A stretch of DNA of 64,000 bases from Hoeflea algicola (GTDB lineage: Bacteria; Pseudomonadota; Alphaproteobacteria; Rhizobiales; Rhizobiaceae). Below, piece after piece: positions 1 to 64,000 of this stretch. Location: assembly GCF_026619415.1 (NCBI RefSeq), contig NZ_JAOVZR010000001.1, forward strand, positions 2,712,501 to 2,776,500. Direction: 5' to 3'. A program made the position numbers and the translations under genes. Each line of letters opens with the position of its first letter. Position 1 is the first letter of the stretch. A model generated the notes under the pieces. The model was not told the DNA's origin. It ran no database searches and saw only the letters and a list, made by a program, of their open reading frames with translations.

Positions 1-136
1 GGACGCAATGCGGATTCGCCTGCCCGACGGCAAAACCCTCAAGGGCGATGCGCTCGATATGTTTGCCCGTGAACGCGATCGCATCAACGCGCTTCTCGAT
101 ATCGAGGTTTCCAACAAGGAAGTCGCCAGCCGGTGA
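1..136 (+). CDS. 3' end of an unidentified gene (possibly M23 peptidase)
   Basis: An open frame enters from the left edge and stops at a TGA at 134-136, leaving about 44 C-terminal residues. They contain the segment RLPDGKTLKGDALDMF followed by a charged helix. The tail resembles the C-termini of some rhizobial M23-type murein peptidases with which clpB can be linked, but no catalytic motif lies inside the window, so the identity is a guess. The gene is convergent with clpB. Confidence 0.4.
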   Translation, partial: DAMRIRLPDGKTLKGDALDMFARERDRINALLDIEVSNKEVASR

Positions 137-429
137 CACCGTGCGCGCAAGCGGCAGTCAGACGCGCTGTCTCCAGGCATCGACCACACCGGAAGTCAGG
201 CCAGAGTTTCATGCAGTAGGTACCGGCTATTCAAAGCGCGGCGCGGGCTTTGCGGCTCAGCCCGGATATGACCATGACATAGGACTGACGAATCGCCGAG
301 AGCCACCTCATCGAGGGTTCGATCGTCAAACCGTTACAGCCATAAGGGGCTTCACCGCGCCTCCCAATGCATGGCGTGGTCCAATGGGTTCATGGCAATG
401 ATAACAAACCCGGATTGATCCAAGCACGA
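137..429. other. Intergenic region without a recognised gene
   Basis: About 290 bases follow the partial gene. I see no reading frame with a convincing start, ribosome-binding site or family resemblance. A long frame runs from here through the clpB region on the opposite strand, but it is a shadow of clpB. Two strong hairpins follow at 430-463 and 484-521. Confidence 0.5.
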
Positions 430-463
430 CAGCGTCGCGCATCAACTTGGACGCGCGACGCTG
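430..463. other. Perfect 11-bp hairpin
   Basis: Positions 430-440 (CAGCGTCGCGC) are exactly complementary to 453-463, with a 12-base loop. No uridine run follows on either strand, so a simple intrinsic terminator is not obvious. It sits 20 bases from a second hairpin that does look like a terminator. Confidence 0.5.
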
Positions 464-483
464 CAAAATTGTGCATGACCGGA

Positions 484-521
484 AAAACAAAAGGCGGGTC
501 CGAAGATCCGCCTTTTGTTTT
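484..521. terminator. Bidirectional intrinsic terminator downstream of clpB
   Basis: The stem AAAACAAAAGGCGG at 484-497 pairs perfectly with 508-521 around a 10-base loop. T residues follow on the plus strand and the flanking A run gives a U tract on the minus strand, so it can end transcription both ways. It lies 13 bases past the clpB stop codon. Confidence 0.8.
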
Positions 522-534
522 TTTCAGGCGGCGG

Positions 535-3162
<2,628 letters not shown>

Positions 3163-3253
3163 GATTTTCTCCTTTGCATGTCCCGCCCTTTTCGGCACGA
3201 AACATCGATCCCGGACGAACTCCCGAATGCGGCAAGCCCGTGTGATAAATCAG

Positions 3254-3282
3254 ATATGGGTATTGTTTCCTGCCCGATAAAG
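3254..3282 (-). promoter_or_regulatory. Possible heat-shock (RpoH-type) promoter of clpB
   Basis: On the minus strand, CCCATAT at 3254-3260 resembles the -10 element of alphaproteobacterial RpoH promoters. CTTTAT at 3277-3282, 16 bases upstream, is a poor match to the CTTGAA -35. clpB is generally RpoH-controlled, which is the main reason to mention it. Confidence 0.3.
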
Positions 3283-3296
3283 GCCCGTCATGGCAT

Positions 3297-3328
3297 AAAA
3301 AAACCCCGGCCGCGGACGGTCGGGGTTT
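3297..3328 (-). terminator. Intrinsic terminator of the DUF4167 gene
   Basis: AAACCCCGGCCG at 3301-3312 pairs with 3317-3328 (one G-T pair) around a 4-base loop. Read on the minus strand it is followed by a run of seven T residues. It lies 24 bases after the DUF4167 stop and separates that gene from clpB. Confidence 0.85.
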
Positions 3329-3351
3329 GAAGTGTGCAAGGATGCACGGTC

Positions 3352-4089
3352 TCAATCGGCAGCAGCGGGCTCGATCTTGGCCGGCTTTTCCTTCTCGCTG
3401 CTTGCAGCCTCCGTGGTCTCCTCGGTGCGTACCCGGCGCGGACGTCCACGGCGACGCGGTGCGGGTGCAGCCGCCTCATCCTTGGGCTCTTCCTGTTTGA
3501 TCGCAACTTCGGCCGGCACGCCATCAATCACCGGCTGCGGCGAGTCTGCATTGAATACCGGTTGTGCGTCTTGTGTATCCTGACGCGGTGCGCGCGGTGC
3601 CCGCTCACTTCGATTGGAGCGTTCCTGGCGCGGCTGGCGCTCGGCGCGGGGTTGCTGCGGCGGCTGGTCGCCCCGATCAGAACGTTCAGACCGTCGCTCC
3701 TGCGTACCATTGCCGTCCTGATCGTCATCATTGTCGCGATCATCGTCGTCCTGATCCTGCGAATCACGGTTCTGCGGCTGGTTTTCATCACGCTGGAAAC
3801 GCTCCTGCAGCTGCGCCTGGGCAGTCAGGATAATGCGATTGTAGTGCTCTGCGTGCTGAAGATAATTTTCGGCCATCACCCGGTCGCCTGAACTTTGCGC
3901 ATCACGCGCCAGGTTCATGTATTTTTCCGCGACATGCTGCGCCGTACCACGAATTTTCACATCGGGACCGGAACTGTCATAGGTCCGCGAAAGCGGGCTT
4001 TGACCTTTGCGATTGCCACCACCGCCACCGCCGCCGCCGTTGTTTCCGCTGCGTCCGCGACCGCGCTTATTTTGCTGTCCTGGCCTCAT
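3352..4089 (-). CDS. DUF4167 domain protein, basic/low-complexity
   Basis: The product has 245 residues. It starts MRPGQQNKRGRGRSGNN with a glycine/arginine-rich stretch and a run of about nine glycines, then a conserved helical block (about 40-100, containing SRTYDSSGPDVKIRGTAQHV) that defines DUF4167. The rest is highly charged and probably disordered, with D/N-rich, R/Q-rich and P/A-rich segments. The basic RG-rich head suggests RNA or nucleic-acid binding, but this is inference. The start was placed at the conserved MRPGQQ; an upstream extension of 23 codons lacks family support. It lies between prmC and clpB, the usual rhizobial order, and has its own terminator. Confidence 0.85.
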   Translation of the reverse strand: MRPGQQNKRGRGRSGNNGGGGGGGGNRKGQSPLSRTYDSSGPDVKIRGTAQHVAEKYMNLARDAQSSGDRVMAENYLQHAEHYNRIILTAQAQLQERFQRDENQPQNRDSQDQDDDDRDNDDDQDGNGTQERRSERSDRGDQPPQQPRAERQPRQERSNRSERAPRAPRQDTQDAQPVFNADSPQPVIDGVPAEVAIKQEEPKDEAAAPAPRRRGRPRRVRTEETTEAASSEKEKPAKIEPAAAD

Positions 4090-4374
4090 TCGATAGTCAC
4101 CTGGTTGTGTTCCTGAAAATATGGATTGGCGCGTCGGCCGACATCCCAGCTCGCACATTGCGCCGCGACAAAGGATCGTTCACCGATCCCGTCGCAATTA
4201 TGGGTTCAAATTCAGATACCCGCGCCAGAGGCTGTCCTGAGAAACACCCGCATATAAAGTGGATTTCTGGAACCGAGCCGTCGGATCGAATCTGTTTCAA
4301 GACCTGCTATCCGGCACTGGCCCGGAAACTAGCCATGTTTGCCCGCAATTCCAAGCTTTTTCTTGTCCAAATCA

Positions 4375-5286
4375 TCAATTGTTCTTATCGGCCCCCGCCC
4401 GCGCCTCCGGCAAATGGAATAGAAGTGCCCGTTCGACGCCGCCGAGATCGGCAAATTTGCCTGACAGCTCAAACCCCGCTGCGCAGAAAAGCCCGGTCAC
4501 CGAGCTCCCCTGCCCGATGCCTATTTCCATCGCCACCTGGCCACCGGGCATGAGCCTTGCGCCCACCTGACTGGCTAGCACACGATAGGCATCAAGACCG
4601 TCATCACCGCCGTCCAGAGCCAACAGAGGATCATGCCCGGTCACTTCAAGCGACAACCCCGCCAGATCCGCAGTCGGAATATAGGGAGGATTGGACACGA
4701 CCAGGTCGAACCGATCCTCAATCCCCGAAAGCCAGTCGCCAACCGCGGCGCGATAACGCGCCGACAATCCAAGCCTGTCGGCGTTCCCGAGCGCAGTTGC
4801 CACTGCCTCGGCGGATACGTCGACGCCTAGGCCGTTGGCTTGCGGGCACTCCGCCAGCAACGCCAGGCCGACCGCTCCTGTGCCGATGCCCAGATCGACG
4901 ATCGAACAGGTGCCTTTGCGCTCCAGTGTAGCGTGAACATGCGGCAGCGCCGCGATGACCAGTGTTTCCGTGTCCGGGCGCGGCTCAAGCGTGGCCGCTG
5001 ACAACAGAAACGGCAGCCCGTAAAAATCCCGCATCCCGAGAATTCGGTGCACAGGCTTGCCCTGAAGCCGCGCGTTGCCGGCCTCTGCCAGCCTTTCCCG
5101 CAAAGATTCGTCAAGCACCGACTGGGCTTCGGTGGTCAGATGGTGCGGCTCAATTCCGGCAAGACTTGAACTCAGCAAACGGGCATCGAGATCAGCGCTT
5201 TCCAATCCGGCAGCGCGAAACGCAGCCCGCATTTCGAGCCAGCCATCGCGCAGCGTGGTGGCGCCGGAAAGATCAAGCCTGGCCAT
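4375..5286 (-). CDS. prmC: Peptide chain release factor N5-glutamine methyltransferase
   Basis: PrmC (HemK) methylates the glutamine of the GGQ motif of release factors RF1 and RF2, using S-adenosylmethionine, and so raises termination efficiency. The 303-residue protein has an N-terminal helical substrate-binding domain, a Rossmann SAM site [11 protein letters not shown] at 131-141 and the diagnostic NPPY motif at 199-202. Its ATG overlaps the end of prfA by 14 bases, so enzyme and substrate are probably translationally coupled. The C-terminus is somewhat extended with charged residues. Confidence 0.96.
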
Positions 5287-6358
5287 GGCTGCCGAGCGTC
5301 GCCAACTGCCCCGCCTGATGGTCGGAGATCAGTGCATCCACCACTTCATCTATCTCGCCCATCATCATCCGGTCGAGCTTGTAAAGGGTCAGGTTGATGC
5401 GGTGATCGGTGATCCGTCCCTGCGGATAATTATAGGTGCGAATTCGTTCCGACCGGTCACCCGAGCCAACCTGGCTGCGCCGCGACTCCGACCGCTCGTC
5501 GTCGGCCCGCTGCCGCTCCATATCATACAGCCGCGCGCGCAGCACCTGCATCGCACGCGCCCGGTTCTGGTGCTGCGATTTTTCAGACGACGTCACCACA
5601 ATGCCCGATGGCAAATGGGTTATCCGCACAGCCGAATCGGTGGTGTTGACGTGCTGGCCGCCAGCACCGGATGCGCGCATGGTGTCTATCCGGATATCGT
5701 CGGGACGAATCTCGATGTCGATGTCTTCAGCTTCCGGCAGCACTGCGACGGTGGCCGCCGACGTGTGTATCCGCCCGCCTGATTCGGTTTCCGGCACCCG
5801 CTGCACCCGGTGCACGCCGGATTCGAACTTCAGACGGGCAAACACGCCCTTGCCCGAGATTGTGGCGATGATTTCCTTGTAGCCGCCAGCCTCGCCCTCG
5901 CTTGCCGACAGCACCTCGACCCGCCACCCGTGCGAGGAAGCATAGCGCTCATACATGCGGAACAGGTCGCCAGCGAACAGCGCGGCCTCCGAGCCACCGG
6001 TGCCGGCGCGGATTTCGACGATGGCGCTACGTTCATCTGCAACATCCTTGGGCAGCAGCATGATCTCGATCTGCTGTTCCAACTCCTCGATTTTGCCCTT
6101 GATGCCGCGCAATTCGCCCTCGGCCAGCTCCCGCATCTCCCGGTCGGATGACCGGTCGTCAACCATCGCCTGAAGGTCGTCGCGCTCGGCGAGTGCCGCG
6201 TTCAGTGCACGAATCTCACCGACCAGTGGCTGCAGTTCCGAATATTCGGACGCCAGCTTCACATAGGTCTCCGCGTCCGGGCCCGACGACATGCGGGCCT
6301 CGACCTCGCCAAACCGGCGTTCAAGTTCACGAATTTTCTGCGTCGGCAATCGTGCCAT
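5273..6358 (-). CDS. prfA: Peptide chain release factor 1
   Basis: RF1 recognises UAA and UAG stop codons and triggers peptidyl-tRNA hydrolysis on the ribosome. The 361-residue protein has the family length, the codon-recognition PxT tripeptide PET at 189-191 inside [14 protein letters not shown], and the catalytic GGQ at 233-235 whose glutamine is the PrmC target. It is the middle gene of a ptsP-prfA-prmC run, starting 13 bases after the ptsP stop and overlapping prmC. Confidence 0.98.
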
Positions 6359-6371
6359 ATCTGTTTGGTCC

Positions 6372-8633
6372 CTAAAGGCTCACGCTATTTGCGTCTGCAA
6401 AATCCATCAGGAACTCGCGCACAGTCTTCTCGCTCCTGGTGTCGGCGATCGCCTCCAGCAAGCCCGTTTCGAGCTTTCCCAGATCCAGCGACAGCAGCAT
6501 CGACTTGACCGGGCCGATTGCCGCCGGCGACATCGATATCGAGCGAAATCCCAGCCCCATCAATGCCATCGCCGAAAGCGGTTTGCCAGCGATTTCACCG
6601 CACAGCGTCAAGGGTGTCTTTGCACGGTCGGCAGCCTGAACGATCTGCCGTAACACCCGCAGGAACGGCCGCCCCAGCGTGTCGAACCGGTCCGCCACCC
6701 GGGAATTGCCGCGGTCCACCGCCATGACAAACTGAAACAGATCATTGGACCCGACCGAAACGAAATCCACCTCATTCATCAGCTCATCGAGCTGCCACAT
6801 CAGGCTCGGCACTTCCAGCATGGCGCCGAATAACACGCGACTTGGCAACTGATACCCGAAACGCGCCAGCCGCTTGACTTCCTTGTCGACAAGCTCTCGC
6901 GCCAGTCGCAGTTCATTGACCTCGGTGACCATCGGCAACATCAGTTTTAGTTCAGTTCCGGCCGCAGCTTTCAGCAAAGCGCGGATCTGCATCCGCAGCA
7001 GTCCCGGCCGGTCCAGCGAAAACCGGATCGCACGCCAGCCGAGCGCCGGATTTTCTTCTTCCGCAGAACGGAAATAGGGCACCACCTTGTCGCCACCGAT
7101 ATCCAAAGTCCGAAAGGTAACCGGTCGCCCCTCAGCCTGATGGATGACATTGCGGTAGAGGCTTTCCTGTTCGTCGACCTTGGGCATGGTCGAGGCGATC
7201 ATGAATTGCAGTTCGGTGCGAAACAGGCCGATGCCACTGGCGCCGGATTCCGCCAGTTGCGGCAGATCCACCAGCAGCCCGGCATTCATGTGCAGCGTGA
7301 TCTCCTGGCCATCGCGGGTGCGCGATTCGACATCCCGCAGGGCGCGGAACTGCTCCTGCCGCTTGGCACGGAAACGTACCTTGTCGGCATAGGCGCTCTC
7401 GATGTCGGCCATCGGGCGCAGGTGGACAACGCCATCCTCGCCATCAACAATGATCGCGTCGCGGTTTTCTGCCAGGGAGGAGATACCGATCACCTGGCCA
7501 ACAACAGGAATACCCATGGCGCGAGCGACGATCACCACATGGCTGGTCACCGCACCGTCCTCGAGCACCAGACCACGCAACGAATCGCGTGGATAATCCA
7601 GCAATTCGGCGGCCCCCATGGCCCGGGCAACGATAATAGCATCCTGAGGCAGACCGGCGCCGCCCGGCACGAAGCCGGTCAGCTGCCTGAGCAGCCGATT
7701 GGCCAGATCATCAAAATCGTGCAACCGCTCGCGAAGATAGGGATCGGTCATGTGGATCATGCGCGCACGCGTGTCGCTTTGCACCTTTTCCACCGCCGCT
7801 TCGCAGGTCAGCCCGTTGCGGATGGCTTCTTCAAGCTTTCTCACCCAGCCACGGTCATGTGCAAACATCCGGTAGGCTTCCAGCACCGCCCGGTGTTCAC
7901 CCTCCATCGCCACTTCACGTCGCGACAACATGTCGTCGATCGAGATCCTTAGTGACCCCAGCGCCTCATCCAGCCGCTGCAGTTCGGCATCAATGTCGTC
8001 ATTGAGCAGGTCAGTGACGACAATTCGTGGCTCGTGCAGGATTACGTGCCCCAACCCGATGCCCTCGCCATAGGCATCGCCCTCGATTGTAACTGGCCGG
8101 CTCAGGTCCAGTTCCATCCCCGAACGGGTGATCTGCTTGAGGTCGCCCGTGGCGATCATCTCGGCAAGCACCATCGAGGTGGTCTCGAGTGCCTCCACCT
8201 CTTCTTCGCGGTATTTCCGGTGCGCCTTGTTCTGAAGCACCAGAACACCAAGCGACCGCCCGGCTCTCAGAATCGGAACGCCAAGGAAAGAATTGTATAT
8301 TTCTTCGCCGGTCTCCGGCAGATAAGTAAACGCCGGGTGGGTCCGGGCGTCGGACAAATTGAGCGAGCGTGCGCTGGAAGCGATCGTGCCGACCAGACCC
8401 TGGCCCATTTTCAGTTGCGCCAGATGAACCGCATCCTTGTTCAGACCTTCGGTGGCAAACAGCTCCAACACGCCATCGGCGCGCAGCACATAAAACGAGC
8501 ACACTTCGGCGACCATATTGGACGCAATCTGGCGAACGATCTGGTCAAGGCGCTCCTGCGGCTCAAGGGGCTCCGCCATCAATTCGCGCAGCCGCCTGAG
8601 AAGGACGCGCGGACCCGTTGAAAGGTCTCTCAT
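6372..8633 (-). CDS. ptsP: PTS-Ntr enzyme I (phosphoenolpyruvate-protein phosphotransferase)
   Basis: EI-Ntr autophosphorylates from phosphoenolpyruvate and passes phosphate to NPr and EIIA-Ntr in a regulatory, non-transporting PTS that senses nitrogen and potassium status. The 753-residue protein has an N-terminal GAF domain (about 25-165), which separates EI-Ntr from sugar-PTS enzyme I, then an NPr-binding helical domain, the phosphohistidine segment [11 protein letters not shown] with His365, and the PEP-binding TIM barrel ending with [12 protein letters not shown] and LCGEIAGKP. It lies between lysC and prfA, a conserved rhizobial order. A gap of 108 bases from lysC allows a separate promoter. 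Confidence 0.96.
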
Positions 8634-8741
8634 CGCGCTTCATTCTCCAATTCACATATCCGGCCCGGGACATTCCCGACCGGTTCAAGGCTCGGCTCTG
8701 ACCGGCTTGGTAAGGTCTCGCTGGTCTCGGGTCGGATCTGA

Positions 8742-10016
8742 CTATGTCTTATCGAGACCATAGACGGAATGCAAAGTTCTCACTGCAAGCTCGGCATAGG
8801 CACCGTCAATCAGGATCGAAATCTTGATCTCAGAAGTTGTTATCGCCTTGATGTTGATCGACTTTTCCGCGAGCGCCTTGAACGCCGTTGCAGCCACGCC
8901 GGCGTGGCTGCGCATGCCGATGCCGATCACCGAGACCTTTGCCAGGCCTGATTCGCTCTGAACCACATCATAGCCGATGCCGCTCTTGTTCTGGTCTAGT
9001 ACCGACAAAGCCTTGGGCGCATCGCTGGACGGCACGGTGAATGTCATGTCGGTGCGCGATCCGTCTTCCGAGATGTTCTGGACGATCATGTCGACATTGA
9101 TATGGGAATCGGCGAGCGGGCCGAATATTGCCGCCGACACACCGGGTCGGTCGGCCAGCCGCCGGAGCGAAATCTGGGCTTCATCCTTGGCATAGGCGAT
9201 GCCGGTAACGACTTCCTGTTCCACGATTTCTTCCTCGTCGCAAATAAGAGTTCCGGGCGGATTGTTCGGGTCGCCCATTCCAGGCGCATCCGGATCATCA
9301 AAGCTGGAGCGCACAAAAGTTCTGACCTTGTGCACCATCGCCAGTTCCACCGAACGGACCTGCAGTACCTTGGCGCCGAGCGATGCCATCTCGAGCATTT
9401 CCTCGAACGCGATCTTCTTCATCCGCCGCGCCTTGGGTTCGACCCGCGGATCAGTGGTGTAGACACCATCGACGTCGGTATAGATATCACAGCGGTCAGC
9501 CTTGATCGCCGCGGCGATTGCCACCGCGCTGGTGTCGGAACCACCGCGTCCCAGCGTCGCCAGCCGGTTGTCGGGGCCGACGCCTTGAAAGCCGGCAACC
9601 ACGGCAACCTGGCCGATTTCGAATCGTTTGATCAGTTCGGTGCCGTCAATATCGACGATCCGCGCCGCGCCATGCGCATTGTCGGTCTTCACCGGAATCT
9701 GCCAGCCATGCCAGGATCGGGCGTCAACGCCCATCGATTGCAGCGCAATCGCCAGCAGGCCACTGGTTACCTGCTCTCCCGAGGCGACAATCGCGTCGTA
9801 TTCGCGGGCGTCGTAGAACGAGGCATCGGCGCCTGCCACTTTCGGCATCGCCTGAACCCAGCCGACCAGCTCGTTGGTCTTGCCGGCCATTGCCGACACC
9901 ACCACAGCAACCTGATTGCCGGCGTCAACTTCCCTTTTGACATGCCGGGCCACGTTATGGATCCGGTCAAGGTCGGCAACCGACGTGCCGCCAAACTTCA
10001 TCACTATGCGGGCCAT
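8742..10016 (-). CDS. lysC: Aspartate kinase
   Basis: The enzyme phosphorylates L-aspartate, the first step toward lysine, threonine, methionine and diaminopimelate. The 424-residue protein starts with [19 protein letters not shown], the aspartokinase signature, and contains [15 protein letters not shown], which helps bind ATP/substrate. Tandem ACT domains after about residue 265 carry feedback inhibition by amino acids. It is the first gene of the minus-strand lysC-ptsP-prfA run and is divergent from ubiG. A terminator-like hairpin lies in its 5' leader (10051-10077). Confidence 0.97.
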
Positions 10017-10050
10017 ATCAAACTATCCGCTGGGTAACCCGGAACCGGGC

Positions 10051-10077
10051 AGAAAAAACGCTCCGGATGCCGGAGCG
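10051..10077 (-). terminator. Terminator-like hairpin in the lysC leader
   Basis: CGCTCCG at 10059-10065 pairs with CGGAGCG at 10071-10077 around a 5-base loop. On the minus strand the stem is followed by six T residues (10053-10058). It lies about 35 bases before the lysC start and has no minus-strand gene behind it to terminate, so it could be an attenuator. The short reading frame over it, [11 protein letters not shown], is not rich in lysine, threonine or methionine. Confidence 0.55.
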
Positions 10078-10206
10078 GAAGGACGCGGTCTCATAACCAA
10101 TAATCCACGTGGCTGCAACTGGAGCCGCGATGTGACACAGACGGCCCTTGACAAGGCGCGCCCGACGCCCGAGTTGATGGACCGGGACAAACTCGGGAGA
10201 AAACCG

Positions 10207-10959
10207 ATGAGCCAAGCCACTCGGACAACCATTGACCAGAGTGAAATCGAGCGTTTTTCGGCCATGGCCGCCGAATGGTGGAGCCCGACAGGCAAATTCC
10301 GCCCCTTGCATAAATTCAATCCAGTTCGGCTGAGCTACATTCGTGATCAGATCGCCGCGCATTATGGCCGCGATCCGAAGACCGACCAGCCGCTGGCAGG
10401 TTTGAGAGTCCTCGATATTGGTTGCGGTGGCGGTCTGCTGTCGGAGCCGATGGCGCGTATGGGCGCGGAAGTGCTCGGCGCCGATGCCTCGCGCACCAAT
10501 GTCGAAGTCGCGGCCATCCACGCCGCCCAGACCGGCGTTGATGTCACCTACGAGGCGGTGACTTCTGAGGAACTGGCCGCCCGTGGCGAACGCTTTGACG
10601 TGGTGCTCAACATGGAAGTTGTCGAGCACGTCGCCGATGTTGACCTGTTCCTGTCTTCTTGTGCCGAAATGGTCAAACCCGGCGGCCTGATGTTCATTGC
10701 CACCATCAATCGCACCATGAAGGCGATGGCGCTGGCGATCGTGGGGGCGGAGTATGTTTTGCGCTGGCTGCCGCGCGGCACCCATCAGTACGAAAAGCTG
10801 GTGCGGCCGGAAGAAATCGAGGCTCCACTCCTGGCATCCGGAATGAGCATCATCGACCGGACCGGCGTATTCTACAGTCCCCTGCAGGACCAGTGGAAAT
10901 TGTCGCGCGACATGGATGTCAATTACATGATGCTCGCCAAACGCCCCGAGGTCGGATGA
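10207..10959 (+). CDS. ubiG: Ubiquinone biosynthesis O-methyltransferase
   Basis: UbiG catalyses both O-methylations of ubiquinone synthesis with S-adenosylmethionine. The 250-residue protein has the family length, an N-terminal block with [19 protein letters not shown], the SAM site [20 protein letters not shown], and the late motif [11 protein letters not shown]. The start MSQATRTT was chosen because GGGAG stands just upstream; longer in-frame starts run into the lysC leader. It is divergent from lysC. A 7-bp hairpin (10946-10952 with 10961-10967) spans the stop codon. Confidence 0.96.
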
Positions 10960-11115
10960 CACCTCGGCTGCAGGCTAACAAAACCGGACGCGTTATCGGC
11001 TGCGGCAAAGTTCAACGGTTCCCGGAGCAGGAAGCCCTGCACTTCGGGCGCATCACAAGCAGCCACATGCAGGCCGAAACTATAGATCTCAAGGTGAAGG
11101 CCGCGGCCACTCACC

Positions 11116-11541
11116 TCAACTCAGATCCTCTGGAAGATCCGGCAGAGGTGCAATGCCGATGCCCTCCTCGACCAGCGCCCGTGCGTCCTCTTGCGACGCC
11201 TTGCCGATAATACCCCGCGCCTCGGTCTCGCCATGATGGATCTTGCGGGCTTCATCGGGAAAACGGTCGCCGACATCCTCGGAATTGTCGCGGACCGCCT
11301 TCACCATCTCCCGGAGCTTGCGCATCATCTCGTGCTTTTCGGGAGCCAGTGCCAACGGCCGCTTGTCCTGCCCCCGTGAGACCGAGACGGAAGGCGTCAT
11401 CAATGCCTTGCCGATGGCGCGCGAGCCACATGAGGGGCATTCAACCAGTTCACGTTCAATCTGCGCATCAAAATCCGTGCTCGAAGAAAACCATCCTTCG
11501 AACTCGTGGTCATTGTCGCATTGCAAATTGAACTTGATCAC
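11116..11541 (-). CDS. DUF1178 family protein, zinc-ribbon-like
   Basis: The 141-residue protein begins MIKFNLQCDNDHEFEGWF and has a second cysteine pair, CPSCGS, near residue 38, a likely zinc ribbon. The rest is helical and acidic. This is the DUF1178 family, common in Alphaproteobacteria and without a firmly known role. The start is GTG, overlapping the TGA of the upstream carbon-nitrogen hydrolase as GTGA, so the two are translationally coupled. It ends the comF-grxC-hydrolase-DUF1178 operon. Confidence 0.88.
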   Translation of the reverse strand: MIKFNLQCDNDHEFEGWFSSSTDFDAQIERELVECPSCGSRAIGKALMTPSVSVSRGQDKRPLALAPEKHEMMRKLREMVKAVRDNSEDVGDRFPDEARKIHHGETEARGIIGKASQEDARALVEEGIGIAPLPDLPEDLS

Positions 11542-12398
11542 GCCACACGCACTCCTTCTGCCATCTTCTGCTGGCCATCGACCCGGTAATTCCGCGCATT
11601 CTTCAGATTGGGGATCTTGGCCCGCGCTGCCTTCACTTCATCCAGCGCCAGGCTGGCGATCACCACACCCGGATCGTCTCCTTTGGCCTCGGCAAGCACA
11701 CGGCCCCAGGGATCGACGATGATCGAATGCCCGTAGGTCTCGCGGCCGTCCTCATGCACACCGCCTTGGGCCGCCGATATCACGAAAGCACCGTTTTCGA
11801 TCGCCCGGGCGCGCTGCAGCACATGCCAGTGCGCTTCGCCCGTCTGCCGGGTAAACGCCGCCGGCGCGGTCAGGATTTCGGCGCCAGCCAGCGCCAGGTC
11901 ACGAAACAGATCCGGAAAACGGATGTCATAACAGATCCCCATCCCCAGACGCGTGCCACCGATGTCAACAGTCTGCGCTACATCACCGGGGCGGTAAAGC
12001 GCGCTTTCGCGCCAGCTTTCGCCATTGTCCAGATTCACATCGAACATATGGATCTTGTCATAGCGGGCCAGCAGGCCGCCATCCGGTCCGAACACCACGC
12101 CGCGATTGGCGGCCATGCCGTCGCCCGCGGCCACCGCGGTCGATCCGATATGAAGGTGGATCCCCAACTCGGCGGCCAGCGCAGAGGCTGCGGCCAGAAC
12201 CGGGTCATCAGTTTCGGATCTGAGCATTTGCTGCAACGCAGCCCGGTCGCGCTGTACCGCGCCGGTCATTTCCGGCGTCTGTACATACCGTGCGCCACGA
12301 GAAGCGGCTTCGCGAACCAGATCATCCATGACCGCAATATTGGTCTGCGGGGATACCCCGGACCGCATCTGGATGGCTGCGACCACCAACTCGCTCAT
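11538..12398 (-). CDS. Carbon-nitrogen hydrolase, Nit family
   Basis: This is a nitrilase-superfamily amidase of 286 residues. The catalytic triad is visible: Glu43 in TPEMTG, Lys115 in RYDKIHMFD, and Cys156 in GICYDIRFPDLFR. The sequence is closest to the Nit1/Nit2-like group, whose members hydrolyse deaminated glutathione or omega-amidase substrates. The exact substrate is not shown here, but a glutaredoxin neighbour fits a glutathione link. The start MSELVVAAIQ is chosen by homology and lies 4 bases after the grxC stop; a longer frame overlapping grxC is not credible. Confidence 0.9.
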   Translation of the reverse strand: MSELVVAAIQMRSGVSPQTNIAVMDDLVREAASRGARYVQTPEMTGAVQRDRAALQQMLRSETDDPVLAAASALAAELGIHLHIGSTAVAAGDGMAANRGVVFGPDGGLLARYDKIHMFDVNLDNGESWRESALYRPGDVAQTVDIGGTRLGMGICYDIRFPDLFRDLALAGAEILTAPAAFTRQTGEAHWHVLQRARAIENGAFVISAAQGGVHEDGRETYGHSIIVDPWGRVLAEAKGDDPGVVIASLALDEVKAARAKIPNLKNARNYRVDGQQKMAEGVRVA

Positions 12399-12402
12399 CG
12401 CC

Positions 12403-12663
12403 TCAAGCTCCCGCCAGCATTGGGTCGAGCTTGCCGGCGCGTTCCAACGCGAGCAATTCGTCACAACCGCCAACATGGGTGCCATCAATGAAAATCTGTG
12501 GGAATGTCGCCCGGCCATTGGCCTTGGTGATCATCTCCTGGCGAAGATCCGGCGAGGACGTCGCATCGTGTTCGGTAAAGCTCACACCCTTGCCCTCAAG
12601 CAGGCGTTTGGCGGCGGTGCAATAGCCACAAAATTGGCGCGTATAAACGGTTACTTCAACCAT
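12403..12663 (-). CDS. grxC: Glutaredoxin 3
   Basis: This 86-residue thioltransferase uses glutathione to reduce disulfides. The active site is CGYC (Cys12, Cys15) in VTVYTRQFCGYCTAAK. TFPQIFIDGTHVGGCDEL gives the cis-proline and the glutathione-binding GG. A CGYC rather than CPYC site is usual in alphaproteobacterial GrxC. The start MVEVTVY is the conserved one. It lies 56 bases after comF and 4 bases before the nitrilase. Confidence 0.95.
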   Translation of the reverse strand: MVEVTVYTRQFCGYCTAAKRLLEGKGVSFTEHDATSSPDLRQEMITKANGRATFPQIFIDGTHVGGCDELLALERAGKLDPMLAGA

Positions 12664-12719
12664 GCGTGTCTCCAGGGTTACAGGATGGCCAAGCCTTCTT
12701 CTGCGTTCGGCCAAGCCTC

Positions 12720-13511
12720 CTAGGCATATAGGGTTTCCTCTCCCGACCTTGCAACCCTGGCAAAGGTCAGAACATTGACCTCACCGGCTCCGCCACGCTT
12801 GAGCGCCCGCGTCGCAGCTTCCACCGTAGCTCCCGTGGTCAGCACATCATCAACCAGCAAAATTCGGACGCCGAAAAGACGCGCCTTCTGCGTCTCTGGC
12901 GTCCTGAACGCACCCCGCACATTATCCTGCCGCGCTCTCAGACCCAAGCCCACCTGCCGCTCGGTGGCGCGGACCCGATGCAATCCCGCTGGCAGGAAAC
13001 GCTTGCCCGACAGCCGGGCAACAGCCCGCGCAAGCTCGGCGGATTGATTGTAGTGCCGAGAAAACAACCGCCGGCGGTGCAAAGGTACGGCGATTATCAC
13101 ATCACTATCATCGATCACGTCACGACCGGCACGAACCATCCAGGCAGCCATCATTTCGGCGAGATCGGCGCGGTCGGAATATTTCAGCCCCTGCGCAATC
13201 TTGCGCGCCACCCCATCGTAAAACACTGCGGCCCGCGCCTTGCCATAGGCAGGTGGCCGAGCGATTGCCTCAGGCGAAACCAGCCCTTCGCCGCGATCAT
13301 GGTCGAACGGCGCACCGGTTATTTCGCAATAGGGTCGTTCAATGAACCGCACGCTCTGCCAACAGACAGCGCACAAAGCGGCGTGATCGCCGGTCATGAT
13401 TCCGCAACCGGCGCAGATCGGTGGGTAGACAAGCCGCATCGCCTGCCCGCCTGCGCGACCGAGCGCAAACGCCAAATGATGCAGTGGATGGCCTGATCCG
13501 CGGATCTCCAT
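12720..13511 (-). CDS. comF: ComF family phosphoribosyltransferase-like protein
   Basis: The 263-residue protein has an N-terminal zinc-finger-like segment (YPPICAGCGIMTGDHAALC with a later CAVC) and a C-terminal type I phosphoribosyltransferase fold with the PRPP-binding motif ILLVDDVLTTGATVEAA. ComF proteins are needed for DNA uptake in some competent bacteria. In rhizobia the role is not established. It heads the comF-grxC-nitrilase-DUF1178 operon and is divergent from the methyltransferase gene 62 bases away. Confidence 0.9.
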   Translation of the reverse strand: MEIRGSGHPLHHLAFALGRAGGQAMRLVYPPICAGCGIMTGDHAALCAVCWQSVRFIERPYCEITGAPFDHDRGEGLVSPEAIARPPAYGKARAAVFYDGVARKIAQGLKYSDRADLAEMMAAWMVRAGRDVIDDSDVIIAVPLHRRRLFSRHYNQSAELARAVARLSGKRFLPAGLHRVRATERQVGLGLRARQDNVRGAFRTPETQKARLFGVRILLVDDVLTTGATVEAATRALKRGGAGEVNVLTFARVARSGEETLYA

Positions 13512-13573
13512 TTATTGACTTTAACGCCGTTCCATCCAACAAGCGAGCCAATCACCAAGTGCCGGAGCGAAAC

Positions 13574-14457
13574 ATGGACCAATTGTTTGACCACGCGCTT
13601 ATGCGCCAGCGTCGCGAGCGCGCCCTTGCAAGTTTCCAGCCGGGTGCGGATTTTCTGGCCCGCCGGGTCGCCGAGGACATGGCTGAGCGCCTATCCGTCG
13701 TTGCGCGCCATTTCGACCAACCGGTGCAACTGCATGGCGGATCGACACTTGCCGCCGACCTGATGCAGGCGACCGGGAAAACCGAAAAATTCAGTTTCAT
13801 CGATTGCTGTCAGGTGCCGGGTCTGGATGGCCGCAACCTCAGTCTGTCCCCCCCGATCTGGCTCCGCTTGAACCGCAAAGCGTGGATCTGGTGATCTCTC
13901 CGCTGGCGCTGCATCTGACAAACGACACGCCCGGAGTTCTGGTGCAATTGCGCAGGGCGCTCAAGCCGGATGGCTTGTTGCTCGCCGCCACACCCGGCGC
14001 CGGCACGCTTGCCGAATTGCGCGAGGCGCTTTTGACCGCAGAAAGCGAACTCACCGGCGGGGCTAATGCCCGGGTACACCCTTTTGCCGACATCCGTGAC
14101 TATGGCGGCCTGCTGCAACGCGCTGGTTTCGCGCTGCCGGTCACAGACATCGAGGACATCGTCGTACGCTATGATGACATGTTTGCCCTGCTGCGCGATC
14201 TGCGCGGCATGGGCATGACCTCGATCTTGAGCGACCGCAGCCGCCTACCGGGCCGCAGGGCGATGTTCCTGCGGGCGGCGGAGATCTATGCTGAGCGTTT
14301 TTCAGACCCGGACGGGCGCGTACGCGCCAGTTTTCCGGTGGTTCACCTGTCGGGATGGGCGCCGCATGAAAGCCAGCAAAAGCCGCTCAAGCCGGGGTCT
14401 GCGAAGGCACGACTAGCCGACGCGCTGAAAGCTCCGGAGCAAAAACTGCCGCGTTAA
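13574..14457 (+). pseudogene. BioC/NDUFAF5-like methyltransferase, frameshifted
   Basis: The first frame, starting MDQLFDHALMRQRRERAL, matches the N-terminus of SAM-dependent methyltransferases of the BioC/NDUFAF5 type. It runs to a run of seven C residues at 13848-13854, then leaves frame. The rest, SVDLVISPLALHLTNDTPG to the stop at 14457, continues in the frame one base earlier. Adding one C restores a protein of about 294 residues. The SAM-binding segment FIDCC is atypical. A one-base loss in a C run points to sequencing error or slippage, so the gene may be intact in the organism. In this family the substrate may be a complex I arginine or an acyl carrier protein ester; nothing here decides. 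Confidence 0.75.
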
Positions 14458-14486
14458 GGCTAGGCTTAACGAGGATCTGTAACGCC

Positions 14487-14660
14487 CTACTGGCTATTGA
14501 CCAGGTGCTGTGCAGCCCCGTCGAAGGTATTGTTGATGGTGTTTCCGAGCGTCGAGGCGCCAACCACAAGGGCAATCGAAAGAAATCCCGCGATAAGCCC
14601 GTATTCAATTGCGGTGGCGCCGCTCTTGTCCTTCAGAAACCAAGTCATCACTGTTTTCAT
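14487..14660 (-). CDS. Flp family type IVb pilin
   Basis: The 57-residue prepilin has a short basic leader, MKTVMTWFLKDKSG, then ATAIEYGLIAGFLSIALVVG. This carries the glutamate-tyrosine of Flp pilins and forms the hydrophobic assembly helix. Mature pilin would be exported by a Tad system and processed by a prepilin peptidase, neither of which lies in the window, so this looks like an orphan pilin gene. The 107-residue membrane protein upstream is on the same strand, 46 bases away. Confidence 0.9.
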   Translation of the reverse strand: MKTVMTWFLKDKSGATAIEYGLIAGFLSIALVVGASTLGNTINNTFDGAAQHLVNSQ

Positions 14661-14706
14661 ATCGATGTTCCGTCTCCAGGGGCTTGGGGGAAATACGCAG
14701 TCTGCC

Positions 14707-15030
14707 TTAGCAATCCCCGCTGGTCCGGCCATCCGTACGAATGATGCAGACGGCGCCGGGAATATCCTGCAGGATCGATTTCCGCACGGTGTAGTATGTG
14801 CCCTTCGAGCGTTGCGGAATTGAACCAGTGGTGATGTTGTCATATTGGGAAGGCGACCAGGCAACCCGCGATGTCGCGGTGCGATCGGCGACGATCGGCG
14901 TCAGGATCATCGCAACCGCAATGGCAGCGGTGCCAAACAGCAACGCCACGCGAACCGCACCAAACCGATTGCTCCGGTTTTCGTCGCCAGATCTGTCCAT
15001 TGCCGTCACCCAAAAATCGCTACTAGCCAT
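14707..15030 (-). CDS. Hypothetical single-pass membrane protein
   Basis: The 107-residue product has one membrane segment at about 24-47 (RVALLFGTAAIAVAMILTPI) between a charged N-terminal tail and an extracytoplasmic C-terminal part with two cysteines (CIIRTDGRTSGDC). I do not recognise a family. The position next to the Flp pilin, in the same orientation, is the only functional hint. The ATG start has no competitor. Confidence 0.65.
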   Translation of the reverse strand: MASSDFWVTAMDRSGDENRSNRFGAVRVALLFGTAAIAVAMILTPIVADRTATSRVAWSPSQYDNITTGSIPQRSKGTYYTVRKSILQDIPGAVCIIRTDGRTSGDC

Positions 15031-15151
15031 GATCTCTCCACTGAGAATCCTTTCGGATTCGTCATTCAGGGGCAGTGTGGCTTGCTAAAATTGAGGATTG
15101 ATTAACGCTGTTATCAGTTTGGCTCGTTTCGACCATAACCGCGGCAAATAG

Positions 15152-15559
15152 TTACAGCAGATCGATCAGATACGGAATCAACGGCTCGTCGGCCGGCGGC
15201 ATTGGATAGGTGCGCATGTCCCGCGGGCGGACCCATTTGAGTACCTGCCCCTCAAGCCCGCGTGCAGAACCCTCGAAACGCCTGCAGACAAACAGCGGCA
15301 TCAGCAGATGAAACTCGTCATAGCTGTGACTGGCAAATGTCAGCGGTGCGAGGCAATCGGTCTTGGTCGCAACCCCGAGTTCCTCCATCAATTCACGGAT
15401 CAGCGCGGCTTCCGGAGTTTCGCCCGGTTCCACCTTGCCACCGGGAAATTCCCACAATCCCGCCAGTTTCTTGCCCTTGGGACGCTGCGACAACAGCACC
15501 CGCCCATCTGCATCGACGAGCGCGCAAGCGACAACCAGCAGCATTTTCTTGCCTGTCAT
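15152..15559 (-). CDS. mutT: 8-oxo-dGTP diphosphatase MutT
   Basis: This is a Nudix hydrolase of 135 residues, the usual MutT length, that removes oxidised dGTP from the nucleotide pool. The Nudix box GX5EX7REUXEEXGU is complete at 40-62 (GGKVEPGETPEAAL followed by IRELMEELG). LLSQRPKGKKLAGLWEFPGG is the MutT-type approach to it. It begins 4 bases after the acetyltransferase stop and closes the argJ-GNAT-mutT run, an order conserved in rhizobia. Confidence 0.93.
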   Translation of the reverse strand: MTGKKMLLVVACALVDADGRVLLSQRPKGKKLAGLWEFPGGKVEPGETPEAALIRELMEELGVATKTDCLAPLTFASHSYDEFHLLMPLFVCRRFEGSARGLEGQVLKWVRPRDMRTYPMPPADEPLIPYLIDLL

Positions 15560-15563
15560 GAAA

Positions 15564-16388
15564 TTACTGTCCCGGTTTCACACGATAGGCGTAGCGATAG
15601 ACCTCGCCGAAGCCGAGCCCCTTATACAACGCCACCGCGGCCGTATTGGCGGTTTCCACCTGCAGCCATGCCGTCTCGGCGCCCCGATGTCGGGCCCAGC
15701 GAAGCGCCGCCCTGATCACATCCCGGCCATGCCCGGCGCGCCGGGCATCGGCACGGGTTGCTAGCTCGAACAATCCGGCCATGTCGTTGTCATGAACACA
15801 CAGCGCCGTCGCCGTCGGGCCGGTCTTATCATCCTCGATCACGAACAAACCGCTTGAGGGACGTATCGAACTCAGCACTTCGGCCAATCCGGCTTTCAGT
15901 GACTGGTCACGGCCATGAACCGTGATCGCCGCATCGACATAGCGACCAATATCGCGAACCGGCAGGTAGTCCATGCCGCCATCGATATCCAGCCGGTCGA
16001 TCGCCCCGGCCATGACGATTGTCTCATCGAACCGCCGCCAGCCATGCGCGTCCAGAAAGGCTTCGAGTTGCGGCGGCGCCAGCGGCGATTGCCGGAACAC
16101 GAGCGGCCTGTCATAGGCATCGAACCGGCGCGCGGCGCGTTCCACCCTGATCTCGATGTCACCGTGATCGGACGGATCGAGAGGATTGACCGAATTCAAC
16201 CGTTTGGAAGGATGCCCAGCAGTCAAGCGGATCTGCCAGCTGCCATCATACTGAATAGAGGCCGCAGGCCATGCCCGGAACCCAACCGCTTCCAGTCGCC
16301 TGACTATCGCAAGATTGGGCACTATTAGCTCCGCTCTCGGTGGTTCGGACAGATTATCAACTCCGGTAGTCGCCATTAATCTCGACAT
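15564..16388 (-). CDS. GNAT family N-acetyltransferase
   Basis: The product has 274 residues. The C-terminal 150 residues form a GNAT domain, with the acetyl-CoA-binding loop seen as [15 protein letters not shown] and the family ending [15 protein letters not shown]. The N-terminal half is less typical. The substrate is unknown; the conserved place between argJ and mutT suggests nothing specific. The first ATG overlaps the argJ end by 32 bases. A second ATG four codons in would overlap by 20 and is equally possible. Confidence 0.88.
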
Positions 16389-17598
16389 ATGCCTTGGTCA
16401 GGTCGCAGGTAAACACCCGCGCCTTGCCACGTCCGATTCCGAGATCGACCCTGATGGTGATCTCATCGCGTTTCATCACCTCCGACGCGGCGGCTTCGCT
16501 GTAGTCGGGGTCCCGCTCGCCATCAACCGCAACCCGGATGTCGCCGAACCAGATTGCCAGCTTGTCACGCTCGGCCTTTTCTCCGGCCTTGCCGACGGCC
16601 ATGACGACACGGCCCCAATTTGCATCTTCGCCTGCAATTGCGGTCTTGACCAGTGGTGAATTGGCAATCGACCGGGCGATGCGGCCCGCCGCCTTTGCCG
16701 AGCCTGCACCGGTGACCAGAATTTCGACCTGCTTGCGTGCGCCCTCACCGTCGCGAACGATCTGGATCGCCAGATCTTCCATGAGATCGGCCAGCGCCTT
16801 GGAAAAGCCGCGCGCCCGGGGGTCACCTGCCGCCGATATCGCCCCAGCACCCAGCTCGGAAGCGGCCCCGGTCGCAAATACCAGCAGCGTATCGGAGGTG
16901 GAGGTATCGCTGTCGACGGTGACCGCATTGAAGGTCGACCCCACGTGCCGGCTGAGCATTGCCTGCAGCGCCGCCGCCTCGATATCGGCGTCGGTAACGA
17001 TGAAGGAAAGCATGGTCGCCATATCGGGGGCGATCATGCCCGCGCCCTTGGCCATGCCGTTCAGCGTCACCGTCACGCCGTCGATCCGCGCCGTCCGTGT
17101 GGCCACTTTCGGGTAGGTGTCGGTGGTCATGATCGCCCGTGCCGCGTCGAGCCAGCGATCACCGCTGGCCGAGACCGCCATCTGCCCGAGCACTGATGCG
17201 AATTTGCTCGCATCCAGCGGTTCCCCGATTACGCCGGTCGACGCCAGAAAGACTTCGGCTTCGCTGCACCCGACAGCTTCTGCCGCAGCGCTCGCCGTCA
17301 TCGCCGTTGAGGCACGCCCTTTCTGGCCGGTGAACGCGTTGGCGTTTCCCGAATTGACCACCAGCGCCCGCGCCTGACCTCCGCCGAGATTTTCCCGGCA
17401 GAAGTCAACTGGCGCCGACGGGCATTTCGAGGTCGTGAACACGCCCGCCACAGCCGCCGGCCGGTCGAAAACCATCAGCATCACGTCCGTGCGATCAGCG
17501 TATTTGATCCCGGCCGCAGCCGTTTCTATCCGCGCGCCCCTTATCGGGGGCAGCGCGGCATAGGTTTTCGGAGCCAGAGGAGAAATGTCACTGGACAT
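16357..17598 (-). CDS. argJ: Bifunctional ornithine acetyltransferase / N-acetylglutamate synthase
   Basis: ArgJ recycles the acetyl group in arginine synthesis by moving it from N-acetylornithine to glutamate, and in many species also makes N-acetylglutamate from acetyl-CoA. The 413-residue precursor has the self-cleavage motif [16 protein letters not shown], with the nucleophile Thr195, which becomes the N-terminus of the beta chain. The length and the end GDYRS fit the family. It is followed by the GNAT gene and preceded by the parvulin gene (45 bases). Confidence 0.96.
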
Positions 17599-17643
17599 GC
17601 GTTTGGTCCTCGTTTGGCGGAGGGTTTCCGCCCGAAAATGCGC

Positions 17644-18495
17644 TTAGGGTTGCTTGGTGATCGCCTCATAAGCTGTCTTCAGATCCGGGTCGACGACCTC
17701 GATCTCGATCCCCTCGCGGGCACCGCGGATGAGATCTGCATACCGCTCGCGCATGAGCATCTGGCGGACCTGACCGGCAACTTCCTCAAAAGCCGGCGGC
17801 GCAGTTTCCCTGCGGTCTTCGACCTTGATCACATGCCAGCCGAACTGGGTCTTGACCGGTTCCTTGGCGTATTCACCCTTCTTCAGGGTAAAGGCTGCGG
17901 CCTCGAATTCAGGCACCATGCGGCCCTTGGTGAAATAGCCGAGATCACCACCTTGTGCAGCACTCGGCCCTGTCGACTTTTCCTTCGCCAATTCTGCAAA
18001 ATCCTTGCCGGCCTCAAGCTCGGCGATAACTGCCTTGGCTTCTTCTTCGGTCTTGAGCAGGATGTGGCGTGCGCTGATTTCTTCTACCGGCGGTGTGGCT
18101 GCGACTTCCTTCTCATAGCGCGCCTTGACGTCGGCATCGGTGACCGGATCGACAACCGTCGCCTTGAAAAGCGCGTTGTGCAGAGCCCTGTCGCGCTGGA
18201 ATGCCATCAATTTCTTGAAATCGTCTGTCTGGTCGAGCTTCTCGCCCTCGGCTTTGCGTGCCAGCGTCTTGATATCGATAACGGCTGCAAGAGCTGCGAC
18301 GCGGCGCTGTTCCGCCGGAAGCTTGTCGAACTGCGGGTCCAGGTCGCCTTCGGCCAAATTCAGCTCCGAGGTCCGGATTTCAGCCCCCGCAACAATCGCG
18401 ACTACCGGATCTGTCTCATCAGCGGCATGCCCCTGCACCGGCAGGAAGGCAATGGTCGTCAAGAGGAGCGTGGCTGTAAGCTGCGATAAGCGCAT
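17644..18495 (-). CDS. Periplasmic PpiC/parvulin-type peptidyl-prolyl isomerase
   Basis: This 283-residue SurA/PrsA-like folding factor has an N-terminal signal sequence (MRLSQLTATLLLTTIAFLPV, cleavage near GHA-AD) and a parvulin domain at about 135-235. The domain is marked by ARHILLKTEEEAKA, GGDLGYFTKGRMVPEFE and KTQFGWHVIKVEDRR. It probably helps proline isomerisation of exported proteins. It is divergent from secA with about 250 bases between, a conserved rhizobial arrangement joining export and folding. Confidence 0.92.
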   Translation of the reverse strand: MRLSQLTATLLLTTIAFLPVQGHAADETDPVVAIVAGAEIRTSELNLAEGDLDPQFDKLPAEQRRVAALAAVIDIKTLARKAEGEKLDQTDDFKKLMAFQRDRALHNALFKATVVDPVTDADVKARYEKEVAATPPVEEISARHILLKTEEEAKAVIAELEAGKDFAELAKEKSTGPSAAQGGDLGYFTKGRMVPEFEAAAFTLKKGEYAKEPVKTQFGWHVIKVEDRRETAPPAFEEVAGQVRQMLMRERYADLIRGAREGIEIEVVDPDLKTAYEAITKQP

Positions 18496-18747
18496 GGACT
18501 AACCTTTCATTGGGAAGCATCTTTCGACAGCCACCCCTGTACCAGGGAGAACTTGGCCATCTTGTGACGGCCCTTTGCCGCCGTTGACATCGTTCAACCC
18601 CCTCTTATCTGTCAGCCAACCGTCCGTCCAGATGACTTTCACCCGGTGAAGGTGGTCTGGACTGCGATTCCAACCGTTTCACCGGCAGCCATTCAGCGCC
18701 GGTTCTCCGCCCTGCCGTTCGCGCAGTCTCAAGAAAGGACCATTACA

Positions 18748-21465
18748 ATGGTCAAGATCGGCGCTATCGCCCGCAAAATGTTCGGTTCATCCAATGATCG
18801 TCGGATCAGGGCCTACAACCCGAGAATAGCGGCCATTAATGCCCTTGAGCCGGAAATTAGCGCCTTGAGCGATGCCGAACTCGCGGCCCGCACGACACAA
18901 TTTCGTGAGCAGATCGCAGCCGGCACCAAGGTCGATGATCTGTTGATCCCGGCCTTCGCCACCGTTCGCGAGGCAGCCCGCCGGGCCATCGGCCTGCGCC
19001 CGTTCGACGTCCAGCTCATCGGCGGCATGATCCTCAACGAAAACGCCATTGCCGAAATGAAGACCGGCGAAGGTAAAACGCTCGTCGCCACGCTTCCGGT
19101 CTATCTTAACGCCCTTTCCGGCAAGGGCGTGCACGTGGTCACCGTCAACGATTATCTGGCTACCCGCGACGCCGAATGGATGAGCCAGATCTACAGCTTC
19201 CTTGGCCTGACCACCGGCATCATCGGCCATGGCATGGATGATGATGAACGCCGCGCTGCCTACGCCTGCGACATCACCTATGCCACCAACAACGAACTTG
19301 GCTTCGACTATCTACGCGATAACATGAAGTATGATCGCGCCCAGATGGTGCAGCGCGGGCACCATTACGCCATCGTCGACGAGGTCGATTCAATTCTTGT
19401 CGACGAAGCGCGCACCCCGCTTATCATTTCAGGACCGCTGGACGATCGCTCCACCCTTTACAACAGCATCGACACGCTGATTCAGAAGCTCGAACCCGAC
19501 GATTACGAAATCGACGAAAAGCAGCGCTCTGCCACCTTTACCGAAGTGGGCACCGAGAAGCTGGAAGCCATGCTGACCGAAGCCGACATGCTCAAGGGCG
19601 AATCGCTCTATGACGTCGAAAACGTCGCGATCGTGCACCACATCAACAACGCACTGAAGGCCCACCGGCTGTTCACGCGCGACAAGGATTACATCGTCCG
19701 CAACGACGAAATCGTCATCATTGACGAGTTCACCGGCCGCATGATGCCGGGCCGCCGCTATTCGGAAGGCCAGCACCAGGCGCTTGAAGCCAAGGAAGGC
19801 GTCAAGATCCAGCCGGAAAACCAGACGTTGGCGTCGATCACCTTCCAGAACTATTTCCGGATGTATGAAAAACTTGGCGGCATGACCGGCACCGCAGCTA
19901 CCGAAGCCGAGGAATTTGGCAATATTTACGGCCTCGACGTCGTTGAAGTGCCTACCAATGTTCCCATCGCCCGTATTGACGAGGACGATGAGGTTTACCG
20001 CACGGTCGAGGAAAAGTACCAGGCCATCATCGCCGACATCAAGCAGGCGCGCGAGCGCAAGCAACCCGTGTTGGTGGGCACCACATCAATCGAGAAGTCG
20101 GAAATCCTGGCAGAACTGCTGCGCAAGGATGGCCTGACCGATTTCAAGGTGCTCAATGCCCGTTACCACGAGCAGGAAGCCTATATCGTCTCCCAGGCCG
20201 GTGTGCCCGGCGCCATCACCATCGCCACCAACATGGCCGGTCGAGGAACCGACATCCAGCTCGGCGGCAACGCCGACATGCGTGTCGCGCTGGAGCTTGA
20301 GGACGTTCCTGAAGGCCCGGAACGCGACAAGCGCGAACAGGAAATCCGCGCCGAGATCCAGACGCTCAAGGACGAGGCTCGCGCTGCTGGTGGACTTTAC
20401 GTGCTCGCCACCGAACGCCATGAAAGTCGCCGCATCGACAATCAGTTGCGCGGCCGTTCCGGCCGGCAGGGCGACCCCGGTCGCTCCAAGTTCTTCCTGT
20501 CGCTGCAGGATGACCTGATGCGCATCTTCGGCTCCGAGCGTATGGACGGCATGCTCAAGTCTCTCGGCCTCAAGGAAGGCGAGGCGATCGTCCATCCCTG
20601 GATCAACAAGGCGTTGGAACGAGCCCAGAAAAAGGTCGAGGCACGCAACTTCGACATCCGCAAAAACTTGCTCCAGTACGACGACGTGATGAATGACCAG
20701 CGCAAGGTCATCTTTGAGCAGCGCAAGGAACTGATGGACGCGGAATCGATTTCCGAGATCATCGCCGACATGCGCCAGGAAGTGGTCGACGGTCTGGTCA
20801 GCCTGCATATCCCGGAACGGGCTTATGCCGAGCAATGGAACGTTGCCGAATTGAAGAAGGGCGTCGAGGCCTATCTCAATCTGGATTTACCGATCGAACA
20901 ATGGGCTGCCGAGGAAGGCATCGCCGAGGACGATATTCGCGCCCGAATCACCGAAGCGGTAGAGAAGATGGCTGCGGAACGGGCAGAAAGGTTCGGCCCG
21001 GAAGTCACCACTTATGTGGAAAAATCAGTGGTACTTCAAACCCTTGATCACCTCTGGCGCGAACATTTGGTCAATCTTGACCACCTGCGTTCGGTGGTCG
21101 GGTTCCGCGGTTACGCGCAACGCGACCCGCTTCAGGAATACAAATCCGAAGCCTTTGAGTTGTTCCAGGCACTGCTTGCAAATCTGCGTCAGGCGGTCAT
21201 GGCACAGCTGATGCGTGTCGAAATCGTTCGCGAAGCCGCGGCAGAGCCGAGCCTGCCTGAAGGCATGGAAGGTCATCATCTCGACGCCAGCACCGGCGAA
21301 GACGAATTCGAATCGCAACAAGCCGTGGCGGCGGCGGCTTTGGGTATCGTTGCCCCGGAAAACCGTAACCCCGAGGATCCGGAAACCTGGGGCAAGGTCG
21401 GCCGCAACGAGGCCTGCCCCTGCGGTTCTGGCAAAAAATACAAGCACTGCCACGGTGCCTTTTAA
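18748..21465 (+). CDS. secA: Preprotein translocase ATPase SecA
   Basis: SecA drives Sec-dependent export through SecYEG. The 905-residue protein has nucleotide-binding domain 1 with Walker [15 protein letters not shown] (from residue 104), [28 protein letters not shown], the preprotein cross-linking domain, and domain 2 with [14 protein letters not shown]. It ends in the zinc-binding SecB/phospholipid contact [12 protein letters not shown]. The ATG chosen has AAGAAAGGA 8 bases upstream; an in-frame start 34 codons earlier is not conserved. A 14-bp hairpin overlaps the stop codon. Confidence 0.98.
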
Positions 21466-21496
21466 CATCGTTTCGGTGCTGAACCGAAACGATGTT
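21464..21496 (+). terminator. Hairpin overlapping the secA stop codon
   Basis: AACATCGTTTCGGT at 21464-21477 is perfectly complementary to 21483-21496, with a 5-base loop. The stem starts inside the TAA stop. No T run follows, so it may act as a mRNA-stabilising or Rho-associated hairpin rather than a classic intrinsic terminator. Confidence 0.5.
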
Positions 21497-21576
21497 CAAC
21501 CGGTCAGCGCGGAAGCTTTTCCGCCTGCCGGTCAAACCGTTTCTTAACATCGCCATGCCAAGGTGCCCGCTCAACA

Positions 21577-23016
21577 ATGGGTACAGACTTGAGCATGACC
21601 TTGATCGACACCGCCGGCAAGATATTGCCGCCGCGCTACGCGGCGCGGCTAACGCCGCTATTGGCGCGCATGTCGAGCATTATCAGCGCCAGCGACGAGA
21701 CCAGCCAGGCCCAGCGCATGGCGATGATCGCCTTTGCCATCCGCATCGTCAGCGCCGCGATCGCCTTTGTTTCGCAGATCATTCTGGCGCGGCTGATGGG
21801 CGAATTCGAATATGGGATCTTTGTTTTCGTCTGGGTGATCGCAGTAATTCTCGGCAATCTTTCCTGCCTGGGGTTCCACACCGCCGTCATTCGTTTCCTG
21901 CCGCAATACCGTAATGACGGCGCCGATGCCGCGGTCAATGGACTGACCGCGACCGCGCGGATTTTCGCGATGGTATCGGCGACACTTATCGCCGCCACCG
22001 GCATCGCCGCGCTCTACATGCTCGGAGACCGGATCGAGGCACACTACATCCAGCCGCTGTTCATCGGCGCATTTGCATTGCCGATGATCGCGCTCGGCGA
22101 TGTGCTCGATGGTACCGCCCGCGCCAATGGCTGGCCGGTGCATGCGTTGAGCCCGACCTATATCGTCCGGCCGCTATTGATCCTCGCCTTTGTCGGGGCT
22201 GCCGTCGGTCTCGGCCAGGTAGCCAATGCCGACACCGCCATTCTCGCCACACTTGCCGCGGCCTACCTGACCACCGTGGTTCAGTTCGTGACTATCACTG
22301 CCAGGTTGCGAAACCGGTTTCCGGCCCGCAAACTCGAAATCCATTTCCGTGCATGGCTGCTGGTGGCACTCCCGATCTTCCTGATCGAGGGCTTCTATTT
22401 CATGCTCACCAATGCCGATGTCGTCATCGTCGGTTTCTATCTGCCGCCCGAGAAAGTCGCCGTTTATTTCGCCGCGGCCAAAACCATGGCACTGGTGCAT
22501 TTCGTCTATTTCGCCGTCAAGGCAGCCGCCGCACAGCGCTTCTCCGGCCTGGTCTCAGGCAATGACCCTTTCGCACTCGCAGCCTTCGCACGCCAGACCG
22601 TGCAATGGACATTCTGGCCGTCGCTGCTCGTCGGCGCCCTGGTGATCGCCGCCGGACCGTTCCTTCTGTCTCTGTTCGGGCCCGCCTTCGTCGAGGGCCA
22701 CATGATCATGGTCGTGCTGTTTGCCGGCATCATAGCCAAGGCGATGGTGGGTCCCGGCGAAGTGTTGCTGACCATGGCCGGCGAACAGAAGATTTGTGCG
22801 GTGATCTACGCCTTTGCGCTGGCTGCCAATCTCGGCCTCAACATCGCCCTGATTCCAGCCTGGGGCCTGCTCGGTGCAGCCACCGCCACCGCCGCAGCGA
22901 TGGTGATCGAGGCTATGGCCTTGCATTTTATCATTCGCCGCAGGCTGGGCATTGTCATGTTTATTGGCGCAGGCCCGAGGCCAATGTCCACCCTGTCTGC
23001 AACGGAGGAACGCTAA
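21577..23016 (+). CDS. Polysaccharide flippase (Wzx/MATE-like)
   Basis: The 479-residue integral membrane protein has about 12-14 hydrophobic helices, from AFAIRIVSAAIAFVSQIILA onward. ARLMGEFEYGIFVFVWV is the start typical of polysaccharide-biosynthesis (Wzx-type) exporters of the MOP superfamily. Such proteins flip undecaprenyl-linked oligosaccharides across the inner membrane. The specific glycan is not indicated. It stops one base before the start of the acyltransferase gene's spacer, so the two are an operon. No glycosyltransferase genes are nearby. Confidence 0.85.
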   Translation: MGTDLSMTLIDTAGKILPPRYAARLTPLLARMSSIISASDETSQAQRMAMIAFAIRIVSAAIAFVSQIILARLMGEFEYGIFVFVWVIAVILGNLSCLGFHTAVIRFLPQYRNDGADAAVNGLTATARIFAMVSATLIAATGIAALYMLGDRIEAHYIQPLFIGAFALPMIALGDVLDGTARANGWPVHALSPTYIVRPLLILAFVGAAVGLGQVANADTAILATLAAAYLTTVVQFVTITARLRNRFPARKLEIHFRAWLLVALPIFLIEGFYFMLTNADVVIVGFYLPPEKVAVYFAAAKTMALVHFVYFAVKAAAAQRFSGLVSGNDPFALAAFARQTVQWTFWPSLLVGALVIAAGPFLLSLFGPAFVEGHMIMVVLFAGIIAKAMVGPGEVLLTMAGEQKICAVIYAFALAANLGLNIALIPAWGLLGAATATAAAMVIEAMALHFIIRRRLGIVMFIGAGPRPMSTLSATEER

Positions 23017-23017
23017 C

Positions 23018-24295
23018 ATGGCGTCGAGCCCCATCGTTCAGGAAGATGTTGCCAGCCAGGCCAATTCGCTGATTGGCGAGTTTGCCGATGTGGAGACCGC
23101 TCGCCCCGCGCCCGAACGCGATATCGCCGTCGGTCGGCCCGGCCGGCATCTGGCGATATACCCGGCTCGCGCCGGCTATGAGTTGCAGGAAGAACTCGAT
23201 TTTCTGACCAACCGCGCGATCGAGCCGAACGTGTTCTTTTCCGGCCGGTTTCTGGCGCCGGCAATGCCGCGACTCGAGGACCGCATCATTCGCCTGATGC
23301 TGATGCGCGATGAGAACGAATCCCGATCGCGCATGCGCCTGCTGTTGCCATTCTCCGTCGAGAAACCCGGGTTTTCCGTTGGCGCCTCGATCATCCGAGC
23401 CTGGGCCAATCCATTTGGGCCGCAAGGAACGCCGCTGCTCGACCGTGAAGACGCGGCCGAAACGCTCGACAACATGCTGGAAGCCCTCGGCAACAAGGAT
23501 TCGGGATTGCCGGGCATTCTTGTCCTTCCAGACATGCGCCTGAAGGGTCCGGTTGCAGCGCTGCTGCGCGCCGTGGCGTTGGGGCGCAATCTATCCGTAG
23601 TCGAAACCGATCAGGTGGAGCGTCCATTCCTCGAAAGCAACCTGGATGGCGACGAATACCTCACCAAATCCATTTCCGGCAAGCATCGCCACGAACTCCG
23701 CCGCCAGTGGCGTCGACTCTCCGAACACGGCGAGCTGAGCTACATGGTCGCCCGTCAACCCGAGGAAATCCGCCATCATCTCGAGGAATTTCTTACGCTC
23801 GAGGATTCCGGCTGGAAAGGCCGCCGCCGGACCGCGATGGTGGCTGACCGTTATCGCGCTGCGTTTGCCCGCGAGGCGATCAACAGCCTCGCTGAAACAG
23901 ACAGCGTGCGGATCCACAGTCTGGCCCTGAACGGTGAGGCAATCGCTTCGATGATCGTGTTCGTTTCAGCCGGCGAGGCCTGGACCTGGAAGACCGCCTA
24001 CAACGAAACATGGGCGCGTTACTCACCGGGCAAGCTTCTGGTCGACCGGCTGACCGAATGGCATCTCGACGATCTCAACATCCGCCGCACAGATTCCTGC
24101 GCCGTGCCGGACCATCCGGTCATGAGCAAGCTCTGGACCGAACGCGAAAGCATGGGAACCATGGTCGTCGGACTGCATCCCAACCGCGACCGCGATGTCC
24201 GCCAGGTAGCCACCCAGCTGCACATCTACCGCAACACCCGAAACATCGCCCGACTATTGCGTCAGAAAATCCGGGGAATGGCCGCCGGGCGCTGA
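23018..24295 (+). CDS. CelD/BioF2-like acetyltransferase (GNAT fold)
   Basis: The 425-residue protein has an acetyltransferase domain of the CelD/BioF2-like type (Acetyltransf_6) in its C-terminal half. Visible elements are KSISGKHRHELRRQWRRL, LTLEDSGWKGRRRTAM, a beta-bulge region WTWKTAYNETWARYSPGKLL and the closing DFxxG-like SCAVPDHPVMSKLW. Such proteins often act in exopolysaccharide modification, which fits the flippase one base upstream. The start MASSPIVQE follows GGAGG by 10 bases. The substrate is unknown. Confidence 0.85.
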   Translation: MASSPIVQEDVASQANSLIGEFADVETARPAPERDIAVGRPGRHLAIYPARAGYELQEELDFLTNRAIEPNVFFSGRFLAPAMPRLEDRIIRLMLMRDENESRSRMRLLLPFSVEKPGFSVGASIIRAWANPFGPQGTPLLDREDAAETLDNMLEALGNKDSGLPGILVLPDMRLKGPVAALLRAVALGRNLSVVETDQVERPFLESNLDGDEYLTKSISGKHRHELRRQWRRLSEHGELSYMVARQPEEIRHHLEEFLTLEDSGWKGRRRTAMVADRYRAAFAREAINSLAETDSVRIHSLALNGEAIASMIVFVSAGEAWTWKTAYNETWARYSPGKLLVDRLTEWHLDDLNIRRTDSCAVPDHPVMSKLWTERESMGTMVVGLHPNRDRDVRQVATQLHIYRNTRNIARLLRQKIRGMAAGR

Positions 24296-24302
24296 GCGCC
24301 GC

Positions 24303-25985
24303 TCAAGCGCCGCCCGCGGCCTCCACTTGAACGGTCACGTTGGCGCTTTCAGCCTCGGTCTCGGCGATAGCTCTGTCGCGCAGCAACCGCCGAACCACCT
24401 TGCCTGTGGTGGTCAGCGGCAGATCGTCGACAAAATCGATCTCACGCGGATATTCATGCGCCGACAGACGGGTCTTGACCCAGTCCCGAATCGACCCGGA
24501 CAGAGCGTCGTCTATCTCGATCCCCGGCGCCAGCACGATATAGGCCTTGACGATTTCGGTGCGCACCTTATCGGGCTTGCCGACCGCCGCCGCCAACGCC
24601 ACGGCCGGATGCCCGGTCAGGCAATCCTCGATCTCGCCCGGGCCGATACGGTACCCCGCCGAGGTGATGACATCATCATCACGCCCGAAGAACGAGAAAT
24701 AGCCGTCGGCGTCACGCACGCCCTGGTCGCCGGTCAGCATCCAGTCACCGATAAATTTGGCGTCTGTCGCCTCCTGATTGCGCCAATAGCCCAGAAACAT
24801 CACCGGATCGGGACGTCTGACTGCAATCTGGCCCGAAACACCGTCGGCCACCTCGTCACCATGCGCGTCGATCACCGCCACCCTGTGCCCCGGCACCTGC
24901 TTGCCGATGGCGCCGCCGCGACTCACTCCCAACTTGCCGATGGATGACAGCACCAGATTGCACTCGGTCTGACCATAGAACTCGTTGATGGTAAGCCCGA
25001 GCACTCGCTGCGCCCAGTCATAGGTTTCACGGCCGAGCGTCTCACCACCCGATCCAAGCGTGCGCAAATCAAGCTGATGGCGTGACAACGGATCCGGCAC
25101 CGTACGCATGATCCGGAGCGCGGTGGGTGGAATGAAAACGTTGCGCACCTTCATTTCCGCCATGATTCGGTAAGCCAATTCGGGATCGAATTTCTGCGCC
25201 TGAGACGACACCACAGGCACCCCGAGCAGCAAGCCCGGCAACAGCACATTGAGCAGACCTCCTGCCCAGGCCCAGTCGGCAGGTGTCCATAGCTTGTCGC
25301 CAGGTTGCGGCAAAAATTCGTGATGGGTCTGCACGCCGGGGATATGGCCGATCAGCACATGGTGAGCATGCAACGCCCCCTTGGGGGCACCGGTAGTGCC
25401 CGAAGTGAAAATCATCAACGCCGGATCTTCGGCGCGGGTCGCATTCTCGATCACTGCGTCGGAATGGTTGTTCTCGAGCGCTTCGAAATCCTCATCCGAA
25501 CCGGCATCGCCACCGGCGACGATGATTGTCTCGAGCGCCGGCAGTTCCTCGGAAATGGTCTTGACTTTCTCCCGTCCGATTGCCGTCGTCACCAGCGCTT
25601 TGGCGCCCGAAGTTGACAGTCGGTGCTTGATCGCCTCGACCCCGAACAACAGTGCCAGTGGCACCGCAATCGCCCCGATCTTGTAGATGGCTATATGGGC
25701 AATGGCGGTATGAAAACCCTGCGGTAGCATCAGTGCAACACGGTCACCTGTGCCAATTCCGAGCGCTACCAACGCCCGCGCAAACGCATTTGAACGGCGG
25801 GCAAGTTCGCCATAGGTCAGGCGCGCTGGTTCACCTTCGGGGTTGAAATGCTCGAGACAGACCCTATCCGGCTCGCGCGTCGCCCAGTCATCGGAGACTG
25901 CGGTGCCGATGTTGAAAAATTCCGGCACCGCCCATGAAAACCGCGATTCAACCTCTTCAAACGTCCGTCCGCTCGACAACAACAT
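24303..25985 (-). CDS. Acyl-CoA synthetase (AMP-forming)
   Basis: This 560-residue ANL-superfamily ligase activates a carboxylate as an acyl-AMP and then an acyl-CoA. Motifs in order are the P-loop-like LMIFTSGTTGAPKGALHAHH, EFYGQTECNLVLSS, WMLTGDQGVRD, FFGRDDDVITSAGYRIGPGEIE, and the catalytic lysine region PLTTTGKVVRRLLRD. The sequence resembles medium-chain or acetyl/propionyl-CoA synthetase-like members. Substrate chain length cannot be read from it. It is convergent with the flippase operon, 7 bases away. Confidence 0.9.
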   Translation of the reverse strand: MLLSSGRTFEEVESRFSWAVPEFFNIGTAVSDDWATREPDRVCLEHFNPEGEPARLTYGELARRSNAFARALVALGIGTGDRVALMLPQGFHTAIAHIAIYKIGAIAVPLALLFGVEAIKHRLSTSGAKALVTTAIGREKVKTISEELPALETIIVAGGDAGSDEDFEALENNHSDAVIENATRAEDPALMIFTSGTTGAPKGALHAHHVLIGHIPGVQTHHEFLPQPGDKLWTPADWAWAGGLLNVLLPGLLLGVPVVSSQAQKFDPELAYRIMAEMKVRNVFIPPTALRIMRTVPDPLSRHQLDLRTLGSGGETLGRETYDWAQRVLGLTINEFYGQTECNLVLSSIGKLGVSRGGAIGKQVPGHRVAVIDAHGDEVADGVSGQIAVRRPDPVMFLGYWRNQEATDAKFIGDWMLTGDQGVRDADGYFSFFGRDDDVITSAGYRIGPGEIEDCLTGHPAVALAAAVGKPDKVRTEIVKAYIVLAPGIEIDDALSGSIRDWVKTRLSAHEYPREIDFVDDLPLTTTGKVVRRLLRDRAIAETEAESANVTVQVEAAGGA

Positions 25986-26434
25986 TTCTTATATCTCCAC
26001 ATCCGCGCCATAACCCGTCGCGGTAAGGAGCTCGCATTCTACGCTCCTGGCACTGCTGCGGTCTCATTCAGGCGACAACTATTAGGTATCAAATCAAACT
26101 ACGGCGCAATTAGCCAGATCGACTAATAGCAACGCGCATGCCCGGGATGCAATCGGAGCGACAATAGCGGGAAGCAGGCCCCCTCCATACCGGATTTTGA
26201 GGCTGGAATTATCAAGCCGCTTTAGCAAGTGGATGAGCCCGGCGCACTTACGTTCCCAGCTCATGCACTTGCATGGATTTCACCGTAATAAGATGGAGCC
26301 AGTCGCATCGGAAGATACACAGATGCAGCAAATTGTACCAAGGGTCGTGAAGTTGAAATCTTGCGACGTCTACAAATTCATTCAATGCAGCAATAATATT
26401 GTAGCCTCTCCAAAGGAGTTGCCTTATCTTCGGA
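25986..26434. other. Gene-poor, A/T-richer intergenic region
   Basis: About 450 bases lie between the acyl-CoA synthetase and a truncated frame. Base composition is visibly more A/T-rich than the flanks, and no frame has family resemblance. The segment may be a remnant of the accessory region, since a genomic-island boundary is expected nearby. I see no tRNA fragment and no convincing promoter. Confidence 0.45.
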
Positions 26435-26679
26435 ATGTGGCAATGGCTCATCGCAGGGAAAGAAGATTTGGAATTTCGGGAAAAATTGAGAATGTCGTTA
26501 GATCGGTCACTGGCCGATGCGCGTGCACGCGGTTCGCATGACGCCGACGCCGTGGTGGGGATGTATCGCTCACAAGTAGAAAAGACCCTCGAGCGCTTGC
26601 GTGAACAAAGTCCTCAAAAGGCCGAGCGCTACGAACGGATGTTTGAAGAAACGATCGCGGAATTCCGCCGGGATTGGCG
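26435..26679 (+). pseudogene. Unknown gene, 3' end removed at the IS element
   Basis: The frame encodes 81 residues, starting MWQWLIAGKEDLEFREKLRM. It is strongly helical and charged (SRSLADARARG-like, then VEKTLERLREQSPQKAERYERMFEETIAEFRRDW), with no stop before the inverted repeat of the insertion element at 26680. I do not recognise a family. No continuation is found beyond the element, so the 3' part appears lost. The start could also be the second methionine (MSLDRSLADA). Confidence 0.5.
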
Positions 26680-26708
26680 TGCCCCCATCAGGTGGTCCGG
26701 TTTGATTG

Positions 26709-27524
26709 TTAGTGCATCATGGGCGTCTGGTCCATCGGGACAATGCTTTCCGGCGCGGGCGGGCGGTAGCCCAGAGCGCTATGCGGCCTGACGGTGTTGT
26801 AGTGGATACGCCATTGCTCGATCAGGATTTGCGCCTCCCTTAGGCTGTAGAAGATTTCGCCGTTCAGCAGCTCGTCGCGGAACCGGGCGTTGAAGCTTTC
26901 GCAGTATCCGTTCTCCCATGGTGAGCCTGGCTCTATGTAGGCCGTCTTGGCTCCAACAGCTGCAATCCAATCCCGCACTTTCTGGGCGATAAATTCCGGC
27001 CCATTGTCCGACCGAATGTATTCCGGCGGGCCGCGCAGGATGAATAGGTCTGTCAGAGCATCCAGCACGTCCGTTGAGTTGAGCTTGCGGTCCACGCGGA
27101 TCATGAGTGCCTCCCTGGTGTATTCGTCGATGATATTCAGCGTCCGATAGACGCGGCCGTCAGCGGTTCGATCCTGGACGAAGTCGTAGGACCAGACGTG
27201 GTTTGGCCGTTCCGGTCTGAGACGCACACATGATCCGTCGTTCAGCCAAAGCCGCCCCTTTTTCTTCTGCTTTTGTGGCACTTTCAGCCCTTCACGCCGC
27301 CAGATGCGCTCAACCCGCTTATGGTTTACCTGCCAGCCCGCGTTGTTCAGCAGACCGGTGACCATGCGATACCCATAGCGCCCGTACTTGTCGGCCAGTT
27401 CGATGATATCATCGGTCAGCCGTTCTTCATCTGCCCGGCCCTGTGGCACCTTGCGCTGTGTGGATCGGTGTTGTCCGAGCGTGCGGCAGGCGCGGCGTTC
27501 TGATACGCCGAGCTCCCGCCGCAC
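26709..27524 (-). CDS. IS3-family transposase OrfB (DDE integrase core)
   Basis: The catalytic triad is visible in a retroviral-integrase-like core: D in WSYDFVQDRTADGR, D in YIRSDNGPEFI, and E in GSPWENGYCESFN. An HTH_21 domain precedes it (RYGYRMVTGLLNNAGWQVN). The annotated ATG gives 271 residues, but the frame stays open upstream and encodes LLSPSRRRKCIDHV, the normal start of the OrfAB fusion. It is therefore likely made mostly by a -1 ribosomal frameshift near the end of orfA. No internal stop is present, so the element may be active. Confidence 0.93.
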   Translation of the reverse strand: MRRELGVSERRACRTLGQHRSTQRKVPQGRADEERLTDDIIELADKYGRYGYRMVTGLLNNAGWQVNHKRVERIWRREGLKVPQKQKKKGRLWLNDGSCVRLRPERPNHVWSYDFVQDRTADGRVYRTLNIIDEYTREALMIRVDRKLNSTDVLDALTDLFILRGPPEYIRSDNGPEFIAQKVRDWIAAVGAKTAYIEPGSPWENGYCESFNARFRDELLNGEIFYSLREAQILIEQWRIHYNTVRPHSALGYRPPAPESIVPMDQTPMMH

Positions 27525-27556
27525 ATGGTCGATGCACTTGCGCCGACGCGAAGGGC

Positions 27557-27835
27557 TTAGAAGTTTCCCTTTGCCGCCTCGGTCAGGATGAGTTTGTCCA
27601 GTGTCAGGTCAGACACCGCCCGCCGAAGCCGCTGGTTCTCCTTCTCCAGCTCTTTCAGCCGAGTGAGTTGAGATCGCTGCATCCCGCCATAGAGCTTCCG
27701 CCATCGATAAAACGTCTGCTGTGTCACGCCGATCTGGCGCACCGCGTCAGCAATCGTCGCACCTTGCCCTTGCAGAACTTCAACCTGCCGAAGCTTCGAT
27801 ACAATCTCTTCCGGCTTCTCTCGTTTTCCAGCCAT
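27557..27835 (-). CDS. IS3-family OrfA (helix-turn-helix)
   Basis: The 92-residue DNA-binding subunit has an HTH_Tnp_1 domain (PEEIVSKLRQVEVLQGQG then IADAVRQIGVTQQTFYRWRK) followed by a leucine-zipper-like helix (LTRLKELEKENQRLRRAVSD). It binds the terminal repeats and feeds the OrfAB transposase by frameshifting near its C-terminal KGNF stop. The ATG is at 27835, 60 bases inside the right inverted repeat. Confidence 0.92.
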   Translation of the reverse strand: MAGKREKPEEIVSKLRQVEVLQGQGATIADAVRQIGVTQQTFYRWRKLYGGMQRSQLTRLKELEKENQRLRRAVSDLTLDKLILTEAAKGNF

Positions 27836-27895
27836 CGCTGATCCTCCAATTTGAGGGATAATCTATCCCAGTTGGTGGACCACTTTCAGGGGGCA

Positions 27896-28015
27896 ACTCC
27901 ATTTGGGCAAATTCGATATGTCGCCCATAGCTGACCAGCCAATGGCAACGTACCCATTTTCCAGCGCATCACTGCCGATGTCTTCCGGCATGTGCAGCCC
28001 CCAAAGCGTGGTCAT
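27896..28015 (-). pseudogene. 5' fragment of a restriction-associated gene cut by the IS
   Basis: Reading on the minus strand, an ATG at 28015 overlaps the TGA of the restriction-modification gene (ATGA). It opens exactly 40 codons, MTTLWGLHMPEDIGSDALEN then GYVAIGWSAMGDISNLPKWS, and the frame then enters the IS inverted repeat. The N-terminus resembles that of Mrr-type restriction proteins that start MTTLWGLHMP-like, but this is from memory and only 40 residues exist. The remainder is absent on the other side of the element. Confidence 0.6.
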
Positions 28016-31000
28016 GCCGCGTATCTCCCATCTTCAATTAACTGTGCCTGTCCGAGAGCCGCCAAGCTGGCCAGAAGCGGTTCGACGGACGCTGTACGGG
28101 CGCGCTGGAACCGGCGAGCGATCTGTTGCGGTGTCGCCTCGCCCATCTCTTCCAGAACCTCGCGCACGGCGGCGATCTGTTCCGGGAGAGCCTTGGGCCA
28201 AGCCTCTTTTTCGACTTTAACCGCAGCGCCGACATCCAATTCGTTCTGATTGCCCTTGGCTTCGGCATGTTTGCCTTCCGGGTTTTGATAGTCCGGACGC
28301 AGCCAGCGGATATGGCCTGCCGCCTCTTCCGCCGTTCTCTCCTTGTTGAGAGACACTAGACGGTACATCAGCTCATCTTCAGCATTTTTCTGATCCGACG
28401 CTTTGAGCTGATGCGGCTTTGTCGCGCCTTGCCTGCCAATCAACTTACCCGCAATGTCACCCCAGCCATAAGCTTGAAAAACTAATTTATCGATCCTGTC
28501 ATGGTGTTGCTTTAGAATTGCAATATTAGCGTTCCGATACACTTCACGTTCATCAGCCGAAATATTATAATCTTTGGAATTATCGGCGACTCGCAGAGCT
28601 TCCAGTACGTTATACATACCTGTTAGGGTCAATCCCGGATTCGAAACAATTTGTTTTCGTCGAAATTGATCAAGTTTCTGACCCTCGTTCCGAAGCTCGT
28701 CAATCAAGTCGTCCTTGATTTCTTCAAGAGCAGGGAAGGGAAATTTGTTGAAAGTATTCGTATGCTGATAGACAGGATCGTTGCCTTTGCCTTGCCAACC
28801 ACCGGTACGGAACGAGAATTCAACATGGACACGTGAGCACAGAACGCTAAAAATTGCCCAGTCTGAACATGCGATCACACGGATTTTTTGATCAGGTGCA
28901 GCTTCGCCATCTAGCTTGCTGAATATGCGGTGAGCTGCAGTCTCTGTTGTGCCGAAGAAGAAGGGCAACCCTTCCAGTGCGGCGCGCATTTCTGTTGACG
29001 GCTGCCCAAAACGCCACCATTTTTCGCGTCGATATTTCATCTTATCTTCTGCTCGAACCGGCTTGGAGCTCTCTAGCAGGTGCTGGTAAGCTTCTGGAAA
29101 TTTATCCCGGACGAATGATTCCGATTTCTCGTGAAAATCCAAGGCAAAGCGATTTCGCGAGACTTGGTTCAATTCTCGCCCATTTATGTATGGACGGATA
29201 AATTTCTCCGCATCGGGCTTAACGCCATACCCCAGACGGTGAGCTTCAGTTTCGTCAACCCAGAAAGCCAATCCGTATGGCTTAAAGCCTTGATGGGCTA
29301 GACCAAGATTGGATCTCAGCGGAACACATGCAGAAAGGTTCGGCCCAATTTGAAGATTTGAGTAGATTTTCCCTTCGGCCTTTTGGAAGGTTACGATGCA
29401 GCCTTCGGCTTCGTTCTTTTCTTTCTTTTCGGTGGCTACACTAAAGAGCACCCCAGTCCGTTCACCTTTACCAACCACAGTCATTGAAATACGCACCGCT
29501 GCTCCATAGAGCGTGTCTACCCAGGGATGGTCCGGGATTGCGAACAACAGCGAGATCGGCTTTTTCGGATCGTTTAGATGCGGCTCCAGCACACGACGAT
29601 TGTAAGTCTGACGCAGGGAGTTGGTCGTAATCAAACCGAAACGGCGGGTTCCCTTGCCATTCTTCGAATTGTAATCACGGGCGGCCAAGGCTGCTTTATC
29701 CCACCAAAACATGACCAGATCCGCACTTGGCGGTACTTTTGGATATGCTGACCACAGAGCCTCAATATAGCCATCGCCCAAGTCTTCTCTCAAATTTTTC
29801 GAACCAATAAACGGAGGGTTTCCAACGATGAATTCCGCATTCGGCCAAACTGTGGCTTTTGGGCTCATGTATTCAAAAACCGGTTCTCTAGCCGAAACAT
29901 CAGGCAGCTCTTTACCGGTTACGGGATGTCGGAACGTCGTCACTTTGTCCCAAACCGTAATCGGATCGCCCGCCTCGTCTAAGCGCGGTTTACGATCGGA
30001 CCATTCCAGCACCGCATCTCGGTTCTCAATATTCCGGAAGTCTTTTAGTACAGGTTCGGATGGAGCCGCCGTGCCGTGGGTACGGAAATGCCATTGCAAA
30101 TAACCTATCCAAAGCACTAGTTCCGCAACCGCTGCCGCCCAAGGGTTTAGCTCGATGCCCAAAAACTGGTGCGGGTCGACTGTATGGCCGGAAAGTCCCA
30201 AAGTGGCCTGATTTTCGCCAAGCTCGGTCAGCAGCGCGGTGACTTCACCTTCCAGACGCTTCATCATTTCCAGCGCCACATAAAGAAAGTTACCCGAGCC
30301 GCAGGCCGGGTCCAGCACCTTTGTTTCGCAAAGCTTGCGGTGGAAATCATGCACCGCTTCGCGGGCCTCGCCTTCCTTACCGTCAGCCGTCAACCGTTGC
30401 ACGGCGGTTTGCACATCCTTCCAGTCGGCGCGCAGAGGCTCCATGATGGTTGGCATCACCAGCCGCTCCACATAGGCGCGCGGTGTGTAGTGTGCGCCGA
30501 GCTTGTGGCGTTGGCGCTTGTCCAGTGCGCGCTCCAGCAAGGTGCCGAAAATGGCGGGCTCCACCAGTTTCCAATCGGCATCGGCAGCTTCAATAAGAAG
30601 ACCGAGTTGGGCATCATTCAGCGGCAGCGCGTCGGCATCTTTGAATAGGCCACCGTTAAACTCTTTCAGTTTGGTGGCCAGTACGGCAGAAAAGCCGCCG
30701 GTATTCATGGTTTCCCACAGGTCCTGCAGTGTCGGCGCTGCATCTTCAGGATGGTCGCGCAGTTCCTTCAGCTTATTGGTGAAACTGTCTTCGGGAATCA
30801 ACTCGACATCTTCAGCAAACATTGAGAACAGACAGCGCATCAGGAAGCGGGCAACTGTTTCACTGTCATGGCCCTGCGCTTCGAAACTCTTGCCGAGTTC
30901 CGCCAGATGAGCGGCGATTTTCCGAGTGACCTTTGCTGCAACCAGAGAAGGATCCAGCGATTGGGGTTTGGTCCAAACGCTACGCAGAAGGGTTCGGGTC

Positions 31001-31569
31001 TCTTCCTTCCGCAGATCGTCCAGCTTGATCCTGTAGCGGTTGCCGTCCGGAAACTGGGTGTAACCCTGTCCAGCACGTGAGAAATCTGCGAAAAGCTCGA
31101 TCACATGGCCGACATCGACTATCATCAGGAAAGGTGGCCAGCCATCTTCTTTGGAAACGGCGCGGGCGTAGCCATCCGCCTGATTCCGAGCTTTCAGCAT
31201 GGTGTCGTCCCACTTGGCCGTACCACGCGGGCCGTGACCCAGCCGAACCTTGGGCGCATCGTCCTGCGTCAGAAGCGCAAGTTGATCCTGATCTTCAGGC
31301 TTGATCCGGTCACCACCCTGCTTTGCTTCCAGAACAAAACACCCGGTTTTATAGAGATCGATCCGGCCACGGCTTTTCCGTCCGGTATGGGTAAAAGTGA
31401 CAGGCCGCTCAAAGCGATAATCGTTATTTTCGCCGTCGCTGGTCGCGGGCTTTGGCCGATCCACACCCAGCAAGTCCGTCAACTCATTTGCAAAGCTTTG
31501 GAAGTTCGCCATTTCACTGCCGCTGGACGGTTTCCAGCGGGTGATAAAAGCTTCGACGGATTCGGACAT
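28012..31569 (-). CDS. Single-chain restriction-modification enzyme, MmeI-like (type IIL/IIG)
   Basis: The 1185-residue protein combines cleavage and methylation. Near the N-terminus a PD-(D/E)XK site has the spacing D-X9-E-X-K (Asp71, Glu81, Lys83 in RIDLYKTGCFVLEAKQ), exactly the MmeI pattern. The gamma-class N6-adenine methyltransferase has motif X HKLGAHYTP, motif I LDPACGSGNF at 419-428 and catalytic NPPF at 584-587. A target-recognition region and a C-terminal extension of about 200 residues follow, so it is some 260 residues longer than MmeI. An ATG two codons inside the longest frame was chosen. It follows the second recombinase by 54 bases and overlaps the truncated gene. It probably protects against phage or plasmids and methylates one strand of its site. 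Confidence 0.9.
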   Translation of the reverse strand: MSESVEAFITRWKPSSGSEMANFQSFANELTDLLGVDRPKPATSDGENNDYRFERPVTFTHTGRKSRGRIDLYKTGCFVLEAKQGGDRIKPEDQDQLALLTQDDAPKVRLGHGPRGTAKWDDTMLKARNQADGYARAVSKEDGWPPFLMIVDVGHVIELFADFSRAGQGYTQFPDGNRYRIKLDDLRKEETRTLLRSVWTKPQSLDPSLVAAKVTRKIAAHLAELGKSFEAQGHDSETVARFLMRCLFSMFAEDVELIPEDSFTNKLKELRDHPEDAAPTLQDLWETMNTGGFSAVLATKLKEFNGGLFKDADALPLNDAQLGLLIEAADADWKLVEPAIFGTLLERALDKRQRHKLGAHYTPRAYVERLVMPTIMEPLRADWKDVQTAVQRLTADGKEGEAREAVHDFHRKLCETKVLDPACGSGNFLYVALEMMKRLEGEVTALLTELGENQATLGLSGHTVDPHQFLGIELNPWAAAVAELVLWIGYLQWHFRTHGTAAPSEPVLKDFRNIENRDAVLEWSDRKPRLDEAGDPITVWDKVTTFRHPVTGKELPDVSAREPVFEYMSPKATVWPNAEFIVGNPPFIGSKNLREDLGDGYIEALWSAYPKVPPSADLVMFWWDKAALAARDYNSKNGKGTRRFGLITTNSLRQTYNRRVLEPHLNDPKKPISLLFAIPDHPWVDTLYGAAVRISMTVVGKGERTGVLFSVATEKKEKNEAEGCIVTFQKAEGKIYSNLQIGPNLSACVPLRSNLGLAHQGFKPYGLAFWVDETEAHRLGYGVKPDAEKFIRPYINGRELNQVSRNRFALDFHEKSESFVRDKFPEAYQHLLESSKPVRAEDKMKYRREKWWRFGQPSTEMRAALEGLPFFFGTTETAAHRIFSKLDGEAAPDQKIRVIACSDWAIFSVLCSRVHVEFSFRTGGWQGKGNDPVYQHTNTFNKFPFPALEEIKDDLIDELRNEGQKLDQFRRKQIVSNPGLTLTGMYNVLEALRVADNSKDYNISADEREVYRNANIAILKQHHDRIDKLVFQAYGWGDIAGKLIGRQGATKPHQLKASDQKNAEDELMYRLVSLNKERTAEEAAGHIRWLRPDYQNPEGKHAEAKGNQNELDVGAAVKVEKEAWPKALPEQIAAVREVLEEMGEATPQQIARRFQRARTASVEPLLASLAALGQAQLIEDGRYAA

Positions 31570-31623
31570 CACCAATAAACTGCCCTATGAATAATTTAGC
31601 GAACCAGAGTTCGTACCGGGAAA

Positions 31624-32733
31624 CTATGTCGCGCGATTTTGCAGGAATGTCACTACCTTGGCGATTGTTTCGGGATCTGGCTCAGAGACGGATGGCTCTT
31701 TGGTTCCCGTGCTGTTGCCGATAGCCGATAACAGCTCTCCCTGCCTCTTTGTCGCAACGGTCCCATAACTGGTGAAAGTTGTCAGCACCTGTTCATGGCC
31801 CAGGTTCTGGCTCCAAGCCTTGAACGCTTCGGGTGTCTGGCATTGGACTTCACCCAGTTGAGCAAGCGTATCCCGGAAGCTGTGAGGATTGGCATAGGGC
31901 AATCCAGCGGCCTCAAATGCAGACTTGAAGATCCGTCTGATCGCCGCCGCATTTTTCCAGTGGTTGCGAGAAAGCCCGAGAGCTCCAAACAACCCGCTGT
32001 TGGTAAGCCCGACTTTAGTTGCCGGAAACAGCGGATCATCAGGGCCATAAACAAGCGGTCCTTTCAGATGCTCCACCCAGTCGCGCACGATAGTTTCGAC
32101 GTCCCCGCCCACCGGGAAAAAGAACGTGGTAAATGTCTTGCGGCTCTTCGTCCGAACATCGCGGGCATCCTGAAACACCTGCCTGCCTGCCAGATCAATA
32201 TGCTTCAGACTGAAGGAAGCGATTGCGTTGTCACGTGCGCCGGTCAGCAATGTGAAGGCGACAATTGCCCTGTCGCGTTTTTCGATGTCGCTGCCGGTCG
32301 GCATTTTTGAGAGCACCAGCTTTATCTGTTCAATCGTCGGAACCTTCTTCTCCCGGCGCGCTGTGGCGATACGGCTGTCATTGGCTGATGGGTTGAAATA
32401 ATCCGCATCGGCATAGGAGATGCGCGACTTGTACCCGGACTGGCCAGCCAACCAAAAAACGAAGGCTTTGAGCGCCATAAGCCGGGAGTGGGTCGTGGCC
32501 TTGGCCAGCGCCTTGCCGGTCTTCTCATTGACCTGCTTCGCAAGCCAAGCCTTGTAACCCTTGGCCTGCTCAATGTGGAATTTCGCAAAGTCGCGATAAC
32601 TGGACCAATGTTCATAGCTGGCAATCGCCGCCGCTGCCATATCAACGCTGCTGACATCCATGCGCTTTGCCTCCTTGAGATAATCGAAATAGCGGCGTTT
32701 GATCCGCTCGTTTTTCGGATGGTGTTTTTTCAT
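31624..32733 (-). CDS. Tyrosine recombinase/integrase (second, alphaproteobacterial type)
   Basis: The 369-residue protein has a SAM-like N-terminal domain and a C-terminal catalytic domain. Tyrosine-recombinase residues are visible: Arg167 in TLLTGARDNAIASF, His284 and Arg287 in NPHSFRDTL, His313 in LGHEQVLTTF and Tyr323 in TSYGTV. The start MKKHHPKNERIKRRYFDYLK is typical of a recombinase group widespread in Alphaproteobacteria. Its ATG overlaps the HTH/zinc-ribbon stop (ATGA), so the pair is made together. It lies directly before the restriction gene and may move or rearrange the cargo, but this is inferred. Confidence 0.9.
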   Translation of the reverse strand: MKKHHPKNERIKRRYFDYLKEAKRMDVSSVDMAAAAIASYEHWSSYRDFAKFHIEQAKGYKAWLAKQVNEKTGKALAKATTHSRLMALKAFVFWLAGQSGYKSRISYADADYFNPSANDSRIATARREKKVPTIEQIKLVLSKMPTGSDIEKRDRAIVAFTLLTGARDNAIASFSLKHIDLAGRQVFQDARDVRTKSRKTFTTFFFPVGGDVETIVRDWVEHLKGPLVYGPDDPLFPATKVGLTNSGLFGALGLSRNHWKNAAAIRRIFKSAFEAAGLPYANPHSFRDTLAQLGEVQCQTPEAFKAWSQNLGHEQVLTTFTSYGTVATKRQGELLSAIGNSTGTKEPSVSEPDPETIAKVVTFLQNRAT

Positions 32734-33212
32734 GCCTGAAGCTCCTTGTTGAAGTGATCATTTCCACGGGGTTTGCCCCTATCGCTTAGGCGTGGCTGAC
32801 CATGGGGAAATGAAACTTCTGCTCGCCGCTCCAGGAGGGCCAGTTTCGCGGCGCTGAAGGCCTTGTGCATGATTGTCCCGCAATCCTCACAGATGGCGCT
32901 GATCTGACCACTGAGAGCCGTGCGCGGCATGTAGTCGACCATTCCACCTGCTGCTGCCTTTGGCTCCTGACAGCGAAAACAGAAGCACTGGTGAAGCTCG
33001 CACCTCTGCTTAGGCTTTTTGCGGCTGGTCAGAAAATCGCGCAGATCAGCGCCAAGTATCAAATACGGTCGTTGGTCGGTGAGGTGCGGCAGGCCATCCT
33101 TGAGCATTCGCCGGATTGTGCCTTTGCATACGCCAAGCGTGCGCGCCGCTTCTTCCGAGGTGTAGCTGTAGTGCAGCTTGATCGCCCGCCTGTTGGGGCG
33201 ACGCCGGGCCAT
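32730..33212 (-). CDS. Helix-turn-helix/zinc-ribbon protein
   Basis: The 160-residue protein begins with a MerR/excisionase-like HTH (YTSEEAARTLGVCKGTIRRM), then a CxxC-rich part (CELHQCFCFRCQEP and ICEDCGTIMHK) likely to bind zinc. Similar proteins are found upstream of recombinases of this type in many alphaproteobacterial islands. It starts immediately after the AlpA stop and ends 4 bases into the recombinase start, so the three genes form a tight unit. A recombination-directionality or accessory role is plausible but not shown. Confidence 0.8.
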   Translation of the reverse strand: MARRRPNRRAIKLHYSYTSEEAARTLGVCKGTIRRMLKDGLPHLTDQRPYLILGADLRDFLTSRKKPKQRCELHQCFCFRCQEPKAAAGGMVDYMPRTALSGQISAICEDCGTIMHKAFSAAKLALLERRAEVSFPHGQPRLSDRGKPRGNDHFNKELQA

Positions 33213-33419
33213 CTAGCGGCCTCCGGTTTCAATCAGAGTCCGGATGTCTTCAACCCGCCACGCGGTGATGCGCGGCCCAAGCTTCACCGGCTTAGGGAAG
33301 CGCCCATCCTTGATGCCAGCCCACCATGTGGATTTGCTGACAGGAATAGGCCCGTTCGGGGCGATGATTGCGGGCAACCGGACAAAGCCGGTGGAGGGAA
33401 GGTCATTGCGGTTCGGCAT
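33213..33419 (-). CDS. AlpA-family regulator/excisionase-like protein
   Basis: This small HTH protein has 68 residues. KSTWWAGIKDGRFPKPVKLG is the AlpA signature with the recognition helix, and it ends AWRVEDIRTLIETGGR. AlpA-like proteins act as activators or excisionases in P4-like islands. The ATG at 33419 follows AGGTGG by 4 bases. That ribosome-binding site lies in a hairpin. A longer frame upstream overlaps the unknown 205-residue gene and is not credible. Confidence 0.85.
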   Translation of the reverse strand: MPNRNDLPSTGFVRLPAIIAPNGPIPVSKSTWWAGIKDGRFPKPVKLGPRITAWRVEDIRTLIETGGR

Positions 33420-33423
33420 GGTG

Positions 33424-33451
33424 CCACCTCGTCTTGAGAAAACTAAGGTGG
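33424..33451 (-). promoter_or_regulatory. Hairpin sequestering the AlpA ribosome-binding site
   Basis: CCACCT at 33424-33429 (plus strand) pairs with AGGTGG at 33446-33451. On the minus strand the 3' arm is the AGGTGG that serves as Shine-Dalgarno four bases before the AlpA ATG. Six pairs and a 16-base loop make a weak structure that could limit translation. Confidence 0.35.
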
Positions 33452-33496
33452 TTTTGCGTTGTCCGCTGGGTTGCGGCAGCCTGAAAGGGTAGAAAC

Positions 33497-34114
33497 CTAA
33501 CCTTGGAGGTTTTTGGATTTCTTCAGGTAATTGTAAATCTTGGATATTCTTTGTTTGACAGCGCTCTCTGCTGGTTCGACGCCGTAGGTGTCGGAAAACC
33601 ATTGAAGCATGTCACGAATCAATTCTGCCTGTGTCTCGGGCAATCCATCGGGGCTGTTGGCCCGACAAATCACCTCCAGAATAAAGCTGTCCCAATCGTA
33701 CTCCGGAGGACGCCCACCGACATTACGATCTGTTTTCGCTATGACAGATTCTACTGGCTCGGATCGCTGCGGATGCGTGGACGCCTGAAGTGCTTTCTCG
33801 CCGCCAAAAGAAGCCAGTGTGTTGAAAAGAAATGCCGGAAACAACTTTCTTTGCTCAGCATAGGCTTTGAGGTCGTCTCTGGAAACGAAACTCATAGAAT
33901 AGTTTCCAATGCTGGAAAACGGGTTTGCCTCTGAATTTGCCTGCAATTGCCCAGTCATTATTGCACCGGCCAGCATCTGCTTGACTGCAACGGCCTCCGA
34001 CGGATTACTACTATCAGAAAGCTTCATTCTCGAAGGCTCTATGCCACACCACAGGGCCGCCGCCTGATCCACGGTAAACACTTCCACATACATCCAGTTT
34101 GAAATGTCACTCAT
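33497..34114 (-). CDS. Unknown island protein, 205 residues
   Basis: The product starts MSDISNWMYVEVFTVDQAAA. Its N-terminal region (about 1-70) looks like a compact helical domain with VDQAAALWCGIEPSRM, and the C-terminal part has ELIRDMLQWFSDTYGVEPAESAVKQRISKIYNYLKK. No family is recognised, but genes of this shape often sit beside P4 integrases. The ATG at 34114 is preferred over a TTG five codons upstream. It ends 77 bases before AlpA. Confidence 0.6.
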   Translation of the reverse strand: MSDISNWMYVEVFTVDQAAALWCGIEPSRMKLSDSSNPSEAVAVKQMLAGAIMTGQLQANSEANPFSSIGNYSMSFVSRDDLKAYAEQRKLFPAFLFNTLASFGGEKALQASTHPQRSEPVESVIAKTDRNVGGRPPEYDWDSFILEVICRANSPDGLPETQAELIRDMLQWFSDTYGVEPAESAVKQRISKIYNYLKKSKNLQG

Positions 34115-34180
34115 GGTTTCGTGCGCCAATGAGAAATCGGAATTGAGTTGTCTGATGCAACATCATTATTTCAAATGAGA

Positions 34181-35368
34181 TCAGACTTGTCTAAGTTCGT
34201 CCAGAGAACTTGTCCACCAATCCGCCATCTTCACGCGGTCTTCCCAATAGAGTGCCCGATGATAAGCCCGGCGCACTTCATCACCGCTGACATGCCCAAG
34301 CTCAGCTTCAATCGCATCGGCAGGCCAAAGGCCGCTTTCATTCAACAGAGTCGAAGCAGAAGCGCGGAAGCCGTGCGAGGTTGCCTGATCCTTGCCAAAG
34401 CCCATGCGTCTTAGTGCCAAATTCATGGTGTTTTCGCTAAGCGGCCTTTCGGCGGATTGCGGTGACGGAAAGACCAGCCGTCTGTTGCCCGTATGGCGCT
34501 GGAGGTCACGAAGAATTTCAACGGCCAATGCCGGAAGGGGTTTCTTATGCGCGCGCCGCATCTTGGCGCGTTCCGCCGGTATGGTCCAAACACCCTTATC
34601 CAGATCGAATTCTTGCCATTCCGCTTGGCGCAATTCACCGGGACGAGGGTAAAGCAACGCCATGAGCATTAATGCAATGCGGGTTTCGACACTACCGGAA
34701 TAGACCCAGGCAGCCCGGATCAGTTTCGCGAAGCTCTCCCAGTCGGTAAGCGCGGCGCGGTGGGTTGCCTTCGGCGCAATCAGTGCGCCTCTAAGTCCAA
34801 AAGTCGGGTCGTTATCAGCCCTTGCCGTTGCAATCGCATAACGGAAGACCTGACTGATCACCGCGCGCAAGCGGCTTGCGGTTTCGTATTTGCCTAGGCC
34901 TTCAACCTTGCGCAGCGGAACCAGCACCTCAGAGGCAGTGATCTCGGCAATCGGCCTATTTCCAAGATCCGGCAGCGCCAAGCTGACGAGCCATTGTTTC
35001 TTGGACAAGGTCGCTATTGATTTGCCCTCGCGCTGGTTCTTGGCAAGGAATTCGTCGGCAATGGCTTGAAACGTGTTTGCGCTGGAATCGGCCTTGGATT
35101 GTTTCTCCAGCTTTTGCCAATGCGCAGGATCAACGTCACTCGCCAACTGCTTTTTTGCCTCTTCGCGTTTGGCTCGAGCGTCTGCCAACCCGACGGCTGG
35201 GTAAGGTCCAAAGGATAGTAGCTTCTGTTTGCCGCCATACCGATAAGCCAGACGCCACAGCTTGCCGCCACTGGGGGACACAAAGAGGTGTAATCCGCCG
35301 CCATCGCTGACCTTGCGGGGCTTGTCAGTCGGTTTGAGGTTCACGATTTGCCGGTCTGTCAGTGCCAT
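34181..35368 (-). CDS. P4-type tyrosine integrase
   Basis: The 395-residue integrase has an N-terminal arm-binding domain (DUF4102-like: MALTDRQIVNLKPTDKPRKV then DGGGLHLFVSPSG), a central SAM-like domain and a C-terminal catalytic domain. The latter shows Arg in PRPGELRQAEW, His332/Arg335 in SHGFRASASTLL, His359 in ELGHVSGDEV and the tyrosine in RAYHRALY. Such integrases insert islands into tRNA 3' ends, and tRNA-Leu lies 185 bases upstream. Four TTGGTAT-like repeats lie in its 5' region. Confidence 0.94.
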   Translation of the reverse strand: MALTDRQIVNLKPTDKPRKVSDGGGLHLFVSPSGGKLWRLAYRYGGKQKLLSFGPYPAVGLADARAKREEAKKQLASDVDPAHWQKLEKQSKADSSANTFQAIADEFLAKNQREGKSIATLSKKQWLVSLALPDLGNRPIAEITASEVLVPLRKVEGLGKYETASRLRAVISQVFRYAIATARADNDPTFGLRGALIAPKATHRAALTDWESFAKLIRAAWVYSGSVETRIALMLMALLYPRPGELRQAEWQEFDLDKGVWTIPAERAKMRRAHKKPLPALAVEILRDLQRHTGNRRLVFPSPQSAERPLSENTMNLALRRMGFGKDQATSHGFRASASTLLNESGLWPADAIEAELGHVSGDEVRRAYHRALYWEDRVKMADWWTSSLDELRQV

Positions 35369-35371
35369 TTA

Positions 35372-35429
35372 TTGGTATCCACAACTGCAAAAGTGTTGGT
35401 ATCGTGCCAGATACCAACAGGAATACCAA
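35372..35429. repeat. Four TTGGTATC-type repeats (probable integrase arm sites/operator)
   Basis: TTGGTATC occurs at 35372-35379 and 35396-35403 and in inverted form at 35410-35417, with a seven-base form ATACCAA at 35423-35429. The inner pair extends to a perfect 10-bp inverted repeat, TGTTGGTATC/GATACCAACA, separated by six bases. All lie just upstream of the integrase start, a usual place for arm-type binding sites or autoregulation. Confidence 0.6.
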
Positions 35430-35484
35430 CAAATGATTTGGATGCCAGAAACCGCCACCGGACGGCAAAAGACTAAGAATCAAC

Positions 35485-35510
35485 AAAAAAACCCGCTTTT
35501 ACGGGCTTTC
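35485..35510 (-). terminator. Intrinsic terminator of tRNA-Leu
   Basis: On the minus strand, AGCCCG at the 5' side pairs with CGGGTT (one G-T pair) around a short A-rich loop, followed by seven T residues. It starts about 45 bases after the tRNA 3' end and could also stop read-through into the integrase. Confidence 0.65.
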
Positions 35511-35553
35511 TAATGAGTTTCTGGATTATCTCGGACAGTCTAAAACAAGGAAA

Positions 35554-35638
35554 TGGTGCCCCCTTCCGGACTCGAACCGGAACTCCTTGCAGAACCGCAT
35601 TTTGAGTGCGGCGCGTCTACCAATTCCGCCAAGGGGGC
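35554..35638 (-). tRNA. tRNA-Leu (CAA anticodon)
   Basis: The 85-base gene includes an encoded CCA. It has a class II long variable arm and the acceptor stem GCCCCCT/AGGGGGC. The 7-base anticodon loop CTCAAAA lies between CCGCA and TGCGG, giving anticodon CAA (codon UUG). The T-arm is CCGG-TTCGAGT-CCGG. Its 3' end faces the P4 integrase and is the likely attachment site. Confidence 0.95.
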
Positions 35639-35670
35639 GTGCAACCGGCCAGACCGGTGCAGACGGCGGG

Positions 35671-35698
35671 ACTATAGTCAGGCTTTTGTTTTGGTCAA
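35671..35698 (-). promoter_or_regulatory. Promoter of tRNA-Leu
   Basis: On the minus strand TTGACC (35693-35698) and TATAGT (35671-35676) are separated by 16 bases. Transcription would start about 25 bases before the mature tRNA end. Confidence 0.65.
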
Positions 35699-35819
35699 AC
35701 GCTTTTTCAACATCTGGCGCGCATAAAGCGATATCGATTTTGTGCTGCGGCCTGCGGTTTACGTGGGCTCGCTTTCACCCTAGAACGCCGAGATTGCGGC
35801 GGCGACAAGAAGGCCCTCC

Positions 35820-36400
35820 ATGCTTCGCAGACTCTACGACTGGACCATGTCGCTGGCAGCCACGCGCCATGCCGAGAAAGCGCTTTTCGGGGTTTCATTC
35901 GCCGAAAGCTCTTTTTTCCCATCCCGCCGGACGTCCTTCTGATTCCGATGACCCTGGCCAAGCCGCGCAACTGGGTGCGCCTTGCCCTCATTTGCACCAT
36001 CGCCTCGATCATCGGCGCCTTCGTTGGCTACGCCATCGGCATGTTTCTTTATGAAAGCATCGGCGCGTGGATTCTTGAAGCCTATGGCGCTACCGACAAA
36101 TTCGAAAAAATCTCGGAATGGTACAACACCTGGGGCGGCTGGGGCGTGCTGTTTGCCGCCATCACCCCGTTTCCCTACAAGGTTCTGACCATCTTCTCCG
36201 GGGTAACCGGGCTCAACCTGGTCGTGTTTGCCGCCGTCAGCATCGTCGGGCGCGCCTTCAGGTTCTTCTTGGTGACCTGGCTCCTGTCGCGCTTTGGCGA
36301 ACCGATAAGGCTGTTCATCGAAAAATATCTCGGCCTTCTTTTCACCCTGTTTATGGTTCTTCTGCTGGGTGGATTTTATGCAATCAAATACGTGTTTTAA
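35820..36400 (+). pseudogene. YqaA/DedA-like membrane protein, frameshifted
   Basis: The N-terminal frame, MLRRLYDWTMSLAATRHAEK, runs to ESSFFP and then shifts at a run of six T residues near 35912-35917. The remainder, MTLAKPRNWVRLALIC to the stop at 36400, continues in another frame. One extra T gives the expected family join, FFPIPPDVLLIPMTLAKP, and a protein of about 193 residues. The family (VTT/SNARE-associated domain) has several membrane helices and an unclear transport or envelope role. dsbB starts 2 bases later. Assembly error is likely. Confidence 0.8.
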
Positions 36401-36402
36401 TC

Positions 36403-36939
36403 ATGACAATATCTGAACAATCCCCTCAATCAGCCAACAGCACCGCCAATCGATCAAGAGCCGCAACGGCGCTGTTTCTGGCCGTGGCGATGGCCATTGT
36501 AGTCGGCACCGCGCTCGCCTTCGAGCATATCGGTGGCTACATCCCCTGCGCACTGTGCCTGACCCAGCGCGACCCCTATTATCTTGGAGTACCGCTGATG
36601 CTGGTAGCCGCGCTGATCTCGGTGGCGGGTGGTCCGGCATGGCTTTCCCGCGGTCTGCTGGCCGTCGGCGGTTTGCTGATGCTCTATGGCATGATGCTGG
36701 GCGTCTACCATTCAGGTGTCGAATGGCACTGGTGGGAAGGGCCTGCGAGCTGCGCCACGTCAGCCGATGCCGTAACCAAGGACGCCGGGTCGCTGCTTGG
36801 CGATCTCAGCAGCAAAAAGCCGCCATCCTGCGATGCCGCAGCGTTGCGAGTGCTCGGGCTTTCATTCGCCGGCTGGAACGTGCTGGCCAGTGCAGCCCTG
36901 GCCGCCATCGCCTTTCGCGGCGCTGCGATCAAGGGCTGA
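36403..36939 (+). CDS. dsbB: Disulfide bond formation protein DsbB
   Basis: DsbB reoxidises DsbA in the periplasm and passes electrons to quinone. The 178-residue protein has four membrane helices and the first redox pair, Cys49/Cys52, in CALCLTQR. The second pair is far apart: Cys in GPASC and Cys in KPPSC. The family length is normal. It starts 2 bases after the YqaA-like gene, a rhizobial pairing. Confidence 0.92.
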   Translation: MTISEQSPQSANSTANRSRAATALFLAVAMAIVVGTALAFEHIGGYIPCALCLTQRDPYYLGVPLMLVAALISVAGGPAWLSRGLLAVGGLLMLYGMMLGVYHSGVEWHWWEGPASCATSADAVTKDAGSLLGDLSSKKPPSCDAAALRVLGLSFAGWNVLASAALAAIAFRGAAIKG

Positions 36940-36972
36940 ACCCAGGATCATGCCGTCGCGGCGCAATTCTTG

Positions 36973-37530
36973 TCAGGGCTGCAATTCGACATCCCAGTAC
37001 AGATAATCCATCCAGCTTTCGTGCAAGAAGTTGGGCGGAAACATCCGTCCGTTATTGTGCAGGTCCTGAACGCTTGGGCGATAGGGCGTTTGCCGCGGGA
37101 TCATGCCCGCTTGCTTGGGCATCGCTCCACCCTTCCTGAGATTGCAGGGCGAACACGCCGCCACCACGTTTTCCCAGGTGGTTTCGCCACCGCACCGCCG
37201 CGGAATTACATGATCGAAGGTCAGTTCGTTCAGCGAGCCGCAATACTGGCATTCAAACCGGTCGCGCAAGAACACGTTAAAACGCGTAAACGCGGGAAAC
37301 CGTGATGGCTTGATGTAGGATTTCAGGCAGACGACACTTGGCAGCCGCATTGAGAATGAGGGCGAGGAAACCGCCTGGTCATATTCAGCAACAATCTGGA
37401 CGCGGTCAAGAAACACGGCCTTGACGGCATCCTGCCAGGACCACAACGACAATGGATAATAACTCAATGGTCTGTAGTCGGCGTTCAGCACGAGCGCCGG
37501 CAAGGACTCTGGGGATACAAAAATCGTCAA
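36973..37530 (-). CDS. HNH endonuclease family protein
   Basis: The 185-residue protein has the HNH core: CQYCGS, the catalytic segment FDHVIPRRCGGETTWENVV and CSPCNLRKG (zinc-binding cysteines). The conserved ends LPALVLNADYRPLSYYPLS and HESWMDYLYWD mark a widespread alphaproteobacterial group whose role is not settled. The start is probably TTG, since the conserved N-terminus (MTIFV) begins there and GGAGAGG lies just upstream. It is convergent with dsbB. Confidence 0.9.
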   Translation of the reverse strand: MTIFVSPESLPALVLNADYRPLSYYPLSLWSWQDAVKAVFLDRVQIVAEYDQAVSSPSFSMRLPSVVCLKSYIKPSRFPAFTRFNVFLRDRFECQYCGSLNELTFDHVIPRRCGGETTWENVVAACSPCNLRKGGAMPKQAGMIPRQTPYRPSVQDLHNNGRMFPPNFLHESWMDYLYWDVELQP

Positions 37531-37625
37531 AGGCCTCTCCTGAGCGATTCGTCACCGATGGGATCATAATAGGACTCGGATGACAGGCTTGTGAAGCACT
37601 GCTTTTGGTTGAATGCACCCGGCCA

Positions 37626-38273
37626 TCAGGCACCTAGCGGGGTGGCATCGCGGCGCATGACCGACGCATAATACGCCCAAAACAGGCGCGCCGCTACGCC
37701 CCGCCAAGGGCTCCACGCCTCCGCCATGTCAGACAGTACCCGCGGCCGCGGTCGGGCCTCAAGTTCCAGCGCATGCGCGGCCGCACTTTGCAGCGCCACG
37801 TCGCCCGAGGGGAAGATGTCGGGATGGCCGGCACAAAACAGCAGATAGACTTCCGCAGTCCATGGCCCCACGCCCTTGACCGCGGTCATCGCCTTGATCG
37901 CCGCACGGCCTTCGACAGCACAGAGCCGTTCTAGATCAAGTTCGCCCTCAAGCACCGCTACGCCCACCCGGCACAGGGTCTCGGCCTTGGCGCGCGACAG
38001 GCCGGCAGCGCGCAGGTCCTCGGCGGACAATTGCAAGATCGCCTGCGGGCTGATTTCGCCCGCCGCAATCTCAAGTTTCCACCAGAGCGCGTTGGCACTG
38101 GCCTTTGACACCATCTGTGACACGATGATCTCCGCCAACGCGGCATAGCCCGGCGGTTTGCGCCTGAGCGGAACCGGGCCGGCAAGCTCGATTGCCCGCG
38201 CCAGTCGCGGGTCGGCGTGAGCCAGCGCTTCCAGGCCGGCGGCAATATCATCGCTGCTGTCAATTCGACGCAT
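37626..38273 (-). CDS. DNA-3-methyladenine glycosylase (AlkA/HhH-GPD)
   Basis: The 215-residue helix-hairpin-helix glycosylase removes alkylated bases in base-excision repair. Visible features are the HhH motif TAVKGVGPWTAEVYLLF and the catalytic aspartate in DIFPSGDVALQ. It resembles AlkA but lacks the N-terminal domain of E. coli AlkA. It is divergent from gluQRS with only 52 bases between starts. Confidence 0.93.
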   Translation of the reverse strand: MRRIDSSDDIAAGLEALAHADPRLARAIELAGPVPLRRKPPGYAALAEIIVSQMVSKASANALWWKLEIAAGEISPQAILQLSAEDLRAAGLSRAKAETLCRVGVAVLEGELDLERLCAVEGRAAIKAMTAVKGVGPWTAEVYLLFCAGHPDIFPSGDVALQSAAAHALELEARPRPRVLSDMAEAWSPWRGVAARLFWAYYASVMRRDATPLGA

Positions 38274-38325
38274 GATGACCTTTCAGGCCCGGTGACGAGC
38301 CACGTTAAAAATGACATGAAACACC

Positions 38326-39246
38326 ATGCCCGATGTCAACGCCACTCCAAACACGCCCCCAACCGTTCCGGTGGTCCGCTTCGCTCCCAGCCCCAATGGC
38401 TTGCTGCATGTCGGCCATGCCCGTTCGGCGCTGATCAATTGGCATTTTGCCCGCGACCACGGCGGGGGTTTCCTGGTGCGAATCGAGGACATCGACATCA
38501 GCCGCACGCGGCCCGAATTCGAGCGTGCGATTCTCGACGACCTTCGCTGGCTGGGACTAGAATGGCCCGAGCCTGTCCGGCGTCAATCGGAACATTTCGA
38601 GGATTACCGGGTTGCTTTGCACGAGTTGCGCAAACTCGGACTGATCTATCCCGCCTTCCTCAGCCGCGCCGAGGCCGCGGAGATCGTGCGCCAGTCAGAA
38701 GCGTCGGGGCGGACGTGGCCGCGGGACCCCGATGGTGCACCACATTATCCCGACATTGACCGCAGGCGCTCCGAGACCGAACGTGATCGCCGCATCGCCG
38801 AGGGCGACCCGCACGCCTGGCGGCTGGACATGGAATGCGCAATCAAGGGTCTGGACGCGCCGCTTGGATGGCGCGAGATCGGCACAGGACCTGGGGGCGA
38901 GACCGGTTCCGTTACCGCCGACCCGGCAGCCTGGGGCGATGTGATTCTGGCCCGACGCGACGTCCCCACGAGCTATCATCTGTCGGTCATCGTCGACGAC
39001 GCGTTTCAGAACATCAGCCATGTCATCCGAGGCCAGGATCTGTTTGCCGCGACCTCGGTGCACCGACTATTGCAAGAAATTCTCGGACTGCCTGAACCGC
39101 TCTATTGCCACCACGCCCTGGTTTGTGATTCGCACGGGCGCAAACTGTCCAAGAGCGATGGCGACACCTCAATCACAGCCCTGCGCGCGCAAGGCGCCAG
39201 CGCGGAGGACATCATCGCCCTCGCCGGAATGCCAACAACTGCATAG
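38326..39246 (+). CDS. gluQRS: Glutamyl-Q tRNA(Asp) synthetase
   Basis: This class I synthetase paralogue attaches glutamate to queuosine-34 of tRNA-Asp. The 306-residue protein has HIGH as HVGH in APSPNGLLHVGHARSA and KMSKS as KLSKS in HGRKLSKSDGDTS, and lacks an anticodon-binding domain, as expected. Cysteine ligands of the usual zinc site are not evident, an alphaproteobacterial variant. Confidence 0.94.
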   Translation: MPDVNATPNTPPTVPVVRFAPSPNGLLHVGHARSALINWHFARDHGGGFLVRIEDIDISRTRPEFERAILDDLRWLGLEWPEPVRRQSEHFEDYRVALHELRKLGLIYPAFLSRAEAAEIVRQSEASGRTWPRDPDGAPHYPDIDRRRSETERDRRIAEGDPHAWRLDMECAIKGLDAPLGWREIGTGPGGETGSVTADPAAWGDVILARRDVPTSYHLSVIVDDAFQNISHVIRGQDLFAATSVHRLLQEILGLPEPLYCHHALVCDSHGRKLSKSDGDTSITALRAQGASAEDIIALAGMPTTA

Positions 39247-39252
39247 GGTCGC

Positions 39253-39540
39253 TCACGTCGGCAACATCTTGCGTTTGAGCACTGACAGCAGGAACAGAGC
39301 GCCGAAAGCCACGCAGATCGCTGCCGGCACGACCATGTTAGTGGGCACTTGGCCAGACGGGAGGTAATCCATCAGCTTGAGGCCGATGACAAACCCCGAA
39401 AACAAGACAAGCATATTACCCAGGACACCAAATCCCTGGGCGCCAAATACTATATTCATGAAGTAGCCGACGAAGAAGCAGGCCGAACCCACCACGGCGG
39501 TAAAGAACAAGATCATGTCGACAGTCAGCCCAGCGAACAT
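39253..39540 (-). CDS. Small hypothetical membrane protein
   Basis: The 95-residue product has three hydrophobic helices (FFTAVVGSACFFVGYFM, VLGNMLVLFSGFVIGLK, MVVPAAICVAFGALFLLSV) and a short basic C-terminus. I do not recognise a family. It is convergent with gluQRS (6 bases) and upstream of nothing obvious. The ATG is the only good start. Confidence 0.65.
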   Translation of the reverse strand: MFAGLTVDMILFFTAVVGSACFFVGYFMNIVFGAQGFGVLGNMLVLFSGFVIGLKLMDYLPSGQVPTNMVVPAAICVAFGALFLLSVLKRKMLPT

Positions 39541-39640
39541 TGCCAGCCTCCCTTTCAGGTGTGTTTTGACGACAGGACAATATTAGCATGGTGAATGCGA
39601 TCGCGGCGAACAGGCTCGAAACTTGGCTAAGGATTAACCT

Positions 39641-40534
39641 TTACCCATGGCGCGCCTGATCCATTTCGGCACGCGCTCGACCCTTTAGGATGGCCGCATT
39701 GATTTCCGCGCCGAGAATGAAAATCGCCGCGACGATGTAAAGAAACACCAGCGCGATCATGATCGAGGCCAGTCCAGCATAGGTCGACACATAGGTGGCA
39801 AACTCTTTCAGATAGCTCGCAAACATCAACGCACCGGCCATCCAGGCCACCACGGTGAGGCATATTCCCGGAACCACGTCCAGCAGCCGTCGTTTGCCGG
39901 ATGGCAACCAGAGGTGCGAAATCACCAGCCCAACCACCAGCACCGAGACGGCGACGAGGATGCGCCAATCGTCGACCGCGGAAATCAGCGTCTCCATCCA
40001 TGGGGCAAATTGCCGCGCCAGTTTCAAGACAAGCGGCGCCAGCACCAGCAGAAAACTGATTGCCATGATCACCAGCACCGCCACCACCACGAACACAAGG
40101 CTCTGGACCCGGGTGACATACCAGGGGCGCGTCTCGGTTACCCGGTAGGCGCGGTTGAGCGAGACCCTGAGCGCCTCCACCCCGTTGGCCGAGAAAAATG
40201 CCGCCGCCATTACCGACAGGGTCAGCAAACCGCCGCGCTCGACCGTCAGGACGTTAATCACCTCCCGCGCGATCGGCGCCGCGATGGATTCCGGCCAGGT
40301 ATCGAAAATCAGATGTGACGCCGTTTCGGCATAGGCGTGGGCGCCAAGAAAGCTTGCCAGCGACGTGCCGAAGATCATGAACGGGAACAGCGCCATCAGA
40401 ATTGACAGGGCCACGTGACTGGCCATCGCCCAGCCGTCATCATTGTTGAAATGGGTCACAGCATCCCAGACCACCCTGCCGACACGTTTCACGCCATACT
40501 CCCTGCCCGGTCGACATCCGCGCCAATCCGCCAT
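39641..40534 (-). CDS. YihY/virulence factor BrkB family membrane protein
   Basis: The 297-residue protein has about six membrane helices and the family signatures DDGWAMASHVALSILMALFP and YLKEFATYVSTYAGLASIMI. The role of the family (sometimes called ribonuclease BN by mistake) is not settled; a transporter or envelope function is usual. The start MADWRGCRPG is chosen by homology; a much longer frame upstream crosses a divergent SDR gene. The C-terminus is basic and cytoplasmic. Confidence 0.9.
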   Translation of the reverse strand: MADWRGCRPGREYGVKRVGRVVWDAVTHFNNDDGWAMASHVALSILMALFPFMIFGTSLASFLGAHAYAETASHLIFDTWPESIAAPIAREVINVLTVERGGLLTLSVMAAAFFSANGVEALRVSLNRAYRVTETRPWYVTRVQSLVFVVVAVLVIMAISFLLVLAPLVLKLARQFAPWMETLISAVDDWRILVAVSVLVVGLVISHLWLPSGKRRLLDVVPGICLTVVAWMAGALMFASYLKEFATYVSTYAGLASIMIALVFLYIVAAIFILGAEINAAILKGRARAEMDQARHG

Positions 40535-40592
40535 TGTCAGCCCTGGATGATTATGGGAGTTGAAATGCCAATGAACAGGGGTAAGCAACACA

Positions 40593-41435
40593 ATGCACGT
40601 TGAAAACCGAAAAAGAACAATTTGGGTGACCGGCTGTTCAACCGGCATCGGCGCCCATTGCGCCCGCGCCCTGCAGGCGGATGGCTGGCAAGTGATCGCC
40701 TCGGCCCGAACCGACGCCGACATTGCCAGACTACGTGCCGATGGCCTCGAGGCGTTTCATCTCGATTATGCCGACTCCGACAACATCAAGACTTTCTTTG
40801 ACAGCGCCATGACCGCCACCGGTGGACGCTGCGATGCATTGTTCAACAACGGCGCCTATGGCCAGGTAGGCGCCATCGACGACCTGACGGTCGATGTCTT
40901 GAGGGTGCAGTTCGAGGCTAACTTTTTCGGATGGCACGATCTCACTCGCCGGGTAATCCCGGTGATGCGGAGCCAGGGCCATGGCCGCATCGTCCAGTGC
41001 TCATCGATCCTCGGGCTGGTGCCTTACCGCTTCCGCGGCGCCTACAATGCCTCCAAGCATGCGCTCGAAGGTCTGACCGTTACCCTGGCGCTGGAACTTG
41101 CCGGCACCGGCATCCATGTGAGCCTGATCGAACCCGGCCCGATCGCCAGCGAATTCATTGCCAATGCGCTCACACAATTCCATCGCCATATCGACATCGA
41201 GAATTCGGTACATCGCGATTCCTATCAGGCCCAGCTCAGGCGGCTCGATAGTCAGACGACACCCAAGGCAGGCAAGCTTGGCCCCGACGCCGTCTACAAA
41301 GTTCTGGTTCATGCGCTGACCGCCAAACGCCCGCGCTATCACTACGCGGTCACCCGGCAGGCAAAGATCGGCGTCATCGCCCGTCGGTTGCTGCCCGCCC
41401 GGTTGTTTTATGCATGGCTCGCAAAACAGGATTGA
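40593..41435 (+). CDS. Short-chain dehydrogenase/reductase
   Basis: The 280-residue SDR has the nucleotide-binding TGCSTGIG near residue 13, NNGAYG, a serine in QCSSILG and the catalytic YNASK followed by HALEGLTV. It resembles retinol-dehydrogenase-like or fatty-alcohol-linked SDRs. The substrate is unknown. It is divergent from the YihY gene (58 bases) and followed by the small twin-helix protein. Confidence 0.9.
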   Translation: MHVENRKRTIWVTGCSTGIGAHCARALQADGWQVIASARTDADIARLRADGLEAFHLDYADSDNIKTFFDSAMTATGGRCDALFNNGAYGQVGAIDDLTVDVLRVQFEANFFGWHDLTRRVIPVMRSQGHGRIVQCSSILGLVPYRFRGAYNASKHALEGLTVTLALELAGTGIHVSLIEPGPIASEFIANALTQFHRHIDIENSVHRDSYQAQLRRLDSQTTPKAGKLGPDAVYKVLVHALTAKRPRYHYAVTRQAKIGVIARRLLPARLFYAWLAKQD

Positions 41436-41523
41436 CCGACACCGAATGCCGGCGCCCAACAATGGACATGTCGCCAAAACCTCCTATCTTCTCACCCGCA
41501 CTTCGTTTCAAGGAAATCGTCTG

Positions 41524-41721
41524 ATGTCTTCCGTCACTTATGCCCTCTCTATCGTCGTGATGCTGGCAGTTGCCGCCGTCCTTGTCCGTGGCCTCGTCAA
41601 CATGGCCCGTGGCGGCTCCAGCAACCTGTCCAACAAGCTGATGCAGGCACGGGTGTTGTTGCAGTTTCTCGCCATCATCCTGATTGTTGCGACCCTTTGG
41701 CTCACCGGGGGCGGCCGCTGA
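41524..41721 (+). CDS. Twin transmembrane helix small protein
   Basis: The 65-residue protein has two membrane helices (ALSIVVMLAVAAVLVRG, VLLQFLAIILIVATLWL) joined by a short polar loop with GGSSNLSNKLMQARV. This alphaproteobacterial family (HIG1-like) often precedes the cobalamin adenosyltransferase gene, as here. The ATG at 41524 has the conserved MSSVTYALS start; longer in-frame extension overlaps the SDR gene. Confidence 0.85.
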   Translation: MSSVTYALSIVVMLAVAAVLVRGLVNMARGGSSNLSNKLMQARVLLQFLAIILIVATLWLTGGGR

Positions 41722-41778
41722 GACCACGACCACACGCCAAATCAACGGCTTGGCATCCGGTTATTGAGGAGATTTTTC

Positions 41779-42357
41779 ATGGTCAAGATCAACAAGATCT
41801 ACACAAAGACCGGCGATGACGGCACCACCGGACTGGTCGGCGGGGCGCGGCTGCCGAAATATGATCTGCGCGTCGCGGCCTACGGTACGGTCGATGAAAC
41901 CAACGCGGTGATTGGCCTCGCCCGGCTCCACACAACCACCTTCCCCGACCTCGACGCCATGCTGATGCGGCTTCAGAATGATTGCTTCGACCTTGGCGCC
42001 GATCTCGCTACCCCCGACACAGGCGAGACGCCCAAATACGAACCTTTGCGCATCATCGAAGCCCAGGTTGAGCGGGTCGAGGCTGACATCGATGCGCTCA
42101 ATGCCGATCTCGAGCCGTTGCGCTCCTTCATCCTGCCCGGCGGAAGCGCGGCGGCGGCACATCTGCATCTCGCCCGCACCGTGGCGCGCCGCGCCGAACG
42201 TCAGGTTGTCGAACTCGCAAGCCAGGACGGTGAGACCGTCAACCCGGCGGCACTCCGCTTCATTAACCGTCTGTCCGATTTTCTTTTCGTCGCCGCCCGT
42301 TGGGTCAATGACCGGGGGCGTGCCGATGTCCTTTGGGTTCCCGGTAAAAACCGCTAA
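41779..42357 (+). CDS. Cob(I)yrinic acid a,c-diamide adenosyltransferase (PduO type)
   Basis: The 192-residue PduO-type enzyme transfers the adenosyl group of ATP to reduced corrinoid, making adenosylcobalamin. Diagnostic parts are IYTKTGDDGTTGLVGG near the N-terminus (ATP site) and VARRAERQVVELA and RFINRLSDFLFVAARW toward the C-terminus. The start MVKINKIYTKTG follows GAGGAGA by 6 bases. It probably serves methylmalonyl-CoA mutase or other B12 enzymes, not in the window. Confidence 0.93.
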   Translation: MVKINKIYTKTGDDGTTGLVGGARLPKYDLRVAAYGTVDETNAVIGLARLHTTTFPDLDAMLMRLQNDCFDLGADLATPDTGETPKYEPLRIIEAQVERVEADIDALNADLEPLRSFILPGGSAAAAHLHLARTVARRAERQVVELASQDGETVNPAALRFINRLSDFLFVAARWVNDRGRADVLWVPGKNR

Positions 42358-42394
42358 ACCTTGAGGGCCGTCAGCGCCAAACGGGAACCCCGCG

Positions 42395-43174
42395 ATGTTC
42401 ATTCCGCTTCATGATTCCAACAATCTCAAGCACATTCGCGTGCAATGGGTGACATGGTCGCTGATCGCGCTCAATATCCTTGTCTGGGCAATCACCGAGC
42501 TGGCAGGAGCGGAGAGCGAATTTGTCAACGCCGCGGTGCTTGGACTAGGTTTCATCCCGTCTGTGGTCAACGACATTGCCGAACTGCCGCCCTCGCTGGT
42601 TCTGGTGCCCGAAGACGCCACCTATGTGACCTACAGCTTCTTGCACGGTAACTGGCTACACTTGGGCTCCAACATGATTTTCCTGTGGGTCTTCGGAGAC
42701 AATATCGAAGACGCCATGGGGCATATCCGGTTCCTGATCTTCTATTTCGCCTGCGCAGCCGCCGGCGCTTTCGCCCATGGCTTGCTGCTGCCTGATTCCG
42801 AAAATCCGTTGATCGGCGCGTCCGGTGCGGTGGCCGGCATCGTCGCCGCCTACCTCGTGCTGCATCCCAAGGTCCGGGTCTGGGTGCTGGTTCTCGGACG
42901 CATCCCGTTGCCGCTGCCGGCGTTCATCCCGTTGTTGTTCTGGGTGCTGTTTCAATTCTTCATGGTCGTCACCGACATGGGCGGGGAGGTTTCCTGGGCG
43001 GCCCATGTCGGCGGCATCATTGCCGGTGCGGTGTTGGTGCTGTTCTTCCGGCGTTCCGGTGTGCCGCTGTTTGACCGGACTATCGATACCCCCCGGGCAG
43101 TCATCCACAAAACCCCCGAACCGGTGGCGACAACCACTGTCGCCGCATCCACTCCACCAAAGTGGGGACGCTGA
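42395..43174 (+). CDS. Rhomboid family intramembrane serine protease
   Basis: The 259-residue membrane protein has the catalytic Ser143 in GASGAVAGIV and the His204 of SWAAHVGG, with the L1 loop GNWLHLGSNMIFLWVFGDNIE. Six helices can be placed. The C-terminal 40 residues are hydrophilic. It may cleave membrane proteins; substrates are not known. It lies between the adenosyltransferase and etfB, with 234 bases before etfB. Confidence 0.92.
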   Translation: MFIPLHDSNNLKHIRVQWVTWSLIALNILVWAITELAGAESEFVNAAVLGLGFIPSVVNDIAELPPSLVLVPEDATYVTYSFLHGNWLHLGSNMIFLWVFGDNIEDAMGHIRFLIFYFACAAAGAFAHGLLLPDSENPLIGASGAVAGIVAAYLVLHPKVRVWVLVLGRIPLPLPAFIPLLFWVLFQFFMVVTDMGGEVSWAAHVGGIIAGAVLVLFFRRSGVPLFDRTIDTPRAVIHKTPEPVATTTVAASTPPKWGR

Positions 43175-43191
43175 TGTTACCTGTAGAAAAT

Positions 43192-43211
43192 TGACGCAAA
43201 CGTAAACGTCA
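43192..43211. promoter_or_regulatory. 20-bp palindrome upstream of etfBA (LiuR-like operator)
   Basis: TGACG at 43192-43196 and CGTCA at 43207-43211 flank a central ACGT at 43200-43203, forming a TGACGnnnACGTnnnCGTCA dyad. MerR-type regulators of branched-chain amino-acid catabolism (LiuR) bind similar ACGT-containing dyads in other Proteobacteria, and ETF genes are among their reported targets. TTGACG may double as a -35 element. Confidence 0.5.
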
Positions 43212-43408
43212 TTTATTTGCCTTTCATATTCTCGTGCCTGCTGCGATTGATCTTGGAGAAAAATCGGGTATCCATGTCGCCAATCGGCTATCCGGCTGAC
43301 GGCTGCACAGGCAAAATCCGGATCAACGGCCTGACACAGGATCTTTCCAGGTCCGCTCGGGACCAGGCCGAAGACACTGAGGCCTAACAAAGTGAGGAAA
43401 ACAAACCG

Positions 43409-44158
43409 ATGAAGATTCTCGTGCCGATCAAGCGGGTTGTTGACTACAACGTCAAGATCCGGGTCAAGCCCGATGGCAGCGGCGTCGATCTCGCCAATGT
43501 CAAAATGTCGATGAATCCGTTTGACGAGATCGCGGTGGAAGAGGCGTTGCGGCTCAGGGAAGCCGGCAAGGCGAGCGAAGTGATCGTCGTCTCGATCGGC
43601 CCGGCCAAGGCCGAGGAAACGCTGCGCACCGGACTGGCCATGGGCGCTGACCGGGCAATCCTGGTCGAGGTCGAAGGCACGGTTGAACCGCTGTCGGTTG
43701 CCAAGATTCTCAAGGGCATTGTCGGCGAGGAAAACCCCGACATGGTCATTCTCGGTAAGCAGGCGATCGATGACGACGCCAACCAGACCGGCCAGATGCT
43801 GTCGGCATTGCTCGGCTGGAGCCAGGCCACATTCGCTTCCAAGGTCGAAATCGGCGACGGATCGGCCAACGTCACCCGCGAAGTCGATGGCGGCCTGCAG
43901 ACCATCTCAGTCAAGCTGCCGGCCATTGTTACCACCGATTTGCGTCTCAACGAGCCGCGCTATGCTTCCTTGCCCAACATCATGAAGGCCAAGAAGAAGC
44001 CGCTCGACAAGAAAACTGCCGCCGATTACGGCGTCGACACCGCGCCACGGCTCGAGGTGATCAAGACCGAAGAGCCAGGCGGCCGCAAGGCCGGCGTCAA
44101 GGTCGGCTCAGTGGCCGAACTGGTCGACAAGCTCAAGAACGAAGCAGGCGTGCTGTAA
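43409..44158 (+). CDS. etfB: Electron transfer flavoprotein beta subunit
   Basis: EtfB binds AMP and pairs with EtfA to take electrons from acyl-CoA dehydrogenases to ETF-ubiquinone oxidoreductase. The 249-residue protein begins [20 protein letters not shown]. It has [18 protein letters not shown] and [17 protein letters not shown], and the ETF signature region [22 protein letters not shown] carries the recognition loop for the dehydrogenases. It is followed by etfA 23 bases on, and an operator-like palindrome stands upstream. Confidence 0.97.
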
Positions 44159-44181
44159 GCGCGGGAAAGGAAGAGATTATC

Positions 44182-45111
44182 ATGGCCATTCTCATTATTG
44201 CCGAACACGATCACGCCTCGCTGTCCGACCAGACCGCCAAGGCCGTCAGTGCCGCCACCCAGATCGGTGGCGACGTCCATGTCCTGGTTGCAGGCAAGGA
44301 TGCCAAGGCAGCAGCCGATGCCGCCGCCAAGCTCGATGGCGTATCCAAGGTGCTGCACGCCGAGGGTGACGAATATGCCAACCGGCTTGCCGAACCGCTG
44401 GCAGCGCTGGCTGTTTCGCTTGCCGGCGACTACGACACGCTGATGGCACCCGCCACCACGTCGGGCAAGAACGTCATGCCCCGGATCGCAGCACTTCTCG
44501 ATGTCATGCAGATTTCCGACATCATTGAGGTTATTTCGGCTGACACCTTCAAGCGGCCGATCTATGCCGGCAACGCGCTGCAGACCGTGCGCTCGACCGA
44601 TGCCAAGCGTGTCATCACCGTGCGCACCGCCTCCTTCTCCGCCGCTGGCGAAGGCGGATCGGCTTCGGTTGAAAGCATCAGCGCTGCGGGTGATCCCGGC
44701 CTGTCATCCTTCGTCAAGGATGCGATTGCCACCAGCGACCGCCCCGAGCTGACGTCGGCGAAGATCATCATTTCCGGTGGTCGCGCGCTTGGCTCCTCGG
44801 AGAAGTTCCAGAGCGTCATCCTTCCCGTGGCTGACAAACTTGGTGCCGCTGTTGGTGCGTCGCGCGCAGCTGTTGATGCGGGCTATGCCCCCAACGACTG
44901 GCAGGTCGGCCAGACCGGCAAGGTTGTTGCGCCTGATCTCTACATTGCCTGCGGTATTTCCGGTGCCATCCAGCACCTGGCCGGCATGAAGGATTCCAAG
45001 GTTATTGTTGCCATCAACAAGGACGAGGAAGCGCCGATCTTCCAGGTCGCCGACTACGGCCTGGTTGCCGATCTGTTCGAGGCTCTGCCCGAACTTGAAA
45101 AGGCGCTGTGA
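44182..45111 (+). CDS. etfA: Electron transfer flavoprotein alpha subunit
   Basis: EtfA carries most of the FAD site. The 309-residue protein has an N-terminal Rossmann-like domain and the C-terminal FAD motif [20 protein letters not shown] plus [20 protein letters not shown], with the usual family length. It starts 23 bases after etfB and probably shares its promoter. A hairpin with a 9-bp stem follows. Confidence 0.97.
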
Positions 45112-45137
45112 TCAGGCATTATTAGTCATTGGAATCG

Positions 45138-45169
45138 ATGGCCGGGCTGGACGTCTCCATCCCGGCCAT
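45138..45169 (+). terminator. Hairpin downstream of etfA
   Basis: ATGGCCGGG at 45138-45146 pairs perfectly with CCCGGCCAT at 45161-45169 around a 14-base loop. Only TTAG follows, so termination would be weak or Rho-assisted. It separates etfBA from the dehydrogenase gene. Confidence 0.5.
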
Positions 45170-45241
45170 TTAGCTTGCACAAGCCGGACGCTTCAGCCTT
45201 GAAGCATCGGACAACATCAGAAATTCAGTCAGGCGGGACCA

Positions 45242-46123
45242 ATGGGCAACCAGATCAAGAGTGTCGGCATTATTGGCGCGGGACAGATGGGCGGCGGCAT
45301 TGCCCATGTGTGCGCCATGGCCGGGTATGATGTTCATGTTTACGATATTTCCACCGACGGTCTTCACGAAATGCTTGCCAATATCAGCGGCAATCTCGCC
45401 CGCCAGGTAGCCTCCGGCAAGACCACCGACGCCGATCGCGATGCCGCCCTCGCCCGCATCCGTCTTGCCTCCGAAATTGCCGACCTGGCGCCGATGGATA
45501 TGGTGATTGAAGCCGCCACCGAGGATGAAACCGTCAAGCGCAAGATCTACCAGCAGCTCTGCCCGGTGCTCAATCCCGAAGCGATTCTCGCCACCAACAC
45601 CTCGTCACTGTCAATCACCCGGCTTGCCTCCGCCACCGATCGCCCCGAACGCTTCATCGGCATTCACTTCATGAACCCGGTACCTGTGATGAAGCTGGTG
45701 GAACTGGTGCGCGGCATCGCCACCGAGGACCAGACCTTCCAGGCCGCCCGCGTGTTCATCGATTCGCTCGACAAGACCATCACCGTCGCCGAAGATTTTC
45801 CGGCCTTCATCGTCAACCGCATTTTGCTGCCGATGATCAACGAGGCGATCTACACGCTCTACGAAGGCGTGGGCTCGGTCGAAGCCATCGACACGGCGAT
45901 GAAGCTCGGCGCCAACCACCCGATGGGGCCACTGCAACTGGCCGATTTCATCGGCCTGGACACCTGCCTGTCGATCATGCAGGTACTGCATGACGGTCTG
46001 TCAGATTCCAAGTACCGACCCTGCCCGCTGCTGGTCAAATATGTCGAGGCCGGCTGGCTCGGTCGCAAATCCGGTCGCGGCTTCTACGACTACCGCGGCG
46101 ACACACCGGTTCCGACCCGCTGA
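45242..46123 (+). CDS. 3-hydroxybutyryl-CoA dehydrogenase
   Basis: The 293-residue enzyme interconverts 3-hydroxyacyl-CoA and 3-ketoacyl-CoA with NAD(P). The N-terminal NAD site is IGAGQMGGGIAHVCAMAGYDV. NTSSLSITRLAS and the catalytic region FIGIHFMNPVPVMKLVELV contain the expected Ser and His-Glu pair, and GFIVNRIL-like FPAFIVNRILLPMINEAI begins the C-terminal domain. It fits fatty-acid or polyhydroxybutyrate metabolism and the ETF genes next to it. Confidence 0.95.
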   Translation: MGNQIKSVGIIGAGQMGGGIAHVCAMAGYDVHVYDISTDGLHEMLANISGNLARQVASGKTTDADRDAALARIRLASEIADLAPMDMVIEAATEDETVKRKIYQQLCPVLNPEAILATNTSSLSITRLASATDRPERFIGIHFMNPVPVMKLVELVRGIATEDQTFQAARVFIDSLDKTITVAEDFPAFIVNRILLPMINEAIYTLYEGVGSVEAIDTAMKLGANHPMGPLQLADFIGLDTCLSIMQVLHDGLSDSKYRPCPLLVKYVEAGWLGRKSGRGFYDYRGDTPVPTR

Positions 46124-46135
46124 TACATGTCGTGT

Positions 46136-46153
46136 TCAAATGTGTTCATTTGA
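46136..46153. other. 7-bp palindrome after the dehydrogenase gene
   Basis: TCAAATG at 46136-46142 is an exact inverted repeat of CATTTGA at 46147-46153 with a 4-base spacer. It lies 13 bases after the stop codon and about 115 bases before the next possible start. It could be a hairpin or an operator. Confidence 0.35.
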
Positions 46154-46267
46154 GCGATATCATACATGCAACGATTCAAAGTGTTACGGTGTCTTTTGCC
46201 CATCCAATCGGATGCGCGGCGATGTAACGCATCGTCCTACCATTCGGTCGAGCCGTTCTGAATACTG

Positions 46268-46558
46268 ATGGTGATGCGCAATCTCGATCGCAGCTACACG
46301 GTCTGGGACAAGGCCGCCGCGATCGAGTCCCTGCGGCCCCGGCGCGGCACCGTGAGGGCCCCCTTCCACCTCACCGACGCGATGCTCGACGATATTCTTG
46401 CCCATGCCACCGAATCCGGCGCAAGCCCGACACAAGAAGCCGTGTCGGCGGCTGAAATCATCGCCAAAGGATTGCTTCACACAGACGACACGAATAGCCG
46501 CCCGAAAACTGCGGGCGGATTCTTTGCCTATTATATCTGTAATCATTTATATTTATGA
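46268..46558 (+). CDS. Possible small hypothetical protein
   Basis: A 96-residue frame starts MVMRNLDRSYTVWDKAAAIE and is hydrophilic until an odd hydrophobic tail, FFAYYICNHLYL. There is no clear ribosome-binding site, but third-position base use looks coding. No family is recognised. It may be spurious. Confidence 0.35.
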   Translation: MVMRNLDRSYTVWDKAAAIESLRPRRGTVRAPFHLTDAMLDDILAHATESGASPTQEAVSAAEIIAKGLLHTDDTNSRPKTAGGFFAYYICNHLYL

Positions 46559-46658
46559 TCTTGAATACACAAAGCGCCACGGCTATATGAAAATCATAGC
46601 GAAGCTACCGGAAAACCGGTGGCGCGGGTTTGCCCGCAAGCCAGCAAAGGAAATGAAA

Positions 46659-46862
46659 ATGGCGCTCGATCAAATGATATTGGTATTCGCCGGGTTCATG
46701 ATTCTCATCTCGGTGGCGCTTGGCGTATATGTGTCGCCCTATTGGCATCTGTTGACGGTCTTCGTCGGCCTCAATCTGATCCAGTCCTCGTTTACCGGCT
46801 TCTGCCCGGCGGCGATTGTATTCAGAAAACTCGGAGCAAAGCCCGGCTGCGCCTTCAATTAA
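46659..46862 (+). CDS. DUF2892 (YgaP-like) inner membrane protein
   Basis: The 67-residue product has two hydrophobic helices (ILVFAGFMILISVALGVYV, WHLLTVFVGLNLIQSSFTG) and the family's FTGFCPAAIVFRKLG segment. DUF2892 is also the membrane anchor of YgaP rhodanese proteins. Here it stands alone. The ATG at 46659 is better spaced from AAAGGA than an ATG two codons upstream. Confidence 0.85.
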   Translation: MALDQMILVFAGFMILISVALGVYVSPYWHLLTVFVGLNLIQSSFTGFCPAAIVFRKLGAKPGCAFN

Positions 46863-46935
46863 GGGCAGTTACCCAGGCAGACAGATGGAAGCCGGACAGG
46901 GCGCTGCGGTAAACATTCCGGGCGCCCGGTCCTTG

Positions 46936-47601
46936 TCAGCCCGCCTTTAGCGCCGTCACCAGCGCCTTGGCGTCATCGCTGGCCCATTCCGCCGGCCCAT
47001 TCATGGCGCCCAGCAGGCAGCCGTCCTTGCCGACCATCAGCGTTACCGGCAAGCCAAACGCCAGCCCCTGCTTTTTCAATGTATTGAACACACCCATGCT
47101 CGAATCCCGGTAAAGCCCGAGATTGTCGACACCGATTTCTCCAAGAAACGCCTTCGGCTTGCTGTCATCACCGGCATCGATGTTGATCGCCAGCACCTTG
47201 AACCCGTCATCGCCAAGTTCGCTCTGCAAGTGTGATAGCGCCGGCATCTCCTCGCGGCAGGGCACGCACCAGGTGGCCCAGAGATTGACCAGCAAGGTTT
47301 GACCGGCAAAATCCGCCAGTTGCATCGAGGTGCCGTCGGCCGAGGTAAAACTCAGGTCCGGCAATACGCTCGCGCTTTCGCGCACACTCATCGCCGCCAC
47401 TTCGCCATGGGCGAGCGGTTTCAGCGCGGCCAGCAATGACGGGTCCGCCGTGCATTGCGCCGAGGCAAGACTTTCCGGCCCCGACGCATTGCCAGAGGAC
47501 ATGGCTTTCCCGTATATCCCGGCAGCACCGATAATGGCGCCCAATGCAATGGCGATTGCAACCATGGCTCCGGTGGACAGGCGTTTACGCGATTGGCTCA
47601 T
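46936..47601 (-). CDS. tlpA: TlpA-like membrane-anchored thiol:disulfide reductase
   Basis: The 221-residue protein has an N-terminal membrane anchor ([19 protein letters not shown]) and a periplasmic thioredoxin fold with WCVPC (Cys112/Cys115) in [16 protein letters not shown]. Further cysteines, Cys50 and one in [12 protein letters not shown], may form a structural pair as in TlpA of Bradyrhizobium, needed for cytochrome oxidase maturation. The start codon lies 21 bases from the divergent argH start. Confidence 0.9.
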
Positions 47602-47622
47602 GACAAACTCCAGGACAGGCTC

Positions 47623-49023
47623 ATGTCGACAGATAAGGACAAACAGGCGTCAAACCAGATGTGGGGCGGACGATTTGCCTCCGGGCCAGACGCCATCATG
47701 GAGGAAATCAACGCCAGTATCGATTTCGACCGCAAGCTCTATGCCCAGGATATCCGGGGTTCCCTCGCACATGCGGCCATGCTTGCCAACACTGGCATAA
47801 TTTCAAGCGACGACTGCGACAAGATTACTCACGGATTGAACACGATTCTGTCAGAAATCGAAGCGGGGGAATTTACCTTCTCGCGCCGTCTCGAAGACAT
47901 CCATATGAACATCGAGTCCCGGCTCGCCGAATTGATCGGTCCCACCGCCGGCCGCCTGCACACCGCCCGCTCCCGCAATGACCAGGTGGCGCTGGATTTC
48001 CGCCTCTGGGTCAAGGAAGAATTGCAGCGTACCGACACCGCCCTCACCGGCCTGATTTCTGCCTTTCTCGACAAGGCCGAAGCCCACGCAGAAACGGTAA
48101 TGCCCGGCTTCACCCACCTGCAGACCGCACAGCCTGTCACCTTTGGCCATCACTGCATGGCTTATGTCGAGATGCTCGGCCGCGATCGCTCGCGGGTTCG
48201 CGATTGCATCGAGCGGCTGGATGAATGTCCACTCGGCGCCGCAGCTCTTGCTGGCACCGGCTACGCCATCGACCGCGCGCAAACCGCTGCCGCACTGGGT
48301 TTCCGCGAACCCACCCGCAACTCAATCGATACCGTCTCGGACCGCGACTACGCGCTCGAATTCCTCTCGCTCGCCGCCATCTGCGCCACTCACATGTCGC
48401 GCCTGGCCGAGGAAATCGTCATCTGGTCGACGCCGCAATTCGGTTTCGTGCGCCTGTCAGACGCGTTCTCGACCGGCTCCTCGATCATGCCGCAAAAGAA
48501 AAACCCCGACGCCGCCGAACTGGTGCGCGCCAAGACCGGCCGCATCAACGGCTCGCTGATTGCACTGCTGACCGTCATGAAGGGTCTGCCGCTGGCCTAT
48601 TCCAAGGACATGCAGGAAGACAAGGAACAGGTGTTTGACGCCGCATCAAGCCTTGAATTGTCGCTGGCAGCGATGACCGGCATGATTCGTGACATGGAAA
48701 TCCGCACAGATCGGATGCGCGACGCCGCTGGCGCCGGCTATTCGACGGCGACCGACCTGGCCGACTGGCTGGTGCGGGAGGCAGGCTTGCCGTTTCGCGA
48801 GGCTCACCATGTCACCGGCCGCGCCGTGGCACTGGCCGAAAGCCGCAACATCGGCCTTGAAGCGCTGTCGCTCGCGGACCTGCAGACAATCAACCCGGCC
48901 ATCACCGATGCCGTATTCTCGGTTTTGACGGTGGACGCCTCGGTGCGCAGTCGCAAGAGCTTCGGCGGCACCGCGCCTGATGGCGTGCGCGCACAAGTGA
49001 CCCATTGGCGTGGGCGGATTTAA
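47623..49023 (+). CDS. argH: Argininosuccinate lyase
   Basis: ArgH splits argininosuccinate into arginine and fumarate. The 466-residue protein has family length and signature loop [12 protein letters not shown] with the catalytic serine region. [17 protein letters not shown] and [16 protein letters not shown] are also conserved. The ATG was chosen at [10 protein letters not shown]; the start is only 21 bases from that of tlpA on the other strand, so its promoter must lie inside tlpA. Confidence 0.96.
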
Positions 49024-49127
49024 CCCTGCCGACTTTTGCAATGCTGACAAAGCAGGGTGCACAATGCCGCGAAACCGGCTATGAAGCCACCGCACGCAAG
49101 CGTTCGGATCGTCGTGAGGAACAGCGA

Positions 49128-49340
49128 ATGACAACCAGACTATTGGTAAAATCGATCTGTGTATCAGCAGCATTGGCCACGCTTCTGTCGGCGTGCGGCC
49201 GCAAAGGCCCGCTCGATACGCCGCGTGTGACGGCAACACCGGCATCCGTGGCCTCCGAAACCCTGACAGATGACGATGACGCCGCACCGGCGACCGTGCC
49301 CAACCAGCGGCGCTTCATCCTTGATGGTCTTCTCGAATAG
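49128..49340 (+). CDS. lptM: LPS-assembly lipoprotein LptM (YifL-like)
   Basis: The 70-residue prolipoprotein has a basic N-terminus, a hydrophobic helix and the lipobox LLSAC followed by GRKGPLDTP, the hallmark of LptM, which assists LptD maturation in the outer membrane. The rest is short and polar. The place between argH and lysA is conserved in Proteobacteria. A longer upstream frame is not credible. Confidence 0.9.
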   Translation: MTTRLLVKSICVSAALATLLSACGRKGPLDTPRVTATPASVASETLTDDDDAAPATVPNQRRFILDGLLE

Positions 49341-49349
49341 GCGCACCCC

Positions 49350-50619
49350 GTGAATCATTTTGAATACCGCGACGGCATTCTGCATGCGGAAGGCGTCAGC
49401 CTGCCCGATATCGCAGCCCAAGTCGGCACCCCATTCTACTGCTATTCGACCGCCACGCTGAGCCGGCACTACAAGGTGTTCTCGGGCGCCTTTGGCGATA
49501 TCGATCTCGATGGTCTGCTACGCCATGAAGGCCAATTCCAACCAGGCCGTGCTCAAGACCCTGGCGCAGCTTGGATCGGGCGTTGACGTTGTTTCCGAAG
49601 GCGAACTGCGTCGCGCGCTGGCCGCAGGTATTCCCGCCTCGAAGATCATGTTCTCGGGCGTCGGCAAGACCGTTCGCGAGATCGACGCCGCGCTCAGCGC
49701 CGAGATCTACTGCTTCAACGTCGAATCTGAACCCGAACTTGAGGTGATCAACGCCCGCGCGCTGGCACTCGGCAAGGTCGCGCCGATCTCGTTCCGGATC
49801 AATCCCGATGTAGACGCCAAAACCCACGCCAAGATCTCGACCGGCAAGAAGGAAGACAAGTTCGGCATCTCCTGGCAACGCGCCCGGGCAGTCTATCAGC
49901 ACGCAGCCGGTCTCGATGGCGTCCGCGTCACCGGCATCGACATGCATATCGGCAGTCAGATCATCGAGTTGCAGCCGTTTGACGATGCCCTCAAGCTGAT
50001 GGTTGAGCTGATCGGCCAGCTCCGCTCCGATGGCCACACCATCGATCATTTCGACATCGGCGGCGGCCTCGGCGTACCCTACCGCGATGACAATGTGCCG
50101 CCGCCGGCCCCCGATGCCTATGCGTCAATGGTCAAGGCCCGACTCGGCGATCTCGGCTGCAAGGTGATTCTCGAACCCGGCCGCCTGATCGTCGCCAATG
50201 CCGGCGTGCTGGTGACCGAGGTCATTTATGTCAAGGATGGCGGCGACAAGACCTTTGTCATCGTCGATGCGGCAATGAACGACCTGATCCGGCCAACACT
50301 TTACGAGGCATGGCACGAGGTTCGTGCGGTACGGCTGTCGGCAGCGAGCGCCCCGCGGATCCGCGCCGACATTGTCGGCCCGGTCTGTGAAAGCGGCGAC
50401 TACCTTGCCAAGGACCGCGAGATGGCAGCGGTCAAATCCGGCGATCTGATCGCCATCGGTTCCGCCGGTGCCTATGGCGCGGTACAGGCAGGCACCTACA
50501 ACACCCGGCTTCTGGTTCCCGAAGTGCTGGTTCACGGCGACAAGTTCCACATTGTCCGCAACCGGCCGAGCTATGAAGATCTGATCGGCATGGACTCGAT
50601 CCCCGCCTGGCTCGCCTGA
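49350..50619 (+). pseudogene. lysA: Diaminopimelate decarboxylase, frameshifted as sequenced
   Basis: LysA makes lysine from meso-diaminopimelate with pyridoxal phosphate. The frame starting GTG (MNHFEYRDGILHAEGVSLPD) runs to GDIDLDG and leaves register near 49510-49514. The rest, VCYAMKANSNQAVLKTLAQL to the stop at 50619, is in the next frame. Removing one G of GATGG restores DIDLDVCYAMKANSN, including the PLP lysine in CYAMK. Later motifs HIGSQI, GGGLGVPY, EPGRLIVANAG and CESGDYLAKDR are intact. Since lysine synthesis is conserved here, sequencing error is the likely cause; if real, the strain would be a lysine auxotroph. Confidence 0.9.
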
Positions 50620-50773
50620 CCAGGCGTTGCGACCAAACTGCGACGGCGCCGGAAGACGATACAATTTCCCGGCATCGTGGGCGCAGCACGGGCTACGCCG
50701 GGCCTCACTTTTTGGTCACAGGCCTCGCCTTAGCCGCAAAGACTGTTATCTTCATGCGGGACGCTGAAGGAAG

Positions 50774-53353
50774 ATGACCATGGCAGGCCTGCCCGACGGC
50801 ACATCGACACCACCTGAAAACCGGGACGCCGAGTCCTGGCGCTCGGTCGTACTTGGTCGCTGGCTGATGCGTCAGAATTTGGCACTTGGCCGCCTGATCA
50901 CCCTCATGGCACCGTTACTGGGCGTTTTCGCTCTATTTCTGTCTTTTTCCTGGTTCGGCGTCTTCCGGATCGTGCCGGACTGGGCGCGGATACTTCTGCT
51001 GGCTCTCTTCGCCGGAGGTTTCGCCGCATCGCTCTGGCCGCTGAGCCGCTACCGGGCGCCGACCCGCGCCGAGATCGATGCCAGGCTGGAGGCAGAAAAC
51101 CGGATCGCCAACCAGGCGATCGCCGTGCAGGACGATCATGTTGAAGCCGCAGACCCTTTCGCCCGCGCGCTTTGGAAAGAACACCGCCGCCGCATGGCCG
51201 CAACCATCGGCACGCTTGAAACCGGCCTTCCCCGGTCGGATCTGCCGGCGCGTGACCCCTGGGGCCTCCGCGTCGCACTCGCGCTGATGCTGTTCGTGGC
51301 CTTCGGCTACTCGTTTTCCGGCGGCGCCGGTCGGCCTGGCGATGCCTTTGTCAGCCATGCACACAGCACCTTGCCCGACATCCGCATCGATGCCTGGATC
51401 ACGCCGCCTGCCTATATTAATCAGGCGCCCGTGTTCCTCACCGGCGTGACCCGGCCCGAGGGCGAGGCGGTTGCCGCCATTGCCGGCAGTGAAATCACTG
51501 TCCGGCTCGGCGGCGCGGACGATGATGCCAATGCAGCAGTATCCTGGGGGCCGGATCTGGCCTCGCTGACAATGCTAGCGCCTTCGGCGGCGAACCCCAC
51601 CGGACCGGCAGGCGCCGCAACATGGATTTTCAAACCGACAGCCGACGGAACCTTGACGATCAAGGCCGGGCGATCGGAGAGCAACTTCCCAATCAGCATC
51701 ATCCCCGACACGCCACCGGTTGCTGCCTTCATCGAAAGCCCGCGCCGCGCCGTTAACGGTGCCCTCGAACTTGCCTATACGCTTTCCGATGATCATGGCG
51801 TTGCCAGCGCCGAGGCCGAGATCGTGCCTGCTGAAGAGCCCTCACCGGACGCCCGGCCTTTGTTCGAGCCGCCCAAATACCGGCTGTCGCTGCCGCGTCG
51901 GTCTGCGACCGACAACAGTGCACTCTCCAGCCACGACCTGACCGAACATCCACTGGCCGGGCAGCGAGTAAAGATTACTCTGCTTGCCACCGACGGCGCC
52001 GGCCAGCAGGGCCGCAGCGAGACCCTTGAAACCACATTGCCGGGCCGCCGCTTTTCCGAGCCGCTGGCGGCTGCGGTTGTCGAACAGCGCGGCGTGCTGG
52101 CGCTTGATGCCAATAACTTGCCCCGCGTCTATGATTTGCACGATGCGCTCACCATCGCACCCGAGGAGACCATCCCCAACCTCACCCATTACCTGCTGCT
52201 GCAATCGGTTCGCGGCCGGCTCGACAATGCCCGCAGCGATGATGATCTCCGCGCCGCCGTCGATTACATGTGGGGCGTGGCGCTGCAGATGGAGGACGGC
52301 AATCTCTCGCTCGCCGAACGACGCCTGCGTGAAGCCCAGGATGCCCTGTCGCAAGCGTTAGAGAATGGCGCATCAGACGAGGAAGTTGCGCGTCTGATGG
52401 ATGAAATGCGCCAGGCCATGCAGGATTATCTGCAGGAACTGGCACGCCAGAACCCCAACAACCAGGCCGGCCAACAGCAGCAGGCAATGCCGCAGAACAT
52501 GCTGCGTCAGCGCGACCTCGACAACATGCTCGACCAGATCGAGAACCTTGCCCGCTCCGGTGCCCGCGACCAGGCCCAGCAGATGCTGCAGGAATTGCAA
52601 CGTATGATGAACAATCTGCAGGCCGGCCGTCAGCAGCGCCAGCCCCAGCAGGGCGGGCCGATGCGCCAGCAGATGGACAAACTCGGCGAATTGATGCGTC
52701 AGCAGCAACAACTGATGGATCAGACCATGCGCGCCGATCGCGAGCGGCAAGACCAATCGGGCGAGGGCCGCGACCGTCAGGAGCAGGACGGACAGCAGCC
52801 GGGCGCGGGGCAGGATCAGGGGCAGCAAGGCCAGGGCGACCAGTCGCTTGAAGACATGCTCGGCGCGCTTGGCCGCAGCCAGCAGGAACTCCAGGACGCA
52901 CTCGGTCAATTGCAGCGCGATCTCGAGGAACTCGGCATCAACCCGTCACCGGGATTTGGCAAGGCCGGCGAGGCTATGGGCGACGCCGCAGGCAATCTGC
53001 AACAGGGCCAGACCGGCCAGGCGCTGGGCAATCAGGACCGGGCGCTGCAGGCGTTGCGCCAGGGCGCCGAGGACATGATGAACCAGATGATGCAAGCCAT
53101 GGGAAACCAGCAGGGCGAGGCTGAAGGCGAAGGCCCTGCCCGCAACGGCAACCGGTCGGCGGGCGACCTCGATCCGCTTGGCCGTCCGCGCGCCACCACC
53201 GGTCCGGATTTCGGCAATCGGGTCAAGGTACCCGACGAGATCGATATTCAGCGCGCCCGCGAAATCCTCGACGCCATCCGCAAGCGTCTGGGCGATCAGT
53301 TCTCACCGGACGTCGAAAAACGCTATCTCGAAAGGCTTCTGGACCTTCAGTAG
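50774..53353 (+). CDS. TIGR02302 family protein (DUF4175)
   Basis: The 859-residue protein has two or three membrane helices near the N-terminus (LITLMAPLLGVFALFLSFSW, ARILLLALFAGGFAASLWP, VALALMLFVAFGYSF). An extracytoplasmic beta-rich part follows, with IDAWITPPAYINQAPVFLTG and a calcium-like or Ig-like repeat. Then comes a very long Q/M/R-rich helical region (about 520-800, with QQ- and MRQQ-runs), and it ends FGNRVKVPDEIDIQRAREIL. Such proteins are conserved in Alphaproteobacteria and of unknown role. Following lysA is normal. Confidence 0.92.
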   Translation: MTMAGLPDGTSTPPENRDAESWRSVVLGRWLMRQNLALGRLITLMAPLLGVFALFLSFSWFGVFRIVPDWARILLLALFAGGFAASLWPLSRYRAPTRAEIDARLEAENRIANQAIAVQDDHVEAADPFARALWKEHRRRMAATIGTLETGLPRSDLPARDPWGLRVALALMLFVAFGYSFSGGAGRPGDAFVSHAHSTLPDIRIDAWITPPAYINQAPVFLTGVTRPEGEAVAAIAGSEITVRLGGADDDANAAVSWGPDLASLTMLAPSAANPTGPAGAATWIFKPTADGTLTIKAGRSESNFPISIIPDTPPVAAFIESPRRAVNGALELAYTLSDDHGVASAEAEIVPAEEPSPDARPLFEPPKYRLSLPRRSATDNSALSSHDLTEHPLAGQRVKITLLATDGAGQQGRSETLETTLPGRRFSEPLAAAVVEQRGVLALDANNLPRVYDLHDALTIAPEETIPNLTHYLLLQSVRGRLDNARSDDDLRAAVDYMWGVALQMEDGNLSLAERRLREAQDALSQALENGASDEEVARLMDEMRQAMQDYLQELARQNPNNQAGQQQQAMPQNMLRQRDLDNMLDQIENLARSGARDQAQQMLQELQRMMNNLQAGRQQRQPQQGGPMRQQMDKLGELMRQQQQLMDQTMRADRERQDQSGEGRDRQEQDGQQPGAGQDQGQQGQGDQSLEDMLGALGRSQQELQDALGQLQRDLEELGINPSPGFGKAGEAMGDAAGNLQQGQTGQALGNQDRALQALRQGAEDMMNQMMQAMGNQQGEAEGEGPARNGNRSAGDLDPLGRPRATTGPDFGNRVKVPDEIDIQRAREILDAIRKRLGDQFSPDVEKRYLERLLDLQ

Positions 53354-53354
53354 A

Positions 53355-53726
53355 TCAGGCAGCCTGGGCCACAAGCGCGTCCGCCACCGCCTGCCGGATC
53401 TGCGGCAGGGTGAAAGGCTTGTCCACGACATCGACAACAATGCGCATCAGATGCTCGGCCCGTTCGCGCTGTTCGGCAAAACCGGTCATCAGCAGGATCG
53501 GCATCTCAGGAACCAGCTCGGCACTCTCACCGGCAAGCTCGATCCCGTCCATTATCGGCATACGAATATCGGAGAGCAGCAGGTCAAACGCCTCGGCCTG
53601 AAGATGCTCAAGCGCTTCGGCGCCATCGCCAGCCTGCACGGTCTGGTGACCGTCCATTTCGAGCGCCCGGGCAACGAACCGCCGCAACGAGTCTTCGTCT
53701 TCGGCAATCAGGATTCTCGCCATCAT
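53355..53726 (-). CDS. CpdR-like single-domain response regulator
   Basis: The 123-residue receiver domain has acidic residues in LIAEDEDSLRRF, the phosphoacceptor Asp53 in LLLSDIRMP, Thr in LLMTGFAEQ and Lys in VVDKPFTLPQ. It has no output domain. The sequence is like CpdR, which in Caulobacter and rhizobia controls ClpXP targeting, but a cpdR paralogue cannot be told from the sequence alone. It is convergent with the TIGR02302 gene, 1 base apart. Confidence 0.82.
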   Translation of the reverse strand: MMARILIAEDEDSLRRFVARALEMDGHQTVQAGDGAEALEHLQAEAFDLLLSDIRMPIMDGIELAGESAELVPEMPILLMTGFAEQRERAEHLMRIVVDVVDKPFTLPQIRQAVADALVAQAA

Positions 53727-53818
53727 CTGTCCCCTTTAGTGGTCGGGGAAAACTAGCGGTCAAAACTTGCCGCAACATGAACGGCGGCGTGATCAATTCT
53801 TGTAGGTACGTCGATCCT

Positions 53819-54361
53819 TCAGGCGTCGCCCTTGACCACGCCGACGAAGGGCAATTCGCGAAACGCATAGGCCACATCCATGCCGTAGCCGACCACAAAA
53901 TAATCCGGGCATTCGAAGCCGACATAATCGGCATCAAGTGTACCTTCACGGCGCGAGCGCTTGTCCAGCAACACGGCGATGTCGACATTGTTGGCGCCGC
54001 GCTCAAACATCAACTCGCGGGCAAACCTCAGGGTCCGGCCCGATTCGAGAATGTCGTCGATCAGCAGGACATCGCGGCCACGCACGTCGCTGTCAATATC
54101 CTTGATGATCTTGACGCCCCGGCTTGTGGTGCCCTTGCCATAGCTCGACAGGGTGATGAACTCAACTTCGGGCTCAAGCCCCGCTTCATGCAGCGCGCGA
54201 ATCAGGTCGGCCGCGAAAATGAACGACCCCTTGAGGATCGAGATTACCAGCAGATCCTTCTTCGGATTGGTGGCAATCTCCGCCGCCATGGTGCGATTGC
54301 GTTCAGCAATCACCTCAGCGCTAAACAGGGGGTCGATGATTTTTCCGCGCACAACCGGCAT
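53819..54361 (-). CDS. hpt: Hypoxanthine phosphoribosyltransferase
   Basis: The enzyme salvages hypoxanthine and guanine with PRPP. The 180-residue protein has the type I PRTase motif VLLIDDILESGRTLRF. The PDYFVVGYGMD region is the purine-binding hood, and SILKGSFIFAADLI is the first catalytic loop. The length fits. It follows the CpdR-like gene after 92 bases. Confidence 0.95.
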   Translation of the reverse strand: MPVVRGKIIDPLFSAEVIAERNRTMAAEIATNPKKDLLVISILKGSFIFAADLIRALHEAGLEPEVEFITLSSYGKGTTSRGVKIIKDIDSDVRGRDVLLIDDILESGRTLRFARELMFERGANNVDIAVLLDKRSRREGTLDADYVGFECPDYFVVGYGMDVAYAFRELPFVGVVKGDA

Positions 54362-54501
54362 TCGGCTCTCCAGGCAAGCTGACTCTGATGTCGCCCACTC
54401 CTAGAGCCCTTCGCCCTCAATTGAAAGTCGTTTGACGGCCGCATGCCCAAAGCCGGGCCAAATCACCCGTCGATTTCCGGTCGGCATACCCGTACCGGTG
54501 T

Positions 54502-55203
54502 CTAGTTCCCCGCGGGCCTGATCATCAGGATCGACCCTGCTCTTTCGATTCGCGCCGGGCGCGGCTTGGGGTGAATGATCGATGTCTCCGTCGGCTTCGA
54601 TGGCAGGACCGCAATCGATGATGTGATCACCGGGTCGTGTTTGAGCAACGTTGCCCTGGAAACAAGGGGCGGCGGCGCGACAGGAGCCGTCACCGTCAAA
54701 GCTTGAACGGGGGCTGCCGGCTCAAGCAGCAGCGCATGACCGCCGGCCATCCACAAGGCGGCAACGGCGATGATGCCCACCGTCAGGGTGAACACGACGC
54801 CGGCTTTCGGTCGCCCGACCTTGCTGCCAGCAACTGACGCCCTCCCGCCGGCAAACACGCCGAGACGGTCATTGGCGCCGACACGAACTGTAGATAGAGA
54901 ATCGGGGGCACGCTCCGGCGCCGCAAAATCGCGCGGAACCGGCCCATAGGACGGGAAATCGGTGATGCGGGGTTTGTAGGTCCGTTTGCTGTCCCGCGTC
55001 GCGGTAGGCTCGGTCTGCACTTGACGGGGCCTGCCCAGAGTTTCAAAACTGGCGTCCTCGACGTCCCGAACCCGCGCCGGGCGCATCTTGTGTGCCCGAT
55101 CAGGCATCAGCAGATCGCTGGATTCAGGGTCAATCGCCTGTGTCGCGCGGCCTGAAAAGCCCATCGCTGCCCCCATTTCGGCCTTCTGCCATACAGAAGC
55201 CAT
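54502..55203 (-). CDS. Hypothetical membrane-anchored protein upstream of ftsE
   Basis: The 233-residue product has a cytoplasmic, proline- and arginine-rich N-terminal part of about 130 residues, one membrane helix at about 135-157 (AGVVFTLTVGIIAVAALWMA), and a periplasmic part rich in P/A/V with no motif I recognise. It is divergent from ftsE. The position suggests, weakly, an envelope role. Confidence 0.65.
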   Translation of the reverse strand: MASVWQKAEMGAAMGFSGRATQAIDPESSDLLMPDRAHKMRPARVRDVEDASFETLGRPRQVQTEPTATRDSKRTYKPRITDFPSYGPVPRDFAAPERAPDSLSTVRVGANDRLGVFAGGRASVAGSKVGRPKAGVVFTLTVGIIAVAALWMAGGHALLLEPAAPVQALTVTAPVAPPPLVSRATLLKHDPVITSSIAVLPSKPTETSIIHPKPRPARIERAGSILMIRPAGN

Positions 55204-55350
55204 TGAAACATCTCTTACCGATGCGTAAACGGAATTGGTTAACGCTTCGTCATCAGACCGCTTACAACCACTGGCAGCCGGTTTGTTTTAACCCTGCGTT
55301 AACCATACCGGGTGACTTTGCGGATTAGCCTCCGGAACAGGATACGACCG

Positions 55351-56010
55351 TTGATTCATTTCGAAAATGTCGGATTGCGCTATGGCATGGGGCCGGAAAT
55401 CCTGCGTGACCTGACCTTCGACATACCTAAGAAGTCCTTTCAGTTCCTGACCGGGCCGTCTGGCGCCGGCAAGACCACGCTGATGCGGCTTTTGTTCATG
55501 TCGCTCAAACCGACACGTGGCCTGATTCGCATGTTCGACCGCGATATCTCCGTCATTCCCGGCGAAGAACTGCCGCTGCTGCGTCGCCGGATCGGTATCG
55601 TCTTTCAGGATTTTCGGCTTCTCGACCATATGACGACCTATGAGAATGTCGCCTTGCCACTGAGAGTCCGTGGCAAGGACGAATCCAGTTACCGTTCCGA
55701 TGTGATCGAACTGCTCAAATGGGTCGGCCTCGGAGAACGCATCAATGTGCTGCCGCCGGTGCTTTCCGGTGGCGAAAAGCAGCGTGTCGCAATTGCCCGC
55801 GCCCTGATCGACCAGCCGGAAATCCTTTTGGCCGACGAGCCGACCGGTAACGTCGACCCGCCAATGGCCCAGCGTCTGCTCAATCTGTTCACCGAACTCA
55901 ATCGGCTCGGCACCGCCGTGGTAATTGCCACCCATGATCTGTCACTGATGGACCGGGTAGATGCCCGGCGCATGATCCTGTCTGAGGGGCGGCTCGACAT
56001 TTATGACTAA
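55351..56010 (+). CDS. ftsE: Cell division ATPase FtsE
   Basis: FtsE is the ATPase of the FtsEX complex, which activates peptidoglycan hydrolases at division. The 219-residue ABC protein has Walker A GPSGAGKT at 35-42, the signature LSGGEKQR, and Walker B ILLADEPTGNVDP. The start is TTG (IHFENVGLRYGMGPE is the conserved N-terminus); an in-frame GTG 13 codons upstream is less likely. ftsX overlaps the stop by 8 bases. Confidence 0.93.
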   Translation: MIHFENVGLRYGMGPEILRDLTFDIPKKSFQFLTGPSGAGKTTLMRLLFMSLKPTRGLIRMFDRDISVIPGEELPLLRRRIGIVFQDFRLLDHMTTYENVALPLRVRGKDESSYRSDVIELLKWVGLGERINVLPPVLSGGEKQRVAIARALIDQPEILLADEPTGNVDPPMAQRLLNLFTELNRLGTAVVIATHDLSLMDRVDARRMILSEGRLDIYD

Positions 56011-56995
56011 GCCCGCTCCCCGCCAGACCGACACCCAGAAAAAGGAGCGCCTGGTCAGCCTACGTCCGACCGCACCGATCGTGCCGCCGGTCAACGTATC
56101 AGGCCGCGCATTGATGGTGGTGATCGCCATCATGTCGTTTCTTTGTGCGGTGACCTTGGGCACAGTGACAATGGTGCAGGAAAAGGCACAAGCCTGGCAG
56201 GGCGACGTGGCCAGCGAAATCACCATCCAGGTCAAACCCGTCGATGGCCTTGACATGGAGAAGGCGCTACTCGAAGTCCGCGCCGTTGCGCTATCGTATC
56301 CCGGTGCACTGACAGCTGAGATCGTTGATCGCCGCTCGACCGCCAGACTGCTTGAACCCTGGCTTGGCGAAGGCTTCGACATGGACGAGCTTCCTGTGCC
56401 GCGGCTGGTGATCGTCACCATTGACGAAGCCGCACCACCTGATTTTGGCGCCATCCGCCAGTCCCTTGCCGAGACCGTTCCCGCAGCCACACTTGATGAT
56501 CACCGCGCTTGGGCCAGTCGACTGATATCCATGGCCCGGATTACCGTTTTTGTCGGCGTCGGCATTCTGGCGCTGATGTTTGCCACCACCATGCTGACGG
56601 TGATTTTCGCGACGCGCGGCGCGATGGTCGGCAATCGCCATATCGTCGAGGTGCTGCATTTCGTCGGCGCCGAGACCGGTTTCATCGCCGCCGAATTCCA
56701 GAAGCATTTTCTGATCATCGGCCTCAAGGGCGCAGCAGTCGGCGGAGGCCTGGCGACCATCGCCTTCCTGCTTCTCGGCTTTTGGCAATCCAACAGCCTG
56801 GCCACGGCACTCAATGACCAGGTAACCGCCTTGTTCGGGCGCTTCACGTTGAGCAGCGCCGGTTATTTCGGCATTATCGGCATCGTTGTGCTGATCGCTG
56901 GCATGACGGCACTCACCACCCGTCTCACGGTGATTCGCACGATCGGCGAGATTGATCGCCAGCGCGCCGACCCTTCGCTGTCGGAAATCGGTTAA
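56003..56995 (+). CDS. ftsX: Cell division permease FtsX
   Basis: The 330-residue protein has four membrane helices, the first after about residue 35 (LMVVIAIMSFLCAVTLGTV). A periplasmic domain with SEITIQVKPVDGLDMEKALL and ERTVPAATL-like elements follows, and the C-terminal FtsX domain has VLHFVGAETGFIAAEFQKHF. It overlaps ftsE, so the two are coupled. It anchors the ATPase and links it to murein hydrolase activators. Confidence 0.92.
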   Translation: MTKPAPRQTDTQKKERLVSLRPTAPIVPPVNVSGRALMVVIAIMSFLCAVTLGTVTMVQEKAQAWQGDVASEITIQVKPVDGLDMEKALLEVRAVALSYPGALTAEIVDRRSTARLLEPWLGEGFDMDELPVPRLVIVTIDEAAPPDFGAIRQSLAETVPAATLDDHRAWASRLISMARITVFVGVGILALMFATTMLTVIFATRGAMVGNRHIVEVLHFVGAETGFIAAEFQKHFLIIGLKGAAVGGGLATIAFLLLGFWQSNSLATALNDQVTALFGRFTLSSAGYFGIIGIVVLIAGMTALTTRLTVIRTIGEIDRQRADPSLSEIG

Positions 56996-57058
56996 TTCGC
57001 CTGCTTTTTGCCGCAAATCCGTCTGGTCCTTGCCGGAATCTCAGGGTATTCATGCTTG

Positions 57059-57790
57059 ATGAGCATGGAATCCGCCCAGCCCAGCCCGGCCCGGCCGGAG
57101 GCCGCCAAGACCGATGCGATCCATCGTCTCCGGCGGGTGGGTCACCATGGCCTGCGCATATTCACCATTGCCGCCATCGTTGGCATCACACTGGCGGCGA
57201 TGGGATTTTTCCGCTTCACTGACACCATCGCCGATCTGAAGGCATCCGGAGTGCCCGAGGAAGTCGATGCCATCGTCGCGCTGACCGGCGGTTACCAGCG
57301 CGTAGACCAGGCCCTGGCGCTGCTCGAACAAGGCGTCGGCAAGCGACTACTGATCTCCGGCGTCAATCCCTCGACCACAAGCGCCGCATTGCGCCGCGCC
57401 ACCGGCACCAAAAGCGCCACCTTCAACTGCTGTGTCGATATCGGCTACGAGGCGCTCGACACCATCGGCAACGCTAATGAAACTGCCAGCTGGATCCGCC
57501 AGCGTGGCTACGAGCGGATTCTGGTGGTGACCAACAATTACCATATGCCGCGCAGCCTGCTCGAACTCTCGCAGGCCAGCCCTGACGTCACCTTCGTTGC
57601 CTATCCGGTCACCCATGCGGACCTGAAGACCGAGGCGTGGCTGTCAGACCCGGTGGCATTGCGCACCCTGTTTACCGAATATGCCAAATATTCGCTGGCA
57701 AGGCTGCGTAACTGGACCGGGGCCAAAACAGCAAGCGGATTGCGCGCCGATGTCACCGCACAGCGGCCAATAACCGCCACGCTCAACTGA
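57059..57790 (+). CDS. YdcF family protein (DUF218)
   Basis: The 243-residue protein has an N-terminal membrane helix (IFTIAAIVGITLAAMGFF) and a DUF218/YdcF domain with VDAIVALTGGYQRVDQAL, ETASWIRQRGYERILVVTNNYHMPRS and LLELSQASPDV. The family is similar to ElyC/SanA, proteins with envelope or vancomycin-related roles. The start MSMESAQPS is preferred to a TTG 17 codons upstream. It follows ftsX by 63 bases. Confidence 0.88.
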   Translation: MSMESAQPSPARPEAAKTDAIHRLRRVGHHGLRIFTIAAIVGITLAAMGFFRFTDTIADLKASGVPEEVDAIVALTGGYQRVDQALALLEQGVGKRLLISGVNPSTTSAALRRATGTKSATFNCCVDIGYEALDTIGNANETASWIRQRGYERILVVTNNYHMPRSLLELSQASPDVTFVAYPVTHADLKTEAWLSDPVALRTLFTEYAKYSLARLRNWTGAKTASGLRADVTAQRPITATLN

Positions 57791-57893
57791 TTTCCCAGGG
57801 TAACCGGTTTTCGATAGCGCGCCGATGGTGTAACCGGAAGCAACGGCCCCGCCGAGACCCTCGGCGACGGCGAACGCCAAACCGGATCCTGCC

Positions 57894-58697
57894 ATGATCG
57901 TTTTCCGCTCCATTCTGTTCAACATCGCGTTTTACCTGAACCTGGTCGGGCGGATGATCATCTTCTCGCCCTACTTTTTCCTGGTAAATCGCAAGGCGGC
58001 ATGGAGTGTCCCCAAAAACTGGGTGCGGGCCAACCATTGGCTGCAGGCAAAGATTGCCGGCACCACCTTCGAGATCGAGGGATTGGAGAACATCCCCGAG
58101 GGCAGCTACATCTTTGCCCCCAAGCACCAGTCTTTCTGGGACGCCTACGGGCTGCTGCCCTGGCTTGATGATCCGGTCTATATTCTCAAGCGGGAACTCA
58201 CCTGGATACCGCTGTTTGGCCAGTACATCCGGAAAATGCGGATGATTCCGGTCAATCGCGGCGCCCGTGGCAAGGTCATGGCGGCTGTGCTGGAGCGGAC
58301 TAAACGCGAGATGGAAAGCGGCCGTCAGCTGATCATCTACCCCGAAGGCACCCGCCGCTCTCCGGGTGCTCCGCCGTCCTACAAATATGGCATCGCCCGG
58401 CTTTACCGCGATCTGCAGGTGCCGGTCGTGCCCGTTGTTATGCACCCCGGTCTGTTCTGGCCGCGGCGCAAGTTCCTGCGTTTTCCCGGTCATTTCAAGG
58501 TGCAGATCCTGCCGGCGATCCCTGCCGGCATGGACCCCGATGCTTTCATGGATCATCTCACCGAGGTGATGGAAACGGCCAGCGACAAGCTGCTGGTCGA
58601 AACCGTGGCCGCCAATCCGCATCTGCCGCTGCGCGAGGACGCCCGCCGCAGGCTCGCCGAACTCGGAGCTGCCCCGTCAGGCGCGCAGGCGGACTGA
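57894..58697 (+). CDS. plsC: 1-acyl-sn-glycerol-3-phosphate acyltransferase
   Basis: PlsC acylates lysophosphatidic acid in phospholipid synthesis. The 267-residue protein has an N-terminal membrane helix, the HX4D motif HQSFWD (His78-Asp83), and the substrate motif YPEGTR near residue 148. PVNRGARGK and VVPVVMHPGLFW are the later conserved blocks. It follows the YdcF gene and overlaps the gamma-glutamylcyclotransferase tail by 21 bases. Confidence 0.94.
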   Translation: MIVFRSILFNIAFYLNLVGRMIIFSPYFFLVNRKAAWSVPKNWVRANHWLQAKIAGTTFEIEGLENIPEGSYIFAPKHQSFWDAYGLLPWLDDPVYILKRELTWIPLFGQYIRKMRMIPVNRGARGKVMAAVLERTKREMESGRQLIIYPEGTRRSPGAPPSYKYGIARLYRDLQVPVVPVVMHPGLFWPRRKFLRFPGHFKVQILPAIPAGMDPDAFMDHLTEVMETASDKLLVETVAANPHLPLREDARRRLAELGAAPSGAQAD

Positions 58698-59240
58698 TCC
58701 CGCAAGTTTCTCGGACTCAAGCCTGTAAGCGATGGCCTCGAGATGCTGATCGCGGATACCCAGCGTCCGCAGATGCGCCACGGTGTTGAGCACGTAGGCC
58801 TCGTTGGGTCCGGATTGACCCTTGGCCCCATGCACAGCTGACAGCGCCTCATCCACCGACAGCCCGCCTGCATATTGCTGGTGTGCCCGGTCGACCACAT
58901 AGGTCAGCGCAGTCACTTGTTGTCCGGTGTCGAGCCGCAGCCGTCGCGTCGCCTCACGGTAGACATGGGTCACCAGTTCCCGTCCCCGCAGGTAATCTAT
59001 CACCGCCTCGCGGTTTTCCGGCCGGACCCGGAAGGCAACGCCATGGCAGGAGCCGCCACGGTCAAGCCCGAGCACCAGTCCCGGCCGTTGCGGCGTGCCA
59101 CGATGAACGAAGGATCGAACACATAACGCGCGGTGATGACCAAACAACCGCGCCTGCAGGGCTTGCTCGTGATCAAAGCCCGGCCGCCACATCAGCGACC
59201 CATAGCCAAACACCCAAAAATCGTCCATATCCGCGCCCAT
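58677..59240 (-). CDS. ChaC-like gamma-glutamylcyclotransferase
   Basis: The 187-residue protein has the fold's signature WVFGYGSLMWRPGF, with the glycine-rich substrate loop, and a likely catalytic glutamate in YLRGRELVTHVYREA. ChaC enzymes break glutathione to 5-oxoproline and Cys-Gly. The start could also be a second methionine four codons in. It ends 21 bases inside the plsC coding region on the other strand. Confidence 0.92.
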   Translation of the reverse strand: MGADMDDFWVFGYGSLMWRPGFDHEQALQARLFGHHRALCVRSFVHRGTPQRPGLVLGLDRGGSCHGVAFRVRPENREAVIDYLRGRELVTHVYREATRRLRLDTGQQVTALTYVVDRAHQQYAGGLSVDEALSAVHGAKGQSGPNEAYVLNTVAHLRTLGIRDQHLEAIAYRLESEKLAGSVRLRA

Positions 59241-59393
59241 GTTGCACTCCGCGTGTCGCCACCATGCTCACACGCGGGCATGCCAAATCGATCCGGCGTC
59301 CGGAACCGGCAGCGCGCACCTCGTGTCGGTTCTGCCGCCGGCGCATCCAGTCACCGCGCCCGCCCTTATGGCAGGGCCCGCAGGGAGAACGCA

Positions 59394-60393
59394 ATGCCAT
59401 CCACCAATCCGGCCGCCCGCTCATCTTCGCGGCGGTTTGTCTGGCTCGGGGTGGCGATCCTCGCTGCCATCGCGCTGTGGACCATCGGCTGGTATCTCGT
59501 CGCCAACCGGATTGAGGCGCATCTGCCCACAACAATGCAGCAGATTGCCGGAAACGACGCCAGCGCGGAATGCGCCAATGCCGAAGTTCGCGGCTATCCG
59601 TTCCGTTTCGGCCTGTTCTGCGACCGGATGGGCTACACCAACCCGCAGGAAGCCTTGACACTGGAAGCGGGGGCGCTGCGATCGGCGGCACAATTCTACC
59701 ACCCCGGCCATGTCGTCTCGGAAATCGACGGACCACTGTTGATTTCGGCGCCCGGGCTGGATCTGCACATCGATTGGAAAAGCCTGCAATCAAGCATCCG
59801 GGCGACACCATCGGGGCTTGATCGCGGATCGATCGACAGCCGCAATGTCAGCCTCGACATCGACGGCGCCGGCCTGCCGCAAAAACTCGCAATGGCGGCC
59901 GAGCGCTTCACCGCCCATGCCCGCAAGAATGGCCCCGACCTCGACATCGCCGCCTATGGTGAAAACGTGCGGGGCAACATCATCGCCGACACCGGCACCA
60001 CTGCACTTACGCTAGAGGCAACACTGCCGGGCCGGGCCGGTTTGCTGGACATGCCGTATGCACCGCTGCTGCCGCCCTATCAGGCACAAATCCATCAGCT
60101 ATCGATCGGCTTTGACGGAGATGCCTCGCTCGAAATCACCGGCCCGGTTCGCATCTCTGCCGACGGACTGATATCCGGCGATTTGCAGCTAGCCATCCGC
60201 GGTCAGGAGCGAGATCGCCGAGATTGTCGCAAGGCTCAATCCGGAGATGGGCGAAAATCTGCGCCGGTTCGGCCCGATGCTCGCCGCGCTCGACAGCGTG
60301 CCGGGCGACGACGCCATCACCCTGCCGTTGACGATTCGCAACGGCAACGTTTCCATGGGACTGTTTCCACTGGGTCGGCTGCCGGCGCTATAA
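59394..60393 (+). pseudogene. DUF2125 family protein, frameshifted
   Basis: The frame starting MPSTNPAARSSSRRF encodes a membrane anchor (LGVAILAAIALWTIGWYLV) and a periplasmic domain typical of DUF2125, through GDLQLAIRGQE. Beyond about 60205-60212 the register changes by one base. The C-terminal part, IAEIVARLNPEMGENLRRF to RNGNVSMGLFPLGRLPAL, then runs to the TAA at 60391-60393. Removal of one base near GAGCGAG rejoins it. A protein of about 333 residues would result. The role of DUF2125 is unknown. It is convergent with tyrC. Confidence 0.8.
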
Positions 60394-60447
60394 CCAGCTT
60401 CCGGCGGGCAAGCCCGGCTCGTGGCATTCCCGTCGACACCCCCGGAC

Positions 60448-61392
60448 TCATTCGGGAGCTGCAGAAGGCTCCGTCTTGTGCGTGTGACGGCCAAAGTCCG
60501 GCTCATCCGTATCCTGACCCGCCTCGATGATTGAGCGGCGGATGCCGCGCGTCCGCGTGAACAGCTCAAGCAGCTTGTCACCATCACCCCAGCGGATTGA
60601 CCGTTGCAGCGACGACAGATCTTCGGAAAACCGCGCCAGCATTTCCAGGATGGCATCCTTGTTGTGCAGGCAGACATCGCGCCACATCACCGGGTCCGAC
60701 GCTGCCAGACGCGTGAAATCGCGGAAACCCGAGGCCGAATATTTGATCACCTCGGATTTGGTCACCGCTTCCAGATCATCGGCAGTGCCGACAATGTTGT
60801 AGGCAATAATGTGCGGCAGATGCGAAGCGATCGCCAGCACCAGATCATGATGGTCGGGATCCATCCGGTCGACTGTCGAACCGCAGGCCTGCCAGAACTG
60901 GCTAAGCCTGTCGATCGCGTCGGCATCGGTTCCTTCCATCGGCGTCAAGATGCACCAACGGTCCTGGAACAATTCGGCAAACCCCGCAGCCGGACCGCTC
61001 TGCTCGGTACCGGCAACCGGGTGCCCGGCGATGAAATGCGCGTGGGCCGGGATATGCGGCGCCATCTGGCGCACCACAGACGCCTTGGTCGAACCGACGT
61101 CGGTGACGATCGCGCCGGGTTTGAGATGCGGACCGATTTCAATCGCCACCGCTTCCGACGCGCCGACCGGCACCGAGACAATCACCAGATCAGCGTCCCT
61201 CACAGCCTCGGCGTTGGATTGGCAATAGTCATCGCCAAGCTCCAACGCCTGCGCCTGAGCGAGCGTCTCGGCGCTTCTGGTGGCAATCGTCACGTGACCG
61301 GCCAATCCTTTGGCAGCAATCACCCGCGCCAGCGACGAGCCGATAAGCCCGATGCCGATCAGGGCGACATTCTCGAACATGGGTGTGCTCAT
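60448..61392 (-). CDS. tyrC: Prephenate dehydrogenase
   Basis: The enzyme oxidatively decarboxylates prephenate or arogenate with NAD in tyrosine synthesis. The 314-residue protein has the NAD motif [19 protein letters not shown] and the domain signatures [27 protein letters not shown] and a C-terminal helical dimer domain with [10 protein letters not shown] short charged tail follows. Its ATG overlaps the hisC stop (ATGA), the usual rhizobial tyrC-hisC arrangement. Confidence 0.94.
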
Positions 61393-62498
61393 GACGCTTG
61401 AGCCATGAACTCTCTCAAGGCCTCGAGCACGCCGAGATTGGCTTCCGCCTCACCGATCGTCATCCTCAGCGCATCAGGAAGGCCATACCCCGAAACCCGG
61501 CGCAGCACATAACCGCGCGCACATAGGTATTCGTCAGCCTCCGCTGCGGTTTTGCCCGGCGTCGTCGGAAAATGCACCAGCACGAAATTGCCCACCGACG
61601 GTGTCACCGACAGGCCCAGTGCTTGCAGCCCCTCGCTGACCCGTCCGAGCCAGGCTTCGTTATGCTCCACCGCCCGTTCGACATGTTCGCGATCGCCGAT
61701 CGCCGCCGCGCCGGCAACGATCGCCAGAGCGTTGACGTTGAACGGTCCGCGCACCCGGTTGCAGGCGTCGATGATCGCCTCATGGGCATACATCCAGCCG
61801 ATCCTGAGACCAGCAAGACCATGGATCTTTGAAAACGTCCGGGTCATCACCACATTGGGACTGGCTGAAACCAACTCGATGCCGGCTTCGTAATCATTGC
61901 GGCGGACATATTCCGCGTAAGCCGCGTCCAGCACCAGAATCACGTGACGCGGCAGCGCCGCATGCAGCCGCTTGACTTCATTGACCGGAACATAGGTGCC
62001 GGTCGGATTGTTCGGATTGGCAAGGAAAACCAGCTTGGTCCGCTCGGTAACGGCAGCCAGGATTCGGTCGACATCGGCATTGAGATCATCATTGTCGGCA
62101 ACCGTCACCGGGGTGGCACCGGCGGCCATGATCTGGATCTTGTAGACCAGGAACCCGTGTTCGGTGAACAGGCCTTCGTCACCGGGGCCGAGATAGGTCT
62201 GGCAAAGAAGGCCGAGCAATTCATCCGAACCGTTGCCACACAGGATATTGCCGGGATTAAGTCCATAGGCGCGTCCGATCGCCTCTCGCAACACATGCGC
62301 GGAACCATCCGGGTAGATCGCCAGGTTGGCGCTTCTGGCTGCAATCGCCTCGGCGACCTTCGGGCTCGGCCCCAGCGGTGATTCGTTTGAGGACAGCTTG
62401 TAGACCTTGGCCACGCCATGGGCAGTCTCGCGGCCCGGAACATAGGCTGCGATATCTAAAACACCCGGTTTTGGACGTGGCATGTCGGTGCTGTTCAT
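61389..62498 (-). CDS. hisC: Histidinol-phosphate/aromatic aminotransferase
   Basis: The 369-residue PLP enzyme has the aspartate-aminotransferase fold with [33 protein letters not shown] and the PLP lysine in [16 protein letters not shown]. With tyrC it probably serves aromatic amino-acid transamination in addition to or instead of histidine synthesis. The start MNSTDMPRP follows AAGGAG; a longer frame into the upstream gap is rejected. Confidence 0.93.
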
Positions 62499-62580
62499 GG
62501 GAAAGGCTCCTTGCTTGCGGAAGGCCGAAAATAATGGGGCGGAAATAACCCCTTGCGGCGATCTTGTCGAGAGACTGCGC

Positions 62581-63348
62581 TCAGTGCGCAGCGGTATCGG
62601 CTGAATTGCGCCGACGATGCGCCGCACGCGAAGTCTGCGGCGATAGCACCGGCACGAACACCCGACGCGACGCCCGCGCAGCCACCGGCAGGCCCTGATA
62701 GAGCCGCTTCTGCGCTTCGACCACGATCACGCCCGAAAAAACCGGCCACATCCTGCGGCCAAGCCGTTCGAATATCCCGCGCAGACGCAACACCACTGCG
62801 CGGTCCGATGGCGGGAAGAACAGCGCCTCGGCAAACGCTCCCGGAGTAAAATTGCTTTCCCGCAACAGCCGCACCAATTGGCCACGCGAATAGGGCCGCC
62901 CAGCGCCGAAGGGCGTGTGCTCGAACCGGGCCCAGACACCGCGCCGGTTGGGCGCAACAATCACCAGCCTGCCGCCCGGCGCCAGCACCCGCCAAAGCTC
63001 CATAAGCGTTTCCCGTGGATTTTCGGCAAATTCCAGCGAATGCACCATCAGAATCCGGTCGAGCGAGGCGTCGGGCAGCGGCAGTTCCTCATCAAACACC
63101 AGGGCAGTGGCCGAGGGCCCTCCCGATGGCCAGTTCACCGCGCCCTGCCCGGCAGGCATGAACGCGAAAGTCCGTTCGGCATCGGGGCGGAACCGGTCGA
63201 GATAGGGCACCGCGTATCCCATCCCCATCAGCCGCTCACCCGGCAGGCTGGCCCAGATCGAGGACAACGCCATCGCCACCGAATGCTCCGCGAACCGCCC
63301 GAGGCGGGAATGATAAAACTGTCGCAGCTCCACAATATCGGTATGCAT
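62581..63348 (-). CDS. Class I SAM-dependent methyltransferase
   Basis: The 255-residue protein lies before hisC on the same strand. It has a SAM-methyltransferase core with [34 protein letters not shown] and [20 protein letters not shown]. The first Gly-rich motif is modified (ERLMGMGYA). The C-terminus is basic. The substrate is unknown. An ATG at 63348 is chosen ([11 protein letters not shown]); a longer upstream frame overlaps the divergent region. Confidence 0.85.
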
Positions 63349-63529
63349 GTTTGGTGTCCCGAGCCCATCAATTGGCCGTTGCAATGACTTTACACCCTCA
63401 ACATGGCGCAATTGCCAGTAAAATCATCCTGTATCCCGCAGGAAGGAACCGAGACATACCGCTAAGGTGACGGATCAGGCAGCTGCCGTTATGATTTGAG
63501 AACTGATTCCAACGTCGAAGGAGAGTGCG

Positions 63530-64000
63530 GTGAGCAGCTTGATGATCGAACAATTCACCTGCCGGAGCGATAATTTCGGGATAATCCTGCACGATCCACT
63601 CACCGGCGACACGGCGAGCATCGATGCGCCCGACGGGGCCATAATTACCAACCGCCTCAGGCAAAGTGGTTGGGCGCTGACGGACCTGTTCATTACCCAC
63701 CACCACGCCGATCATGTCGAAGGCATCCCAGCCCTTGCTCTTCCCTATTCGCCAAGGATCATCGGTCCGAAAGCCGAGGCGGAAACGATTTCCGGACTAA
63801 CCCAGACAGTTGGCGATGGCGACACCTTCAAGTTTGCCGGCCGGACCGTGAAAGCCATCTCGACACCGGGCCATACCGCAGGTCATATCTGTTTTTATAT
63901 TCCCGATGAGGGATTGCTGTTTGCCGGCGATACCCTGTTCGCACTCGGCTGCGGTCGACTTTTCGAAGGGTCGCCGGGAGATATGTTCGGCTCCCTCTCC
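63530..64000 (+). CDS. gloB: Hydroxyacylglutathione hydrolase (glyoxalase II), 5' part
   Basis: GloB hydrolyses S-lactoylglutathione to lactate in methylglyoxal detoxification. The first 157 codons are in the window; the gene continues past the right edge. Metal ligands appear in THHHADHVEG (His57, His59, Asp61, His62), with the next histidine in TPGHTAGH and the aspartate in FAGDTLF. The start is GTG, with GAAGGAGA ending six bases upstream; an ATG four codons in is an alternative. It is divergent from the methyltransferase gene. Confidence 0.9.
   Translation, partial: MSSLMIEQFTCRSDNFGIILHDPLTGDTASIDAPDGAIITNRLRQSGWALTDLFITHHHADHVEGIPALALPYSPRIIGPKAEAETISGLTQTVGDGDTFKFAGRTVKAISTPGHTAGHICFYIPDEGLLFAGDTLFALGCGRLFEGSPGDMFGSLS

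Follow-up and report, generated by a model that had tools for sequence, protein, structure and literature searches.

What is the compact set of genes inserted beside tRNA-Leu(CAA) in Hoeflea algicola, and does the second recombinase that it encodes move the restriction enzyme that follows? We addressed this question in a window of 64,000 nucleotides (RefSeq assembly GCF_026619415.1, contig NZ_JAOVZR010000001.1, positions 2,712,501 to 2,776,500), in which an initial annotation had recognized a P4-type integrase (INT), a protein of uncharacterized family (x), AlpA, a HTH/zinc-ribbon protein, a second tyrosine recombinase (REC) and an MmeI-like enzyme after the tRNA gene. All six are on the minus strand in that order, and the spacings given from AlpA onward (0, -4, 54 counted from the ATG, and -4) are correct. 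The features are as follows.

35554..35638, minus strand: tRNA-Leu(CAA), detected by ARAGORN; the near-empty sites of the same genus stop here.
34181..35368, minus strand: INT, P4-type tyrosine integrase, 395 aa; PF13356, PF22022 and PF00589 above cut-off.
33497..34114, minus strand: x, 205 aa, in the variable slot between INT and AlpA; the ORF opens at 34129, with a likely ATG at 34114.
33213..33422, minus strand: AlpA-like protein (PF05930), likely 69 aa from 33422; the frame is open from 33602.
32730..33212, minus strand: HTH_17/excisionase-like HTH protein with two CxxC pairs, 160 aa; PF12728, 34.0 bits.
32731..32808, minus strand: dyad-symmetric element 5' of rec, here overlapping the end of the HTH gene; alignment A4, covariation.
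31624..32733, minus strand: REC, second tyrosine recombinase, 369 aa; PF00589, 32.0 bits, above cut-off.
31576..31623, minus strand: gap between REC and the restriction-modification (R-M) gene, 54 bp to the ATG at 31569.
28012..31575, minus strand: MmeI-like type IIG/IIL enzyme, 1187 aa; open frame from TTG 31575, ATG at 31569.
27896..28015, minus strand: 5' fragment of a Mrr_cat-type endonuclease gene, start at 28015, 40 codons remaining, cut by IS3.
26680..27895, minus strand: IS3-family element with PF01527 and rve domains; transposase ORFs 27835-27557 and 27524-26709.
26060..26679, no strand assigned: remaining distal part of the insertion, without match in the near-empty same-genus sites.

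INT carries the arm, middle and catalytic Pfam domains (Arm-DNA-bind_3, Phage_int_M, Phage_integrase) and reached 236.6 bits against NCBIfam PRK09692, under the cut-off of 434. AlpA scored 28.1 bits against PF05930 (cut-off 21), and 69-aa homologues occur in many loci. No Pfam match above cut-off was obtained for x, for which 149 relatives were found; its AF2 model (pLDDT 82) comprises an N-terminal domain (residues 1-98) and a C-terminal helical domain (137-199). The HTH protein matched TIGR01764 under cut-off in the NCBIfam scan, and a sequence search at E 0.1 returned no solved-structure relative; the four cysteines of CxxC..CxxC are invariant in 22 aligned rows.

The cargo enzyme exceeded the Pfam cut-offs for MmeI_N, MmeI_hel and MmeI_Mtase, scored 24.3 bits against MmeI_TRD (cut-off 27), and matched PADLOC REase_MTase_IIG (PDLC03627) over its whole length with 1514 bits, pointing to a type IIG/IIL, MmeI-like enzyme with predicted restriction and methyltransferase functions. 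As in MmeI, a type IIL R-M enzyme, a single chain combines MmeI_N, a helical spacer and a methyltransferase domain; the differences from MmeI are its length of 1187 aa, its TRD just under cut-off, and the broken Mrr_cat-type nuclease gene that follows. This last gene had been noted only as truncated, which it is; it can now be described as the 5' piece of a Mrr_cat-type nuclease gene, cut at ~27896 by the IS3 element. The fragment itself has no Pfam match. A single plasmid protein resembles it (60% over 30 residues, E 3e-6); that protein is annotated as a restriction endonuclease and bears a Mrr_cat domain (73.1 bits). The Mrr protein located after MmeI in the same-genus locus L111 was considered as its counterpart and rejected, as the two have no similarity. 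The IS3 ends at 26680 and 27895 were read by eye, with no target duplication seen. The second nuclease gene has lost most of its length to the IS3 element, and the distal attachment site was probably lost with it, so the window copy is probably no longer mobile, though its MmeI-like reading frame is intact.

Comparison with same-genus genomes places the insertion from ~26.0 kb to 35553. Four of the 14 fetched loci (L145, L149, L150, L153) are nearly empty, with 175-349 bp from the AMP-binding enzyme gene to the tRNA; the other ten have different DNA of 0.9-7.1 kb there, or a left flank outside the stretch. Judged by these comparisons, tRNA-Leu(CAA) is the putative integration target, with its 3' end (35554) as the proximal attachment site; a search of the window did not find this end a second time. 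A tRNA gene adjoins INT in 46 rows, window included, and is a tRNA-Leu in 31 of them. In 17 of the 46, the longest repeated piece of the tRNA 3'-end region lies 5.7-12.0 kb from the tRNA and is at least 3 nt longer than any obtained in ten shuffles; repeats passing this mark were not found in the remaining 29, the window among them.

The cargo beside REC was surveyed in 120 non-redundant loci, 24 of which are cut by contig ends. Defence genes were found beside REC in 76 of the 96 assessable loci, comprising R-M systems of types I, II, IIG, III and ISP as well as Mrr, Cas9, Hma and TmtA-like genes. Listing the genes near the HTH/zinc-ribbon and recombinase pair thus revealed varied defence systems at or beside the same position, as the initial annotation had anticipated; the outcome that it held would speak against a defence cassette, downstream genes unrelated to defence, applies to the other 20 loci, in which no defence gene was found by HMMs and by eye rather than by gene-by-gene PADLOC. 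Among the loci covering each bin, defence genes were present after REC in 58/107 (0-2 kb), 56/99 (2-4 kb), 41/92 (4-6 kb), 10/85 (6-8 kb) and 2/62 (8-10 kb), and upstream in 8/109 (-2 to 0 kb), 12/94 (-4 to -2 kb), 9/91 (-6 to -4 kb), 3/60 (-8 to -6 kb) and 2/55 (-10 to -8 kb). Gene order around REC is conserved in L011-L090 and recurs in many genera, and is therefore more than chance. The R-M link is kept in L056, which has a different integrase, and in other phyla with a different gene order (L052, L061, L070). By comparison, R-M genes were present in 5 of 19 control P4-integrase islands without REC, which were hand-picked from one family with known REC loci excluded (L209 and L210 being short stretches); in L199 and L201 they directly follow INT.

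These counts were obtained from similarity-ranked loci, set A being the best 80 of 224 relatives, with cargo HMMs built from sets A and B; repeat fetches (L112, L115-L119) and nine order-sample duplicates were dropped. That the association is an artefact of this ranking, and of HMMs trained on the same cargo, is nevertheless very improbable: in the out-of-sample order set C (37 of 57 matches, chosen without the short or weak ones and one that lay at a contig end), defence genes were found in 15 of 22 assessable loci, and PADLOC, applied to 28 chosen proteins of REC loci, backs the cargo types named.

Mantel comparisons separated the cargo from the module. HTH and REC distances are strongly correlated (r=0.815, 73 loci, 0/2000), more so than those of INT and REC (r=0.39, 61 loci). 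The values for cargo against REC are 0.12 for Res (163/2000) and 0.06 for Mod (486/2000), versus 0.91 between Res and Mod, and 0.14 for HsdR (425/2000) and 0.01 for HsdM (945/2000), versus 0.95 between HsdR and HsdM. On these distances, HTH and REC appear to be co-inherited, and cargo and REC do not. Elements with 82-90% identical REC bear different systems, and near-identical heads precede differing cargo (ISP and IIG in L057/L072, type III and Cas9 in L017/L037, IIG and III in L024/L114, I and II in L021/L044). In the different-cargo pairs compared, DNA similarity is lost within a range of about -130 to +23 relative to the rec stop. The identity of the rec tail drops also in some same-cargo pairs (window/L011, L043/L046), and a join inside rec therefore stands out clearly only in pairs with an almost identical core, as in L017/L037. 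The REC tree, counted on 55 labelled rows of 84 (L064 entered as IIG, L054 omitted; rec of <300 or >460 aa, L124, L125 and L127 excluded), keeps a slight cargo signal, with 25 changes versus a shuffle mean of 29.0 (sd 1.7) and 23/1000 shuffles as low. A shared exchange site in the 200 nt after the rec stop was sought and rejected, the commonest 9-mer occurring in 6/85 loci where shuffles reach 4; that of the rec tail occurs in 19/87 versus 5, and conserved codons account for it.

Taken together, the survey and the decoupling of HTH-REC from cargo give good support, by sequence comparison, to a recombinase module that stays constant while its defence cargo is exchanged. The proposed mobile, exchangeable cassette thus holds insofar as cargo is exchanged relative to the module and direct repeats occur in part of the loci. 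That the recombinase moves the cargo is not supported, as no confident second dyad was found at the far end, R-M genes also occur in 5/19 islands without REC, and the cargo of some loci is reversed or precedes the module. The single transcript that had been proposed from AlpA to the defence enzyme is likewise unsupported: AlpA, HTH and REC are tightly packed in many loci, yet the first defence gene is on the opposite strand in 10 of the 62 loci with defence genes after REC, and defence genes precede the module in 14 further loci. A promoter scan, with 2 sites versus 2.0 expected, is therefore uninformative on this point either way.

REC has the catalytic R, H-x-x-R, H and Y (alignment A1). In a 35-row alignment, R167, H284 and R287 are invariant, H313 and Y323 are conserved in at least 90%, and K196 and K199 are both invariant, so that either could be the catalytic K; REC is thus predicted to be an active tyrosine recombinase. 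The nearest folds of its AF2 model are Xer/Cre/Int, and no solved-structure relative was found by sequence at E 0.001. Synonymous conservation in rec peaks near residues 106 and 4-20 rather than towards the 3' end. REC was also considered as a general phage or plasmid gene and this was rejected, as a set of 50,697 phage records contained no match and only four plasmid records matched, at <60% identity. A role of REC as the sole integrase where the P4 integrase is missing does not fit L056, which has another tyrosine integrase.

Just upstream of rec, and upstream of its AAAGGA-type ribosome site, lies a covarying dyad-symmetric element, newly found here. The repeat was first noticed by eye and is also the best 6-bp stem of a column scan, and its counts are therefore post-search; shuffles and slid controls support it. 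At E<=1e-5 the dyad was detected in 83 of 99 sources, of which 47 had served to build the model (alignment A4, 47 of 63 upstream sequences, with misfits and reversed loci excluded), and a TA dinucleotide is invariant in these 47 copies. The window dyad matched the covariance model with 67.4 bits and is the only confident copy in the genome; across 198 genomes, confident matches occurred only at loci also found with HTH. It is single-copy in 82 of the 83 sources, the second copy in L087 (E=1.2e-4) also lying before rec, and no confident second dyad was found at cargo far ends. RNAalifold predicted no structure from the first upstream alignment, and Rfam gave no match for the dyad region of L083. 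Two weak extra matches, in G169 and G058, look like chance and were discarded; the genes around them are unrelated, and none matches REC, HTH or R-M.

We conclude that the locus is likely a partly decayed member of a widespread group of compact integrative islands (about 6-12 kb), in which a constant part is joined to one exchangeable DNA-targeting immune system and the cargo is replaced by recombination between elements. The constant part would usually consist of INT, x, AlpA, HTH/zinc-ribbon, dyad and REC, and the cargo mostly of R-M genes. INT would recombine the element into a tRNA 3' end, mostly that of tRNA-Leu, AlpA and the HTH/zinc-ribbon protein may serve as excision or directionality factors, and REC, with the dyad beside its gene, would provide a second element-encoded recombination function. 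The R-M cargo would give the host phage defence and stabilise the element. Exchange of cargo would take place when related elements come to share a tRNA site, homologous recombination in or beside the conserved AlpA-HTH-REC block usually joining the resident head to the incoming cargo.

Could the site instead be an ordinary tRNA defence hotspot, where R-M genes arrive with P4-type integrases and REC rides along, unconnected with the cargo? The R-M genes directly after INT in L199 and L201 would fit, as would the E. coli defence hotspots, which the available portion of one report describes as used by many mobile elements, P4-like satellites included (PMC10121019). The contrast of 76/96 with 5/19, albeit in controls from a single family, and the persistence of the R-M link with another integrase and in other phyla make this rather unlikely. 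We also consider it unlikely that REC is a cassette recombinase acting at the dyad by its own gene, with dyad-REC-R-M units swapping between elements and even into phages. The position of the covarying dyad directly 5' of rec, with its invariant TA, is consistent with such a role, and, read by eye, foreign sequence in L078 joins the element just left of the dyad TA, and L087 (less clearly L017 and L033) has HTH, dyad, a short stub of the rec start, then full rec and cargo. In addition, rec follows a virion-type gene in phage contigs L228-L230, with type III R-M too in L229, and the related phage L231 has no such insert there. However, the far end of the cargo has no confident second dyad, no 9-mer is widely shared after the rec stop, different-cargo pairs lose similarity near the rec 3' end, away from the dyad, and over the long term HTH and REC stay paired while R-M changes. 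In phage L229, the sequence resembling the dyad reaches a score of just 7.8 bits. Moreover, rec is interrupted by the contig end in two of these three phage contigs, and the left end L222 has a different rec 5' part, so an assembly error is possible.

Extending the dyad, as REC's own site, to a dedicated immunity exchange system, in which heads stay at chromosomal tRNA genes while defence units travel with REC and replace one another, at times by way of phages, is more doubtful still; if true, it would be an immunity-specialised recombinase-cassette system, set apart from integrons by its site layout and from SCC by its enzyme. The L229 score and the rec tail drop in same-cargo pairs lower the probability of REC-driven exchange, of this extension and of the preferred explanation. 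Finally, HTH/zinc-ribbon, dyad and REC might act together as a regulatory circuit by which restriction is delayed or switched on entry into a new host, the dyad being an operator or RNA leader rather than a recombination site. Its symmetry, single copy and place upstream of the ribosome site agree with this, and the REC-R-M gaps are often short (median 74.5 bp in the 42 loci where a same-strand R-M gene immediately follows). Such a circuit is quite improbable given the cargo on the opposite strand or before the module in the loci counted above, and given the catalytic residues kept in REC, which a pure regulator would not need.

The preferred reading, exchangeable cargo on a constant integrative island, can be compared with known systems. 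Integrons and SCC elements also have a site-specific recombinase gene beside exchangeable cargo, as does the window family. Unlike integrons, this family has no visible site array, with one dyad copy in 82 of the 83 sources and no boundary site found at cargo far ends; unlike SCC, the window element showed no serine recombinase. Defence hotspots also occur in P4-like satellites, which reportedly combine a P4-type integrase, AlpA and variable defence genes. AlpA and variable defence genes recur here, as does an integrase with the P4-type Pfam domains but under the PRK09692 cut-off, whereas P4 replication and capsid-control genes were not found by Pfam and NCBIfam in six proteins of the window element. 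The accessible part of a study of E. coli (PMC10121019) describes integrase-only and multi-integrase defence islands, including GInt, which has three integrase genes and a small helical protein. These resemble the window family in their tRNA or other hotspot, integrase or recombinase genes, defence cargo, lack of other mobility genes and obscure transfer route; the window family differs by its fixed AlpA-HTH/zinc-ribbon-REC module with dyad and mostly one DNA-targeting system, and the window element has two non-adjacent recombinase genes, not three integrases. The Pseudomonas tmRNA islands I23, I44 and I55, moved by a jumbo phage (PMC12595487), share a tyrosine integrase, AlpA, direct repeats, protective R-M cargo and an absence of transfer genes; as far as the available text of that source goes, they carry several cargo systems, a core with YqaJ and others, and AlpA at the far end, with no second recombinase named. 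No title or abstract describing this gene set was found, with limited coverage of subscription papers, and the family appears to be a new variant of defence-carrying integrative islands.

R-M systems are a very common form of bacterial immunity with fast turnover, and their vehicles are often unknown. The constant genes of this family, in Alphaproteobacteria and beyond, allow R-M, CRISPR-Cas9 and Hma cargo to be found by position, and the family makes it testable how restriction systems change hosts and partners, and whether REC or the dyad controls that exchange. The x slot and the unlabelled genes beside REC may be a place to seek new defence genes.

The window's island combines a constant head with exchangeable defence genes, hereafter the cargo, mostly restriction-modification (R-M) genes. 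The gene spacings of 0, -4, 54 and -4 bases from AlpA onward, on which the initial annotation based its reading of one transcript, were confirmed in the window. The element is organized as follows:

Features of the window (G000:C1:2712501-2776500, G000 being its genome), in order from the tRNA
minus strand: tRNA-Leu(CAA)
minus strand: INT, P4-type tyrosine integrase
minus strand: x, variable-slot protein
minus strand: AlpA
minus strand: HTH, HTH/zinc-ribbon protein
minus strand: REC (gene rec), second tyrosine recombinase, with dyad-symmetric DNA (the dyad) directly 5' of rec
minus strand: MmeI-like type IIG enzyme
minus strand: gene start cut by IS3

The window's right flank is present in 18/18 genomes of the genus. 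At four near-empty sites of this genus, the gene of an AMP-binding enzyme lies 175 bp (L145), 180 bp (L150), 314 bp (L149) and 349 bp (L153) from tRNA-Leu(CAA), versus 9.6 kb in the window, indicating that the insertion spans about 26.0-26.1 kb to 35553. In the remaining 10 of the 14 loci fetched around this tRNA, other DNA of 0.9-7.1 kb intervenes or the left flank was not seen. Separately, in locus L152 (G204, same genus), 18 bp of the tRNA-Leu(CAA) 3' end recur ~4 kb from the equivalent tRNA site, as if another insertion were present there. In genome G046, a related element (L111) occupies tRNA-Leu(CAG), and the tRNA-Leu(CAA) site contains other sequence, about 1.4 kb long (L144); different tRNA-Leu genes are hence occupied by the element within one genus. 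Of the window's broken last gene, 40 codons are left, without a match in Pfam; its single plasmid relative, from Paracoccus, carries a restriction endonuclease annotation and an Mrr_cat domain. L111 bears another Mrr-type gene (Mrr_N and Mrr_cat) after MmeI, but the two genes share no similarity, ruling out that they are the same. The window's genome also contains a second, degenerate island at tRNA-Leu(CAG), at about 3526.7-3541.0 kb of G000:C1 (L218:1701-15964), with an INT 71% identical and a remote HTH/REC-like pair; of its several transposase genes, some resemble the window's IS3.

A 35-row REC alignment was used as query, the loci being the best 80 of 224 relatives in GTDB genomes, with genes called by a simple open-frame caller. 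This alignment matched 47/397 genomes of the order, and a 22-row HTH alignment matched 19/199 genomes of the family. The order INT, x, AlpA, HTH, REC was seen repeatedly across Alphaproteobacteria. A different layout, with INT after REC on the opposite strand and R-M genes preceding x, is found in Acidobacteria and some others. A tRNA lies beside a plus-strand INT in 46 rows (window included), 31 of them with tRNA-Leu (29 CAG, 2 CAA) and the others with tRNAs for Thr, Gly, Phe, Arg, Gln or Glu. In 17 of these 46 rows, the tRNA 3'-end region is repeated near-exactly 5.7-12.0 kb downstream, by a mark of at least 3 nt more than the best of ten shuffles, above which no repeat was found in the other 29. 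The repeat directly follows the R-M genes in L013, L018, L027 and L029. L066 and L078 have a second cargo position: their R-M genes stand between INT and REC, and the attachment repeat follows rec by 100-190 bp. The x slot (33497-34114 in the window) is filled across loci by dissimilar proteins of about 200-360 aa, several of which have, by eye, a common C-terminal GRPPxYDW-type stretch; they are possibly regulators.

Representative cargo was typed by PADLOC and Pfam, and HMMs built from these clusters then labelled all loci. The repertoire includes type III Mod and Res (L012), type I M, S and R (L113), Mrr (L111), type ISP (L019), a UvrD/PDDEXK protein with type III-like genes (L022), an EcoRV-like nuclease with a D12 methylase (L069), type II methylases (L044), a TmtA-like protein (L195) and, after a REC relative, HmaA/HmaB (L188:634-8877; PADLOC 1551 and 1156 bits). 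Cas9, Cas1 and Cas2 immediately follow REC in L037:1590-6096, and Cas9 lies near REC, before x, in L198:796-4137; the Cas9 proteins of this pair of loci have 1065 and 1114 aa, and that of L125 (10115-12316), also near REC, is a shorter frame of 734 aa. Among 120 non-redundant loci (set A, window plus 80; set B, 11; set C, 28 out-of-sample), defence genes lie after REC in 61, before it in 14 and on both sides in 1; none were found in 20, and 24 loci are cut by contig ends. Defence genes thus occur in 76/96 assessable loci, and in 15/22 of set C. Most of the signal falls 0-6 kb after REC, where successive 2-kb bins give 58/107, 56/99 and 41/92, the next two giving 10/85 and 2/62; upstream bins range from 2/55 to 12/94. 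As a control, we hand-picked 19 P4-integrase islands of the family without REC match, known REC loci being excluded. Five of the 19 contain R-M genes (a sixth match, at 60 bits, was not counted), showing that integrase islands bear R-M without REC too, less often in this hand-picked set.

Nearly identical RECs are accompanied by different cargo in L057/L072 (90% aa identity; types ISP/IIG), L072/L078 (88%; IIG/ISP), L017/L037 (87%; III/Cas9), L024/L114 (84%; IIG/III) and L021/L044 (82%; I/II). HTH and REC distances are correlated (r=0.815, 73 loci), as are those within cargo (Res-Mod, 0.91; HsdR-HsdM, 0.95), and no correlation to REC was found for Res (0.12, 18 loci), Mod (0.06, 17 loci), HsdR (0.14) or HsdM (0.01; both 12 loci). 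On the REC tree, 55 labelled rows require 25 cargo changes versus 29.0 for shuffled labels (sd 1.7; 23/1000 as low), so a slight cargo signal remains. In different-cargo pairs, BLAST similarity stops near the rec stop codon, at positions from about -130 to +23 relative to it: identity per 30 nt in L017/L037 is 83-100% down to -150, then 73, 77, 60, 57 and 36%, and in L024/L114 it falls at -90. However, same-cargo pairs also fall in the rec tail (WIN, the window's element, with L011, 41-63%; L043/L046, 56-73%), which argues that this tail is fast-evolving and that a pair is informative only if its core is almost identical. Identity in WIN/L111, two elements whose cargo is of one kind, dips to 73-80% in the tail and reaches 97% in the last 60 nt. 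The x slot is exchanged too, since WIN and L111 share REC and MmeI, and their identity ends after INT and returns at AlpA. REC retains its catalytic residues, and its structure model places it among the tyrosine recombinases, close to Xer, Cre and phage integrases, at low whole-chain TM-scores. That REC itself drives the cargo exchange appears unlikely.

Conservation across phyla extends over the 75 nt before rec, both where these overlap the HTH gene and where they are partly noncoding. Their 8-pair inverted repeat is paired in 73.0% of 363 cells versus 62.0 in shuffles, with a covariation of 0.353 versus 0.203 in shuffles (0/500) and 0.080-0.156 in slid versions. One pair of the repeat occurs as G-C and as C-G in nearly equal numbers (17 and 16). 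In 11 loci with a noncoding right half, 58/83 cells pair, row shuffles averaging 52% (0/1000). A 47-row dyad model found matches in 83/99 sources at E<=1e-5, including 36 that had not been used for training; the 16 others include L231 (no rec), L079 (starting inside rec) and several with distant RECs. The matches are located at the rec 5' end, the exceptions being L014, L017 and L033, with rec further off, and L087. L087:9580-10010 contains HTH, a dyad, a short rec start stub, a weaker dyad (E 1.2e-4) and a full rec, as if a rec unit had been inserted after an older one. The window's genome has one confident copy, and 198 family genomes have 11 at E<1e-5, all at HTH-found loci, plus two chance-like copies. 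No confident copy was detected at the far ends of cargo. Overall, the dyad thus belongs to rec. It could serve as a recombination site or, alternatively, as an operator or RNA leader.

REC relatives are also present at nine loci on eight viral contigs; none was found in 50,697 phage records. Loci L228-L230 are 99.99-100% identical over their shared part, with rec after a virion-type gene, and in L229 (12002-18487) rec, before which the dyad model scores only 7.8 bits, is followed by type III Mod and Res. In L231, a related phage, that position has neither rec nor R-M. Two of these three contigs break off within rec, and L222 (1-9390), the opposite end of one of them, has a different rec 5' part, so that an assembly join is possible.

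Among the titles and abstracts listed, our literature search found no description of this module. Integrase-only defence islands of E. coli are described with their mechanism not known (PMC10121019), and a jumbo phage moves AlpA-bearing R-M islands in Pseudomonas (PMC12595487). For the present family, it is most likely that INT would perform integration, that REC together with the dyad would add a second function, in mobility or maintenance, and that cargo would be exchanged mostly by recombination between related elements at common tRNA sites.
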